From assembly GCA_018713285.1 (NCBI GenBank), contig DVFK01000080.1:1-58835 (forward strand): a DNA stretch of 58,835 bases, written 5' to 3'. The translations under genes were made by a program, and so were the position numbers. The notes under the pieces were generated by a model. That model saw nothing but the letters and a program-made list of their open reading frames with translations, had not been told where the DNA came from and did no database searches. The stretch is from Candidatus Faecousia excrementigallinarum (GTDB lineage: Bacteria > Bacillota > Clostridia > Oscillospirales > Oscillospiraceae). Numbering within the stretch: the first letter of the stretch is position 1; each line of letters begins with the position of its first letter. Below are positions 1 to 58,835 of this stretch, in pieces.

Positions 1-701
1 TATCTAACTGATTAACAAATCTGTAAAGGGCTGTGGTTGGAGCCTTAAGAAAACCGTCTTGCGGTAGGGGGAAACTACCAATCCACAGCATCCTCTACAG
101 TGTAGCATACGTCCTTGCAAAAGGACACTGAAAACTACTACTCTATAATACAAGGGGGGAACAATTCGAGCGGGAGCGAGTTGTTCCCCCCTTAAGCCGG
201 CTTCTTTGCTTCCTTTCTTGCCGGAGCAAGAAAGGAAGGCCCCGGCGGGCAGTGCCCGCAGCCAATTTCGCACGGTGGCTTTTTACTACTCGTCACTTCC
301 CTGACCCGCCCGGTATCGTTCCTGCGGTGCATGGTTGGGTATCGACAACCGCCAGCAAGTACCACCCCCAAAGAAAACCGGAACTGCACCGCCCGCCGGC
401 TCCCTCAGTCACCTGCGGTGACAGCTCCCTCCCGGAGGGAGCTATGGACTGGTGCCTTTCCACATAGGTTTGTGCTTTTGGGGAAGTGCCTGCTGTGAAT
501 CCCTCAGTCACGCCTCCGGCGTGCCAGCTCCCTTTGGCAAGGGAGCCTTTGGCTTTTCCCCTTTACGCACCCATATCATCTCGTTGGCGAAGTACCCGCC
601 GTCAATTTACGGCGCCCTTTCACAAGGCTTCCTTTTTGAAGCTGGGGTTTAGAATTGCCTGGACTGGGGAAAAATGGAAAGGATGGGTTTGGGGGCAAAA
701 G

Positions 702-729
702 AAAACGCCTCCCAAAAGGGAGGCGTTTT
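702..729 (-). terminator. Rho-independent terminator of the ACT-domain gene
   Basis: AAAACGCCTCCC-AAAA-GGGAGGCGTTTT perfect 12-bp stem; minus strand continues TTTTCTTTTG. Confidence 0.85.
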
Positions 730-739
730 GGAAAGTGAA

Positions 740-1180
740 TCAGCCGGCCAGAATCTCGGCCTTGATCACATAGGGGGTGTCCCGCAGGAGCCGCAGAAGC
801 TCCTCCAGCTGCACCGTCAGACCGATGGTCTCGGCGGAGATGGTCACCACGGCACAGCCGTTGGTGGGGACGATGGAATTGATGGTCATAAGGTTTGCGT
901 GGTAGTCAGCGAAGATGGATAGAATCCCGGACAGGGCACCAGGCTCATCCTGCAAAATCAGCTGGAAGGTTATTACCCGACCGGTCATCATACTCTGAAA
1001 GGGGAGCACCGAATCCCGGTATTTATAAAAGGCGCTGCGGCTGATATTGGTCATCCGGGTGGCCTCGTTCACGGTGGTGGCTTCCCCGGTGGAGAGCAGG
1101 CGCTTGGCCTCTGCAACCTTGAGGAAAACCTCCGGCAGGGCGCTGGCTTCTACAATATAGTATTTGGGCGAATTTGCCAT
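740..1180 (-). CDS. ACT domain-containing protein, PheB/UPF0735 type
   Basis: 146-aa ORF; N-terminal HTH-like segment (NEATRMTNISRSAFYKYRDSV) followed by ACT domain (FQLILQDEPGALSGILSIFADYHANLMTINS); intrinsic terminator directly downstream. Confidence 0.85.
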   Translation of the reverse strand: MANSPKYYIVEASALPEVFLKVAEAKRLLSTGEATTVNEATRMTNISRSAFYKYRDSVLPFQSMMTGRVITFQLILQDEPGALSGILSIFADYHANLMTINSIVPTNGCAVVTISAETIGLTVQLEELLRLLRDTPYVIKAEILAG

Positions 1181-1297
1181 TGTGGACCTCCTGTGTCCTG
1201 AAAATGGGAAAATGTTGCTATAACTGCGTTAATTATACAGCAAACGAAACAAGATTGCAAGAGTAGATGAAAAAACTTTGGAGAATAGGAGGAAAAT

Positions 1298-2341
1298 ATG
1301 GAAAAGCAGCTGCGGGGAGTCTGGATTGCCGGGGCGGTTTTGCTGGGACTTTTCCTGTGTACCCGGTATCTTCTGGTGCTGGCAAAGCCCTTCCTGGCGG
1401 GGCTTTTGCTGGCTCTGGCGGCAGAGCCGGGGGTTCGGCTTCTGGATAAGCGGTGCCGCCTGGGCAGGTGCTGGGGGGCAGGCATCGGGGTGACACTGAC
1501 GCTGCTGCTCTCTGCCGGGATCCTGGCGGCGCTGCTTACCTGGGGGGTGCAGGAGCTGGGGAAGCTGGGGGCACTGCTTCCTCAGATGGGGCGGCAGGTG
1601 CAGCAGGGACTGGGCAGCCTGCGGGTGTGGATCATAGAGCTGTCCCAGGAGGCCCCGGAGGGGGTGCAGCAGGTGGTGAAGCGGACGGTGGACAAGAGCT
1701 TTTCCAGCGGGGAAATGCTTTTGGAACAGGTGATTAACCGGGCGCCCCAGTGGGCGGCGTCTTTCCTTGGAGGGGTGCCGGACGGCCTGCTGACGGTGGG
1801 CACGGCTCTGCTGTCCGCCTACCTGATTTCCGCCCGGCTGCCCCGGATGAAGCAAGCCCTTCGCCGCCGGATTCCTCAGCAGTGGCAGGAGCGGTATATC
1901 CCCGCCTGGAAGCGGGGGAAGAAGGCGGTGGGTGCCTGGTGCAAGGCCCAGGGAAAGCTGATGCTGGTGAACTGGGGAATCGTGACCCTGGGCTTTTTCC
2001 TGCTGAAAATCTCCCCGGCTCCCCTGTGGGCCCTGGGGGTGGCGGTGGTGGATGCCCTGCCGGTGCTGGGCTCCGGGACGGTGCTCATTCCCTGGACGCT
2101 GCTTCTCCTGATTCAGGGGCAGTATGGCCAGGCTCTGGGGATGGGGCTGCTGTACCTGGCGGCGGTGGTGGTGCGGTCGGTACTGGAGCCCCGCCTGGTG
2201 GGGCGGCAGCTGGGGCTGGACCCTTTGGTGACCCTGGCGGCCTTCTACGCCGGCTACCGCCTGTGGGGGATTCTGGGGATGATCCTCGCCCCCATCTGCG
2301 CCGCCGCCGCCCGCAGCTTCTTTGTGGAGACGGAAAGCTGA
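1298..2341 (+). CDS. AI-2E/YtvI-like sporulation integral membrane protein
   Basis: 347 aa, multiple TM segments, AI-2E permease-like C-terminus (GVAVVDALPVLGSGTVLIPWTLLLLIQGQYGQALGMGLLYLAAVVVRSVLEPRLVG). Confidence 0.75.
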   Translation: MEKQLRGVWIAGAVLLGLFLCTRYLLVLAKPFLAGLLLALAAEPGVRLLDKRCRLGRCWGAGIGVTLTLLLSAGILAALLTWGVQELGKLGALLPQMGRQVQQGLGSLRVWIIELSQEAPEGVQQVVKRTVDKSFSSGEMLLEQVINRAPQWAASFLGGVPDGLLTVGTALLSAYLISARLPRMKQALRRRIPQQWQERYIPAWKRGKKAVGAWCKAQGKLMLVNWGIVTLGFFLLKISPAPLWALGVAVVDALPVLGSGTVLIPWTLLLLIQGQYGQALGMGLLYLAAVVVRSVLEPRLVGRQLGLDPLVTLAAFYAGYRLWGILGMILAPICAAAARSFFVETES

Positions 2342-2380
2342 GAAGCCTTGTTTCTTCCTCATACAGAAGGCTTCCGTTTA

Positions 2381-2606
2381 TACCTCCCTCCGGGAGGGAG
2401 GTGTCTTGGGGCGCAGCCCCAAGACGGAGGGAGCCAGCGGGCGCAAAGCCCATTTGACCACCAGAGGCGGAACCTCCCCAAAGCTATCCCATTTCCTATG
2501 CCCATGATACTATCAGCAAGTACCACCCCCAAAGCAAACCCCAACTGCACCGCCCGCAGGCTCCCTCAGTCACGCCTCCGGCGTGCCAGCTCCCTCCCGG
2601 AGGGAG
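2381..2606 (-). repeat. Composite GC-rich intergenic repeat, reverse orientation copy
   Basis: Ends CCTCCCTCCGGGAGGGAGG ... CTCCCTCCCGGAGGGAG; same modules as 7172-7378, 57919-58178 and 58278-58537. Confidence 0.8.
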
Positions 2607-2843
2607 CTATGGGCTGCTGCGTTTCCACATGAGTTGGTGCTTTGGGGAAGTGCCTGCTGTGAATCCCTCAGTCACGGCTGCGCCGTGCCAGCTCCCTTTG
2701 GCAAGGGAGCCTTTGGTGCGGCGCTTGGGCTTTTGGGGCAGTGACGATACCGGGCGGGTCAGGGAAGTAATGAAATGTAGAAAGCTGCCGTGCGAAATTG
2801 GCTGCGGGCACTGCCCGCCCGGGAGATTTTTTACCACTTAGTA

Positions 2844-2872
2844 TTGTGAAACTGCCGCAGGTTTGGTATAAT
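2844..2872 (+). promoter_or_regulatory. SigA-type promoter of recJ
   Basis: TTGTGA-N17-TATAAT immediately upstream of the recJ ORF. Confidence 0.7.
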
Positions 2873-2894
2873 AGTGAGAAAATGATACAAGTGG

Positions 2895-4955
2895 ATGTGG
2901 AATGCTTTGAAATACGGAATTTGGAATGCGGCGGTGCCGCAGATGGAGGGAGTCAACGCTTTGGCAGGGGCCGGATATGCCCCCTTGGCTGCTATGATTC
3001 TGTCCGCCCGGGGCCTGAACACCCCCCAGGCGGCCCACAGGTATCTGGATTGCAGCTGCCCTCTGGATGACCCCTTTTTGTTGACGGATATGGATTTGGC
3101 GGCAGGCCGGGTGGGGCTTGCCATGGCAAAGGGCGAGAAAATTGCGGTGTTCGGAGACTACGATGTGGACGGCATCACCGCCACCTGCCTGCTGACGGAT
3201 TTTCTCCGCTCCTGGGGCTGTGACTGCGTGCCCTACATCCCCGGACGGCTGGAGGAGGGCTACGGCCTGAACCCCATGGCCATCCGCCAGCTCCATGACC
3301 AGGGGGTGAACCTGATTGTCACCGTGGACTGCGGCATCACCGCCATGGAAGAGGCGGAGCTTTGCCGGAGTCTGGGAATGGACTTGGTCATCACCGACCA
3401 CCACGAGTGCAAGGGGACACTCCCCCAGGCGGTGGCGGTGGTGGACCCTCACCGTCCCGACGGAGGGTATCCCCACAAAAACCTCTCCGGTGTGGGTGTG
3501 GCATTTAAGTTAGCTGCCGCCCTCTCCGGAAGCCAGGAGGAAATTCTTATCCGGTACGCCGACATGGTGTGTCTGGGAACTGTGGCGGATGTGATGCCCC
3601 TGGTGGGAGAAAACCGGGTGTTTGTGAGCCGGGGTCTTTCCATGCTGCGCCACAATCCCCGTCCCGGCATTGCTGCCCTCATGGCGGAGGGTGGCTGTCA
3701 GCCGGAGCAGATGAACGCCTCCGCCGTGGGGTATGTGCTGGCGCCCAGAATCAACGCCGCCGGACGGATGGGAAGAATCCCTGTGGCGGTGGAGCTGTTC
3801 CTTACCCAGGACCCGGACAGAGCCCGGGTGCTGGCGGAAGAGCTGTGCCGGATGAACCGGGAGCGGCAGAGCGTGGAATCGGAGATTTACGCCCAGGCGG
3901 TGCAGATGCTCCCCCAGGGAGCTGCCCCTGCCGCCATTGTGCTGGCGGAGGAGAGCTGGCACCAGGGTGTGGTGGGTATCGTTGCCAGCCGGATTGCAGA
4001 GGAATACGGCTGCCCCACTTTCCTTATCTGTCTGGATGGGGACCGGGGCAAGGCCAGCTCCCGGAGTTTTGGGGGCTTCAACCTCTTTACCACCCTTACC
4101 GCTTTGTCTGACCTGCTGGAAAGCTACGGCGGTCACGAGCTGGCGGCTGGCTTTACCATCGCCCGGGACAAGATTCCTGCCTTCCGGGAGGCGGTGTGCC
4201 GCCTGGCGGAGGACTACTACACCCAGGACGCCCCCCGGACGGTGCTGGATACGGACTGTGTCATCCCGCCGGAACTGCTCACCCTTTCCAATGTGGACGC
4301 TTTGGAGGTGCTGGAGCCCTGCGGCAACGGCTGTCCCAAGCCGGTGCTGATGATGGAGCGGCTGCAAATCCAGCGAATGAACCCGGTGGGTGGGGGAAAG
4401 CACCTGCGGCTGCGGCTGCAGCAGGGTCACTACGGCTTCAACGCCATCTACTTCTCCTGCGGGGAGGAGGCTGCCTCCCTGGCCCAGGGGGATCTGGTGG
4501 ATGTGGCCTTTTTGCCCCAGGTAAACGACTACCGGGGAGAGCGGACGGTGCAGATGAACATTGTGGATATCCGTCCGTCCTGCTCCGCCCCCTGCGACTG
4601 GGGCATCACCCCCTACCATGCCCTTACCGCCGACCGGCTGGAGCCCCAGATGGTGCCCTTGCTTCTGCCGGACAGAGCCCGGCTGGGGCTTGTGTGGCGG
4701 TATCTGTCCCAGGAACCCTCCGGGGTGGTGCGGGAGACCCCCATGTGCCTGTGCCGGAAGATTGTCAGATGGTCGGATAGTCCCATGAGCGTAGGAATGC
4801 TTCTGACCTGTCTGGATATTTTTGCCGATGTGAAGCTTTTGGAGCTTTCCCGGCAGCATAAATACATAACCATTCGCCTGCTGCCCTGGGAGAAAAAGGC
4901 AGACATTTCCAAGAGCAGAACCATGCAGCGGCTGATGAGGGCGAAGGAGGAATAA
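2895..4955 (+). CDS. recJ: Single-stranded-DNA-specific exonuclease RecJ
   Basis: 686 aa; DHH motifs (FGDYDVDGITATCLL, VTVDCGI, ITDHHE) and DHHA1 region (GRMGRIP..AAGFTI). Confidence 0.93.
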   Translation: MWNALKYGIWNAAVPQMEGVNALAGAGYAPLAAMILSARGLNTPQAAHRYLDCSCPLDDPFLLTDMDLAAGRVGLAMAKGEKIAVFGDYDVDGITATCLLTDFLRSWGCDCVPYIPGRLEEGYGLNPMAIRQLHDQGVNLIVTVDCGITAMEEAELCRSLGMDLVITDHHECKGTLPQAVAVVDPHRPDGGYPHKNLSGVGVAFKLAAALSGSQEEILIRYADMVCLGTVADVMPLVGENRVFVSRGLSMLRHNPRPGIAALMAEGGCQPEQMNASAVGYVLAPRINAAGRMGRIPVAVELFLTQDPDRARVLAEELCRMNRERQSVESEIYAQAVQMLPQGAAPAAIVLAEESWHQGVVGIVASRIAEEYGCPTFLICLDGDRGKASSRSFGGFNLFTTLTALSDLLESYGGHELAAGFTIARDKIPAFREAVCRLAEDYYTQDAPRTVLDTDCVIPPELLTLSNVDALEVLEPCGNGCPKPVLMMERLQIQRMNPVGGGKHLRLRLQQGHYGFNAIYFSCGEEAASLAQGDLVDVAFLPQVNDYRGERTVQMNIVDIRPSCSAPCDWGITPYHALTADRLEPQMVPLLLPDRARLGLVWRYLSQEPSGVVRETPMCLCRKIVRWSDSPMSVGMLLTCLDIFADVKLLELSRQHKYITIRLLPWEKKADISKSRTMQRLMRAKEE

Positions 4956-4959
4956 AGAT

Positions 4960-7137
4960 ATGGAGAGTTTTGCTGCCCATTACGGTTCCATGTACCAGGC
5001 GATTCAGCGGTATATGCCGGGAACCGACATGACCATGATTGACCGGGCGGTGGAGTACGCCCGGGAGAAGCACAAGGACCAGAAGCGGAAGGACGGCTCC
5101 CCCTACATCATCCACCCCCTGGCGGTGGCGGAGATTGTGGCGGAGATGGGGCTGGATCTGGATGCGGTGCTGGGAGCCATCCTCCACGACTGCATCGAGG
5201 ACACCGACGCTTCCCACGACGAGATTGCCAAGCTTTTCGGCAACACCACCGCCGAGCTGGTGGAGGGCGTCACCAAGCTGACCCGTGCCAACTTCTCCAG
5301 CACCGAGCAGGCCCAGATGGAGAACCTGCGGAAGATGTTTATGGCCATGTCCAAGGACATCCGGGTGGTGCTGATCAAGATTGCCGACCGGCTCCACAAT
5401 ATGCGCACCATGCAGTACCAGTCCCCCGCCAAGCAGATTTCCAAGTGCCGGGAGACCATGGACATCTATGCACCTCTGGCCCACCGGTTAGGTATGCAGA
5501 AGATGAAGTGGGAGCTGGAAGACCTTTCCCTGCGGTACCTGGACCCCAAGGGCTACGAGGAGATTATGGAGTACCTGAACGCCCACAAGGAGCAGGACGA
5601 GGCTTTCATGGCCACCATCCAGGACAAAATCAAGGAGCGGCTCCAGGGTGTGGGGATTGCCAACACCACCTACGGCAGAATCAAGCACGTGTACTCCATC
5701 TACCGGAAGATGCACGCCCAGGACAAGTCCATCGAGGAGCTGTACGACATCTATGCCTTCCGGGTGATTGTGGACACCATCCCAGACTGCTACAATGTGC
5801 TGGGACACGTCCACGACCTGTTCAACCTGGTGCCCGGGCGGTTCAAGGACTATATCTCCACCCCCAAGCCCAATATGTACCAGAGCTTGCACACCACCGT
5901 CATCGGCAGTCAGGGCATCCCCTTTGAGGTGCAGATCCGTACCTGGCAGATGCACGAGACGGCGGAGTACGGCATCGCCGCCCACTGGAAGTACAAGCAG
6001 GGCACCGGCGCCGGAAACGAGAAGGACTTTGAGTGGGTCCGCCGGCTCCTGGAAAGCCAGCAGGATACGGATGCGGAGGACTATGTTCACTCCCTGAAAA
6101 TCGATATGTTCGACGACGAGGTGTTCGTCTTTACCCCCAAGGGTAAGATTGTGTCCCTCCCTGCCGGCTCCACACCCATTGACTTTGCCTACGCCATCCA
6201 CTCCGGGGTGGGCAACGCCCTGGTAGGCGCCAAGGTGAACAACCGGATTACAAACATTGATACCCCCCTGACCAACGGCGACATTGTGGAGATTATCACC
6301 TCCAAGTCCGCCAAGGGTCCCAGCCGGGACTGGCTGAATATCTGCAAGTCCAACCAGGCCCGGACCAAAATCAAGCAGTGGTTCAAGAAGGAGAAGCGGG
6401 AGGAAAACGTGGCTCACGGCAAGTCCAGCTTTGAGGCGGAGATGAAGCGGCTGATGCTGCCCCTTTCCGCCCTTTCCGACCCGGAGCTTGCTCCCCAGCT
6501 GCTGAAAAAGCTGTCCTTTGACAACTGGGACGATATGTACGCCGCCATCGGCTACGGCGGTCTGACCGCAGCCAAGGCGGTGGGCCGGATTCGGGACGAC
6601 ATCAACAAGGCGGTAAAGGCTCAGAACGAGGAAAAGCAGCTGCTAAAGCCCATGGCAGAGGCAGGAAAGGTGAGCCGTCACGCTGCCAACGGCGTGATTG
6701 TGGAGGACATCGGCTCCTGCATGATTAAGTTTGCCAAGTGCTGCACCCCGGTGCCGGGAGACGACATTGTGGGCTTTATCACCAAGGGCTTCGGCGTGTC
6801 TGTCCACCGGACAGACTGCCCCAACGCCCAGGGAAGAAACGACCCCCGGCAGTCCGGCCGTTGGGTGCGGGTCAGCTGGGCAAACCAGGAGGAGCAGCCC
6901 TTCGACACCACCCTGGAGCTGGAATGCCAGACAAGAGACGGTTTGCTTCTGGATTTGGCTACGGTGATGACCAGCACCCGGGTGCGGGTGAAGGAGCTTA
7001 ACGGCAAGGATCTTCCCGACGGCCACAGCATTTTCACCGTCCGCTTTGAGGTGAAGAATGTCCAGGAGCTGGAAGCCATAAGAAACCGCCTGATGAATGT
7101 CCGCTCCGTCTTAGGCTCCCGGAGAGGACAGAATTAA
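4960..7137 (+). CDS. Bifunctional (p)ppGpp synthetase/hydrolase RelA/SpoT
   Basis: 725 aa; HD (ILHDCIEDTD), RelA_SpoT synthetase (HTTVIGSQGIPFEVQIRT), TGS (VFVFTPKGKIVSLPAGSTPIDFAYAIHS) and ACT domains. Confidence 0.95.
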   Translation: MESFAAHYGSMYQAIQRYMPGTDMTMIDRAVEYAREKHKDQKRKDGSPYIIHPLAVAEIVAEMGLDLDAVLGAILHDCIEDTDASHDEIAKLFGNTTAELVEGVTKLTRANFSSTEQAQMENLRKMFMAMSKDIRVVLIKIADRLHNMRTMQYQSPAKQISKCRETMDIYAPLAHRLGMQKMKWELEDLSLRYLDPKGYEEIMEYLNAHKEQDEAFMATIQDKIKERLQGVGIANTTYGRIKHVYSIYRKMHAQDKSIEELYDIYAFRVIVDTIPDCYNVLGHVHDLFNLVPGRFKDYISTPKPNMYQSLHTTVIGSQGIPFEVQIRTWQMHETAEYGIAAHWKYKQGTGAGNEKDFEWVRRLLESQQDTDAEDYVHSLKIDMFDDEVFVFTPKGKIVSLPAGSTPIDFAYAIHSGVGNALVGAKVNNRITNIDTPLTNGDIVEIITSKSAKGPSRDWLNICKSNQARTKIKQWFKKEKREENVAHGKSSFEAEMKRLMLPLSALSDPELAPQLLKKLSFDNWDDMYAAIGYGGLTAAKAVGRIRDDINKAVKAQNEEKQLLKPMAEAGKVSRHAANGVIVEDIGSCMIKFAKCCTPVPGDDIVGFITKGFGVSVHRTDCPNAQGRNDPRQSGRWVRVSWANQEEQPFDTTLELECQTRDGLLLDLATVMTSTRVRVKELNGKDLPDGHSIFTVRFEVKNVQELEAIRNRLMNVRSVLGSRRGQN

Positions 7138-7171
7138 AGCAACGATACCAGGCGGGGCAGGGAAGTAATAG

Positions 7172-7378
7172 CTCCCTCCGGGAGGGAGCTGTCACCGCAG
7201 GTGACTGAGGGAGCCTGCGGGCAGTAAGCTGACGGTTTGCCTTTGGGTTGGTGCTTGCCGCAGGTTCTACATACCTCCGGGGAGGTACCACCCCTATCCG
7301 TGGAATTGGCTATGTGCCCGCTGGCTCCCTCCGTCTTGGGGCTGCGCCCCAAGCCACCTCCCTCCCGGAGGGAGGTAT
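7172..7378 (+). repeat. Composite GC-rich intergenic repeat
   Basis: CTCCCTCCGGGAGGGAGCTGTCACCGCAGGTGACTGAGGGAGCC ... GGCTCCCTCCGTCTTGGGGCTGCGCCCCAAGCCACCTCCCTCCCGGAGGGAGGT. Confidence 0.8.
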
Positions 7379-7424
7379 TTTCGGCAGCCTTCCGGGAAGA
7401 TTCGCCGTCGTAAGGAGAAATGAT

Positions 7425-7892
7425 ATGAAAGCAGTATTGACACGGGTAAGTTCTGCCAGTGTTTCCATTGATGGGAAAGTCGTGGGAAGCATCGGCAGGG
7501 GATTTTTGATTTTGCTGGGGGTTGGCCCGGAGGATACCCGGGAACACGCCCGGTACTTAGCGGAGAAGGCCCTGGGGCTGCGGGTGTTTTCTGACGAAAA
7601 CGGAAAGATGAACCGCTCTTTGGAAGATGTGGGGGGACAGGTACTGGTGGTGAGCCAGTTCACCCTTTACGGCAACTGCCGCAAGGGCCGCCGCCCCAGC
7701 TTCACCGATGCCGCTCCGCCCCAGCTGGGGGAGGAGCTGTACGAGGCTTTTTTGCAGGACTGTGCCGATTTGGGATTCGTCCCCCAGCACGGAAGCTTCG
7801 GGGCAGATATGCAGGTGGAATCCGTCAACGACGGCCCCGTGACCCTGATTTTGGACACGGAGCAGCTGATGGACACCCCCAGAAGAAAGTAG
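7425..7892 (+). CDS. dtd: D-aminoacyl-tRNA deacylase
   Basis: 155 aa from ATG 7425 (RBS AAGGAG); DTD motifs SQFTLYGNCRKGRRPSF and NDGPVTLILDT; the longer ORF start at 7248 reads through the repeat. Confidence 0.93.
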   Translation: MKAVLTRVSSASVSIDGKVVGSIGRGFLILLGVGPEDTREHARYLAEKALGLRVFSDENGKMNRSLEDVGGQVLVVSQFTLYGNCRKGRRPSFTDAAPPQLGEELYEAFLQDCADLGFVPQHGSFGADMQVESVNDGPVTLILDTEQLMDTPRRK

Positions 7893-7898
7893 GTTTTT

Positions 7899-8492
7899 AT
7901 GCTGAAGATTTTTACCATGGCCTTAGGGGCCTATCAGACCAACTGCTACCTGGTGTGGCAGGAGGGTTGCAAGGAGTGCCTGGTGATTGACCCGGGGTAT
8001 GAAGCCCAGACGATTGCCGCCCAGGCAGAAAAGCGGGGGCTGGAAATCGCCGGGGTGCTTCTGACCCACGGACACTTTGACCATGTGGGAGCTGTCCGGG
8101 AGCTGGTGATGGATCGGGACATTCCGGTGTACCTGAATGCCCAGGATACCGCCATGCCTCCCCAGATGACCGCCGGGCCTTTGTACTATACGGATAACTA
8201 TGGGGACACGGTGACCCTGGCAGGCATTACTTTCCGGGTCATTCCCACCCCGGGACACACTCCCGGCTCTGTATGCCTGCTGACGGAAAACCACCTGTTC
8301 TCCGGGGATACCCTGTTCCGGGGCTCCTGCGGCAGAACCGACCTGCCGGGAGGCAACTGGCAAGAGATGCAGGCATCTCTGAAAAAGCTGGCGGCACTGT
8401 CCCCCGATACCCGGGTGTACCCCGGCCATGGGGCTGCCTCCCTTCTGGCGGATGAGCTGGAATATAACCCCTACCTGAAAGGCGCACTATGA
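7899..8492 (+). CDS. MBL-fold metallo-hydrolase (glyoxalase II-like)
   Basis: 197 aa; THGHFDHVGA, PGHTPGSV and SGDTLFRGSCGRTDLPGG motifs. Confidence 0.9.
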   Translation: MLKIFTMALGAYQTNCYLVWQEGCKECLVIDPGYEAQTIAAQAEKRGLEIAGVLLTHGHFDHVGAVRELVMDRDIPVYLNAQDTAMPPQMTAGPLYYTDNYGDTVTLAGITFRVIPTPGHTPGSVCLLTENHLFSGDTLFRGSCGRTDLPGGNWQEMQASLKKLAALSPDTRVYPGHGAASLLADELEYNPYLKGAL

Positions 8493-9934
8493 AACTGACC
8501 CTTCTTGGACATACAGATAATTACGCCGTGGAGCAGCTGCAAATGGCTCTCTTTCCGGAAAATCCGGAGGGGGAGGCAGTATCCACCCTCCATCGGGGGA
8601 AAACCTGGCTCACCGCCACAACGAAAATCACCATAAACGGCAAAACCACCCAGAGTTCCAAGCGGCTGAAAGCGGAGGCGGAGACGGTGCCTCTCCGGCG
8701 GCGGATTTTGCAGCAGAGCTACTACTTAGCCGCCCTTCCCCACCTGCCGGAGGCTCCCGCCTGGGGTGCTTTGGCGGGGGTGCGCCCCACCAAGCTCACC
8801 ACCCGGCACCTGCTGGAAGGGGGGACGGTGGATTCCGCCCGGAAGCTTATGGAGCGGGTTTACTATGTATCCCCCAGAAGAAGCCGCCTGGCGGCGGAGT
8901 GTTCCGAATCCACCGCGGCGGCTGCCCGGCTTTTGGAGCCCACAGACATCTCCTTGTATGTGGGGATTCCTTTCTGCCCCACCCGGTGCGCCTATTGCAG
9001 CTTCGTCAGCCGTACCGTTGGCAAGCACACGGAGCTTTTGGAGCCTTATTTGCAGGCGCTCATGGAGGAAATTGCCTTTACGGGAAAAGCCCTGGAAACT
9101 TCCGGCTTTCGGGTGCGTACCCTATACATAGGAGGCGGCACTCCCACCACCTTGTCCGCCGCTCAGCTGAAAACCCTGATTGGAGCCCTCCAGGACAATT
9201 TTGACCTGAGCCGCTGTCTGGAATTTACGGTGGAGGGCGGCCGTCCCGATACCCTGAATCCGGAGAAGCTCCAGACCCTCTTTGATCTGGGGGTGGGGCG
9301 GATGAGCATCAACCCCCAGACCATGAACGACCGGGTGCTGAAAGCCTGCGGCCGTCCCCACACCGGGGCGGATGTGGTGCGCTCTTACCAGGAAGCGGTG
9401 GCGGCGGGCTTCCGGGACATCAATATGGATTTGATTGCGGGGCTGCCGGAGGACAATTACGAGGATTTCTGCCGCTCTCTGGACACCGTGGCGGCGCTGG
9501 AGCCTGCCAATATCACCCTGCACACCCTGGCTCTCAAAAAGGGAGCAGACCTGTTTGAAAAGCGGGGAAATCTTCCCAGCCGGGAGGAGGTATCCCGGAT
9601 GGTGGACTACGGGGAGCAGGTGTTTAGGAGTCTTGGCTACAAGCCCTATTATCTTTACCGGCAGAAATATATGTCCGGCAGCTTTGAAAATGTAGGCTGG
9701 AGCAAGGACGGACGGGACTGTCTGTATAATATCTATATGATGGAGGAGCTCCACTCCATTTTGTCTCTGGGTGGGGGCGGCATGAACAAGGTGAATCTGC
9801 CCGACGGAACCCTCCAGCGGTTCCACAACCCCAAGTTCCCGGAGCAGTACATAGGCCAACTGGATAGTGTGCTGGAGCAGAAAAAGACCCTCTTTGAACG
9901 GATGAAAGGAAGCAAATCATGTTGGACACCCTGA
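8489..9934 (+). CDS. hemZ: Coproporphyrinogen dehydrogenase HemZ (radical SAM)
   Basis: 481 aa; radical-SAM cluster CPTRCAYCSF, HemN/HemZ-like GGGTPTTLSAAQL, NMDLIAGLP. Confidence 0.88.
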   Translation: MKLTLLGHTDNYAVEQLQMALFPENPEGEAVSTLHRGKTWLTATTKITINGKTTQSSKRLKAEAETVPLRRRILQQSYYLAALPHLPEAPAWGALAGVRPTKLTTRHLLEGGTVDSARKLMERVYYVSPRRSRLAAECSESTAAAARLLEPTDISLYVGIPFCPTRCAYCSFVSRTVGKHTELLEPYLQALMEEIAFTGKALETSGFRVRTLYIGGGTPTTLSAAQLKTLIGALQDNFDLSRCLEFTVEGGRPDTLNPEKLQTLFDLGVGRMSINPQTMNDRVLKACGRPHTGADVVRSYQEAVAAGFRDINMDLIAGLPEDNYEDFCRSLDTVAALEPANITLHTLALKKGADLFEKRGNLPSREEVSRMVDYGEQVFRSLGYKPYYLYRQKYMSGSFENVGWSKDGRDCLYNIYMMEELHSILSLGGGGMNKVNLPDGTLQRFHNPKFPEQYIGQLDSVLEQKKTLFERMKGSKSCWTP

Positions 9935-11247
9935 TTTCCAATGTTACCATTGTGACCATGGATGAGAGAATGCAGGTGCTTTTCGGTGCCTGCCTGGGGA
10001 TTTCCCAGGGGAAAATCTCCTACATAGGCAAAAAACCCCCGGAGGAAAAGCCGGAGGTGATTGTGGACGGTACCGGCATGGTTGCCATGCCCGGCCTTAT
10101 CAACTGCCACACCCATCTTCACACCACGCTTCTGCGGGGCCTGGTGGACGATGTATCCAACCGGGAGGCTTTGGAGGTTCTTTTGCAGAAGGAGAGTAAG
10201 CTGGACAACCGCAGCGCCAAGGCTTCTGCTCTTTTAGGCATTGCGGAGTGCCTGCGCTTCGGCGTCACTTCTGTTTCGGATCTGACCCTCTTTCCCCAGG
10301 CGGTGGCGGAGGCGGTGGATGAGACCGGCATCAAGGCAAATATTGCCTTGGCAGCCCAGCGCTTTGCGGATGAAAATGAAGAATTTGACTTTGAAACCGA
10401 TCCCCAGTGTCAGGAGCTTTGCCGGATGAAGGAAGCCTGGCATGGGCATGATAAGGGCAGAATCCGGGTAGATGCCGGACTTTATGCCCAGTATACCAGC
10501 AACTCTCCCCTGTGGGAGGGGCTTTCTGACTACACAGCAGAAGCGGGGTTGGGGATGCAGCTCCACCTCTCCGAGACGGAAGGGGAGGTGCAGGACTGTG
10601 AGGACCGGACGGGACTGACCCCGGCGGAACTTCTTTCCTGCCACCGGGTGTTCCGGGTGCCGGTGACGGCGGCGGACTGCGCTTATCTTACGGAGGAGGA
10701 GCGGAAGCTCCTGGGCCAGCACCATGCCTCGGCGGTGGCTCTGCCCATCGCCTCTGCCAAGGCCGGAAAAATTTCCACCCCCATCTCCCAGAGTGTCAGG
10801 GCCGGGATGAATGTGGCCCTGGGCACCGGCGGAGCGGTGGAGAGCGGAAACCTGGATATGTTCCAGGTGATGCGGGCCGCTGCCCTTTCCCAGCGGGTGG
10901 CAGACGGGGCCCCGGAGACCATGCCGCCCCAGGCGGTGCTTATGATGGCGACGGTCTGCGGTGCCCGGGCTCAGGGCAGAAGCCGGGAGACCGGTATGCT
11001 GAAAGAGGGGATGGATGCGGACATCATCTTAGTGGACTTCACCGCCCCCCATCTTATGCCCTGCCACAATGTGCTCTCCGGTCTTGTGTTCTCTGCCAAT
11101 GGTGCGGATGTGGCCATGACCATGGTGCAGGGAAAAATCCTGTACCAGAACGGCAAGTTTACCACCATCGACCTGGGTGCCGTGGTGCAGGAGCTGACAG
11201 AGTATGCCATTGACCGGGCATTTTCGGAGGAAAACCATGGAGCATAA
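9919..11247 (+). CDS. Amidohydrolase, MtaD/SAH-deaminase-like, with degenerate active-site motifs
   Basis: 442 aa; GLINCHTHLHTTLLRG and HLSETEGE present, but AADCAY and GTGGAVESGN replace the expected AHCVH and GTDGAxSNN. Confidence 0.8.
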   Translation: MLDTLISNVTIVTMDERMQVLFGACLGISQGKISYIGKKPPEEKPEVIVDGTGMVAMPGLINCHTHLHTTLLRGLVDDVSNREALEVLLQKESKLDNRSAKASALLGIAECLRFGVTSVSDLTLFPQAVAEAVDETGIKANIALAAQRFADENEEFDFETDPQCQELCRMKEAWHGHDKGRIRVDAGLYAQYTSNSPLWEGLSDYTAEAGLGMQLHLSETEGEVQDCEDRTGLTPAELLSCHRVFRVPVTAADCAYLTEEERKLLGQHHASAVALPIASAKAGKISTPISQSVRAGMNVALGTGGAVESGNLDMFQVMRAAALSQRVADGAPETMPPQAVLMMATVCGARAQGRSRETGMLKEGMDADIILVDFTAPHLMPCHNVLSGLVFSANGADVAMTMVQGKILYQNGKFTTIDLGAVVQELTEYAIDRAFSEENHGA

Positions 11248-12880
11248 AAAGCAAAACTTTTTGCAGGGTGCTGCCATGCTGGCGGCGGCTACCGTCCTGG
11301 TAAAGGTCATCGGCGCCCTGTATAAAATCCCTTTGAAGCTGGCCATCGGCGACCAGGGATACAGCTATTTTATTACCGCTTACGACATTTACTCCGTGCT
11401 TCTCATGATTTCCACCGCCGGACTGCCGGTGGCTATGAGCCGGATGATCAGCCAGGCTACTGCCCTGGGGCATTACAACCGGGTGCGCAGAATCTATGAG
11501 ACCTGCCGGATGATTTTCCTCATTGTGGGGATTCTTAGCAGCCTTCTGATGATGGTGCTGTGCCGCCAGCTGGCGGAGCTTCTGAATCAGCCGGATGCCT
11601 GGGCTGCCATTTTGTTCTTAGGACCCTGCGCCCTCCTTATGGGTGTGCTTTCCACCTACCGGGGCTTCTTCCAGGGACAGGGGAACATGGCCCCCACCTC
11701 TGTCAGCCAGGTGCTGGAGGCGGTGTTTAAGCTGGTTGTGGGTCTGGCGGTGGCTTATGCCGTCCTGCGGTACACCCAGAGTGTGCCTCTGGCTGCCGGT
11801 GGTGCGATCTTAGGCGTTACCATCAGCTGTCTGGTATCTGCCATTTACCTGCGGCGGAAGCTGGCCCCTGCCTACCGGGCGCTGCCCCGGACCACCGAGG
11901 CGGTGGAGAGCTACGGCGCCACCGCAAAGCAGGTGCTGTCCATTGCCATTCCCATTACCATCGGTGCGGCAGGCTTGCAGCTTCTGACGGTGGTGGAAAG
12001 CGGCCTTTATATGGGGCAGCTTCTGGACATCATCGGCGGCGGCCTCTACATGAAGGAGATGGTCACCCCCCAGATGGATGCCCAGGCGGTGGCGGATACC
12101 CTCAAGGGTATCTACAACATGACCCAGACCATTTTCAATATGCCCTGTGCCTTTATGATTCCCATTACCACCAGCGTTCTGCCTGCCATCACCTCCTACA
12201 TCACCTTGAATAATCACAAGGCGGTGAAGGCTACGGAGGAGTCCGCTGCCCGGATTGCGGGGCTTCTGGCTCTGCCCTGCACCGTGGGTCTGATTCTCCT
12301 GGCGGAGCCTGTGATGGCGCTGCTGGGCGGCTATCGGGGTGTGCGGCTGGAGCTGGCAGGACAGCTCATGCAGATTCTGGGTCTGTGCGTGTTCCTCTAC
12401 GCCATTATCCAGTACACCAATGTGGTGCTCCAGTCCCACGGCTATGCCCATGTGCCGGTGATCAATATGCTGGTGTGCGGGGTTGTGAAGCTGATTGTGG
12501 TGTATGTGCTGGTGGGCAATCCCCAGGTGGGTGTTCTGGGCGCTCCCATCGGTGCGGCGTTGTGCTACTTCTTTATCGGTGCTTTGAACCTCATCGCCAT
12601 TGCCCGTCTGGTGCCCCAGAAGCCCAGGATTCTCACCAATATGCTCCGGTCTTTCATCCCCGCTGCCGTCATGGGTGTGGCGGTGTGGGGCACCACCTAT
12701 GTACTGACCCAGGTGCTTTCCATCTCCAGCTGGGTGCTGCTGTGCGGTGTGCCGGTGGGTGTGGGTGCTGTGGTGTATGCCATTTGTGTGGTGTTTTTCC
12801 GGGGAATCACCCGGGAGGACTGCCTGCTCCTGCCCAAGGGAGAAAAGTTGGCACGGTTTTTTAAGGGAAACTCTGAATAA
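11237..12880 (+). CDS. Polysaccharide/lipid flippase, SpoVB/MurJ-like (MOP superfamily)
   Basis: 547 aa from ATG 11237 (GGAGG upstream); polytopic, GALYKIPL..GDQGYSYFITAYDIYSVLL, AGLPVAMSRMIS typical of SpoVB family; final codons lie in a hairpin element. Confidence 0.88.
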   Translation: MEHKKQNFLQGAAMLAAATVLVKVIGALYKIPLKLAIGDQGYSYFITAYDIYSVLLMISTAGLPVAMSRMISQATALGHYNRVRRIYETCRMIFLIVGILSSLLMMVLCRQLAELLNQPDAWAAILFLGPCALLMGVLSTYRGFFQGQGNMAPTSVSQVLEAVFKLVVGLAVAYAVLRYTQSVPLAAGGAILGVTISCLVSAIYLRRKLAPAYRALPRTTEAVESYGATAKQVLSIAIPITIGAAGLQLLTVVESGLYMGQLLDIIGGGLYMKEMVTPQMDAQAVADTLKGIYNMTQTIFNMPCAFMIPITTSVLPAITSYITLNNHKAVKATEESAARIAGLLALPCTVGLILLAEPVMALLGGYRGVRLELAGQLMQILGLCVFLYAIIQYTNVVLQSHGYAHVPVINMLVCGVVKLIVVYVLVGNPQVGVLGAPIGAALCYFFIGALNLIAIARLVPQKPRILTNMLRSFIPAAVMGVAVWGTTYVLTQVLSISSWVLLCGVPVGVGAVVYAICVVFFRGITREDCLLLPKGEKLARFFKGNSE

Positions 12881-13027
12881 ATCGTCTGCGGCTGGACAGC
12901 GGATCTTTTTCGCCATCCATGCAGAATGAAAAACAGGAAATACATATAGTATTCCGCTGTTTTCCATTCTTTTGCCTGACGAAAAATCTCTCGCTGCCAG
13001 CTCTTGCCGATTTAATCAGAGCTTCCC
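12865..13027. mobile_element. Hairpin MITE-like element, 163 bp
   Basis: Near full-length imperfect inverted repeat: GGGAAACTCTGAATAAATCG ... CGATTTAATCAGAGCTTCCC, with internal matching arms GAATGAAAAACAG / CTGTTTTCCATTC. Confidence 0.75.
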
Positions 13028-13120
13028 AAATAATTTCCCGAAAAACCACACTTTTCCTTGCAATCCCCGGTTTTTTATGTTACTCTATATTTCCCAATTC
13101 TATAAAAAGAGGTATTTTCT

Positions 13121-13396
13121 ATGAATAAAACAGAACTGATTGCCCAGGTTGCGGAGAAAACCGGGCTGTCCAAGAAGGATACGGAGAGCATCATCAACGC
13201 CGCTGTGGACACCATTGCCACCACCATGGCTCAGGGTGACAAGGTGCAGCTGTCCGGCTTCGGTATTTTCGAGGTGAAGGACCGTCAGGCTCGGGTGGGC
13301 CGGAACCCCAAGACCAAGGAGGCCATTGAGATTCCCGCCAGCCGTCAGCCTGTGTTCAAGCCCAGCAAGGCTTTGAAGGACATTGTGGCAGAATGA
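13121..13396 (+). CDS. hup: HU family DNA-binding protein
   Basis: 91 aa; MNKTELIAQVAEKTGLSKKDTE, GFGIFEVKDRQARVGRNPKTKE. Confidence 0.96.
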   Translation: MNKTELIAQVAEKTGLSKKDTESIINAAVDTIATTMAQGDKVQLSGFGIFEVKDRQARVGRNPKTKEAIEIPASRQPVFKPSKALKDIVAE

Positions 13397-13632
13397 GACT
13401 GGACAAGTATTTGAAGGTTTCCCGGCTTATCAAGCGCCGCACCGTTGCCAACGAAGCCTGCGACAACGGCCGCATCAGCGTCAACGGCCGGGTGGTCAAG
13501 GCCAGCTACGAGGTAAAGGACGGAGACCGGATTGAGATTAACTTAGGACCCCGCACCCTGGCGGTGGAAGTGGTTCAGGTGGCAGACAACGTCCGCAAGG
13601 ACGATGCCGGCGCCATGTACAAAGAAGTATAG
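13393..13632 (+). CDS. S4 domain RNA-binding protein (RqcP/Hsp15-like)
   Basis: 79 aa; MRLDKYLKVSRLIKRRTVANEACDNGRISVNGRVVKASYEVKDGD; start overlaps the hup stop. Confidence 0.92.
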   Translation: MRLDKYLKVSRLIKRRTVANEACDNGRISVNGRVVKASYEVKDGDRIEINLGPRTLAVEVVQVADNVRKDDAGAMYKEV

Positions 13633-13826
13633 GCGGGCAGTGCCCGCAGCCAATGCGCACGGTGGCTTTCAGCGAATCGTTACTTCCCTGACCCGCCCGG
13701 TATCGTTACCGGGCAGGATGGGAACGAAAAAGTATGCAGTGTGCACGCATGGACAGCGGTGGCACACCGCCCCGCCCGGTATCGGGGGCTTGACCGCCGA
13801 ACTGCTTATTGATTCATACTGCATGA

Positions 13827-13868
13827 AAAACGCCCGGTATCGTTTTCTGGTACGATACCGGGCGTTTT
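13827..13868. terminator. Bidirectional Rho-independent terminator
   Basis: AAAACGCCCGGTATCG - TTTTCTGGTA - CGATACCGGGCGTTTT, perfect 16-bp stem. Confidence 0.85.
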
Positions 13869-13922
13869 CCGGCTTTCCATCCGCAGTGGGGATGAAAGGG
13901 AAGGGCTATGGTGGGGAAGAAG

Positions 13923-13957
13923 AAAAGAGCGGTCCGCCGTTGGGGGACCGCTCTTTT
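13923..13957. terminator. Terminator downstream of the ribokinase operon
   Basis: AAAAGAGCGGTCC ... GGACCGCTCTTTTT hairpin next to the minus-strand ribokinase stop. Confidence 0.85.
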
Positions 13958-13964
13958 TGGCTAT

Positions 13965-14855
13965 TTATCCGCCGTAGGTCAGGGTTTCTGCCCGGCTGGG
14001 GATGCTGGGGGCGGCGCCTTTTCGGGAGATGGCGATGGCGGCGGCTTTGGTGGCTTCCTCCAACGCCGTGGAAACGTCCTCCCCGGCGGCGATTCCGGCG
14101 ATGAAGAAGCCGGTGAAGGTGTCCCCGGCGGCGGTGGTGTCCACCGGCTGCACCGGGCAAGCGGGTTGGTGGATGCTCAGGTGGGCATCCCGGTACAGGC
14201 AGCCCTGGCTGCCCAGGGTCAGGACAAATTTTCCCTGGGGGAATTGGGCCACCAGATGGTCAAGGCAGTCCTCCGGGGACTTGTCCTCCCCGCACAGGTC
14301 CGCCGCCTCCACCTCGTTGAGAAGAAAATAGGAGACCTTGTGCAAAGGCAGCCGGAGAATCTCCTCCGACATGGGGGAGGGGTTCAGGACGATGGTCATG
14401 CCCTTGGCATAGGCCAGGTCGATCAGCATATCCAGGCCGTTGATTTCGTTTTGCAGCACCAGGTAGTCCCCCGGCTTAAAATCTGCCAGGGTGCGCTCCA
14501 CCTGCTCCCGGGTAATCTGCTGGTTTGCGCCCCCGTAAAGGAGGATGCAGTTCTGTCCATTGGGGTCCACCTGGATGATGGCGTGTCCGCTGGGGCAGGG
14601 CAGCTGGGAAACATAGGAGGTGTCCACCCCCTTGCTTTGAAGCATTTGAAGAAGCATGCCTCCGTCCTCTTTTCCCACTGCACCGGCATGGAACACCCGG
14701 GCTCCTGCCTGGGCCAGGGCTACGGACTGATTCAGACCCTTGCCGCCGCAAAACTCCTCCATTTTCTGAGAGGCTACCGTCTCTCCCGCCCGGACGAAGT
14801 GGGTCACGGAGTAGACCTTGTCAATGTTGAGAGAGCCAAAGCTGAGAATTTTCAT
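13965..14855 (-). CDS. Ribokinase (PfkB family carbohydrate kinase)
   Basis: 296 aa from ATG 14855 (MKILSFGSLNIDKVYSV); FCGGKGLNQSVALAQAGA, VDTTAAGDTFTGFF. Confidence 0.88.
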   Translation of the reverse strand: MKILSFGSLNIDKVYSVTHFVRAGETVASQKMEEFCGGKGLNQSVALAQAGARVFHAGAVGKEDGGMLLQMLQSKGVDTSYVSQLPCPSGHAIIQVDPNGQNCILLYGGANQQITREQVERTLADFKPGDYLVLQNEINGLDMLIDLAYAKGMTIVLNPSPMSEEILRLPLHKVSYFLLNEVEAADLCGEDKSPEDCLDHLVAQFPQGKFVLTLGSQGCLYRDAHLSIHQPACPVQPVDTTAAGDTFTGFFIAGIAAGEDVSTALEEATKAAAIAISRKGAAPSIPSRAETLTYGG

Positions 14856-14869
14856 TCCGGCACCCCCCC

Positions 14870-16120
14870 TTAACCCAGCTCCTGGCGTACCAGGGTCACA
14901 AAGTCCTCCAAAGCCTGGGGGTTGCAGGTGCGGATGTCCTTGAGAATCACTTCCGTGAAGCACCGTCCGGCGGTGGCGTCCTTTACCCGGCCCAGAAGCT
15001 TCCGGATTTCCCCTTCCTCAAAGCCGGAGCAGATGAGGGCGGGGTTGGGCTTCCAGGAGTAGATGGCTTTCTTGCCGATGTTCTCCGCCGCAATTTCGAT
15101 GTTGCTCCAGGGGCTGACGCTGAGGCGGCGGATGTTGGGGAGAAACTCAAAAATCATCTCGTACTTGTCGTCCAGAGGCTCACAGCAGCCGTAGCAGGCC
15201 ATGCCGAACTTGGTCAGACCCATGGCCTGATAGGGGAGGGCAAACTCCCGGAGCATGGCCGGGGAGACCTGGGAGAACTCCTGGGAATCGGCAAAGCCCC
15301 ATAGATCGGAAAGGCGGATATGGGCAGGGTCTTTTACCGGGTCCGGCAGGTATCCCAGTCCGCCGGAGCCGGTGTAGATGTTGGTGCGGTTGTCAAAGAG
15401 GCGGTTTTCCTGCTCCAGCCGATCCAGCAGCCGCACCTTGGACTGGGCCATGTGGGAGAGAATCTGGTGCAGAAGCTCCGGCTCGTCATACAGGTCGTAC
15501 ATCAGCTGTTCCAGTCCCCGGAGGTGGACAAGTTCAATCAGCAGGCTCTGCACCAGTACCACATAGGGAAGAACGAAGTCAATCCGCACAAGACCGTCCA
15601 CCGCCTCATCGTAAAGGGCTTGCAGCTCCCGGATGCGCTGGGTGTCGGGGATGAAGTCCACCTCGTGCTCCAGCAGCCGACGGATATTTTCCGGGTCGTC
15701 CAGGTGGTTATTCAGGTGGTAGGCGTTCTTGGAAACCCCCTGTCCCTGCATGGGAATCCCCCAGGCACTGGTCTGGCTGGCGTTTCCATAGGCGTAGCCC
15801 GTATACTCGCCGGGCATTTCAAACCGCACCAGAGGTTCCAGAACGAAGTCATCGGCAAAGTGCTGGTGGTGGTACAATAGCTTTCGCAGCTGCCGCTCCA
15901 AAATCCGCAAATCCTTGTGGGTGGTGCGCAGGCTCTCCTCCGGCACCAGTTCCAGCCAGCCTCCGTCCTCGTCAGGGCAAATCCACAGCAGGGGGCGCTG
16001 GATTTCTACCAAACCATTGTGAGCCTGCCAGCGGCGGCGGTTTTCTGCATACCGGGGCTGGGCAGCGGCCTCTGCCAGCTGGGCAGCCAGCTCCCGGATA
16101 ATGGCAAATTGTTCTTTCAT
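14870..16120 (-). CDS. Uroporphyrinogen decarboxylase (URO-D)-like protein
   Basis: 416 aa; URO-D/corrinoid-methyltransferase-like C-terminal region (KFGMACYGCCEPLDDKYEMIFEFLPNIRRLSVSPWSNIE); 4-nt overlap with upstream GH31 gene. Confidence 0.7.
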   Translation of the reverse strand: MKEQFAIIRELAAQLAEAAAQPRYAENRRRWQAHNGLVEIQRPLLWICPDEDGGWLELVPEESLRTTHKDLRILERQLRKLLYHHQHFADDFVLEPLVRFEMPGEYTGYAYGNASQTSAWGIPMQGQGVSKNAYHLNNHLDDPENIRRLLEHEVDFIPDTQRIRELQALYDEAVDGLVRIDFVLPYVVLVQSLLIELVHLRGLEQLMYDLYDEPELLHQILSHMAQSKVRLLDRLEQENRLFDNRTNIYTGSGGLGYLPDPVKDPAHIRLSDLWGFADSQEFSQVSPAMLREFALPYQAMGLTKFGMACYGCCEPLDDKYEMIFEFLPNIRRLSVSPWSNIEIAAENIGKKAIYSWKPNPALICSGFEEGEIRKLLGRVKDATAGRCFTEVILKDIRTCNPQALEDFVTLVRQELG

Positions 16121-18156
16121 GCTCTATCCTTCCCTTCTTCAATCCACTGGGGCTTGGTATCGTCCATGGGCAGGGGGCGGTCTGTCCGCCAGAATACCGG
16201 CAGGGTTTCCAGGGGGCATTTCAAGGTGTGCCAACGGCCGCCTTCATAGGCAAGGCCGTCCTCCAGTCCCTGCCAGCTGCCCTCTGGTAGGTACACCCGG
16301 CGGGTTTCGTTGTCACCGCCGAACACCGGGGCCACCAGCAGGGCGGGTCCGAAGTAATACTCATCCCAGATGGTGGAAACGGTGGGGTCCTGGGGGTGCT
16401 CCAGCACCAGAGGCCGGAGGAAGGGCAGGCCCTCCCGGACACACTGCCGGGCGGTTTCCAGAATGTAGGGCATGAGGCGGTACCGCAGCCGGATGTAGTG
16501 GGTGAGGATGGCCTCGGCTCTGGGGCCGTAGGCCCAGGGCTGCCGGTCGCTGGTGCCGTGGAGACGGCTGTGGGAGGTGAAGAGGCCAAACTGGCACCAC
16601 CGGACGAACACATCCTCCCGGATTTCTCCGTAGAAGCCCCCCATGTCGTGGCTCCAGAAGGGAACGCCGCTCATGGCCATGGAAAGACCGGCCCGGAGGG
16701 TGCCTGCCATGCCTTCATAGCAGGAGCGGGGGTCTCCCGACCAGCACACCGGGAATTTCTGCATTCCGGCGGCGCCGCTTCTGCCCCACACCAGGGCTTT
16801 TCCTGTGACCTCCTTTACCACGGAGCTTACCAGCTCGTTGTAAAGGACGGAGTAGAGGTTTCGCATCTGGGCACCGGTGCAGCCGTTGGAAAACAGGGCG
16901 TCCACCGGGATGTCCTCGCCGAAGTCGGTTTTCAGCACGTCCACCCCTTCTCTCAGCACAGTCCGGAGCTTATCGGCAAACCAGCCGCAGGCCTGGGGGT
17001 TGGTTACGTCCAAAATGGCACAGTAGGGGAGAAGGCCGTGCCACAAATCGGCGGTGTAGGGCTCACCCTGGGCATTCTTGGCAAAGTACCCTTGGGCAGC
17101 ACCCTCCTGATACATTTCCGTGCAGATGGTGACATAGGGGTTCATCCACAGGCAGACCTTGAAGCCGTCTTCATGGAGAAGCCGGAGCATCTCCTGGCGG
17201 TTGGGGTACTGGGCGTCGTCCCACACAAAGTCGCACCACATATTCTCCCGGAGCCAGTAGCAGTCAAAGTGGAGCACGTCACAGGGAATCTGCTTCTCCC
17301 GGAAAATCCGGGCGTCGGTCATCACCGCTTCCCGGCTGGCGCCCTGGAAGCCGGTGGAGTACCACAGACCGAAGGACCAATCCGGGGGCAGCACCGCAGG
17401 GCCGGTGAGCTGCATGAAGCCGCTTACCACCTGGGCGGGGGTTCCCACAAAGAAGTAATACTCGCAGGAGGTGCCGGGGGTCTGGACATACAAGGAGGCG
17501 TTGGAAAGCTCCCCGATGGAAAATACCACCTTCTGACGGCTGTTGACGAAGAGGCCGTAGCCCCGGCTGCTCACATAAAAGGGGATGTTCTTGTAGCTGG
17601 CCTCGTCCCGGCAGCCCAGGGTGTCCCGGTTCCACATGGCAATCCGCTGACCTCTCCGGTCAAATTCTCCGAACCGCTCTCCCAGGCCGTAGATGTGCTC
17701 GTCATAGTGGAGCCGGGGACACAGGGCAGCGGCAGTTCCTTCCGGGGTTTCCACAAAGCCCACCGGGGGAATCTGCTGCATTCCCTCTCCCACCGAGTCC
17801 ACATCCTCCGTCTGCTCCCGGTAGACCAGCTGTCCCTGGGCGTTTTCCAGGGTGAGGGAGAAGGGGGCATGGGTAAGGCGCAGGGAGAAGTCCTCCGTTT
17901 TCAGAAGAGACCCGGTATCATCCTGGGAAAGCTGGGCGGTGACAGGGGCTTTTTCTCCCACTGCGTCACCCAGGGGCGGCTCATAGGCATTTTCGTACAC
18001 CCGGAGCCGGAGAATCCGGCTGTCTACCGGGGTAAATTCCAGGAAAAAGGGCTTGTCCCCCGTTTCCCCCCGGAACAGGAGGCACCCTTCCGGGGCCTTC
18101 TGGGGGGTGAGGGTCTTGGGGAAGCGGCAGGTGTTTTCCAAATACAGGTTCTGCAT
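16117..18156 (-). CDS. Glycoside hydrolase family 31 (alpha-xylosidase/alpha-glucosidase-like)
   Basis: 679 aa; VLKTDFGEDIPVDALF (nucleophile region), WGRSGAAGMQKFPVCWSGDPRSCYEG, SGVPFWSHDMGGF. Confidence 0.92.
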   Translation of the reverse strand: MQNLYLENTCRFPKTLTPQKAPEGCLLFRGETGDKPFFLEFTPVDSRILRLRVYENAYEPPLGDAVGEKAPVTAQLSQDDTGSLLKTEDFSLRLTHAPFSLTLENAQGQLVYREQTEDVDSVGEGMQQIPPVGFVETPEGTAAALCPRLHYDEHIYGLGERFGEFDRRGQRIAMWNRDTLGCRDEASYKNIPFYVSSRGYGLFVNSRQKVVFSIGELSNASLYVQTPGTSCEYYFFVGTPAQVVSGFMQLTGPAVLPPDWSFGLWYSTGFQGASREAVMTDARIFREKQIPCDVLHFDCYWLRENMWCDFVWDDAQYPNRQEMLRLLHEDGFKVCLWMNPYVTICTEMYQEGAAQGYFAKNAQGEPYTADLWHGLLPYCAILDVTNPQACGWFADKLRTVLREGVDVLKTDFGEDIPVDALFSNGCTGAQMRNLYSVLYNELVSSVVKEVTGKALVWGRSGAAGMQKFPVCWSGDPRSCYEGMAGTLRAGLSMAMSGVPFWSHDMGGFYGEIREDVFVRWCQFGLFTSHSRLHGTSDRQPWAYGPRAEAILTHYIRLRYRLMPYILETARQCVREGLPFLRPLVLEHPQDPTVSTIWDEYYFGPALLVAPVFGGDNETRRVYLPEGSWQGLEDGLAYEGGRWHTLKCPLETLPVFWRTDRPLPMDDTKPQWIEEGKDRA

Positions 18157-18168
18157 AGCGATGCTCCT

Positions 18169-19260
18169 TTACGCTTTGAAATGGGCGGCGGTGTAGGCAA
18201 TGAGGCGCTCTGCCTCCTGCTGGCTCTCCGCTTCTGTGTGGATATACAGGCCCCGGGCGGAGAGGCTGTCCAGCAGCTTGGGCAAATCCTCCGGGGGCGT
18301 CATGACAATCAGTCCCACACCGGCCTTCTGAATCCGCTGGAGGGTGTCCAGGTAGTGGACCGGGGAGGGCTGGCCTGCCACATTGGTCCATTGGATGGCT
18401 TTCAGGCCGGGAAGGCTCAGAATCATATCCAGGTGGCGGATCTGCTCGGCGCCGTCAAAATGGTACACCGGGTAATCCAGCCAGGCGCATTGCTCCTCCA
18501 GCTCCGGCATCACCACCTGGGCGTACATGGCGGGAGAGAGCATGACGGACAGGTCGCACTGCATCTGCATGAGCTTTCCCGGCGCCCACAAATCCATCCA
18601 GGCGTGGACGGTGCCGCCGCAGTCCTCCCGGCTGATGTCATAAAACTTCTGACAGGAGTCCTTCCAGCCGGCGTTTACGATTTTGATGGCTTCCAGCACC
18701 TGGTCCGGGTCGTCTGCCAGATCCATCAGCACGTTTTCTGTGCCGCACAGGTGGCAGATGGCGTCCAGGGTGCCGCAGCTGTCGGGCATTCCCACAAAAT
18801 ACCGTCCCTCCGCCTCGTCCACCAGCCGCTGGGCAATTTCCAGGTGGGGCCGCAGCCGCTCCGGCTGATACCGGAAGCCCTCCGGGGCGGTGTCCGGGAG
18901 AATGGGGTTAAACCAGATGGTGTCCCGCCCATATTCCGGCTGGGCGCCGAAGTAGTTGCAGTGGCCGCTGGTGCCGTAGTTCTGGAAAACCGCCGGCAGA
19001 GCCTCCCCTCCGAAGAAGGTCTGGCTCATCTCCTCCACCCGCTCCCGGCAGATGGTCTCCGGGTCCGTCCAGTGGCGGACAAGGGCGGCTTTGTCGCCGT
19101 GATACTCCCGGGTATTCAGGAAGGGGGACACGTTGGCGCCGGGGATTTTGGGGGCTTTGATGGAGATACAGGGACGGTCCACAATTTCCCGCTCCCAGAA
19201 AGCCCCCAGCCGCTCCAAGGCCTGGGGCAAATCCGGCTTCCACAAGGTAGGCTGAATCAT
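18169..19260 (-). CDS. Uroporphyrinogen decarboxylase (URO-D)-like protein
   Basis: 363 aa; URO-D fold pattern (YPVYHFDGAEQIRHLDMILSLPGLKAIQWTNVAGQPS); first gene downstream of a LacI-type operator. Confidence 0.7.
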   Translation of the reverse strand: MIQPTLWKPDLPQALERLGAFWEREIVDRPCISIKAPKIPGANVSPFLNTREYHGDKAALVRHWTDPETICRERVEEMSQTFFGGEALPAVFQNYGTSGHCNYFGAQPEYGRDTIWFNPILPDTAPEGFRYQPERLRPHLEIAQRLVDEAEGRYFVGMPDSCGTLDAICHLCGTENVLMDLADDPDQVLEAIKIVNAGWKDSCQKFYDISREDCGGTVHAWMDLWAPGKLMQMQCDLSVMLSPAMYAQVVMPELEEQCAWLDYPVYHFDGAEQIRHLDMILSLPGLKAIQWTNVAGQPSPVHYLDTLQRIQKAGVGLIVMTPPEDLPKLLDSLSARGLYIHTEAESQQEAERLIAYTAAHFKA

Positions 19261-19281
19261 AAAAGGACTCCTTTCTATGAT

Positions 19282-19299
19282 AGATAAAACGCTTTATCA
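19282..19299. promoter_or_regulatory. LacI-type operator upstream of the URO-D/GH31 operon
   Basis: AGATAAAACGCTTTATCA, near-perfect palindrome centred on CG. Confidence 0.75.
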
Positions 19300-19351
19300 A
19301 AATTCGGGAAGAAAAAACAAAGCGCCGAAGGGCGGCCTTGTATCCAAGTAA

Positions 19352-19380
19352 AATATACCATTTTCCCAAGGCGATGTAAA
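19352..19380 (-). promoter_or_regulatory. SigA-type promoter of the URO-D/GH31/URO-D/ribokinase operon
   Basis: Minus strand TTTACA-N17-TATATT. Confidence 0.55.
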
Positions 19381-19483
19381 GATTTTTCCTGTTCCCCGAA
19401 GCATTTTCATGGAAATGCTGAAAATCAGCCCCCAATTTTGTATAAACTGCCCCAGCGGGCAGGCGGCGGCCAATGCCCGCCGG

Positions 19484-20090
19484 GGTGCCCCCGGTGGCAA
19501 TGCGCACGGTGGCTTTCAGCAAATCGTTACTGCCCCTCCAGCGCCCGGTATCGGCGGGCAGTGCCCGCAGCCAATTTCGCACGGTGGCTTTCTACTACTC
19601 GTCACTTCCCTGACCCGCCCGGTATCGTTACTGTGGTGGAGGTCGGGGTGTTGATAACCTCTATCAAGTACCACCCCAAAATCAAACCGTCAGCTTACCG
19701 CCCGCTGGCTCCCTCAGTCACCTGCGGTGACAGCTCCCTCCCGGAGGGAGCTATAGGGCTTGTACCTTGTTACATTGGTTTGTGCTTTTGGGGAAGTGCC
19801 TGCTGTGGAATCCCTCAGTCAAAAATCAAAGATTTTTGCCAGCTCCCTTTGGCAAGGGAGCCTTTGCGGGCAGTGCCTGCTGACAATTTTGCACGGTAGC
19901 TTCCTACTACTCGCTACTTCCCTGACCCGCCCGCCGGGGTGCCCCCGGTGACAATACGCACGGTAATCTTCAGCAAATCGTTACTGCCCCTCCGGTGCCC
20001 GGTATCGGCGGGCAGTGCCCGCAGCCAATTTCGCACGGCAGCTTTCTACGAATCGTTCTTTCCCTAACCCGCCCGGTATCGTTCTATGGT
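19484..20090. repeat. Cluster of several module-D intergenic repeats plus A/C modules
   Basis: Repeated GGGCAGTGCCCGCAGCCAATTTCGCACGGTGGCTTTCTACTACTCGTCACTTCCCTGACCCGCCCGGTATCGTT-type units; similar units at 244-320, 2738-2822, 13631-13707, 58200-58260 and 58706-58780. Confidence 0.75.
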
Positions 20091-20118
20091 GCGATACCGG
20101 ATTTTACTATAAAGGATA

Positions 20119-20149
20119 ACTGCCGACCCATTTTCATGGGCCGGCAGTT
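20119..20149 (-). terminator. Hairpin downstream of the beta-helix gene
   Basis: AACTGCCGACCCA-TTTTCA-TGGGCCGGCAGTT imperfect stem; weak U-tract. Confidence 0.5.
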
Positions 20150-20155
20150 TGGGGA

Positions 20156-23100
20156 TTAGTGGGTGTTGTGCTTGCGACGCTGGAGAACCAGCAGGATGGT
20201 CACAGCAGATGCAGACATAAACATCAGCAGCAGAACCGTGGCCAGGGCGAAGGTTTCGCCGGTCTGGTCGGGGCCGTCAGGATCGGTGGGCTCCTTGGTG
20301 TCCTCGGGCTTGGTGGTCTCCGTGGGGTTGGAGGGATCGGAAGGCTCGGAGGGCTCGGAGGGATCCGTGGGCTCAGAAGGATTGGAGGGATCGGTGGGCT
20401 GGGAAGGATCGGTAGGATCGGTGGGTTCGGAAGGATCGGTAGGATCAGTGGGATCAGTGGGGTCCACCGGGTCCGTGGTCTCTTCCGGTACCTGGAAGAT
20501 CTCCACCTCGTAAATGTCCGCAGCGCCGGTGATTTCCAGCCGGATGGTGTCAGCGGTGGTTTCGGAGAAGGAAATCAGGTTGAAGCCCTGGCTCAGCTCC
20601 GTAACCTCGGCCACCTGGTCATCCCCCAGGAACACTTTGACGCTCTCGGGCACCTGGTCCCCAATCCATACCTGCACGCCGGAGATTACTTCCCCGGATG
20701 CCAGCTGGAAGGTGACGGATTCGGTGCCGCCGGGTACCACCCAAGCCTTGCCGTCGTCCAGCTTGCCGTCTACCATGTTGTATACGGTGTCGGCGGTGGC
20801 GGTGAAGGTCTGGTAACGGCCGGGCTCACCCACGTGGCCCAGGCCGAAGCCTGCGGTGGGCAGGGGCTCCCAGCTAAAGTCCACGGTGGCCTTGTCCCCT
20901 CTGTCCTGGTCGGTGTGGACCTTCATCCAGCCGGTGCCCAGGTCTTCAATGTGTCCCGTCAGGTTGTCCGGGTTGGTGTCGTCCACCTTGCCGAAGAACT
21001 CGTCGGCTCCGGCGGAAATGCTGCTGCTGGTGGCCCAGCGGTAGTGGGCACCTGCCACCTGTCCGGGAACCTTATCCGGGTTCACGGTCTCCTGGGTGGC
21101 GCAGACGGCGTAACGCTTGCCGGCTTCCAGGACGAACCGTCCGCCATCGGCGGTATACATCTGGATTTCATAGGGGATACCGAAGCCGCCCTCGGTAATC
21201 TCCTCCTTGGTCAGGGTGCCGTAGGCCAGAGCCTTCCCCACGGGAGTGCTGCCGTCGGCGCTGACCTCGCTCAGGTATACCTTGAAGTCGTGGTAGTCCT
21301 GAGGCCAGCAGGACTGGTCGTTTACGTTGATCATCAGCTCCACAGACTCCAAAGTGGCATTGGCGTCGATGGTGGAAGAGATGACCGTGAGGTTCTTGCC
21401 CTCGAAGGTGGTTTCTGCTGCGTAGTTGCCGGTGTTCAGGGTGGCAAAGCCATACAGGGCTACGGCGCTGTTGCCGCTGTGCTGGAATACCACCCGGACA
21501 GCCTCGGCGTTCACCATGTCAAAGGCGATGGTGTTCTTGCCGCTGGTGATGTTCACCGCCCGGCGGACATTGGCGGCGTCCTTCCAGGTGCCGTCTTCCA
21601 GATACTGGACGGTGTAGTCCTGGGGAAGGGCCACGGCGGAGTTGCCGTTGAGGGAAGCCAGCAGGCTCAGCTCAATCCGGTTTACATAACGGCTTTCGGG
21701 GTACTGCACGCCGTAGTAGCTGGTGGTGCCGGTGGCAGATACCCAGTAGGCGTTGGGATTGATGGTCTCGCCCACAGGTGCGGAGGCGTTGGCTCCTTCT
21801 CCTGCTTCGCTGGAGACGGCGGTGCCGGTGGTGGACAGGTTGGGTCCGTAGACCGGAGCCACCTCGCCGGTGTAGACGGATTTCAGGCCGTCCACCCACA
21901 GGTAGGTGCCGTCGCCGCTGGTTTCGGCAATGATTTCAATGTAGTTGATGTTGGAAAGGTCCGGCTCACCGGTGCGGGTCATGGTCCAGTTGGCATCTCC
22001 GGCGTAGGGGATGTACATGGGAACCCACTCGGTACGCCACTGACCGGCCTTGATGTCCGCAAAGTTCAGGGGGGACAGGAAGGTGTCGTTGGCCTGGTAG
22101 GTGAAGTAGTTGTTCTCGTCGGTGTAGAGCTTCACGGTGGGGGAGTTGGCGGAGAACCAGTTCCGCTCGTCGTGAATCCGGGCGCTGAAGGCAAGGGCTG
22201 CATCCTGGCTGAAATCTGCACCCAAATCCTTGGTGGCGGGGTAGGTCAGGGAGTTGACGCCCTTGTGGGAGGTGACGGAAATGGAGTGGTCGCCGTCAAT
22301 GTTGTAGTAGGTCTTGAAGGTGGCCCATTCCTTTACCTCCGGGATGATGGCCTCCTGGACACCGCCCCGGTCGTCCTGGCCGCCGTTGACGCCGGAACCG
22401 AAAATCCAGTTCTCGGAGCTGTCCTCGGTGCCGATTTCCTCGCCCTCTGCCACCACATTGATGTTCACCCAGGCAATGTCGGACCACTCGCCATCGGTGA
22501 CGGTGAGGCCCACGTCATAGTAGCCGGGCTTTTCAAAGGAGAAGGTGACGGTCTCGGTGGTAAATACGGTGGCCTTGGAGCCAAAGTCGTCGCCCATGCT
22601 CCAGCGATAGGTGAGGTTGCCGCTGGCGGACTGGGAGTCCTTGGCGGAGAAGGTAATCTTCTCGCCCACCTGGAACTGGGTCTTGTCCACGGAAATCACA
22701 GCGGTGGGAGCGGTGGCTTCGTAGGTCTCCCGGTCGGCAATGTAGGTGCCCTCATGTTCGAACACATTGGTCACAGGATACTTGCCGTTGGGGTTGGCGT
22801 ATACGCCGTCAATCACGTTGCCCTCCAGCTTGTTGCCGGACAGGTCCACCCAGTCCACAGAGTCCAGATAGATGGCTGCGCCTTCACCTGCACCCTTGGC
22901 GGTGTTCTCGATGATGTTGTTCTGGATGAGGATGTGGCCTGCCACATACCCATCGGTGCGCTTGCTCACGTCGTAGCGGATGGCGATGCCGGAGCCGTTG
23001 TTGTTGTGGATGTGGTTGCCCACCAGCTCCACGTGCTCGGCGGTGCCGTTGAGGTACACGAGACCTCCGTTACCGGCACCCCGCTCGGCGGCGTTTGCCG

Positions 23101-25942
23101 GCATAATGCCGTTGTAAGCCACCTCGTTGTAGTAGAGGCTGGACTCATCGGTGCCGCCCATCCAGAAGCCGTAGCTGGAGTAGTTGGCCTTGTTGCCGAT
23201 GAAGTAGTTCCGTCCGGCCCAGCTCTCCACGGCGTTGTTGTTGGCAAAGGAGGTGTCGTTGTTTGCAAATACGTTGCCTTCGCAGGACCAGCCGTTGCCT
23301 ACCCGGATGAAAATGCCGTCGCCGCCGTGGGTGAAGTCATTGTCATAGAAGTAGTTGTAGTTGGAGCCTGCCTCCATCAGCTGGCTGGTGGAGTCCCGGG
23401 CGTGGACTTCGTCGTAGGCATCAATCCGGATGCCCCAGCTGAAATTGTTGCTGCGGATGTCGTTGTGGCTGGAATTCCACATCTCCAGACACACATCGGA
23501 GCAGACGGAGAAGTCGTTGTTTACAATGGTGTTGCCGTTGCTGTACTTGAGGTACAGGCCGTTGGCGTTGTTGTTGGCAATGTTGTTCCGGATGGTGGAG
23601 TTGTGAACGGATACCAGGGTCACAGCGCCGCCCAGCTGGTCACCCCAGCCGCCGTTGGGGTCGGTAAAGTTGTTGGACAGGTTGTTGTCCTCAATTACCA
23701 GACCGGAGGAGTTGGTGATATACATGGCATCGTGGAAGCCGCTGATGGTGAAGCCCTTGATGGTTACATTGGAAACACCGTCGGCCTGGATGCCCACGCC
23801 CTGGAACCGGGAAGTGGGGATGGCATAGGTGGTGCGGTCGAAGGGCTTGTTCTTCATGCCGTTTTCTACCCGGACGCCGTCGCCGTAGGACACATCCCAC
23901 CAGTAGTAGACCTTGGACTCTGCCAGGTCGCTGAAGGTCCGGACCCCGTCCTCAAAAAGCTCTATGGTGTCGATTTTCAGACCCAGGTCCCCAGGAACGG
24001 CACCGCCTGCCTCATAGGCAATGCGGATTTTCACGGTCTTGCCGGAATAGGCGGACAGGTCAGCGGTGAGGGTGCTCCACTCGCTGGTGACGTCGGTCTT
24101 GGAGGCCACCTGGGTGAAGTCCGTGCCGTTTTCAGATACGTACACCTTCATGGCGCCGGAGAAGTTGTCGGCCTTTACATCCAGGCTCAGGCGGATGGTG
24201 CCGGCGCTGCCCATATCCCAGGAGCGGGTCAGCATGTAAACCTGCTGGCCGTCTGCGGCGTTGAGCTGGTAGGCGTAAGCGCCGGTGGTCACGTTCTCAA
24301 GGAGGGTTTCCGGGGCGGCGTTCTGGATGACCACGCCGGTGCCGTCTACGGTGATGTTGCTGCCGGCAATGAGGATGCCTTCCTCGGCACCGCCAAAGTC
24401 ATAGACGCCGGGCTTGAACACCGTATCCTGGGTGATGACCATGCCGGGAACGGGGATGACCTTGCCGTCCTCGTCCAGGATGGACAGGCTGACGGTGCCG
24501 GTGGCGCTGCCGCAGGTGGCCTGAATCTGCACCACGCCGGGGCCCACTGCGGTGACGGTGCTGCCTTCCACGGTAGCCTTGGTCTCATCCAGAGAGGTAT
24601 AGGTGACGGTCTGACCCTCCATCACTTCCCCGTACTGGTCGGTGACCACGGCGGAGAGCTCTGTGGTGCCGCCGATTTCCAGCATGGAGGACTCTGCCTT
24701 TACGGTGATGGTGGTGGGTTCCGGCTCGGGAGGCAGAGCCTCGCCGTAGTTGACCTTCATCCGGCCGGTGCCCAGGTCTTCCACCACCCAGTTATTCTCG
24801 GTGATGTTGTTCACATCGGAGCCGTTGGCGGTCTTGCCGAACTGCTCCCCGGTCTCATCGGCAGCAGCCACGCTGCCGGTGGCCCAGCCATAGCAGTCAT
24901 AGCCGCCGTGGAGGGACAGGGGCGTTTCCATGGTCATGGCCACAGCGTACCGCACGCCTTCTTCCAGCTCGCAGGAGATGGGGACGTTGAAGGGCTCGTT
25001 GGAGGTGATGTTCTCCGCCGGGACGGTGGTCTGCACCAGGGGATCCCCGGTGGGCAGGCCTTCGTCGTTGGTGGCAAAGACTGCCACAATCAGGTCGTGA
25101 ATCTCCTCCAGGCCGCTTTCGCCGCTGTGGTCAAACTTGGCTACCCGCAGATCCAGGGAGCGGAGGTCTGCGGTCTGGTTGGAGGTGAAGGACTGCCAGC
25201 GCCATTCGTTGCCGGTGGCACCGAAGCCGAAGCCGTTGGCAGAGGTTTCAAAGGAGTAGTCGATGGTCATGGGGGCTCTCTGGTAGTACACCTTCATCCA
25301 GGCGGTGCCCAGGCCGCTTTCGTCTACCCAGTTGATGGGGTCTACGCCGCTGGTCTTGCCGAAAAATTCAGCCTCGTTCCGGGTGCCGCAGAACCAGTCG
25401 TAGCACTGGCCTTCGCCGGTGGTGTCGCCGCCGTTGCCGGTGACCTTGCTGGATTTGAGCACCACGGCATACTGCTTGCCGGCTTCCAGCTCATAGGTCA
25501 GCTCCAGGCGGGTAATCATGTCGTCGGTGACGGTCTGTCCGGCTACGGCGGTGTTCACCTGGTTGCCGGAGAGGGTGGTGCCTACCGCCAGAGGTTCGCC
25601 GGTGGGCATACCGTCTGCCACGGCGTAAAGTTCTGCGTGGAGGTCAATGAAGGCTTCCGTTACCGCATCCTTCTTCAGGAGCACCACTTCCACAGCCTCC
25701 ATGGTGCCGTCCTTGGTGGCGGTGAAGGTCTGCCAGCGGTACTCGTTGCCGGCCAGGGCGAAGCTGTAGCCCCAGTCCGCCAGCTGGTCAAAGGAATAGT
25801 CGATGACATTGGGGTCGTATCCTGCGGGGGGCGCATTTTGGGGGGAGGCATCGGTGCCCACGGCTGCCACGGAGGTCAGACCGCCGGATGCCAGACACAG
25901 CTCCAGCAGGATTGCCAGAAAGCGTGTAAATGCGTTTTTCAT
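20156..25942 (-). CDS. Very large secreted, probably surface-anchored protein: signal peptide, repeated N/C-terminal modules, Ig-like (Big_2), right-handed parallel beta-helix (NosD/PbH1), PKD, discoidin-like region, Pro/Ser/Thr/Asp-rich linker, C-terminal TM + RRK tail
   Basis: 1,928 aa from ATG 25942 (best-spaced RBS AAAGGA); beta-helix pattern NSTIRNNIANNNANGLYLKYSNGNTIVNNDF; PKD motif TYRWSMGDDFGSKATVF..YDVGLTVTDGEW; C-term PDQTGETFALATVLLLMFMSASAVTILLVLQRRKHNTH. Confidence 0.85.
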   Translation of the reverse strand: MKNAFTRFLAILLELCLASGGLTSVAAVGTDASPQNAPPAGYDPNVIDYSFDQLADWGYSFALAGNEYRWQTFTATKDGTMEAVEVVLLKKDAVTEAFIDLHAELYAVADGMPTGEPLAVGTTLSGNQVNTAVAGQTVTDDMITRLELTYELEAGKQYAVVLKSSKVTGNGGDTTGEGQCYDWFCGTRNEAEFFGKTSGVDPINWVDESGLGTAWMKVYYQRAPMTIDYSFETSANGFGFGATGNEWRWQSFTSNQTADLRSLDLRVAKFDHSGESGLEEIHDLIVAVFATNDEGLPTGDPLVQTTVPAENITSNEPFNVPISCELEEGVRYAVAMTMETPLSLHGGYDCYGWATGSVAAADETGEQFGKTANGSDVNNITENNWVVEDLGTGRMKVNYGEALPPEPEPTTITVKAESSMLEIGGTTELSAVVTDQYGEVMEGQTVTYTSLDETKATVEGSTVTAVGPGVVQIQATCGSATGTVSLSILDEDGKVIPVPGMVITQDTVFKPGVYDFGGAEEGILIAGSNITVDGTGVVIQNAAPETLLENVTTGAYAYQLNAADGQQVYMLTRSWDMGSAGTIRLSLDVKADNFSGAMKVYVSENGTDFTQVASKTDVTSEWSTLTADLSAYSGKTVKIRIAYEAGGAVPGDLGLKIDTIELFEDGVRTFSDLAESKVYYWWDVSYGDGVRVENGMKNKPFDRTTYAIPTSRFQGVGIQADGVSNVTIKGFTISGFHDAMYITNSSGLVIEDNNLSNNFTDPNGGWGDQLGGAVTLVSVHNSTIRNNIANNNANGLYLKYSNGNTIVNNDFSVCSDVCLEMWNSSHNDIRSNNFSWGIRIDAYDEVHARDSTSQLMEAGSNYNYFYDNDFTHGGDGIFIRVGNGWSCEGNVFANNDTSFANNNAVESWAGRNYFIGNKANYSSYGFWMGGTDESSLYYNEVAYNGIMPANAAERGAGNGGLVYLNGTAEHVELVGNHIHNNNGSGIAIRYDVSKRTDGYVAGHILIQNNIIENTAKGAGEGAAIYLDSVDWVDLSGNKLEGNVIDGVYANPNGKYPVTNVFEHEGTYIADRETYEATAPTAVISVDKTQFQVGEKITFSAKDSQSASGNLTYRWSMGDDFGSKATVFTTETVTFSFEKPGYYDVGLTVTDGEWSDIAWVNINVVAEGEEIGTEDSSENWIFGSGVNGGQDDRGGVQEAIIPEVKEWATFKTYYNIDGDHSISVTSHKGVNSLTYPATKDLGADFSQDAALAFSARIHDERNWFSANSPTVKLYTDENNYFTYQANDTFLSPLNFADIKAGQWRTEWVPMYIPYAGDANWTMTRTGEPDLSNINYIEIIAETSGDGTYLWVDGLKSVYTGEVAPVYGPNLSTTGTAVSSEAGEGANASAPVGETINPNAYWVSATGTTSYYGVQYPESRYVNRIELSLLASLNGNSAVALPQDYTVQYLEDGTWKDAANVRRAVNITSGKNTIAFDMVNAEAVRVVFQHSGNSAVALYGFATLNTGNYAAETTFEGKNLTVISSTIDANATLESVELMINVNDQSCWPQDYHDFKVYLSEVSADGSTPVGKALAYGTLTKEEITEGGFGIPYEIQMYTADGGRFVLEAGKRYAVCATQETVNPDKVPGQVAGAHYRWATSSSISAGADEFFGKVDDTNPDNLTGHIEDLGTGWMKVHTDQDRGDKATVDFSWEPLPTAGFGLGHVGEPGRYQTFTATADTVYNMVDGKLDDGKAWVVPGGTESVTFQLASGEVISGVQVWIGDQVPESVKVFLGDDQVAEVTELSQGFNLISFSETTADTIRLEITGAADIYEVEIFQVPEETTDPVDPTDPTDPTDPSEPTDPTDPSQPTDPSNPSEPTDPSEPSEPSDPSNPTETTKPEDTKEPTDPDGPDQTGETFALATVLLLMFMSASAVTILLVLQRRKHNTH

Positions 25943-26010
25943 AGCCATGTCCTTTCTTGTGTTTTGTTTCGTTCCGCAGCCAAACAGATAGAAACAATGG
26001 TTTTTCTTTG

Positions 26011-26028
26011 TGATAAAACGGTTTATCA
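26011..26028. promoter_or_regulatory. LacI-type operator upstream of the beta-helix gene
   Basis: TGATAAAACGGTTTATCA, near-perfect palindrome centred on CG. Confidence 0.8.
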
Positions 26029-26098
26029 TTCGGGAATAAGAAAAGCAAAGCGTAAATACACAGCTAAGACCATGGATGCGCTTTGTTTCTTTAAGGAA

Positions 26099-26127
26099 AG
26101 CATAACATTTTTAGAACTTTTTGTAAA
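26099..26127 (-). promoter_or_regulatory. Possible SigA-type promoter of the beta-helix gene
   Basis: Minus strand TTTACA-N17-TATGCT. Confidence 0.4.
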
Positions 26128-26268
26128 TAACCATTGTGATACGGATTGAATTTTCGTGCAATGCGTCTAAAATTAAGTAGATTAGTTGTGCACAATGGCG
26201 AAAAAGAAAATGGGGAAAAGTAAAAGGCATTATCACGGAAAAGCGACATAATTCAGAAGTTTTTTGAC

Positions 26269-26298
26269 AAAAAATCGCCCGGTAAAGCTACCGGGCGA
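26269..26298 (-). terminator. Rho-independent terminator after the YesL-like gene
   Basis: TCGCCCGGTA-GCTT-TACCGGGCGA followed by TTTTTT on the minus strand. Confidence 0.85.
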
Positions 26299-26374
26299 GG
26301 GGAGGCTCCCAATTATGGGGAGCCGGCAATTCAATTTTGGGGAATTTACGGCAGGCGTTGCTTTCTGCCCGCTT

Positions 26375-27004
26375 TTACCCTTCTTTTTCCAGCATGGGAA
26401 GAATGACCGGCCGCAGCAGAAGGCTGTTCAGGTAGGCACCGCCGGAGAAGGCGAAGAGCACCAGAAACCATCCGAACTGCATGGCAAGACCGGGGAACAG
26501 TCCCACCAGGAGGAAGGGGAACAGGTTGATTACGGCCATCACCAGGGTTCTGGGGAAGTAGCCCACGGCCATGAGAAGGGCGTTTTTCAGGGTGCCCCGG
26601 AAGCTGTTCCGGAACAGGCTCACCAGAATGATGGCGTAGCTGTAGGTAAAGAGGCCCACGGAGCCCAGGAAGCAGAACACCACCGCAAAATAGTTCAGGG
26701 GCTCGGTCTGATAAAAGAAAAACCAGATGTCAAACAGGCTGATGGCCATGAACGCCACAAAGGCCAGCCAGATGAGGGTGGCTTCCTTGAAATCCCGGGC
26801 AAAGGCGTGGAAGTAGGCCTTCACGTACCCGGACTCCTCCTGCCGGTGCCACCGGAAGAACACGCTGTAAAGGGCGGAGGCGGAGGCGCCAATGGTCACA
26901 ATGGGAATACTGGTAATGAGAAACAGCAAATTCAAAAGGACAAGATCCGTCATCCGGGACAGACCCCGCATGAATCCCGAGTCGGCATTAAACAATCTGT
27001 TCAT
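26375..27004 (-). CDS. YesL/DUF624 family membrane protein
   Basis: 209 aa from ATG 27004 (MNRLFNADSGFMRGLSRMTDLVLLNLLFLITSIPIVTIGASASALYSV), a typical YesL N-terminus. Confidence 0.85.
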   Translation of the reverse strand: MNRLFNADSGFMRGLSRMTDLVLLNLLFLITSIPIVTIGASASALYSVFFRWHRQEESGYVKAYFHAFARDFKEATLIWLAFVAFMAISLFDIWFFFYQTEPLNYFAVVFCFLGSVGLFTYSYAIILVSLFRNSFRGTLKNALLMAVGYFPRTLVMAVINLFPFLLVGLFPGLAMQFGWFLVLFAFSGGAYLNSLLLRPVILPMLEKEG

Positions 27005-27082
27005 GGGTATTTCTCCTTGGTGAAACCTTTTCCCCCGGAACAAGGGGAATTTTCTTCATCATACCCCATCCCGGTGATTCTG

Positions 27083-28285
27083 TCAAGGATTCTCCCGGCT
27101 TAAGAATTTTCCGTAGGTCAGCTCCATTCCCAGGCTTCCCAGAGGGGTGGTAATGAGGATGGCCAGCACCGCTGTGGAGAGAATCAGCTGTCCGCAGGGC
27201 AGACCCATCGCCAGGGGCACGGAGCCGATGGCTGCCTGCACCGTGGCCTTGGGGCAGTAGGCGATGATGCAGAACAGCCGCTCCTTAGCCGTAAGCCCGG
27301 TGCCCAGCAGGCACAGCCACACCCCCACGCCCCGGAACACCAGCGCCAGGGCAATCATGGCAATGGCCAGAGGCCCGGCGGTGAGGGTATAGGAAATATC
27401 CACCGCTGCGCCCACCAGGACGAACAGCAGCACCTCCGCTCCCAGCCAGAGCTTCCCGAATTTCTCCGACAGCCGTTTACTCACCGCAGCCACGGACTTG
27501 ATTTTGATGGTACAGGCCATGCTCATCACTGCCAGAAGGCCGGACACCGCCACGGTGCCTTTTGCCCATTCCTCCACCGCCATGAGAAGGAAGGACACCC
27601 CCAGCACCACAATCACCTTCATGCTGTTGCGCACCGGCTGACGGTGTGCCCAGGCCCTTTCAAAAAACCAGGAAAGCCCCAGTCCCACCACTGCGCCCAG
27701 GGCGATGCCCAGGACAATGGAGATGGGGATGTTGAGAAAATCCCCCATATGGACGCTGCCGCCCTGGACCATGGACAAAAAGGTGGTAAAGAGGACAATG
27801 ACGAAAATATCGTCGCAGGAAGCCCCCGCCAGAATCATCTGGGGGATACGCTTCCCGGTGCCGTAGCCCCCTTCCATCAGCTGCACCATTTTGGGCACCA
27901 CCACCGCCGGGGACACCGCCCCCAGCACCGCCCCCATGAGGGCTGCCTCCATCCGGTTCACTCCCAGAAGCCAGGGGGCAAAGAGGGTAAAGGCCAGAAT
28001 CTCACAGCTGGCAGGCACAAAGGACAAAAGCACCGCAGGCCGCCCCACCTGCTTCAAGTCCCGCAGGTTCAGGGAGAGTCCCGCTTTCAGCAAAATGATA
28101 ATGAGGGCCATCTGCCGAAGCTGGGCGGAAATGGACAAAATGGAGGGGTCCAGCAAATCCAGCACATAGGGCCCCAGCACCACGCCGGTAAAGCGCATCC
28201 CCACAATCCGGGGCAGCCGCAGCTTCCGGCAAATCCCGCCCAGGGACAGCCCCACCAGGAAAATATAGCCCAAAGATGTTAACAT
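27083..28285 (-). CDS. Cation:proton antiporter (CPA family)
   Basis: 400 aa from ATG 28285 (RBS CAGGAGG); polytopic, GLSLNLRDLKQVG, GAVLGAVSPAVVVPKM, ASCDDIFVIVLF. Confidence 0.85.
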   Translation of the reverse strand: MLTSLGYIFLVGLSLGGICRKLRLPRIVGMRFTGVVLGPYVLDLLDPSILSISAQLRQMALIIILLKAGLSLNLRDLKQVGRPAVLLSFVPASCEILAFTLFAPWLLGVNRMEAALMGAVLGAVSPAVVVPKMVQLMEGGYGTGKRIPQMILAGASCDDIFVIVLFTTFLSMVQGGSVHMGDFLNIPISIVLGIALGAVVGLGLSWFFERAWAHRQPVRNSMKVIVVLGVSFLLMAVEEWAKGTVAVSGLLAVMSMACTIKIKSVAAVSKRLSEKFGKLWLGAEVLLFVLVGAAVDISYTLTAGPLAIAMIALALVFRGVGVWLCLLGTGLTAKERLFCIIAYCPKATVQAAIGSVPLAMGLPCGQLILSTAVLAILITTPLGSLGMELTYGKFLSRENP

Positions 28286-28321
28286 AAAAAATACCTCCTG
28301 TTTCTCTTTTCTCCCCCGAAA

Positions 28322-28412
28322 AACAAAAAAATGACCTCTGCACAAGTGCAGAAGTCATTAGCGTTTCAGGCGGTTCCGGCATGGCCGAGGGAGAACTTCA
28401 TTCCCAAACATA
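28322..28412 (-). promoter_or_regulatory. Fluoride (crcB-type) riboswitch aptamer with overlapping intrinsic terminator
   Basis: Minus strand GGGAAUGAAGUUCUCCC ... GAACCGC..GCUAAUGACUUCUGC; loop GAAGU can pair with ACUUC (pseudoknot), and ACUUC is also part of the terminator stem AAUGACUUCUGCAC/GUGCAGAGGUCAUU followed by UUUUUUG. Confidence 0.8.
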
Positions 28413-28420
28413 TTGGGGCT

Positions 28421-28449
28421 ATTCTACCAGCTTTCCTCATAAATGTCAA
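28421..28449 (-). promoter_or_regulatory. SigA promoter of the antiporter/riboswitch transcript
   Basis: Minus strand TTGACA-N17-TAGAAT; predicted start is just upstream of the aptamer. Confidence 0.8.
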
Positions 28450-28495
28450 CAGGAAATACCGACACGGTTCTACCCTCCCTTTTCCTCCATAAGCG

Positions 28496-28524
28496 TTGAC
28501 ACAGATGGCAGTTTTTGCTATAAT
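28496..28524 (+). promoter_or_regulatory. SigA consensus promoter of the lic-like operon
   Basis: TTGACA-N17-TATAAT with TGC extension, 46 bp before the first ATG. Confidence 0.85.
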
Positions 28525-28569
28525 TGACAAAATTCTAATGGAAACACCCATACTTTTTGGAGGGATACC

Positions 28570-29439
28570 ATGGCAAAGGTTGACAACGCAGTGATGATTG
28601 TGGCCGGGACTTCCAGCCGCTTTGCCCCTCTGTCTTACGAGCACCCCAAGGGGCTGACCCGGGTGCGGGGAGAGGTTCTCATTGAACGGCAGATTTCCCA
28701 GCTCCGGGCGGCAGGCATCCGGGACATTTACCTGGTGGTGGGATACATGGGGGACCGGTTCTCCTACTTACAAAAGAAGTTCGGGGTGCATATTCTGGAA
28801 AATTCCCAGTATGCCCATCGGAACAACCACGGAAGCATCTATGCCGCCCGGGAGGTGCTGGGCAATTCCTACGTGTGCTGCGGGGACAATTATTTTGCCA
28901 GCAATCCTTTTGAACCGGAGGTGGCGGAGAGCTACTACGCCACGGTGTTCGCCCAGGGGCCGACCCAGGAGTGGTGCGTCTACACGGACAAAGAGGATGT
29001 GATTAACCGGGTGGAAATCGGGGGGAGGGATGCCTGGTATATGCTGGGACATACCTACTGGGATAGGGACTTCTCCCGGACGTTTCTGGATATTCTGGAA
29101 AGGGTCTATGACCTGCCGGAAACCAGGGACAAGCTGTGGGAAGGGATTTATGCCGACCATCTGGATAAGCTTTCCATGAAGCGCCGGTGCTACCCGGATG
29201 GGACGATTTTTGAATTTGACACCCTGGACGAGCTGCGGGAGTTTGACCCCTCCTACTGGGAGGACAGCCGCTCTGTTATCTTAAAGGATGCGGCGGCCCA
29301 GCTGGGCTGCCAGGAGAGAGAACTCACCCGGCTTCGGGCTCTGCGGGGCAGCACCAATGCGGCGGAGGGCTTTTCCTTCTGCTGGCAGGGTAAGCACTAC
29401 TACTACAACTATCAGGAAAGAATTGTGAGGGAAGGGTAA
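28570..29439 (+). CDS. LicC-like nucleotidyltransferase (phosphocholine cytidylyltransferase type)
   Basis: 289 aa; MIVAGTSSRFAPLSYEHPKGLTRVRGEVLIERQISQLRAAGIRDIYLVVGYMGD. Confidence 0.75.
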   Translation: MAKVDNAVMIVAGTSSRFAPLSYEHPKGLTRVRGEVLIERQISQLRAAGIRDIYLVVGYMGDRFSYLQKKFGVHILENSQYAHRNNHGSIYAAREVLGNSYVCCGDNYFASNPFEPEVAESYYATVFAQGPTQEWCVYTDKEDVINRVEIGGRDAWYMLGHTYWDRDFSRTFLDILERVYDLPETRDKLWEGIYADHLDKLSMKRRCYPDGTIFEFDTLDELREFDPSYWEDSRSVILKDAAAQLGCQERELTRLRALRGSTNAAEGFSFCWQGKHYYYNYQERIVREG

Positions 29440-30347
29440 TGGCAAGACAGATTGAGACCCGGGACATCCCCCGGATTCGGGAGCTTTTGCAAAGGGTTTT
29501 GGGGGCGGAGGACTATGCCCGGCTGGAACGTCTGGGAGGACTGACCAACCGCACCTACAAGACCGTGCTGGAAAACGGCGAAATCTATGTGGTGCGGATT
29601 CCCGGGGAGGGAACCGGGGACATGATTTGCCGGGCCGATGAGAAAATCAGCACCACCCTGGCCTGCTCCCTGGGGGTGGACGCTCCACTACTGTACTTTG
29701 GAGACGGGGGTGAGAAGGTCAGCCGGTACATTCCCAAAGCCCAGACTTTGTGCGCCGCCGCCCTGCAAGAGCCGGAGCGGATTGCCCAGGCGGCAGAGCT
29801 TCTTCGCCGGGTACATACCTGCGGCAAAGACACCGGGGTGCCCTTCCAGGTGTTCTCCATGGCAGAATCCTATGAGGGGATTATCAAGAATAAGGGCGTG
29901 CCTATGTACGCCGATTACCCAGAGATTAAGGAAGCGGTGGCGAAAATCCGGAAAAGTCTGCCGGAGCCCTCCCTGGTCCCTTGCCACAACGACCCCCTGT
30001 GTGAAAACTGGGTACAGGGGGCGGACAAGCTGTACCTGCTGGACTGGGAATACGCTGGAATGAATGACCCCATGTGGGATCTGGCGGATGTGTCCATCGA
30101 GGCTGGCTACACCCAGGAGCAGGACAACCGGCTGCTGGAAAGTTATCTCCAGCGGAAGCCCACCGGGGAGGAACAGCGGCGGTTTTTAGCCAACAAGATT
30201 TATGTTGACTATCTGTGGACCCTGTGGGCCAAGACCCGGGTCCCCTATGACGGACAGCCCATGGAGGACTGGGCGGCGGAGCGGTATACCCGGCTGAAGG
30301 GCTTTTTGGCGGAATTCGGGAGGCTGGAAGCGGCGGTATGCAGGTAA
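29439..30347 (+). CDS. Choline/ethanolamine kinase-like phosphotransferase (LicA-like)
   Basis: 302 aa; GLTNRTYKTVLENGEIYVVRIPGEGT, LVPCHNDPLCENWV, YLLDWEYAGMNDPMWDLADVSIEAG. Confidence 0.8.
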   Translation: MARQIETRDIPRIRELLQRVLGAEDYARLERLGGLTNRTYKTVLENGEIYVVRIPGEGTGDMICRADEKISTTLACSLGVDAPLLYFGDGGEKVSRYIPKAQTLCAAALQEPERIAQAAELLRRVHTCGKDTGVPFQVFSMAESYEGIIKNKGVPMYADYPEIKEAVAKIRKSLPEPSLVPCHNDPLCENWVQGADKLYLLDWEYAGMNDPMWDLADVSIEAGYTQEQDNRLLESYLQRKPTGEEQRRFLANKIYVDYLWTLWAKTRVPYDGQPMEDWAAERYTRLKGFLAEFGRLEAAVCR

Positions 30348-31576
30348 TTCTTTACATCGACCCGGGCACCGGGAGTATGCTCTTTACGGTGCTCATTGGC
30401 ATTTTGGGAGCCTTTGTCTACACACTGCGGATGCTGTGGATTCGGCTTCGGTTCCGCCTCTCCGGCGGCAAGAGCAAGGACACCCGGGAAAAACACCCCT
30501 TTGTGATTTTCTCCGACGACAAGCGGTACTGGAACATCTTTGCCCCCATCTGCCGGGAGCTGGGCAGCCGGGGCATTGACACCGTGTATATGACCCAGTC
30601 CCCCGACGACCCGGCTCTCACCCAAAAGGACCCCCACATAAAGGCAATGTGCATCGGCAAGGAAAACCGGGCCTTTACCAAGCTGAACTACCTCCGGGCG
30701 GACGTGCTCCTTTCCACCACCCCGGGTCTGGACGTGTACCAGTGGAAGCGCTCCCCGGATGTGAAGTGGTATGTCCACATCCCCCACGCCCCCAGTGACA
30801 TTACCCTCTACCGGATGTTCGGCCTGGACTACTATGACGCCGTGCTTCTCTCCGGCGACTATCAGATTGAACAGCTCCGCCAGCTGGAAGCCCAGCGGGA
30901 GCGTCCCCCTAAGGAACTGGTGAAGGTGGGTATTCCCTATATGGACGGGATGGCAGAACGTCTTGCTCAGGCTGGACCGGTTCCGGAGCATCCCACCACG
31001 GTGCTGCTGGCACCCTCCTGGGGCAAAAGCGCCCTGTTTTCCGTGTACGGCGGGGAGATTCTCCGGGTGCTGCTGAATACCGGCTACCATGTAATTGTCC
31101 GTCCCCACCCCCAGTCCTTCGCCTCGGAAAAGGAGCTGATGGATTCCCTCCAGCGGGAATTCCCGGAGAGCGACCAGCTGGAATGGAACCGGGATACGGA
31201 TAACTTCCAGGTGCTGCGCCGTTCGGACATTCTGATTTCCGACTTCTCCGGGGTGATTTTTGAATTCTCCCTGATTTACGACAAGCCGGTGATTTACACC
31301 GACCCCAACTTCGATTTGGGGCCATATGACGCCTGGTGGCTGAAAGACCCCCTGTGGACGGTGGGGGCTCTGCCCCGGATTGGCGAGGCGCTCACCCGGG
31401 AGAATATGCCCAACCTCAAGTCCCTGATTGACGCCTGCCTCACCGATGCCCGGTACGAGGAAGGACGCCACCAGGTAATGGCAGAGACCTGGGCCTATCC
31501 GGGTCAGGGAGCCAAGCTGGCTGCGGATTATATAGAGAAGAAGCTCCGGGAGCTGAACGCCGGAGAGGAGGGGTGA
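30338..31576 (+). CDS. CDP-glycerol glycerophosphotransferase family protein (TagB/TagF-like)
   Basis: 412 aa; KWYVHIPHAPSDITLYRMFGLDYYDAVLLSG, VLLAPSWGKSALFSVYG, ISDFSGVIFEFSLIYDKPVIYT. Confidence 0.8.
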   Translation: MQVILYIDPGTGSMLFTVLIGILGAFVYTLRMLWIRLRFRLSGGKSKDTREKHPFVIFSDDKRYWNIFAPICRELGSRGIDTVYMTQSPDDPALTQKDPHIKAMCIGKENRAFTKLNYLRADVLLSTTPGLDVYQWKRSPDVKWYVHIPHAPSDITLYRMFGLDYYDAVLLSGDYQIEQLRQLEAQRERPPKELVKVGIPYMDGMAERLAQAGPVPEHPTTVLLAPSWGKSALFSVYGGEILRVLLNTGYHVIVRPHPQSFASEKELMDSLQREFPESDQLEWNRDTDNFQVLRRSDILISDFSGVIFEFSLIYDKPVIYTDPNFDLGPYDAWWLKDPLWTVGALPRIGEALTRENMPNLKSLIDACLTDARYEEGRHQVMAETWAYPGQGAKLAADYIEKKLRELNAGEEG

Positions 31577-31580
31577 AACC

Positions 31581-34208
31581 ATGTCTTTCTTATCCATTCT
31601 GGAAACCATTCTGATTGGGCCGCTGAAACTGGTATTTGAAATGGTCTTTACCCTTTCCTATCAGCTTACCGGCAATCCCGGCCTCTCCATTGTGTTTTTG
31701 AGCCTGGTGATGAACATTCTGGTGCTGCCCCTTTACAAGCGGGCGGACGCCATGCAGGAGCGGGCTCGGGATGTGGAGGCAAAGCTCTCTGCCGGGGTGG
31801 GACACATCCGCAAGACCTTCACCGGGGACGAGCGGATGATGATTCTTCAGACCTACTACCGCCAGAACCACTACAAGCCTACAGATGCCATGAAAGGCTC
31901 TGTGTCTTTGCTTCTGGAGATTCCCTTCTTCATGGCGGCCTATCAGTTTCTGTCCCACCTTTCCATCATGGAGGGGACGCCTCTTGGCCCCATTGAAAAC
32001 CTGGGCGTGCCCGATACCCTTCTCACCATCGGGGGACTGAGCATCCATGTGCTGCCCTTTGTGATGACCGGTATCAACATCTTGTCCAGCGTTTTGTACC
32101 TGAAAGGTTTTCCCTTGAAGAGCAAAATCCAGGTGTACGCCATGGCGGCGTTCTTTCTGGTATTTCTGTATAACTCTCCTGCCTGTCTGGTGTTCTACTG
32201 GACGCTCAACAACGTCTTTTCTCTGGGGAAGAACATCTGCTACCGGATTTTCCGGGGAAGAAAGCCTGCCCCGGCCAAGAAAGTCCGGGCGAAAAAGGAA
32301 TGGCAGCCGGACAAAAAGACCTTCTACACCGGCTGCGTGTTTCTCACGGTGCTTATCGGTGTGCTGATTCCCTCTGCCTACTTAGCCGCCTCTCCCCAGG
32401 AGTATGTGGACCTTACCCACTTTGTCCATCCTTTGTGGTTCCTGGTGGCTTCTGCCGCCATGGCAACAGGTACTTTTCTTCTGTGGCTGCCGGTGTTCTA
32501 CGGCCTGGCAAAGCCCGGGGGAAAGGTATTCCTGGAGCGGAGCCTCTTTGCCCTGGGTGGGGTGATGCTGGCTACCTACCTGTTCTTCGGCAGCAAGCTG
32601 GGGGTCATCTCCTCGGATTTGCAGTACGAAACCGGCCTGTGGTTCCCCTATGCCGAGCAGTGGGGAAACATCGCCCTGTGGGTGGTGCTGGGGGGAGTCC
32701 TCTTTTTCCTGGCAGCCAAATTCCGGAAAATGCCTGCCCTGGTGCTTTTGGTGGCAGCCCTCAGCCTGGGGTGCATGGCAGGCGTTAACACCCTGCAGGT
32801 GTACCGGTCGGTCAAGTCCCTGGAAGCGACCCCTGCCCAGGACCGGCAGTTCCGGATTCCTCTGAGCAAAGAGGGAAAGAACGTGGTGGTCATCATGCTG
32901 GACCGGGCCCTGGGAGAGTATGTCCCCTTTATGGTGGCGGAGAAGCCGGAGCTCGTAGCCCTGTTTGACGGCTTTACCTACTACGGCAACAGCGTCTCCT
33001 TCGGCGGCCACACCAATTTCGCCAGCCCCGCCCTGCTGGGGGGCTATGAGTACACCCCGGTGGAGCTGAACCGCCGGGAGGACAAGACCATGGTGGAAAA
33101 GCACAACGAGGCTTTGAAGCTTATGCCCACCCTCTTTTCCCAGGCGGGCTACCAGGTGACGGTGGCCAATCCCCCCTATGCCAACTACCAGTGGGTGCCG
33201 GATTTGAGTATTTTTCAGGACATCCCCAACTGCAACGCCTACATCGCCCAGTGGAAGCCCGGACAGCGGGAGAAGTACAGCGGCACCCAGGAGCGGAATC
33301 TGCGGAATTTCTTCTGCTTCTCCCTGATGAAAACCCTGCCTCTGCCTGCCCAGTTCCTGGTGTATGACGGGGGTCAGTACCTCCGTGCCCCCGGCGGGGA
33401 CAAGAAGGAATACGGCAATCAGAGCCTTTGGAGCAATACCAGCGCTTCCGGCTACCGCCGGGGCTTTATGATGCACTATCAGGTGCTGGAGGGTCTGCCG
33501 GAGGTGACCCAAATCCGGGAGGGAGAGGAAAATACCTTCCTGTTTCTGGGGAACGACACCACCCATGAGCCCATGATGCTCCAGCTTCCCGGTTATGTGC
33601 CCCAGGAGGAAGTGGACAACTCCGCCTTCGGGGATCTGCTCCAGAACCGCCGGGATGAGGCTGGGCGGGTGCTGAAAATGAACAATGTGAGCCAGATTAT
33701 CCACTATCAGTCCAACATGGCGGCACTGCTCAAAATCGGTGCCTGGCTGGACTACCTCCGGGCGGAGGGGGTGTATGACAACACCCGGATTATTCTGGTA
33801 TCCGACCACGGCTCAGAGCAGTGGCAGATGGATGCCCTGGCCACCCAGGGCAACGGGAAGCTCCAGGATTTGGAGCGGTTTGTGCCCCTTCTGATGGTGA
33901 AGGACTTTGGGGCCCAGGGCTTTACCCAGTCCCAGGACTTTATGACCAACGCCGATGTGCCTTTCCTGGCTTTTCAGGGACTGGTGAAGAATCCTGTAAA
34001 TCCCTTTACGGGAAATCCCGTCACCACGGAGGAAAAATCTGCCCACAAGCAGTATATCCCCCTGTCCTTCCAGTGGCAGCTGAGTAACCAACTGGAAAAC
34101 AGCTTCGCCCCCTCTCAGTGGGTGGCGGTGCAGGACAATATCTGGGATATGGACAACTGGGAATTTTTCCCGGAGGAAACGGTACTAAGAAGCCACAGCG
34201 CCCCCTAA
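31581..34208 (+). CDS. Fusion of YidC/Oxa1-like insertase domain with a C-terminal sulfatase/alkaline-phosphatase-superfamily (phosphoglycerol-transferase-like) domain
   Basis: 875 aa; N-term YidC-like (GPLKLVFEMVFTLSYQLTGNPGLSIVFLSLVMNILVLPLYKRADAMQ..DAMKGSVSLLLEIPFFMAAYQFLSHL), middle TM segments, C-term KNVVVIMLDRALGEYVPFM..GGHTNFASPALLGGYEYTPVEL..IILVSDHGSEQWQ. Confidence 0.85.
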   Translation: MSFLSILETILIGPLKLVFEMVFTLSYQLTGNPGLSIVFLSLVMNILVLPLYKRADAMQERARDVEAKLSAGVGHIRKTFTGDERMMILQTYYRQNHYKPTDAMKGSVSLLLEIPFFMAAYQFLSHLSIMEGTPLGPIENLGVPDTLLTIGGLSIHVLPFVMTGINILSSVLYLKGFPLKSKIQVYAMAAFFLVFLYNSPACLVFYWTLNNVFSLGKNICYRIFRGRKPAPAKKVRAKKEWQPDKKTFYTGCVFLTVLIGVLIPSAYLAASPQEYVDLTHFVHPLWFLVASAAMATGTFLLWLPVFYGLAKPGGKVFLERSLFALGGVMLATYLFFGSKLGVISSDLQYETGLWFPYAEQWGNIALWVVLGGVLFFLAAKFRKMPALVLLVAALSLGCMAGVNTLQVYRSVKSLEATPAQDRQFRIPLSKEGKNVVVIMLDRALGEYVPFMVAEKPELVALFDGFTYYGNSVSFGGHTNFASPALLGGYEYTPVELNRREDKTMVEKHNEALKLMPTLFSQAGYQVTVANPPYANYQWVPDLSIFQDIPNCNAYIAQWKPGQREKYSGTQERNLRNFFCFSLMKTLPLPAQFLVYDGGQYLRAPGGDKKEYGNQSLWSNTSASGYRRGFMMHYQVLEGLPEVTQIREGEENTFLFLGNDTTHEPMMLQLPGYVPQEEVDNSAFGDLLQNRRDEAGRVLKMNNVSQIIHYQSNMAALLKIGAWLDYLRAEGVYDNTRIILVSDHGSEQWQMDALATQGNGKLQDLERFVPLLMVKDFGAQGFTQSQDFMTNADVPFLAFQGLVKNPVNPFTGNPVTTEEKSAHKQYIPLSFQWQLSNQLENSFAPSQWVAVQDNIWDMDNWEFFPEETVLRSHSAP

Positions 34209-34210
34209 AC

Positions 34211-34246
34211 AAAACCGCCCTGCCGAAAAACGGCAGGGCGGTTTTT
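34211..34246 (+). terminator. Rho-independent terminator of the lic-like operon
   Basis: AAAACCGCCCTGCCG-AAAAA-CGGCAGGGCGGTTTTT. Confidence 0.9.
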
Positions 34247-34260
34247 GCGTGGTGGGGATG

Positions 34261-35298
34261 TTATTTCTTGGGGCCGGCGGAGGAGCGGATGACCAGGCCG
34301 GGGGTGAAGCGGATTTCCTGGGCGCCGTAGGCGCCGGCGTCGGAGGGCTTCCGGCTCTGGCGGATGCGCTTGATTACCAGGCGGCAGGTCTCCTTGCCCA
34401 TATCGTAGATGTTCTGGTCCACGCTGGTCAGAGGGGTTTCCAGGTATTCACAGAAGGGGTTGTTATCGAAGCCCACCAGGCCGAAATCCTCTCCCAGCCG
34501 GTAGTGATACTTCTTCAAAGCCTTGATGACGCCAATGGCCATCAGGTCGTTGCAGGCGAAAATGCCGTCGCAGCCGTTTTCCAGCAGGGGCTGGGCCTGA
34601 AGGAGGCCCGACTGCAAGGTAAAGTCCCCGGAGGCAATCAGGGCGTCGTTTTTGGGGATGTTGTATTCCCGCAGGGCGTCCAGATACCCCTCCAGCCGGT
34701 CCCGGGAGAAGGAGCGGTTCAGAGGGCCGGTGATGCAGCCGATGGAGCGGTAGCCCTGGGACAGGAGGAACCGGGTGGCAAGATACCCGCCCATCCGGTG
34801 ATTGACGCTCACAATGTCGTAGCTGCTGCCGATGAGCTGCCGGTCAAACTGCACCACCGGCACCCGGCTCCGGGCAGCCAGGGCGTTGAACTCGTTGGCC
34901 AGGGGAATTTCGTCGTCGGAGATGGAGCTTACCAGCACCACCCCGTCCACCTGCCGGTTCAGAAGCAGCTGCAAATTCTCCACGTCCTTCTTGCCCTGGT
35001 CGTTGGAGTTGCAGAAAATCACAAAGTAGCCCTGCTTGTGGGCTTCCCGCTCGATGCCCTTGGCCAGCTCTGAGAAGTAGGGGTTGGAGATGTCGGGCAT
35101 GATAAGCCCCAGGGTGCGGGTCTGCTTGGTGACCAGGGCCCGGGCGGAGTAGTTGGGGGCGTAGTTGTGCTCCTTGGCCACATCCTGGATGCGTTTTCTG
35201 GTTTCGTCGGAAACCCGGCAGGGGCGCTTGTTCAGTACCAGGGATACGGTGGTGGGGGAGACGCCCACCTCGTTGGCAATATCCTTGATGGTATACAT
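34261..35298 (-). CDS. LacI family transcriptional regulator
   Basis: 345 aa from ATG 35298; HTH MYTIKDIANEVGVSPTTVSLVLNKRPCRVSDETRKRI and periplasmic-binding-like effector domain. Confidence 0.95.
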   Translation of the reverse strand: MYTIKDIANEVGVSPTTVSLVLNKRPCRVSDETRKRIQDVAKEHNYAPNYSARALVTKQTRTLGLIMPDISNPYFSELAKGIEREAHKQGYFVIFCNSNDQGKKDVENLQLLLNRQVDGVVLVSSISDDEIPLANEFNALAARSRVPVVQFDRQLIGSSYDIVSVNHRMGGYLATRFLLSQGYRSIGCITGPLNRSFSRDRLEGYLDALREYNIPKNDALIASGDFTLQSGLLQAQPLLENGCDGIFACNDLMAIGVIKALKKYHYRLGEDFGLVGFDNNPFCEYLETPLTSVDQNIYDMGKETCRLVIKRIRQSRKPSDAGAYGAQEIRFTPGLVIRSSAGPKK

Positions 35299-35345
35299 GG
35301 CAAATCCTCCTTTGGGGGGCTGCATACATTAAATAAAGTAAAATT

Positions 35346-35374
35346 ATTATAGCACAGGATTCCCAAAAAGGAAA
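35346..35374 (-). promoter_or_regulatory. SigA-type promoter of the lacI-family gene
   Basis: Minus strand TTTCCT-N17-TATAAT with TGC extended -10. Confidence 0.55.
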
Positions 35375-35475
35375 GAGATAGATAAAGCGAGTTACCACTT
35401 TTTAACATGGCAAAATACACAAAAAATGGGGGCGTTTTTTTACGATGCAAAAGCAGATAATACGAGAATAATGGG

Positions 35476-35504
35476 TTAACATTTGAAAAATTCGTGTATA
35501 GAAT
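35476..35504 (+). promoter_or_regulatory. SigA-type promoter of the ABC/GH operon
   Basis: TTAACA-N17-TAGAAT. Confidence 0.65.
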
Positions 35505-35518
35505 AAAGACAGCCAAAC

Positions 35519-35536
35519 GGATAAAACGGTTTACCG
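35519..35536. promoter_or_regulatory. LacI-type operator upstream of the ABC/GH operon
   Basis: GGATAAAACGGTTTACCG, just downstream of the predicted start site. Confidence 0.75.
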
Positions 35537-35581
35537 AAAGCGACCCCGAAACCCAAACAAAAAACCAAGGAGGAAAAAACA

Positions 35582-36937
35582 ATGAAAAAGGTTCTTAGCG
35601 TACTGCTTGCGGTCCTGCTGCTGTGCGGCCTGTTTACCGGCTGCGCCCAGAAGGAGCAGGGCGGCAACGAAACCACCACCACCCCCACCGGTGACAGCAC
35701 CGACGGCACCACCCAGGGCGGTTCCCAGGATGTAATCGAAGTGATCCTGCCCACCTACCGTACCGGTGAGGACGCCGGTGCCAAGTTCTTCGAGGCACAG
35801 GTTGAGCGCTTCAACAAGGAATACGAGGGCAAGTACAAGATCATCATCGAGGAATCTCCCTCCAACACCCACACCGACCGGATCAAGCAGCTGGCTCTCC
35901 AGGGCGAGCTTCCCACCATCTTCCAGTGCAGCGATTCCAAGTGGGTTGAGGACTACCTGATTGCCAACAACATGCTGGAAGACCTGAGCAGCTTCATCTC
36001 CTCCGATCCCGAGATGGAGAAGCTGTTCATCCAGGACTCCGTGGACTTCTGCACCAAGGACGGCAAGGTGGTTGCCCTGCCTCTGACCGTGCTCAGACCC
36101 ACCGGCCTGTACTACAACACCACCATGATCGACCTGGGCGGCAAGAAGGTCACCGAGATGACCTGGGATGAGTTCACCACTGCTCTGGGCGACACCAAGA
36201 TCGCTTTCCAGACCGCTGAAGGCGGCTGGACCACCAGCCTGCTGCTCACCGCTATCATCGGCAGCATCGAGGGCGGTCCCGAACTGCTGAAGGCCGGCGT
36301 ATCCGAGAAGATCACCGACTTCAACAACCCCATCCTCATTGAGGCTTTCGGCAAGCTGCAGGCTCTGTACCAGTCCAACGGCTGGGAGAACGCTGTGGGC
36401 GCTACTTACCCCGATGCCGCTACCGGCTTCTACGGCAAGCAGAGCTCCGTCCTGCCTGACGGCACCTGGATCATCGACAAGGTTCTCGATCCCACCGACT
36501 GGTCCAACGGCTTTGACGGCACCACCGTCGCCGGCGACTACTACCCCGAGAATGTGGCCATTGCCAACCCCTACGTTTACGACTGGATGATGCCCGCTGG
36601 TCTGCCTGAGGATCAGAAGGAAGCCGGCCTGGCCTTCTTCGCCTTCATGTGCCGTCCCGAGGAAGTCGAGGCCTACATCCTGGCTGAGGGCGGCTCCGCT
36701 CCCAACCTGACCTACTCCGACGAGTTCAACGCCTCTCTGTCCGAGAAGAAGCTGCTGGCTGACTTCGCTACCGGCCTGAACAGCGACACCACCTACATCG
36801 TCAACTGGAGCGATGCCATCAGCGCCAGCCTGTTCACCGGCGACTTCTCCAACATGCTGCCCATGCTGCTGAAGGGCGAGTGGACCCCCGAGCAGTTCGC
36901 CGCTGAATTGACCAACGCTGCGGCAGCCCTCGGCTAA
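35582..36937 (+). CDS. Carbohydrate ABC transporter substrate-binding lipoprotein (CUT1)
   Basis: 451 aa; lipobox LLCGLFTGC; family 1 solute-binding pattern (VIEVILPTYRTGEDAGAKFFEAQVERFNKEY). Confidence 0.93.
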   Translation: MKKVLSVLLAVLLLCGLFTGCAQKEQGGNETTTTPTGDSTDGTTQGGSQDVIEVILPTYRTGEDAGAKFFEAQVERFNKEYEGKYKIIIEESPSNTHTDRIKQLALQGELPTIFQCSDSKWVEDYLIANNMLEDLSSFISSDPEMEKLFIQDSVDFCTKDGKVVALPLTVLRPTGLYYNTTMIDLGGKKVTEMTWDEFTTALGDTKIAFQTAEGGWTTSLLLTAIIGSIEGGPELLKAGVSEKITDFNNPILIEAFGKLQALYQSNGWENAVGATYPDAATGFYGKQSSVLPDGTWIIDKVLDPTDWSNGFDGTTVAGDYYPENVAIANPYVYDWMMPAGLPEDQKEAGLAFFAFMCRPEEVEAYILAEGGSAPNLTYSDEFNASLSEKKLLADFATGLNSDTTYIVNWSDAISASLFTGDFSNMLPMLLKGEWTPEQFAAELTNAAAALG

Positions 36938-36986
36938 GGGAATACTCCCCCGCGGGGGCGAACCGTTCCGTAAGTAAGTCTCAACA

Positions 36987-37041
36987 ACGAACAAGTTTGT
37001 GCCGGCGGCTGTGGAAAACAACGCCGCACATACTTGTTCGT
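36987..37041 (+). promoter_or_regulatory. Long intercistronic stem-loop between SBP and first permease
   Basis: ACGAACAAGTTTGTGCCGGCG / CGCCGCACATACTTGTTCGT, stem of about 20 bp with one mismatch and one bulge. Confidence 0.8.
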
Positions 37042-37064
37042 TTTCTATGTCTGCCAATTATAGA

Positions 37065-37160
37065 GGTGAAACGAAAATGAAACGACTGAAAGCACCTGCA
37101 CTACGCACCAACGGTGAAACGAAAAAGAAAAGACTGAAAGCACCTGCACTTCGCACCAAC
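37065..37160 (+). repeat. Direct tandem duplication (2 x 48 bp) of RBS/start/N-terminal codons
   Basis: GGTGAAACGAAAATGAAACGACTGAAAGCACCTGCACTACGCACCAAC then GGTGAAACGAAAAAGAAAAGACTGAAAGCACCTGCACTTCGCACCAAC; 45/48 identical. Confidence 0.95.
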
Positions 37161-38018
37161 AAGGCCCAGCTGTATTTCTGGATTTATCTGTTCCTGCTGC
37201 CTTGCGTGTTTATCTTCCTGGCCTTTTATCTCATGCCCATTGTGACGGTGGTGGTCACTTCCTTCTGCCAGTGGGATGGCTTCAATGCCCCCAAGTTTGA
37301 CGGACTGGCCAACTACACCAAGATGTTCCAGAACAAAATTTTCTACCAATCCCTTTGGAATCTGCTGGGCTGGGCTTTTATTGCGGCGACTCTTCATGTA
37401 GGCTTTGGCATCCTCATGGCCTTCATCTTCCGGGAGAAGCCCAAGGGCTGGCGGTTCACCCAGGTGGTCTTTATGATCCCCAACGTGATTTCCGTGGCTG
37501 CCTGGTCCATGATCTATAAATATTTCTTCCGCAACGACATCGGTATGCTCAACAGCATCATCCGTATTTTTGATCCGGACTTTGCCTGCGACTGGTTCTT
37601 CCAGAAGCCGGAGGCCTTCTGGGCCATTACCCTTACCTGGCTGTTTTACGCCGTGATTGTGACTTTGCTGGTGCAGGGCGACCTGATGGCCATTCCCGAG
37701 CAGCTCCATGAGGCGGCCACTCTGGACGGCGCTTCCAAGTGGCAGCAGATTATGCGCATTGACCTGCCTTTGTGCCGCAACGCCATCGGTACCGGCGTCA
37801 TCTGCTCCATCACCGCAAGAATTGCCATGTATGAGGCCATTTACCTCACCACCAACGGCGCCGGCAAGACCATGAACCTGCCGGTGATGCTGGTCCGGGC
37901 CATTCAGGACGGCAAATACGGCGTGGCCAACGCCTATGGCGTTGTCATGCTGGTGCTGGGCCTGCTGACCCTGCTCATTGTCAACAAGCTGTTCCGCATG
38001 GACGACCCGGTGTATTAA
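37077..38018 (+). CDS. Sugar ABC transporter permease (MalF type)
   Basis: 313 aa from ATG 37077 (RBS GAGGTG); EAATLDGASKWQQIMRIDLPLCRNA (EAA motif). Confidence 0.92.
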   Translation: MKRLKAPALRTNGETKKKRLKAPALRTNKAQLYFWIYLFLLPCVFIFLAFYLMPIVTVVVTSFCQWDGFNAPKFDGLANYTKMFQNKIFYQSLWNLLGWAFIAATLHVGFGILMAFIFREKPKGWRFTQVVFMIPNVISVAAWSMIYKYFFRNDIGMLNSIIRIFDPDFACDWFFQKPEAFWAITLTWLFYAVIVTLLVQGDLMAIPEQLHEAATLDGASKWQQIMRIDLPLCRNAIGTGVICSITARIAMYEAIYLTTNGAGKTMNLPVMLVRAIQDGKYGVANAYGVVMLVLGLLTLLIVNKLFRMDDPVY

Positions 38019-38034
38019 GAAGGAGGGAATACTC

Positions 38035-38868
38035 GTGAAGCTGGTGAAAAAAATAAGCGTGAAAACCATCATGTATTTTCTTCTGATTTTTACTGTGGTG
38101 GTCTCCGTTTTCCCCATTTTGTGGGTGATTATGTCCTCGTTCAAGACCAATGGCGAGATTATGAGCGGCCCTTTCGTGCTGCCCTCCCAGATTAACTTCG
38201 ACGCCTACCGGTATCTGTTTGAAAACTATGATTTTCTCACCTATACCCTCAACTCCATCTATGTGAGCTTCGTGCCCACCATCCTGGCTCTGGTCATTTA
38301 CACCGCCGCCGCCTATGTCATTGCCAAGTACAAGTTCCCGGGCAAGATTCTCTTCTATGCCCTCTTTACCATGACCCTGCTGGTGCCTGCCCACTCCCGG
38401 ACCCAGCCTATTTTCAGCCTGATTATCGATCTGGATTTGTATAACACCCGGGAAGGACTGGCCCTTGTGTATCTGTCCACCGGCATGGCCATGTCCATGT
38501 TCATCCTGAAAGCCACCTTCCAGGCCATCCCCGACGAGCTGAGCGAGGCGGCTACCATTGACGGCGCCAGCTTCGTCCAGGTGTTTACCAGAATCAATAT
38601 GCCCCTGGCTAAGAACGGCCTGGTGAGCGCCGGCGTGCTGATGCTCCTGGCCAACTGGAATGAGTTCTACTACGCAAACCTGCTGGTGACCTCTTCCCAG
38701 AACCGGACCTTGCCTGTGGTTACCATTTTGTTCAACTCCATGTTCTCCTACAACTACACCAACACCTTCGCTGCCCTGACGGTGGTGGTGCTGCCCGGAA
38801 TCCTGTTCTATGCCCTGGCTCAGAAGCAGGTTCAAAACAGCATTGCCGCCTCCGGTATTAAAGGATAA
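38035..38868 (+). CDS. Sugar ABC transporter permease (MalG type), GTG start
   Basis: 277 aa from GTG 38035 (RBS AGGAGG); EAATIDGASFVQVFTRINMPLAKNG (EAA motif). Confidence 0.92.
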   Translation: MKLVKKISVKTIMYFLLIFTVVVSVFPILWVIMSSFKTNGEIMSGPFVLPSQINFDAYRYLFENYDFLTYTLNSIYVSFVPTILALVIYTAAAYVIAKYKFPGKILFYALFTMTLLVPAHSRTQPIFSLIIDLDLYNTREGLALVYLSTGMAMSMFILKATFQAIPDELSEAATIDGASFVQVFTRINMPLAKNGLVSAGVLMLLANWNEFYYANLLVTSSQNRTLPVVTILFNSMFSYNYTNTFAALTVVVLPGILFYALAQKQVQNSIAASGIKG

Positions 38869-38880
38869 GGAGGAAACCCT

Positions 38881-41532
38881 ATGCGCACCATTGCCCTGGA
38901 CGGCCTCTGGCAGGGTACCCTGCCGGGTTCCCAGCCCCAGCCCATGCAGGTTCCCGGCTGCTTCGACAGCTATACGGAGCAAAAAGACATTGCCCAGCCT
39001 GTGATTTTTGAGCGGCAGTTTGACCTTGCCCTGGAAAAGGATATGCACTGTGCTCTGTCTTTCGAGGCGGTGAGCTACTATTGCGAAATTTATGTAAACG
39101 ACCAAAAGGCCGGAACCCACGAGGGAATGTGGGACAGCTTCCTGCTGGATGTGACAAAGCTTCTCCGGGACGGTGAAAACCGGCTGCGGCTGGCAGTCAC
39201 CAAGCCCGGCTACCAGGATTCAGACCCCTTCCCCCTGCGGCAGGTGCTCAGCGGCTTCATCCCCGACGTGCTCCACACCTTCGGCGGCATCTGGGGCAGC
39301 GTGAAGCTGCTGGAAAGCAAAAACGTATTCTGCGAATACCACTTTGCCAACGGCGACGCCGACGGCACCTTCCGATTTGAGGCAGGACTTCTGGAAAAGC
39401 CTTCCCGGGAGGTGGAACTGACGGTGACCCTTCTGGAGGGGGACGGACGGCAGGTCAAGACCTTCCAAAAGACCTTCGGCCCGGAGAAGACCATCCTCCG
39501 GTTGGAGGGGCAGGTGGAAAATCCCCGGCTCTGGTGCCCGGAAAGCCCGGCAGTGTATACGGTGCTGGGAGAGCTGACCTGCGACGATGAGAAAATTCCC
39601 CTGCACACCACCATGGGCTTTCGCACCGTGGAAGGAAAGGGAAGCCGCCTGCTTCTCAACGGCAAGCCCCTGTACCTCCGGGGAGCCCTTCACTGGGGCT
39701 ACTATGACGACAAGCTGATTCCCGTCCCCACCGGGGAGGAGATTGACCGGGAGATTTCCGGCATCCGGGAATACGGCATGAACGCCATCAAGCACTGCCT
39801 GTATATCCCCCGGCAGAATTACCTGAACAAGGCCGACCGGGAAGGTGTCATTTCCTGGGTGGAGCTGCCTTTGTGGCTGCCTGACCCCACTCCCGAGCTT
39901 CCCCAGCGGATTCGCCGGGAGTATCCCCGGATTCTCCGGCAGCTGGCAGGACACCCCTCCATTTTGCTCACCACCTTAGGCTGCGAGCTGAACGACGGGG
40001 TGGGAAGCGATATACTTTCCCAGATGTATACCCTGGTGAAGGAGACCACCCACACCCTGGTAAAGGACAATTCCGGCTCCGGGGAGTGCTACGAGGGATT
40101 GCAGGAGGAGTATGCCGACTACTACGACTACCACTTCTATGCGGACCTGAACCACTTTGAGCAGCTGGTGGAGACCTTTACCCCCACCTGGCGGAACACC
40201 ATGCCCTGGTTCTTCGGAGAGTTCTGCGACAGCGATGTGCTGCGGAACCTGGGCGACGTGCGGAAGGCCTACGGGGTGAAGGAGCTGGCCTGGGAGACCA
40301 ACGACCCCCACAAAAACCCCATCAGCGTCCTGAAACCCGATTTCTACGCCCACAACCACGACCGGAATGTGCTTCTCAGCGGCATTGATGAGGATTTTGA
40401 CCGGAAGATTCAGCGCTCCGTGAATCACTCCATGGTCCACCGGAAGGTGACCCTGGAGGCTACCCGCAGCGAGGAGATTATCAGCGGCTACAACATCACC
40501 ACCCTCCGGGACGTGCCCCTGTGCCCCAACGGCCTGTTTGACGACATGGGCAAGCCCAAGTTTGACACCGCCCGGTTCCGCCAGAGCAATGACGATGTGG
40601 TGCTGTGCCCCGCCTGGGATTTGACCCGTATCTGGATGACCTCCGACCGGGTCCAGTACCGGGAGCGGTACAACTTCTACGGCGGCAGCACCTACCGGCT
40701 GCGGGTGCTTATGTCCAACTACGGCGGCAAGACCTGGGAGCGTCCGGTGCTGTGCTACACCCTGGAGCAGGACGGCCACACGGTGCTGCAAAACATGGTG
40801 GAAGGTGCTCCGGCGGTGGAGCACGGACAGGTGCGGCAGCTGGGCATCATCCAGTTCACCCTGCCCCAGGTGGCGGCTCCTGTGACCTACGTATTGAAGG
40901 TAAGAGCCTGCGACCAGGGAAAGATGGTCTCCAACGAATGGCCCATTTTCGTGTACCCTCCCAGAGTCCGTCCCAATATGACGGTAGGCATTCTGGATCT
41001 TGCCGGATGCCTGGACACGGCGGAAGAAGTTTACAACACCAAAAAGCTCACCTTGGGGCAGAAGGTGGAAGGCTGCGACGCCGTGATGACCACCTGCCTG
41101 ACCCCGGAGATTCTGGACTACGCCCGCTCCGGCGGACGGGTTTTGTACCTTCCCAGAGGGGAGGAGGATTATCTTCTTAAGTGCCCCTTCTGGCGGGAGG
41201 GTATGCTGTGGCGGAATTACCCCTCCTTCCTGGAAAAGCTGGACGACCGGTGCTGGATGGACGACTTGCGCTTTTACAGCGTGACGGCGGACAGCGCCCT
41301 GGAGCTTCGGGAGCTGCCCACGGAGCTGCGGCGGGACTACACCCCCATTCTCCGGCGGTATGACTGCCGTCAGTGGCTGACCCATGACTATCTGGGCGTT
41401 TCCCGGGTAGGGGAGGGGAGAATCTACACGACCACCCTCCGGGTGGAGGGCGGACAGGGCAAGCAGCCCAAACTGCTTATGAACAACCGGATGGGACTTT
41501 ATCTTCTGGACGAAATGCTTACAGAAAAGTAA
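38881..41532 (+). CDS. Glycoside hydrolase family 2-like protein
   Basis: 883 aa; GH2 sugar-binding-like N-domain (LDGLWQGTLPG..), RGALHWGYYDDKLIP, TTLGCELND (acid/base region), MPWFFGEFCDSD (nucleophile region). Confidence 0.75.
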   Translation: MRTIALDGLWQGTLPGSQPQPMQVPGCFDSYTEQKDIAQPVIFERQFDLALEKDMHCALSFEAVSYYCEIYVNDQKAGTHEGMWDSFLLDVTKLLRDGENRLRLAVTKPGYQDSDPFPLRQVLSGFIPDVLHTFGGIWGSVKLLESKNVFCEYHFANGDADGTFRFEAGLLEKPSREVELTVTLLEGDGRQVKTFQKTFGPEKTILRLEGQVENPRLWCPESPAVYTVLGELTCDDEKIPLHTTMGFRTVEGKGSRLLLNGKPLYLRGALHWGYYDDKLIPVPTGEEIDREISGIREYGMNAIKHCLYIPRQNYLNKADREGVISWVELPLWLPDPTPELPQRIRREYPRILRQLAGHPSILLTTLGCELNDGVGSDILSQMYTLVKETTHTLVKDNSGSGECYEGLQEEYADYYDYHFYADLNHFEQLVETFTPTWRNTMPWFFGEFCDSDVLRNLGDVRKAYGVKELAWETNDPHKNPISVLKPDFYAHNHDRNVLLSGIDEDFDRKIQRSVNHSMVHRKVTLEATRSEEIISGYNITTLRDVPLCPNGLFDDMGKPKFDTARFRQSNDDVVLCPAWDLTRIWMTSDRVQYRERYNFYGGSTYRLRVLMSNYGGKTWERPVLCYTLEQDGHTVLQNMVEGAPAVEHGQVRQLGIIQFTLPQVAAPVTYVLKVRACDQGKMVSNEWPIFVYPPRVRPNMTVGILDLAGCLDTAEEVYNTKKLTLGQKVEGCDAVMTTCLTPEILDYARSGGRVLYLPRGEEDYLLKCPFWREGMLWRNYPSFLEKLDDRCWMDDLRFYSVTADSALELRELPTELRRDYTPILRRYDCRQWLTHDYLGVSRVGEGRIYTTTLRVEGGQGKQPKLLMNNRMGLYLLDEMLTEK

Positions 41533-41537
41533 GGGGA

Positions 41538-43565
41538 ATGGCTATGGACTTTTCCATCACAAAAGAGAAATTTATCATCAACGGACAGGAGCAGCCCCTC
41601 CTGTCCGGGGAGATTCACTACTTCCGGATGCCGGTTTCCGCCTGGGAACCGGCTCTGGACAAGCTGGTGGAGGCGGGGTGCAATGCGGTTGCCTACTATG
41701 TGCCCTGGTTTGTCCACCAGCCCCAGGAGGATGTGTTTGACTTCCGGGGCACCTTGCGGGAGAGTAATGACCTGCACAAGTGGATTGCCCTGACTCAGAA
41801 AAAGGGCCTCATCGGGATTCTTCGTCCCGGCCCCTATGTCTATGCGGAAACCCGGGATCTGGGACTGCCCCGGTGGTTTACCGCCAAGTACCCCCAGTCC
41901 CACCCCACCCGCTTTTCCCAGGGGGAATACCAGAACTACGGCTTTGAACGGTATGCCTCCCACAATAACCCGGACTTCCTGGCCTGCACCCGGCGGTGGT
42001 ACCAGGCGGTAATGGCGGAAATCCGGCCCTACCTGGCGCCCCAGGGAAATGTGTGGATGATTCAGCTTTGCAATGAGATTCCCGGGGACGACAACATGGA
42101 CGAAAATCCTCTGAACCTGGGAATTGGCGATAAAAATGGGCTTTTCCCCACCTATCTGGCCAAAACCTACCAGGATGCCCAGGGGCTGTCCCGGGCTTAT
42201 GGCAAAGCCTTTGAGGCATTGGAGCAGGTGCACCCCCACGAGCTTCGGGAGGCAGACCCCAAGCGCTGGGAGCGGGATAAGCTTGCCTACTACTATACCC
42301 ACTATTACCCCATTTACTTCCAGCGCCTCCGGGCGTACCTGGGAGAGCTTCCCAAGGAAGTGACATTGTTTCACAATGCCTACAACCCCAAGGCCATATC
42401 TTTGCATGTGCAGAACCAGCAGGAAAACCCCTGGCTGAATGTGGGTGTGGACAACTACTATTCCCTGTTTGGGAATCTATCCCTCCGGGAAGGGGTTTAC
42501 TTCTGCGAGTACGGCGCTCAGTACGCCAAGGCAGTGCTTCCCGGCAATCCCCCCTGGGTCATTGAGCAGGAGTGCGGCTACTGGCACGACTATCCCCAGG
42601 CCTACGGCCCGGAGCTGTATATTTACAACCTGTGGACCTTCGCCGGGGGCTGGAAGGGCATCAATATGTACCTGTTTGCCGGAGGCGTGAACGACCCGGA
42701 CATGGGCTTCTTCGGAACCGCCCACAACTGGCAGGCCCCGGTGGACAAGACCGGAGCCCCCACGGAGACCTATGCCTCCATCCAAAAGAGCCTGGCAGAT
42801 ATCCAGAAGGATTACCCGGTGCTGTCCGCCGAAAACCGGTATGACATCGCCCTGGGCATTCCCACCGACCCGGGTCTTATCTGGACGCCCCTGGCAAATG
42901 CCGCCAAGGAGGCTTACTTTGCCCTGCGGATGGCTGGCTTTACCCCCCGGGTGGTGGACTGCAATACCCTGCCCTTAGAGGCCCTGAAGGCCCTCCCCGG
43001 ACTGTTTCTGGTGAGCGGGGAATGTATGCCCCGCAAGACCCAGGAGAAAATCGCCGCCGCCATCGCCGCCGGACTGCCGGTGGTGCTGAATGGCCGGATT
43101 CCCACCCGGGACGAACACCGGAATCCCTGCACAGTTCTTGCCCAGGCCCTTCATCTGGAGGCAGAGGAATGTGCCTTCGGCCCGGCAGAGCAGGAGCAGA
43201 TTCTGTGGGACGACACCGTTTACTTCCTGGGCCAGACTGTCCAGCCCTTCCGGGGAGAGGGGACGGTGCTGGGGGTGGAGACCAGGGAGAACGCCCCGGC
43301 AATCCTTCTGGGGAAGAACTGGGCCGTTGCCCCCTTCGCCCTGGAAAACCTCTTTGTGACCCTGGCAGAGCTTACCGGAAAGCTTATGAAGAAGCTGGGA
43401 GTGACCCCCTTGTGCCGCACCGGGCGGTATCTTCTCCCCATCCCCAAGGCATCGGGACACACGGTGGTGCTCAACCCCCACCCCTGCCAAGTGACAGAAA
43501 CCATCGGGCTTCCCGGAGGCCAGGTTACCTGCACCCTGGAGCTCTATTCCTATCAAATCCTGTAA
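41538..43565 (+). CDS. Glycoside hydrolase family 35 beta-galactosidase-like
   Basis: 675 aa; FIINGQEQPLLSGEIHYFRMPVSAW, RPGPYVYAETRDLGLPRW, MIQLCNEIPGDD. Confidence 0.88.
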   Translation: MAMDFSITKEKFIINGQEQPLLSGEIHYFRMPVSAWEPALDKLVEAGCNAVAYYVPWFVHQPQEDVFDFRGTLRESNDLHKWIALTQKKGLIGILRPGPYVYAETRDLGLPRWFTAKYPQSHPTRFSQGEYQNYGFERYASHNNPDFLACTRRWYQAVMAEIRPYLAPQGNVWMIQLCNEIPGDDNMDENPLNLGIGDKNGLFPTYLAKTYQDAQGLSRAYGKAFEALEQVHPHELREADPKRWERDKLAYYYTHYYPIYFQRLRAYLGELPKEVTLFHNAYNPKAISLHVQNQQENPWLNVGVDNYYSLFGNLSLREGVYFCEYGAQYAKAVLPGNPPWVIEQECGYWHDYPQAYGPELYIYNLWTFAGGWKGINMYLFAGGVNDPDMGFFGTAHNWQAPVDKTGAPTETYASIQKSLADIQKDYPVLSAENRYDIALGIPTDPGLIWTPLANAAKEAYFALRMAGFTPRVVDCNTLPLEALKALPGLFLVSGECMPRKTQEKIAAAIAAGLPVVLNGRIPTRDEHRNPCTVLAQALHLEAEECAFGPAEQEQILWDDTVYFLGQTVQPFRGEGTVLGVETRENAPAILLGKNWAVAPFALENLFVTLAELTGKLMKKLGVTPLCRTGRYLLPIPKASGHTVVLNPHPCQVTETIGLPGGQVTCTLELYSYQIL

Positions 43566-43580
43566 GGGAGTGGCAAAACC

Positions 43581-45731
43581 ATGATCAGCTGCTACAAAAA
43601 CCCCAATAAGCTCTGGTGTCTGGAAGAAGAAGGATACCGGCCTGAGAAAACCAAGCATTACGAGGGACTGCTCACCCAGGGAAGCCAGGGCCTGCACCTG
43701 CGGGCTTCCTACGAGGAAGGTCTGGCGGCAGCCCCCCAGGACGAAAGCTATATGCGCCTGCCTGCCAATGTGACGGTGGAAAAGCCCCGTCACCCCCGTT
43801 CCAAGGCGGGCTGCTACATCCCCGGTGTCACCGGAATCCACCCCCTGCTCAACGAAGTGGTGGTAAATCTTCCCAATCCCCTGACCATCAGGCTGTGGGC
43901 AGAGGGAGAGCCGGTGGATATGGACAGCCCCCAGATGGGGGACTATGCCCGGCACCTGGATATGCGGGATGGGGTGCTGTATCGCAGCTTCAGCTGGAAA
44001 ACCGACAAAGGACTGGTGTCCTGGGGGATTTCCCGGTACGTATCCCGGGCGGTGCCCGGCCTAATTGTCCAGCGTTTGGAAGTCTCCGCTGATTACGAGG
44101 CAAACATCCGGCTGGAGGCGGCGGTGGATACCAAGGTCACCACCAACGGCTACAACCACTTTACCGACCGGGAAGAATTCCGGGTGGCGGGCTGCTTTGG
44201 CGCAGCGGTGGACACGGACAACGGCGACCATGTGGAAATGGTGTCTGTCCTCTCTCCCAACGCCGGAGAGCCGGAAACCTGGGAGGGGGTGCTGACCCCC
44301 GGTAAGACCATGGAAGTCTGGCGGCTGACCCTGGCGGCTTCCAGCCGGGATGAAAAGGCTCCATGCCGGGAGGAAATGTGCCAGAAGCTGAACAGCCTCA
44401 TTGTCAATCCCTCCGCCCTCTATGCTCCCCACGCCGCTGCCTGGGATGCCCTCTGGGAAAAGGGCAGGGTGGAGATTCAGGGGGACGAGGAAGCCCAGCG
44501 GGCGGTGAATATGGCCCTTTATCACCTTCTTCGCTCCGCCAACCCCCGGGACAGCCGGGTGGCGGTGTGCGCCAAGGGCTATGCAGGAGAGGCCTATTTC
44601 GGCCACTTCTTCTGGGATACGGAGATGTATCTGCTGCCCTACTTCCTCTACACCAACCCGGAGACCGCCAGAGCCCTGGTGGGCTTCCGGCTGAACACCC
44701 TGGAAGGTGCCAGGAAGAATGCCGCCCATTACGGCTATCCCGGCGCCCGGTATCCCTGGGAATCCTCCCTTACGGGAGAGGAGCAGTGCCCCAACTGGCA
44801 GTACTGCGACCATGAGGTCCACGTGACGGCGGATGTGGCCTTCGGCATCTGGCACACCTACACCGCTACCCGGGATTTGGAATTTCTGAAAAAAGCCATG
44901 CCGGTGCTGGCGGAAACCGCCCGGTACTGGCTGGCAAGATGCCATTTTGACGCAGACGGCTCCGTCCATATCAACGGCGTCATGGGCCCGGACGAGTATA
45001 TCTGCTTCTGCGACGACAACGCCTACACCAACACCCTGGTAAAGAAGGCCCTGGGCTACACTTTGGAAAGCTGCCGCCTTACCGGAAGCGAGTTACTCAG
45101 CCAGCAGGAGCAGGAGAAAATCCGTGCCTGCATGGAAGGGCTGACAGTTTTCCGGGACAGCCGGGGGATTTTGCAGCAGTGCCGGGACTTTGACCGGTAC
45201 GAGGAGCCGGACTTTGAAACCCTGTGGCCGGACAGATCCCGCCCCTTCGGCGGCACCGTGTCCCAGGAGCGGAACTACCGCACCAAGGCTTTGAAACAGG
45301 CGGATGTGCTGATGCTTCCCTACCTGTTCCCGGATAGCATGGGGCAGGAGGAGCTGGAAAAGACTTACGCCTACTACTATCCCTACACCACCCACGACAG
45401 CTCCCTGTCTTACATCATCCACGCCATCCTGAAAGCCCGGATGGGCCATGGGGACGAGGCATTGACCCTGTTCCGCAAGTCCCTGGGGATCGATTTGGAC
45501 GGCGGCGCGGCAGAGGGCATTCACATTGCCAACTGCGGCGGCATCTGGCAGGGGGTGGTGCTGGGCTTTTGCGGCATGGGGTGCAGCTACCAGCAGGAGA
45601 AGCTCACCTTTGCCCCCCATCTGCCCGCCCACTGGCGGAAGGTATCCTTCCCGGTGGTGTGGCAGGGACAGGAGCATTTTGTGGAAATCACCCACGAGGG
45701 TGTGGTCATTGACGGGGAGAAGCAGAAATGA
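43581..45731 (+). CDS. Glycoside hydrolase family 65 (disaccharide phosphorylase-like)
   Basis: 716 aa; FFWDTEMYLLPYFLYTNPETARALVGFRLNTLEGARKNAAHYGYPGARYPWES, GVMGPDEY, THDSSLS, AAEGIHIANCGGIWQGVVLGF. Confidence 0.9.
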   Translation: MISCYKNPNKLWCLEEEGYRPEKTKHYEGLLTQGSQGLHLRASYEEGLAAAPQDESYMRLPANVTVEKPRHPRSKAGCYIPGVTGIHPLLNEVVVNLPNPLTIRLWAEGEPVDMDSPQMGDYARHLDMRDGVLYRSFSWKTDKGLVSWGISRYVSRAVPGLIVQRLEVSADYEANIRLEAAVDTKVTTNGYNHFTDREEFRVAGCFGAAVDTDNGDHVEMVSVLSPNAGEPETWEGVLTPGKTMEVWRLTLAASSRDEKAPCREEMCQKLNSLIVNPSALYAPHAAAWDALWEKGRVEIQGDEEAQRAVNMALYHLLRSANPRDSRVAVCAKGYAGEAYFGHFFWDTEMYLLPYFLYTNPETARALVGFRLNTLEGARKNAAHYGYPGARYPWESSLTGEEQCPNWQYCDHEVHVTADVAFGIWHTYTATRDLEFLKKAMPVLAETARYWLARCHFDADGSVHINGVMGPDEYICFCDDNAYTNTLVKKALGYTLESCRLTGSELLSQQEQEKIRACMEGLTVFRDSRGILQQCRDFDRYEEPDFETLWPDRSRPFGGTVSQERNYRTKALKQADVLMLPYLFPDSMGQEELEKTYAYYYPYTTHDSSLSYIIHAILKARMGHGDEALTLFRKSLGIDLDGGAAEGIHIANCGGIWQGVVLGFCGMGCSYQQEKLTFAPHLPAHWRKVSFPVVWQGQEHFVEITHEGVVIDGEKQK

Positions 45732-46834
45732 ACAAAGGACACAGCCTGGAAGATTTGTATTTGCTGGACAACAGCCGCCGGCGGCGGCTTTCCAGCTATG
45801 ACCGCACCGGGGGCAACCGCGACTGGATGGACCTGCCCGCCGGGAAGACCAAAACCATCGGGGAAATTCATGGTTGCGGCATTATCCGCCACATCTGGAT
45901 GACCCACTGGACCGGAGACGAAAACTGGCAGGAGGAGCCTTACGCCCTGCGGAAGCTGATTCTCCGGATGTACTGGGACGGAGAGGAAACTCCCAGCGTG
46001 GAGGTGCCTCTGGGGGACTTCTTTGCCATTGGCTTCGGCATGGCCACCCCGGTCAATTCTGCGGCCCTGTGTGCCAACCCGGAGGACGGCAGGGGTATGA
46101 ACTGCTTTTTCCCCATGCCCTTCCGGAAGGGTGCCAGATTCACCATCGAAAGCCAGTGTGAAAATCACACCAATTTTTACTACTACATCGACTATGAGGA
46201 AGTGGCGGAGCTTCCCCAGGAGGCCGGGTACTTCCACGCCTGCTGGCACCGGGAGGACAACACCCGGGGCTGGGCACCCAAGGAAATCGGACTTCTGGAC
46301 CGGGAGAAAGCCAATGTGCCGGAGGAACCGGCCTGGGTACCCAAGGCCTGGCTCACCAAGAACACCACCGGGGAGGATAATTATGTCATCCTGGATGCGG
46401 TGGGAAAGGGAAAGTATGTGGGCTGCTGCCTCCATGTGGATGTGTTTGAGCCCCAGTGCAACGAGTGGTACGGAGAAGGGGACGACATGATTTTCATTGA
46501 CGGAGAGCTGGCGCTGAACGGTACCGGCACGGAGGACTACTTCAACACCGCCTTCTGCCCCACCCAGGTATACTGCACCCCATACAGCGGCCTGACCCGG
46601 TACAGCGGGGACAAAACCCGCCCGGGGTACAAATTCGCCGGGAAGAACAGTATGTACCGGCTCCACATCTGCGACCCCATCCAATTTGAAAAATCCATCC
46701 GGGTGACCATCGAGCACGGCCATGCCAACAAGCTGTCCAACGATTACAGCAGCACGGCCTACTGGTATCAGACCGAACCCCACGCACCCTTTGCCCCCCT
46801 GCCCCCGGTGGAGGGACGCTTGCCCAGAGAATAA
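45728..46834 (+). CDS. DUF2961 / glycoside hydrolase family 172-like protein
   Basis: 368 aa; GKTKTIGEIHGCGIIRHIWMT, WDGEETPSVEVPLGDFFAIGFG, LNGTGTEDYFNTAF. Confidence 0.85.
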   Translation: MNKGHSLEDLYLLDNSRRRRLSSYDRTGGNRDWMDLPAGKTKTIGEIHGCGIIRHIWMTHWTGDENWQEEPYALRKLILRMYWDGEETPSVEVPLGDFFAIGFGMATPVNSAALCANPEDGRGMNCFFPMPFRKGARFTIESQCENHTNFYYYIDYEEVAELPQEAGYFHACWHREDNTRGWAPKEIGLLDREKANVPEEPAWVPKAWLTKNTTGEDNYVILDAVGKGKYVGCCLHVDVFEPQCNEWYGEGDDMIFIDGELALNGTGTEDYFNTAFCPTQVYCTPYSGLTRYSGDKTRPGYKFAGKNSMYRLHICDPIQFEKSIRVTIEHGHANKLSNDYSSTAYWYQTEPHAPFAPLPPVEGRLPRE

Positions 46835-46847
46835 AGGAGGAATTTCC

Positions 46848-47942
46848 ATGACTTCAAAGGAACGGATGCTGCTGGCAATAAACAAGCAGACCCCTGACCG
46901 TCTGCCTGTGACCATTCACCAGTGGCAGGACTATCACCTGAATAGCTTCATGGGAGGCATGACCGCCCTGGAGGCTTTTACCGCCTGCGGACTGGATGCA
47001 GCCCTCAACTACTACGAAGCAGATACCCCGGAGTCCTCCCAGTGGCGGGTGGAGGCCAAGACCACCAAGCTCCCGGACTATATCCGCACGGACTACACCA
47101 TCCACACCCCGGAAGGTGATCTCACCACCGCCGAGGGCAGCAACCCCATGACCACCTGGGTGGTAGAGCACCTGATCAAGGAGAAGGAGGACATTTACCT
47201 CTATCAGAAGTACGCCCCAGTGCCTGTGCTGCGAAAAGACGGTGCCAAAGCCATGTATGACCAGCTGGGGGACAAGGGAATCCTCCGGACCTTCCTCTGC
47301 GGGAAACAGGGCGGCTGCTGGCAGGATGCCTGTGAGCTGTACGGTGCGGAGAATCTGATTCTGGAAACCTATGACGACCCGGACTGGGTTCACGAGTTTC
47401 TCTCCATTTTGCTGGAGAAGAAGCTCCAATACATTGAGCAGAGCCTTACCGGTGCTCCCTTTGATTTGATTGAAACCGGCGGCGGTGCTGCCAGCAACAC
47501 CCTGATTTCCCCGGCGATTCACGAGGAATTTTGCCTGCCCTATGATATCAAGACCCACGATGCCATCCACAGCCTGGGCTTCCCGGCGGTGTATCACACC
47601 TGCGGCGGTATGTCCAAGATTACCCATCTGATTTCCCAAAACCACTGCGACGTGTCCGAAACCCTGTCCCCCACCGGGGTGGGCGGCGATATTGCCAACG
47701 ACGACATTGCCCGGCAGGTGTTCTCCGATTTGCGGCCCCATGTGGCTCTTATCGGCGGCATGGATCAGTTCAATGTGCTGCAAAGCGGCACGAAGGAGGA
47801 AATCCGCCGGGAGGTGGAGCGGCTGTTCCGGATTTTCGGCAGCCAGGGGGGCTACATCCTCTCCGCCTGCGACCACTTCTTCACGGTCCCCAAGGAAAAT
47901 CTCGTTTATTTTGCAGAAGCGGCCAAGACCTGCCGCTATTAA
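46848..47942 (+). CDS. Uroporphyrinogen decarboxylase (URO-D)-like protein with H-x-C...C motif
   Basis: 364 aa from ATG 46848 (AAAGGAGG RBS); MTSKERMLLAINKQTPDRLPV, VYHTCGGMSKI, GYILSACDHF. Confidence 0.82.
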   Translation: MTSKERMLLAINKQTPDRLPVTIHQWQDYHLNSFMGGMTALEAFTACGLDAALNYYEADTPESSQWRVEAKTTKLPDYIRTDYTIHTPEGDLTTAEGSNPMTTWVVEHLIKEKEDIYLYQKYAPVPVLRKDGAKAMYDQLGDKGILRTFLCGKQGGCWQDACELYGAENLILETYDDPDWVHEFLSILLEKKLQYIEQSLTGAPFDLIETGGGAASNTLISPAIHEEFCLPYDIKTHDAIHSLGFPAVYHTCGGMSKITHLISQNHCDVSETLSPTGVGGDIANDDIARQVFSDLRPHVALIGGMDQFNVLQSGTKEEIRREVERLFRIFGSQGGYILSACDHFFTVPKENLVYFAEAAKTCRY

Positions 47943-47954
47943 AGAAGGTGCACT

Positions 47955-50621
47955 ATGGGAAACATTCGAGCTTACCTCATCAGCCATACCCACTGGGACA
48001 GAGAATGGTACCTGACCCAGCAGGAATTTCAGAGCAAAATGGTCCGTCTGGTGGACAGCGTGCTGGAAAGTGTGGAGGGGAACCCCGACCTTTCCTTCAT
48101 GCTGGACGGACAGAACATTGTGCTGGAGGACTATTTGCAGATTCGCCCGGAGAACGAGGAGCGGCTGAGAAAGGCCATCTCCGGCGGTCGGCTGTGTGTG
48201 GGCCCCTGGTATATTCTGCCGGACGAGCTGCTGGTCAGCGGCGAGGCTCACATCCGCAACTATCTCACAGGACAAAAGATTGCCAAGCGTTTTGGCGGCG
48301 GCATGAATGTGGGGTATTTGCCTGACTCCTTCGGCCATCCCCAGCAGATGCCCCAGATTCTCTCCGGCCTGTCCATGGACACGGCGGTGTTCTGGCGGGG
48401 CATTCCCAATGACATCACCGAAGGGGAGTTCCGGTGGGATTCCGCCTGCCCGGGGAAGGGCGTGCTGGCGGTGAATATGCCCCACGGCTACGGCAACAGC
48501 GCCCGGCTCACCCGGAAGGATTCTCTTTCCCGGCTGAAAGCCATGATGGGACAGCTTTCCGCCTGCTCCCGGGGAGATGTGGTGCTGCTGATGAACGGCT
48601 CCGACCACATCCTCAACCAGAAGGATATTTGTGAGATTGTGGAGGATTTCAACCGGGAGGCTGGGCCTGACTACCACATCACCATCGGCACCATGGAGCA
48701 GTTTCTGGGTGAGCTGAAACAGGGTCTCAAGCCCCTGTCCACCTGGGCCGGGGAGCTGCGCAGCGGCGACCGCTCCATGCTCCTGTCCGGCACCATGTCC
48801 ACCCGGGTGTACCTGAAGCAGCGCAACAGCCAGGTGCAGCGGGGCATGGAGCGGTACTTAGAGCCGGCGGCGGTGCTGGAGAAGCTGGCAGGACTGTGCA
48901 GCGGCTTTGCCGGATACCAGCGCTTCCTTTGGAAGAAGATTCTGGAGAATCATCCCCACGACAGCATCTGCGGCTGCAGCGTAGACCCGGTCCACGCCGA
49001 GATGATGACGAGATTCAACCGGGTGGAGCAGGCGGAAAAAACCGTATTTTCCGACATCCTGGGCGCCATCAGCAAGAAAGCAGCGGCGGGGGACAAGCCC
49101 CAGGGGGTGGAGCTTCTGTGCTTTGAGCCTTGCCAGGACAGCCTGCCTGCTGTCATCGAAACCCAGGTGGACTTTGACCCGATGCTTGTGCAGCGGGTGA
49201 ACTTTGCCAAGTCCACCATTGACGAATACGAAGGCCAGATTTGCCATCCGGCGCTTCCCTGTGCCGTCAATGCCTATGACGAGGCTGGCAACCCCATCCC
49301 CGCCAGACTTTTGCAGGCGGAGAAGGCCTACTACAACCATTTGCAGGACGCCACCGCCCCGGAAATCTACAAGGTAAACCGGTGCAAGGTCGCCCTGTCC
49401 CTCCCGGCCATGAGCTATGGCCTGCACACCATCACCCTGGTGCCGGAATACAATCCCCAGGGGACCGGGGTGCTTCCCAAGTCCGGCATCGAAAACCGGT
49501 GGTATGCCATCACCGGGGGAGAGTCCGGCAGCTTTACCGTCACGGACAAACGTACCGGACGGGTTTACGAAGGCTTTGCCAAGCTGATTGACGGGGGCGA
49601 CGCCGGTGACGAGTACACCTACTCCTGGCCGGTTCAGGACCGGGAGTACACCCTGGACGGGGCGGCAGTGGTGCGCAGCTGCGTACCGGGAATCTCCCAG
49701 AGCTTACGGCTGGAGGGTGTCCTCCGGCTGCCCCGGGGACTGACCGCCGACCGGAGCCGCCGGGAAGATACGCTGGTTGACAACCCGGTGTCCATCACCC
49801 TGACCCTTTCCGAAAACAGCCCCTATGTGGACATTTCTGTGGAAGTAGAAAACCGGGCAAAGGATCACCGGCTCCAGCTGGAGATTCCCACCGGCGTGAA
49901 CGCCCGGTTCCACGATGCTTCCTCCGCTTTCGCCCTCACCCGCCGGCCTATGGAATTTTCCCAGCCGGAGGAATGGATGGAGCGGCGGCTGCCCACCTAT
50001 CCCACCCACGGCTATGTCCAGGTGCAGGAAGGGGAGCAGGGGGTGGCAGTGGTCTGCCCCGGCATTTACGAGTACCAGGCGGACAACGACCAAGGAGAAA
50101 GCCGTCTGCGCCTGACCCTGCTGCGGTGCGTGGGCTGGCTGTCCCGGGTGGATTTGCTCACCCGGAAGGGCAACGGCGGCTGGTGCTATGAAACCCCCGA
50201 GGCCCAGTGCCTGGGGAAGCACACCTTCCGGGTTGGGGTCCTTTATCCCAAGGCTGGGGACAACCCCTATGGCTGGAGCGACCGGATTGCCCATCCCCCG
50301 GTGGTGCAGCAGGTATTCGCCGTGGATGGAAAGGTCACCCCGGAGAATCCCCTGGCATTTTTGTCCCAGCTGCCGGAAAATGTGCGGCTGTCTGCCTGCA
50401 AGCCCTCGGAGGATGAAAAGGGCGTTGCCCTCCGGCTGTTCTGCCTGGGAGAGAAGGAAAGCAGCTTCACCCTTACAGGCCTGCCCTTTGAAAAGGCTTA
50501 CCTTTGCGATTTGCGGGAGGAAAACCGGGTCCCGGCGGACTACCAGGAGGGCGTTCTGAACCTGACCCTGGCAGGGGGCGAGATTCAGACCCTGTATTTC
50601 CCCTGGGAGGCGGAAGCATGA
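47955..50621 (+). CDS. Glycoside hydrolase family 38 alpha-mannosidase-like
   Basis: 888 aa; SHTHWDREWYLTQQEFQ, YLPDSFGHPQQMPQIL, NHPHDSICGCSVDPVHAEM. Confidence 0.93.
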   Translation: MGNIRAYLISHTHWDREWYLTQQEFQSKMVRLVDSVLESVEGNPDLSFMLDGQNIVLEDYLQIRPENEERLRKAISGGRLCVGPWYILPDELLVSGEAHIRNYLTGQKIAKRFGGGMNVGYLPDSFGHPQQMPQILSGLSMDTAVFWRGIPNDITEGEFRWDSACPGKGVLAVNMPHGYGNSARLTRKDSLSRLKAMMGQLSACSRGDVVLLMNGSDHILNQKDICEIVEDFNREAGPDYHITIGTMEQFLGELKQGLKPLSTWAGELRSGDRSMLLSGTMSTRVYLKQRNSQVQRGMERYLEPAAVLEKLAGLCSGFAGYQRFLWKKILENHPHDSICGCSVDPVHAEMMTRFNRVEQAEKTVFSDILGAISKKAAAGDKPQGVELLCFEPCQDSLPAVIETQVDFDPMLVQRVNFAKSTIDEYEGQICHPALPCAVNAYDEAGNPIPARLLQAEKAYYNHLQDATAPEIYKVNRCKVALSLPAMSYGLHTITLVPEYNPQGTGVLPKSGIENRWYAITGGESGSFTVTDKRTGRVYEGFAKLIDGGDAGDEYTYSWPVQDREYTLDGAAVVRSCVPGISQSLRLEGVLRLPRGLTADRSRREDTLVDNPVSITLTLSENSPYVDISVEVENRAKDHRLQLEIPTGVNARFHDASSAFALTRRPMEFSQPEEWMERRLPTYPTHGYVQVQEGEQGVAVVCPGIYEYQADNDQGESRLRLTLLRCVGWLSRVDLLTRKGNGGWCYETPEAQCLGKHTFRVGVLYPKAGDNPYGWSDRIAHPPVVQQVFAVDGKVTPENPLAFLSQLPENVRLSACKPSEDEKGVALRLFCLGEKESSFTLTGLPFEKAYLCDLREENRVPADYQEGVLNLTLAGGEIQTLYFPWEAEA

Positions 50622-51259
50622 AATACAAAGCCGTGATTTTTGATTTGGACGGGGTGCTCTGCCACACAGACCACCTGCACTACCGGGCCTGGAAGCAGCT
50701 GGCAGACCGGCTGGGGATTCCCTTTGATCAGGAGCTGAACAATCAGCTCCGGGGAGTCAGCCGGATGGAAAGCCTGGACATTGTTCTCCGGGCTGGTGGG
50801 GTGGAAGCAGACCTTCCCCAGCGGGAGCAGTGGGCTGCGGAGAAAAATACGGTGTATGCCAAGAGCCTTGACACCCTGACCCCCCAGGATCTGGAGCCTT
50901 CTGTCCTTTCCACTTTACAGACCCTTCGCAGCCGGGGACTGCTTCTGGGGGTGGGTTCTTCCAGCAAGAACGCCCCCAGGATTTTGGAGCGGCTGGGGCT
51001 GGGAGACTTCTTTGATACGGTGGTCAGCGGCCTGGACATCCGCAATTCCAAGCCCGACCCGGAGGTGTTCCTCCTGGCGGCGAAGAATTTGGGCACCCCT
51101 CCCAAAGACTGCCTGGTGGTTGAGGATGCGGTAGCCGGGGTGGAGGCTGCCCACCGGGGCGGCATGGACGCCGCCGCCATGGGAGACGCCGCCCGCAGCG
51201 GGGCCGGGGAGTACACCCTGAACGAGTTTTCGGAACTTTTGAACATTACAGCTGCATAA
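50618..51259 (+). CDS. pgmB: Beta-phosphoglucomutase (HAD family)
   Basis: 213 aa from ATG 50618 (4-nt overlap with GH38); VIFDLDGVLCHTDHLHYRAWKQLADRLGI, LRGVSRMESL, VGSSSKNAP, VVEDAVAGVEAA. Confidence 0.9.
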   Translation: MKYKAVIFDLDGVLCHTDHLHYRAWKQLADRLGIPFDQELNNQLRGVSRMESLDIVLRAGGVEADLPQREQWAAEKNTVYAKSLDTLTPQDLEPSVLSTLQTLRSRGLLLGVGSSSKNAPRILERLGLGDFFDTVVSGLDIRNSKPDPEVFLLAAKNLGTPPKDCLVVEDAVAGVEAAHRGGMDAAAMGDAARSGAGEYTLNEFSELLNITAA

Positions 51260-51284
51260 TTTTCCAGGTAGGGAGAGGTTTTAC

Positions 51285-51680
51285 ATGAAAAATGCCAATA
51301 TTTTGAACCCGGAGCTGATTTCCGCCATTGCCGCCATCGGCCATACGGAGCTGTTTGCCATTGCCGATGCAGGCCTGCCCATCCCCAAGGGGGTGCAGGT
51401 GGTGGACCTCTCTTTGGTGGCGGGAGTTCCCAGCTTCTTACAGACGCTCCAGGCCGTTTGCAGCGAGCTGGTGGTGGAAGGGGCTACCGTTGCCCTGGAA
51501 ATGGAGGAGGTTAGCCCCACCCATTACGAAAAAACCCGGGCCCTTTTGCAGGGAATGCCCATGGAAAAGGTTTCCCACGAGGAATTCAAGGCGCTGCTGC
51601 CGAAGGTTCGGACGGTGGTGCGGACAGGGGAGACCAGCTCCTACTGCAACGTGATTCTTCGTGCCGGTGTGAATTTCTGA
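51285..51680 (+). CDS. RbsD/FucU family sugar mutarotase (ribose pyranase-like)
   Basis: 131 aa; LISAIAAIGHTELFAIADAGLPIP, RTGETSSYCNVILRAGVNF. Confidence 0.9.
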   Translation: MKNANILNPELISAIAAIGHTELFAIADAGLPIPKGVQVVDLSLVAGVPSFLQTLQAVCSELVVEGATVALEMEEVSPTHYEKTRALLQGMPMEKVSHEEFKALLPKVRTVVRTGETSSYCNVILRAGVNF

Positions 51681-51701
51681 TTTTGAAGGAGGAACATAGC
51701 C

Positions 51702-52241
51702 ATGACGCAGCAGCAGTATCTGGAAGCCCGGCAGCAGGCCCTTGCCTATTTTGAGAAGGCGGGGATTGTGCTGACGGAGGAAGAAGTGGAACATTTTGAG
51801 GTGGCGGACTTCGGTCTGGGGGACTGGCGGAATGTAGGCCTGAATCTGGTGACCTATGTGAACACCCAGCGGTGCTGCGCCAAGGAGATGGTGCTGCTTC
51901 CCGGGCAGACCTGCCCCCAGCACACCCATGTGCCCTTCGGGGACTACCCCGGCAAGGAGGAGACCTTCCGCTGCCGCTGGGGCCAGGTGTACCTGTATGT
52001 GGCAGGAGAGCCTGCTTCCCCCATCCGTGCCCAGGTGCCGGAGACCGGGAAGGACAGCTACACGGTGTTCCACGAGATTGTGCTGAAACCCGGTCAGCAG
52101 TATACCCTCACCCCCAACACCCCCCACTGGTTCCAGGGCGGCCCGGAGGGTGCGGTGGTCTCCGAGTTCAGCACCACCAGCTATGACGAATACGATGTGT
52201 TCAACGACCCGGCCATCCGCCGGATTCCGGAAATCGGATAA
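51702..52241 (+). CDS. D-lyxose/D-mannose-type cupin sugar isomerase
   Basis: 179 aa; cupin pattern CPQHTHVPFGDYPGKEETFRCRWGQVYLYV, TPNTPHWFQGGPEGAVVSEFSTTSYDEYDVFNDPAI. Confidence 0.85.
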   Translation: MTQQQYLEARQQALAYFEKAGIVLTEEEVEHFEVADFGLGDWRNVGLNLVTYVNTQRCCAKEMVLLPGQTCPQHTHVPFGDYPGKEETFRCRWGQVYLYVAGEPASPIRAQVPETGKDSYTVFHEIVLKPGQQYTLTPNTPHWFQGGPEGAVVSEFSTTSYDEYDVFNDPAIRRIPEIG

Positions 52242-52303
52242 CCTCCGCAATCAGCCGCCAGCCGGGTTGCCGGAGGGCGGCTGTTTGAGAAAGGAAGAAA
52301 ACC

Positions 52304-53326
52304 ATGACCAGCAGAGAAAAGGTGCGCAATGTTTTTGACCGGGTCTCCCCGGAGGCGGTGATGTGGACCGGTCACCCCAACGAAAAGACCATCCCCATTT
52401 TTGCCAAGGCTTACGGCGTGGAGCCGAAAGCAGAGGCAATCTTTCAGTACCTGGGGGACGACTGCCGGTGGATTCCGGCGGACCGGGGCTACCACCATCC
52501 CCAGGGGGCTCCCATGTTCGACCCGGCCTGGGGGACGGAGCGGAAAACCCTCAGCGCCGAGGGGTGCTTTGCCCATATTGAGGATTGGAAGGAGCTGGAC
52601 GAGTACCCCTGGCCCAACCCCGACTACCTGGACTTTACAGAAATTTATGAGGAAATCGACCGGCACCAGGACAAGATGGTGTTTACCGGGGTATGGAGCC
52701 CCTTTTTCCATGACCTGACCAACTTCCTGGGGATGGAAAACTGCTTCATTCTGTGCTACGAGGAGCCGGAGCTGGTAAAGGAGATTACCCGGCGGATTGT
52801 GGACTTCTATGTGGAGGCCAACGACCGGTTCTTCCGGGGGCTGGGAGACCGGGCGGATGTGATGTTCTTCGGCAACGACTTCGGCTCCCAGCAGGATTTG
52901 CTGGTGTCCCCGGAGCTGTTCCGGGAGTTCTTCCTCCCCTCCATCCGGCGGCTCATCGCCGTGGGCAAGAAGTACGGCAAGCGAATTATGCTCCATTCCT
53001 GCGGCTCCATTTACCGGGTGCTGCCGGATTTGATTGAAGCCGGAGTGGAGATTCTCCATCCCATCCAGGCTCAGGCCCGGGGAATGTCCGCCCGGGAGCT
53101 GACGAAGTATAAGGACAAGCTGATTTTTGTGGGGGGCATTGATGCCCAGACCTTCTTCGTAAACGCCACCCCGGAGGAAATCCGCCGGGAAGTGTCCCGG
53201 GTGCGAAGCCTTTTGGGGCCGGGTCTGGTGGTGTCTCCCAGCCATGAGGAAATCCTGCCCAATGTGCCCCCCGGGAATATTTTGGCGATGGCCCAGGCAG
53301 CCCATACAAAGGAGGAATGGAAATGA
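52304..53326 (+). CDS. Uroporphyrinogen decarboxylase (URO-D)-like protein
   Basis: 340 aa; [82 protein letters not shown]. Confidence 0.85.
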
Positions 53327-55107
53327 CCTATCCCAAAATCGGAATCCGCCCGGTGATTGACGGCCGGTGGGGCGGAATCCGGGAATCCCTGGAAGAAAAG
53401 ACCACCACCATGGCCATGCTGGCGGCGGAGCTGATTGAAAGCCGCCTGCGATACCCCGACGGGACACCTGCCCAGTGTGTGGTGGCACCCTTTACCATCG
53501 GCGGGGGAGCAGAGGCTGCCCGGTGTGCGGAGCTGTTTTCTTCTCAGAATGTGACTGCCACCCTCACCGTCACCCCCTGCTGGTGCTACGGCAGCGAAAC
53601 CATGGATTTGGACCCCAAGACCCTGAAAGCGGTGTGGGGCTTCAACGGCACGGAGCGGCCCGGTGCGGTGTACCTGGCGGCGGTGATGGCGGCCTATGCC
53701 CAGAAGGGACTGCCGGCTTTCTCCATTTACGGCCGGGATGTGCAGGATGTGGGAGACAACTCCCTGCCTTCTGACGTGGCGGAGAAAATCCTCCGGTTTG
53801 CCCGGTGCGCCATTGGGGTGGGCTGGATGGAGAACAAGGCTTATGTAAACCTTGGCAGCGTGTCCATGGGCATTGCCGGCAGCCAGTGCGATGCAGCTAT
53901 GTTTCAGAAATACCTGGGCATCCGGGCGGAGTTTGTGGACATGACGGAGATTCTCCGGCGGATTACCCTGGAAATCTATGACCCGGAGGAATACCAAAAA
54001 GCCCTGGCCTGGGTGCAGGAGAATTGCCGGGAGGGTTTCGACTGCAACGCCGGAAAGACCTTGCCTGCCATCATTCGCAGGTCCAAGGTGGTGCCTCCGG
54101 AAAAGGACTGGGAATTTGTGGTGAAGATGACCCTGGTGATGCGGGACATTCTCTTTGGCAATCCCAAGCTGGCGGAACTGGGCTGGCACGAGGAAGCTCT
54201 GGGCCGGAACGCCGTGGCGGGAGGCTTCCAGGGTCAGCGGATGTGGACGGACTGGCTCCCCAACGGTGACTTTGCCGAGGCGATTCTCGCCTCCACCTTT
54301 GACTGGAACGGCGCCAGAATGCCCATCCCCTTTGCCACGGAAAACGACACCCTCAACGGCGTTTCCATGCTTCTGGGGACTCTCGTGAGCAACACCGCTC
54401 CCTGCTTCCACGACGTGCGCACCTACTGGAGCCCGGAGGCCTGCCGCCGGGTGACGGGGAAGCTGCCGGAGGGGGTGGCTTCCCGGGGCTTTATCCACCT
54501 GATTAACTCCGGGGCAACGGCTCTGGACGGCGCCGGGGCGGTGAAAAATGCCGCCGGGGAGAGCGTGATGAAGCCCTTCTGGGAGATGACCGAGGCCGAC
54601 CAGAAGGCCTGTCTGGAAGCTACGGACTGGTGCCGGGCGAACCTGGAATACTTCCGGGGGGGCGGATTTTCCAGCCACTTCCGGTGCCGGGGTCAGATGC
54701 CGGTGACCATGCTCCGGGTGAACATGGTGGACGGCGTTGGGCCGGTGCTCCAGCTGGCGGAAGGTTGGACGGCGGTGCTGCCGGAGGACATCCACACCGC
54801 CCTGGACAGCCGGACAGACCCCACCTGGCCCACCACCTGGTTCGTCCCCCGGCTCACAGGAGAGGGGGCGTTCCGGGATGTGTATTCCGTCATGGCCAAC
54901 TGGGGAGCAAACCACGGCGTCACGGTCTACGGTCACGTGGGCGGGGATCTGATTACCCTGGCTTCCATGCTGCGGATTCCGGTGAATATGCACAATGTGC
55001 CCCGGGAGGCGGTTTTCCGTCCCCACTGCTGGGCCTCCTTCGGCACGGAGGACGCCCAGGCGGCAGACTACGCCGCCTGCAAGGCTTACGGCCCCCTCTA
55101 CGGATAA
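53317..55107 (+). CDS. fucI: L-fucose isomerase (L-fucose/D-arabinose isomerase family)
   Basis: 596 aa; [84 protein letters not shown]. Confidence 0.95.
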
Positions 55108-55112
55108 TTCCC

Positions 55113-55141
55113 TTGCAAAACCCCGGGGGTTCTGGTATAAT
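55113..55141 (+). promoter_or_regulatory. SigA-type promoter of the DUF1622 gene
   Basis: TTGCAA-N17-TATAAT. Confidence 0.75.
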
Positions 55142-55188
55142 TCCCTTGAGAATGCCGGCTTTTGGGCAGGCTAAGGAGGATTTTTACT

Positions 55189-55590
55189 TTGGAACAGTTT
55201 GCGGCTTTTATGGAGGAACTTCTCAACTCTCTGGTAAATACCGCCATCCACCTCTTTGAACTGGTGGGCGTGGTGGTGCTGATTGTGGCAGGCGTGTGCG
55301 GTGTGGTGAACTACATCCGCCAGGACCCCATGGTGCGGCTGAAACTGGCCCAGGGGATGGCCCTGTGCCTGGAATTCAAGCTGGGCAGCGAGATTCTCCG
55401 CACGGTAGTTGTGCGGGATTTGAAGGAAATCGCCATTGTGGGTGCCATTATCGCCCTTCGTGCCGCCCTGACCTTCCTGATTCACTGGGAAATCAAGAAC
55501 GAAAAAGGGGAGTCCGAGGCCATTCTGGAGGAGAAAGAACGCCGCAAGTCCCTGGGGGAGAAGCCCCATCAAGAAGAAACCCACAAGTAA
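55189..55590 (+). CDS. DUF1622 family membrane protein, TTG start
   Basis: 133 aa from TTG 55189 (RBS AAGGAGG); LVGVVVLIVAGVCGVVNYIRQD..LAQGMALCLEFKLGSEILRTVVVRDLKEIAIVGAIIALRAALTFLIHWEI. Confidence 0.8.
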   Translation: MEQFAAFMEELLNSLVNTAIHLFELVGVVVLIVAGVCGVVNYIRQDPMVRLKLAQGMALCLEFKLGSEILRTVVVRDLKEIAIVGAIIALRAALTFLIHWEIKNEKGESEAILEEKERRKSLGEKPHQEETHK

Positions 55591-55595
55591 ACCCA

Positions 55596-55637
55596 GCCGC
55601 CGTTTCCCTTTCCGGGAGACGGCGGCATTTTGATTTT
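55596..55637 (+). terminator. Rho-independent terminator
   Basis: GCCGCCGTTTCCC-TTTCC-GGGAGACGGCGGC followed by ATTTTGATTTTT. Confidence 0.8.
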
Positions 55638-55735
55638 TGGCAGAATTACAGAAAATCCTCTGTTTTGGTATAAGCTGGCTGAATTTGCAGAAAATACGGT
55701 TGGTACTCAGGAAAAACCAATGGAGGAGATAGAAT

Positions 55736-56275
55736 ATGAAAGCAACAGGCATTGTTCGCCGGGTGGATGACCTGGGGCGGATTGTGATACCGAAGGAAAT
55801 CCGCAGAACGCTGAAAATCCGGGAGGGGGACCCTCTGGAAATCTACACCGAGAAGGACGGGGGCGTGATTTTCCGGAAATACTCTCCTATGGGGGAGTTT
55901 CAGGAATTTGCGGAGCAGATGTGTCAGTCCATGGGCTCCAATTTTGGGCGGATTGCCGCCATCTCTGACCGGGACTCAGTGATTGCCCTGGCCGGCGCTC
56001 CCAAGCGGGAGCTGATGGACAAGCCCAACTCCCGGGAGCTGGAAACCCTCATGGAGCAGCGGAAAAGCTACCGCTATACCCCGGGCAATCCCCGGCTTCC
56101 TGCCGCCCAGGGTCAGGATAAGTACTTTCTGGCAGCGGCTGCCCCCATTGTCAGCCAGGGGGATCTGATGGGCTGCGTGATGCTTCTGTCCACCCAGGAG
56201 GAAAAGGTGGAGGAGGCGGACCAGAAGCTGGTGCAGACTGTCGCCGGGTTTCTGGGACTGCAAATGGAAAGCTGA
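55736..56275 (+). CDS. spoVT: Stage V sporulation protein T (AbrB-type regulator)
   Basis: 179 aa; MKATGIVRRVDDLGRIVIPKEIRRTLKIREGDPLEIYTEKDGGVIFRKYSPMGE plus C-terminal GAF-like domain. Confidence 0.95.
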   Translation: MKATGIVRRVDDLGRIVIPKEIRRTLKIREGDPLEIYTEKDGGVIFRKYSPMGEFQEFAEQMCQSMGSNFGRIAAISDRDSVIALAGAPKRELMDKPNSRELETLMEQRKSYRYTPGNPRLPAAQGQDKYFLAAAAPIVSQGDLMGCVMLLSTQEEKVEEADQKLVQTVAGFLGLQMES

Positions 56276-56327
56276 GAAAAAACGCTTTCAAACTGCCTGT
56301 TTCAGGGGTTTGGAGGCGTTTTCTTTG

Positions 56328-56355
56328 TTGCATTTTGGGAGAAAGGTGCTATAAT
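56328..56355 (+). promoter_or_regulatory. SigA-type promoter of the MATE gene
   Basis: TTGCAT-N16-TATAAT. Confidence 0.6.
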
Positions 56356-56375
56356 ATGATATGATGCAAGTGTTG

Positions 56376-56405
56376 GGCCAAATTTCCGGTTTGGCCTGCT
56401 TTTTT
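56376..56405 (+). terminator. Terminator-like hairpin in the MATE 5' leader
   Basis: GGCCAAA-TTTCCGG-TTTGGCC-TGCTTTTTT, located between promoter and start codon. Confidence 0.6.
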
Positions 56406-56438
56406 GTGGAAGAAAGAGAAAGGAATCCAAGGTGAATC

Positions 56439-57827
56439 ATGGAAGAAAAGAAAGAACCCAAGCTGGATGAGAACAAAATGCGAACCCGGCCTGCGGGACG
56501 GCTGCTGTTTACTATGGCCCTGCCCCTCATCCTGTCCATGCTGGTGCAGGCGGTTTACAATGTGGTGGACAGCGTCTATGTGTCCCAGATTTCTGAGAGT
56601 GCCGTAACGGCTCTGTCTTTGGCTTTCCCGGTGCAGAATCTGCTCATCGGCTGCGCCATCGGTGTGGCGGTGGGTGTGAACAGCCTTTTGAGTAAGTCCC
56701 TGGGTGAGGGAAACCGGGACCATGCCAACATCGCCGCCGGAAACGGAATCTTTCTGGCTGCCATTGTGATGGCGCTGTTCATGGCCTTCGGCATCCTGGG
56801 CTCCCGGCCCTACTACACCATCCAGTCCACCGTGGCGGAGACCATCGAGGGAGGCACCAGCTATGTGTATATCTGCTGCCTGTTCTGCGGCGGCCTGCTC
56901 ATTGAGGTGCTGGGAGAACGGCTTTTGCAGGCTACCGGCCGGACCATCTACACCCTCTTTACCCAGGGTACCGGCGCAATTCTCAATATCATTCTGGACC
57001 CGGTGTTCATCTTCGGCTTTGAGCCTCTGGGCATCGCCCCCATGGGCGTGGCCGGCGCTGCGGTGGCTACGGTCATCGGTCAGTGGGTGGCCGGCATCAT
57101 GGCGGTGATTTTCAACCTGAAATGCAACAAAGAGGTGGAGTTTGGCCTTCAGTATATCCGGCCCCACGGCAAGGTGATGAAGCTGATTCTGGCGGTGGGC
57201 ATCCCCTCCATGGTGATGATGGCCATTGGCTCCGTGATGAACTTTGCCATGAACCAGATTCTTCTGGGCTTTACCCAGTACGGAGAGACCCCGGCGGCGG
57301 TGTTCGGCGTGTATTTCAAGCTCCAGAGCTTCGTGTTCATGCCGGTGTTCGGCCTGAACAACGCAGCCATCACCCTGGTGGCCTACAACTACGGCGCAAG
57401 GCTTCCCCAGCGGATTACCAAGGTGCTCAAAGCCTCCGTCACCGGTGCGTTTGTATTTATGGTGGCAGGAACCCTGCTGTTCCAGTTTGCCCCTAATCTG
57501 CTCCTGATGCCCTTTGACCCCTCTGCCGACTTTATGGATATGGGCATGACTGCCCTGCGGATTATCAGCTTCCACTTCCCCCTGGCGGCCATCGGCATTG
57601 CCCTCAGCGCCAGCTTCCAGGGCCTGGGGAACGGCAGCTATTCCACCATCATCTCCTTGTGCCGGCAGCTGATTGTGCTGGTGCCGGTGACCTATCTGCT
57701 GAGCCTCTCCGGAAACATCCACCTGGTTTGGTGGGCGTTCCTGATTTCCGAGGTGGTGAGCCTGGCTCTGACCCTGCTGTTCTTCCGCAGAATCTACAAA
57801 GCCAGAATCAAGCCCCTGTACACATAA
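56439..57827 (+). CDS. MATE family efflux transporter
   Basis: 462 aa; PAGRLLFTMALPLILSMLVQAVYNVVDSVYVSQISESAVTALSLAFPVQNLLIGCAIGVAVGVNSLLSKSLG. Confidence 0.93.
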   Translation: MEEKKEPKLDENKMRTRPAGRLLFTMALPLILSMLVQAVYNVVDSVYVSQISESAVTALSLAFPVQNLLIGCAIGVAVGVNSLLSKSLGEGNRDHANIAAGNGIFLAAIVMALFMAFGILGSRPYYTIQSTVAETIEGGTSYVYICCLFCGGLLIEVLGERLLQATGRTIYTLFTQGTGAILNIILDPVFIFGFEPLGIAPMGVAGAAVATVIGQWVAGIMAVIFNLKCNKEVEFGLQYIRPHGKVMKLILAVGIPSMVMMAIGSVMNFAMNQILLGFTQYGETPAAVFGVYFKLQSFVFMPVFGLNNAAITLVAYNYGARLPQRITKVLKASVTGAFVFMVAGTLLFQFAPNLLLMPFDPSADFMDMGMTALRIISFHFPLAAIGIALSASFQGLGNGSYSTIISLCRQLIVLVPVTYLLSLSGNIHLVWWAFLISEVVSLALTLLFFRRIYKARIKPLYT

Positions 57828-57831
57828 CCCC

Positions 57832-57863
57832 AAAACCGGAAGGGAACCCCCTTCCGGTTTTTT
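57832..57863 (+). terminator. Rho-independent terminator of the MATE gene
   Basis: AAAACCGGAAGGG ... CCCTTCCGGTTTTTT. Confidence 0.9.
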
Positions 57864-57918
57864 GTATCGACACAAGGCAGTGTCAGAGAATAGGGAAAAA
57901 TTCGGCGGAACGCCGCAG

Positions 57919-58178
57919 CTCCCTCCGGGAGGGAGCTGTCACCGCAGGTGACTGAGGGAGCCTGCGGGCGGTGCAGTTCCGGTTTGCTGATGGGTTGGTA
58001 CTTGCTGGTGGTTGTCGATACCCTACCCCAATTTTCCGGGCAGCTTCGTGGAATCGGGGCAAGAAATACAACAGTCTTAGGGAGGCACCATCTCCGGCAG
58101 TCAAATGGGCTTTGCGCCCGATGGCTCCCTCCGTCTTGGGGCTGCGCCCCAAGCCACCTCCCTCCCGGAGGGAGGTAT
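57919..58178 (+). repeat. Composite GC-rich intergenic repeat, copy 1 of a tandem pair (260 bp)
   Basis: Same end modules as 7172-7378; ends CTCCCTCCGGGAGGGAG ... CTCCCTCCCGGAGGGAGG. Confidence 0.85.
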
Positions 58179-58277
58179 AAACGGAAGCCTTCTGCAAGGT
58201 AACGTTACCGGGCGGGTCAGGGAAGGAACGAGTAGTAGAAAGCTATCGTGCGCATTGACAGCGGCGGCACGCCGCAG

Positions 58278-58537
58278 CTCCCTCCGGGAGGGAGCTGTCA
58301 CCGCAGGTGACTGAGGGAGCCTGCGGGCGGTGCAGTTCCGGTTTGCTTGTGGGTTGGTACTTGCTCATAATTGCCCATACCCTATGCCCGTTATACCGAG
58401 ATTTTTCTTGGAATGGAGCATAGGAAATTTTAACCCTGGGGAGGTTCCTCCTCTGGTTGTCAAATTGGTTTCCTGCCCGCTGGCTCCCTCCGTCTTGGGG
58501 CTGCGCCCCAAGCCACCTCCCTCCCGGAGGGAGGTAT
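58278..58537 (+). repeat. Composite GC-rich intergenic repeat, copy 2 of a tandem pair (260 bp)
   Basis: Same length, order and orientation as 57919-58178, offset by 359 bp; middle segment differs. Confidence 0.85.
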
Positions 58538-58835
58538 ATACGAAGCCTTCTGCAAGGGAACGATACCGGGCGGATTTAGGGAATAGTGAATAGGGAATAT
58601 GTAATAGGTTCGGCGGCAAGCCGCCGATACCGGGCGGGGCGGCGTGCCGCCGCAGTCAATGCGCGCACAGTGCAGAAGTTTTCGTTCCCCATTTTGCTCG
58701 GTAACGATACCGGGCACTGGAGGGGCAGTAACGATTTGCTGAAGATTGCCGTGCGAAATTGGCTGCGGGCACTGCCCGCAAATGTTAAAAAGAAATTTAC
58801 AAATACCCCTTGCTTTTTTCCGGGGTTTGGGCTAT

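Follow-up and report, generated by a model that had tools for sequence, protein, structure and literature searches.

Weinberg et al. described the crcB motif together with overlapping terminators and with genes for K+ or Cl- transport (PMC2864571). After exporters, Na+/H+ antiporters are the next commonest class of genes associated with fluoride riboswitches (PMC11139923), and their linkage to these RNAs is reported by Baker et al. 2012, as cited in the same article. In C. difficile, a single fluoride riboswitch is located ahead of a CLC gene and an NhaP-type antiporter gene (PMC11477304). A 2026 study in which 1901 natural fluoride riboswitches were tested presents an aptamer-terminator model with the same exchange between pseudoknot and terminator that is proposed below (PMC13273304). 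Because this published work covers both, the kind of riboswitch described here and its antiporter target are already known. What is new is that the antiporter and the Fluc exporter never occur in the same genome in a class sample of 291 genomes.

The locus lies in a window of 58,835 nucleotides (positions 1 to 58,835 of contig DVFK01000080.1) from Candidatus Faecousia excrementigallinarum. The switch resembles the transcriptional RF01734 switch of B. cereus crcB in its aptamer folds, in a pseudoknot topped by a U.G pair and in a terminator that shares a pseudoknot strand. It differs in carrying an extra covarying hairpin, which is common in its clade, in having a second helix of only 2 bp and in its predicted control of an antiporter rather than crcB. 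Like previously reported fluoride-riboswitch-linked Na+/H+ antiporters, a CPA-type antiporter gene is placed under a fluoride riboswitch. Unlike the CD0656-7 locus of C. difficile (PMC11477304), however, there is a single gene with no CLC partner, in a genome without detected Fluc or CLC. The encoded protein shares with NHA2/SLC9B2 (PDB 7b4l, 7p1i) and NapA (4czb) the PF00999 fold as judged by sequence, the DD motif and conserved Arg and Lys residues, and differs from them in being a bacterial protein, predicted to be fluoride-regulated, that is known from sequence alone.

A predicted fluoride riboswitch upstream of an antiporter gene

The first-pass annotation of this DNA had proposed a fluoride riboswitch and had named a search with the Rfam model RF01734 as the check. 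In a cmscan of the window this covariance model gives a significant match over its full length (1-64) at 36.9 bits (E 1.3e-6), only 3 bits above the gathering score of 34, and RF01734 is the sole Rfam family above threshold in the whole window. The 1.98-Mb genome contains no second RF01734 match above the cut-off; the next best reaches 16.6 bits, and these weaker matches were discarded as chance-level. Judged by its sequence, the element is a real fluoride-sensing riboswitch and an ordinary member of a well-known class.

The features that the first-pass annotation had read from the minus strand are in place (Table 1), including the promoter, GGGA-AUGAAGUUC-UCCC and GAACCGC...GCUAAUGACUUCUGC. 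From 5′ to 3′, the leader presents the promoter, the first hairpin with the pseudoknot loop, the extra hairpin, an ACCGC strand, a two-pair helix and CUAAUGACUUCUGC, with the terminator followed by AGGAGG and then by the ATG at 28285. The proposed complementarity between the loop bases GAAGU and ACUUC was borne out, and the pairs are kept in relatives. ACUUC also forms the 5′ arm of the terminator, as expected for the ON-switch layout that had been suggested, and has two possible partners, the aptamer loop GAAGU or the terminator 3′ arm. The 13-bp terminator stem (28359-28330), followed by a T-run, thus overlaps the pseudoknot strand that is stabilized by ligand.

None of 200 shuffled sequences folds as well as this terminator stem. 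In an RNA energy model run without the pseudoknot, the aptamer shows no special stability. Two long-range pairs have been reported in the fluoride aptamer, A6/U38 and A40/U48 (T. petrophila numbering, PMC11586693), and the alignment contains all four of these bases. The sixth and topmost pair of the pseudoknot is a U.G wobble, as it is in 68 of 72 parsed antiporter leaders, and a wobble at this position was found to be critical for switching at 37 °C (PMC11077080).

Table 1. Positions of the leader elements and the antiporter gene in the window.
Feature	Position	Strand	Details
Sigma-70-type promoter TTGACA-N17-TAGAAT	28421..28449	-	11/12 consensus matches, TG ahead of second hexamer
Fluoride riboswitch aptamer (RF01734)	28342..28414	-	cmscan 36.9 bits
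Aptamer hairpin P1, GGGA-AUGAAGUUC-UCCC	28389..28405	-	pairing in 94% of cells across 27 relatives
Pseudoknot 5′ strand GAAGU(U), within P1 hairpin	28399-28394	-	
Extra hairpin CGGC-CAU-GCCG, separating the aptamer helices	28377..28387	-	all 4 pairs with two-sided changes in 27 relatives
Second aptamer helix (P3 in Rfam naming), GC/GC only	28361..28371	-	mostly 3-5 bp in relatives
Pseudoknot 3′ strand (G)ACUUC, common to terminator 5′ arm; top pair U.G wobble	28351..28356	-	
Predicted intrinsic terminator with 13-bp stem and U-run, in overlap with the aptamer	28323..28359 (stem 28359-28330)	-	-18 kcal/mol, z = -6.0
Ribosome-binding site AGGAGG	28294..28299	-	8 bases ahead of ATG at 28285, read directly
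Predicted NHA/CPA2-type cation/proton antiporter, 400 aa; D158-D159, R318, K346	27083..28285	-	PF00999 E 4e-45

This arrangement suggests how the switch may operate. Without fluoride, the nascent leader would fold the 13-bp terminator, and RNA polymerase would halt ahead of the antiporter gene. With fluoride, a Mg2+-fluoride complex would lock the pseudoknot GAAGU(U)/(G)ACUUC, thereby sequestering the terminator 5′ arm, so that transcription would continue into the antiporter gene. Entry of HF would carry protons as well as fluoride into the cell, and the antiporter may offset this entry by swapping a monovalent cation and protons. The family of the RNA, its architecture, the family of the gene and the conserved linkage of the two (see below) are shown here. 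On this basis we read the locus as a standard transcriptional fluoride ON switch that controls an NHA-type antiporter and would respond to fluoride in this organism, and we give this reading a probability of about 0.93.

Identity of the antiporter and conservation of its riboswitch

The downstream gene had been called a CPA cation/proton antiporter, and its product indeed matches PF00999 at 154.7 bits (cut-off 26.2). This is the sole Pfam match, with no PF02537 or PF00654 domain such as those of Fluc and CLC. Consistent with an NHA/CPA2-like protein, the closest solved relatives are mammalian NHA2/SLC9B2 (E 2e-37) and then NapA (E 1.5e-5). Residues D158-D159 align with the ion-binding aspartates (DD) of NHA2, and among 80 aligned sequences D158, R318 and K346 are invariant while D159 is kept in 79. 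The antiporter and its relatives keep the DD, Arg and Lys residues of cation/proton exchangers, which favors cation transport, and the protein is predicted to perform cation/proton exchange, for which we infer both the transported ion and the direction. Stoichiometry is not readable from the DD motif because NHA2 is electroneutral despite having it (PMC8850199).

Conservation of the pairing was assessed with 80 related antiporter loci from named genomes, of which 71 have an RF01734-type switch directly upstream on the same strand. This agrees with the earlier assignment of the antiporter as the gene under control. An Rfam rescan of the other nine loci gave no fluoride switch, and one of these (L053) starts at a contig end 33 bases ahead of the gene. 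Judged from record titles, the hosts include Oscillospiraceae, Lachnospiraceae, Erysipelotrichaceae, Faecalibacterium, Blautia and Anaerococcus. The antiporter is patchy inside the window's own genus, where it is found in 3 of 61 genomes. In the class sample the antiporter is the commonest fluoride-riboswitch target, with 39 of 66 riboswitches located at it and 9 at Fluc. The present riboswitch is ordinary, yet it anchors the question of what makes Na+/H+ antiporters such frequent targets of fluoride switches.

The antiporter and Fluc occur in different genomes

The part of the finding most worth following is the mutual exclusion of the antiporter and Fluc. In the class sample of 291 genomes, where the antiporter was called at E <= 1e-60 and Fluc above its cut-off, the antiporter is present in 47 genomes and Fluc in 52. 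Not one of the 47 antiporter genomes carries Fluc, which is found in 52 of the 244 others, and the absence of genomes with both compares with an expectation of 8.4 (hypergeometric 3.8e-5, a value that ignores phylogeny). In a family sample the antiporter occurs in 21 genomes, Fluc in 20 and both in none, although this is not significant alone (p 0.10). A pure lineage effect is argued against because both kinds of genome occur inside several bacterial families (for example f5, f11, f15, f21, f25, f36 and f44).

Neither Fluc nor any CLC was found in the organism's own genome, which is 88% complete, or in 20 more of the 47 antiporter genomes (21/47 in all), and as these are drafts some absent genes may merely be missing from the assembly. 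Ten of the 21 antiporter genomes without CLC reach a completeness of 97% or more, and each of these has the riboswitch on the antiporter. Because the antiporter never occurs with Fluc and 21 genomes lack both Fluc and CLC, the correlation suggests that in such genomes it may serve as the principal defence induced by fluoride. Those without a known exporter, the present one included, are places to examine antiporter-only fluoride defence.

A bolder interpretation is that a widespread Clostridia clade of riboswitch-controlled NHA-type antiporters replaces Fluc as the main fluoride-resistance transporter and alone gives resistance, either by moving fluoride or because cation/proton exchange suffices. 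We regard this as a rather doubtful proposition. The distribution of Fluc in both samples and the ten near-complete genomes speak for it, as do the motifs of CLC proteins: in antiporter genomes, those whose motif is clear have GREGP or GREGA, with one GVEGP, and none has the GREGT/V motif of three riboswitch-linked CLCs. However, CLC genes are not depleted in antiporter genomes (26/47, versus 8/33 controls), and GREGA-type proteins could carry fluoride. Moreover, the statistical association takes no account of phylogeny and is not significant in the family sample alone, coexistence of exporter and antiporter is possible, as in C. difficile, where both are under one fluoride riboswitch (PMC11477304), and the conserved DD, Arg and Lys residues point to cation transport. 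If replacement of Fluc were true, it would imply either an unrecognised fluoride transport activity or that proton/cation balance alone is enough for resistance.

Among the CLC proteins examined is a class in which GREGA takes the place of GREGP or GREGT/V (L146-L156, L174-L187). Its members are frequent in antiporter genomes and are nearer to riboswitch-linked CLCs than to canonical CLCs.

Structural variation of the aptamer

Covariation was assessed with 27 fluoride aptamers from the same bacterial family, in which the structure as a whole covaries more strongly than any shuffle or slid control. Across these 27 aptamers the five pairs of the pseudoknot are formed in 100% of cells, and some of the pairs have changed on both sides. 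The first-pass annotation had correctly recognized the extra CGGC-CAU-GCCG hairpin but took it as the possible mark of an atypical variant, and this second part does not hold, since the hairpin covaries among the 27 aptamers and is common among relatives. Of 72 parsed leaders from related antiporter genes, 71 have a corresponding segment that can pair over at least 3 bp, although covariation is the better evidence because short stems easily form by chance. By these sequence comparisons the extra hairpin is normal for the clade and present in most relatives.

The remark that the second helix is unusually short was accurate. A 2-bp helix is found in 2 of 71 parsed relatives, the present sequence included, and the two pairs of P3 retained here are the invariant ones. 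The sequence also has A instead of G in GCUGAUG, as do 4 of 73 relatives. Both deviations are rare, and the covariance score is second-lowest among the above-cut-off matches of the family sample, as might be expected if the RNA were a degenerate or relaxed copy whose fluoride response had been lost through the short helix and the G-to-A change. We consider such a loss improbable, given that the pseudoknot pairs, the long-range partner bases and the terminator overlap are all intact, and that each deviation occurs singly in other relatives. The well-studied B. cereus switch likewise has A at this position. That the RF01734 match is a chance hit on what is merely an attenuator or terminator, of the sort commonly held by intergenic regions, is already refuted because 71 of 80 relatives of the gene retain the element upstream, and its E value of 1.3e-6 speaks against this as well.

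Neighboring genes and other loci

A YesL/DUF624 gene begins about 80 bases after the antiporter gene and had been offered as a possible second target of the predicted ON switch. It has a promoter-like sequence of its own (TTGACA-N17-TATGAT at 27086-27058), and no YesL/DUF624 relative is located near the antiporter in the 80 related loci. Shared regulation was rejected on these two grounds, and a fluoride role for this gene is unsupported. A terminator scan revealed none between the two genes, so that some co-transcription by read-through could still occur.

Other fluoride-riboswitch targets in the family sample, as judged by eye from translations, are MutS-like (L035) and CrcB-like (L009, L033), with one of a type that is not evident (L034).

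Several other features of the window were also recorded. Divergent from the riboswitch promoter, a perfect TTGACA-N17-TATAAT promoter (region 28496-30347, plus strand) precedes a nucleotidyltransferase gene and a choline-kinase-like gene that form a LicC/LicA-like pair. On the minus strand, 20156-26029 encodes a predicted surface protein of 1957 aa that contains repeat-like regions and has a tail rich in DPTDPT as well as a C-terminal membrane anchor; the 1996-codon open frame antisense to it is probably a codon-bias artefact. Finally, 31581-34208 (plus strand) encodes an 875-aa protein with an unusual domain combination, wherein a YidC/Oxa1-type insertase domain (PF02096) is joined to a weak sulfatase domain (PF00884). 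Its gene adjoins a CDP-glycerol glycerophosphotransferase-like gene, and the protein perhaps participates in the synthesis of a teichoic-acid-like polymer.
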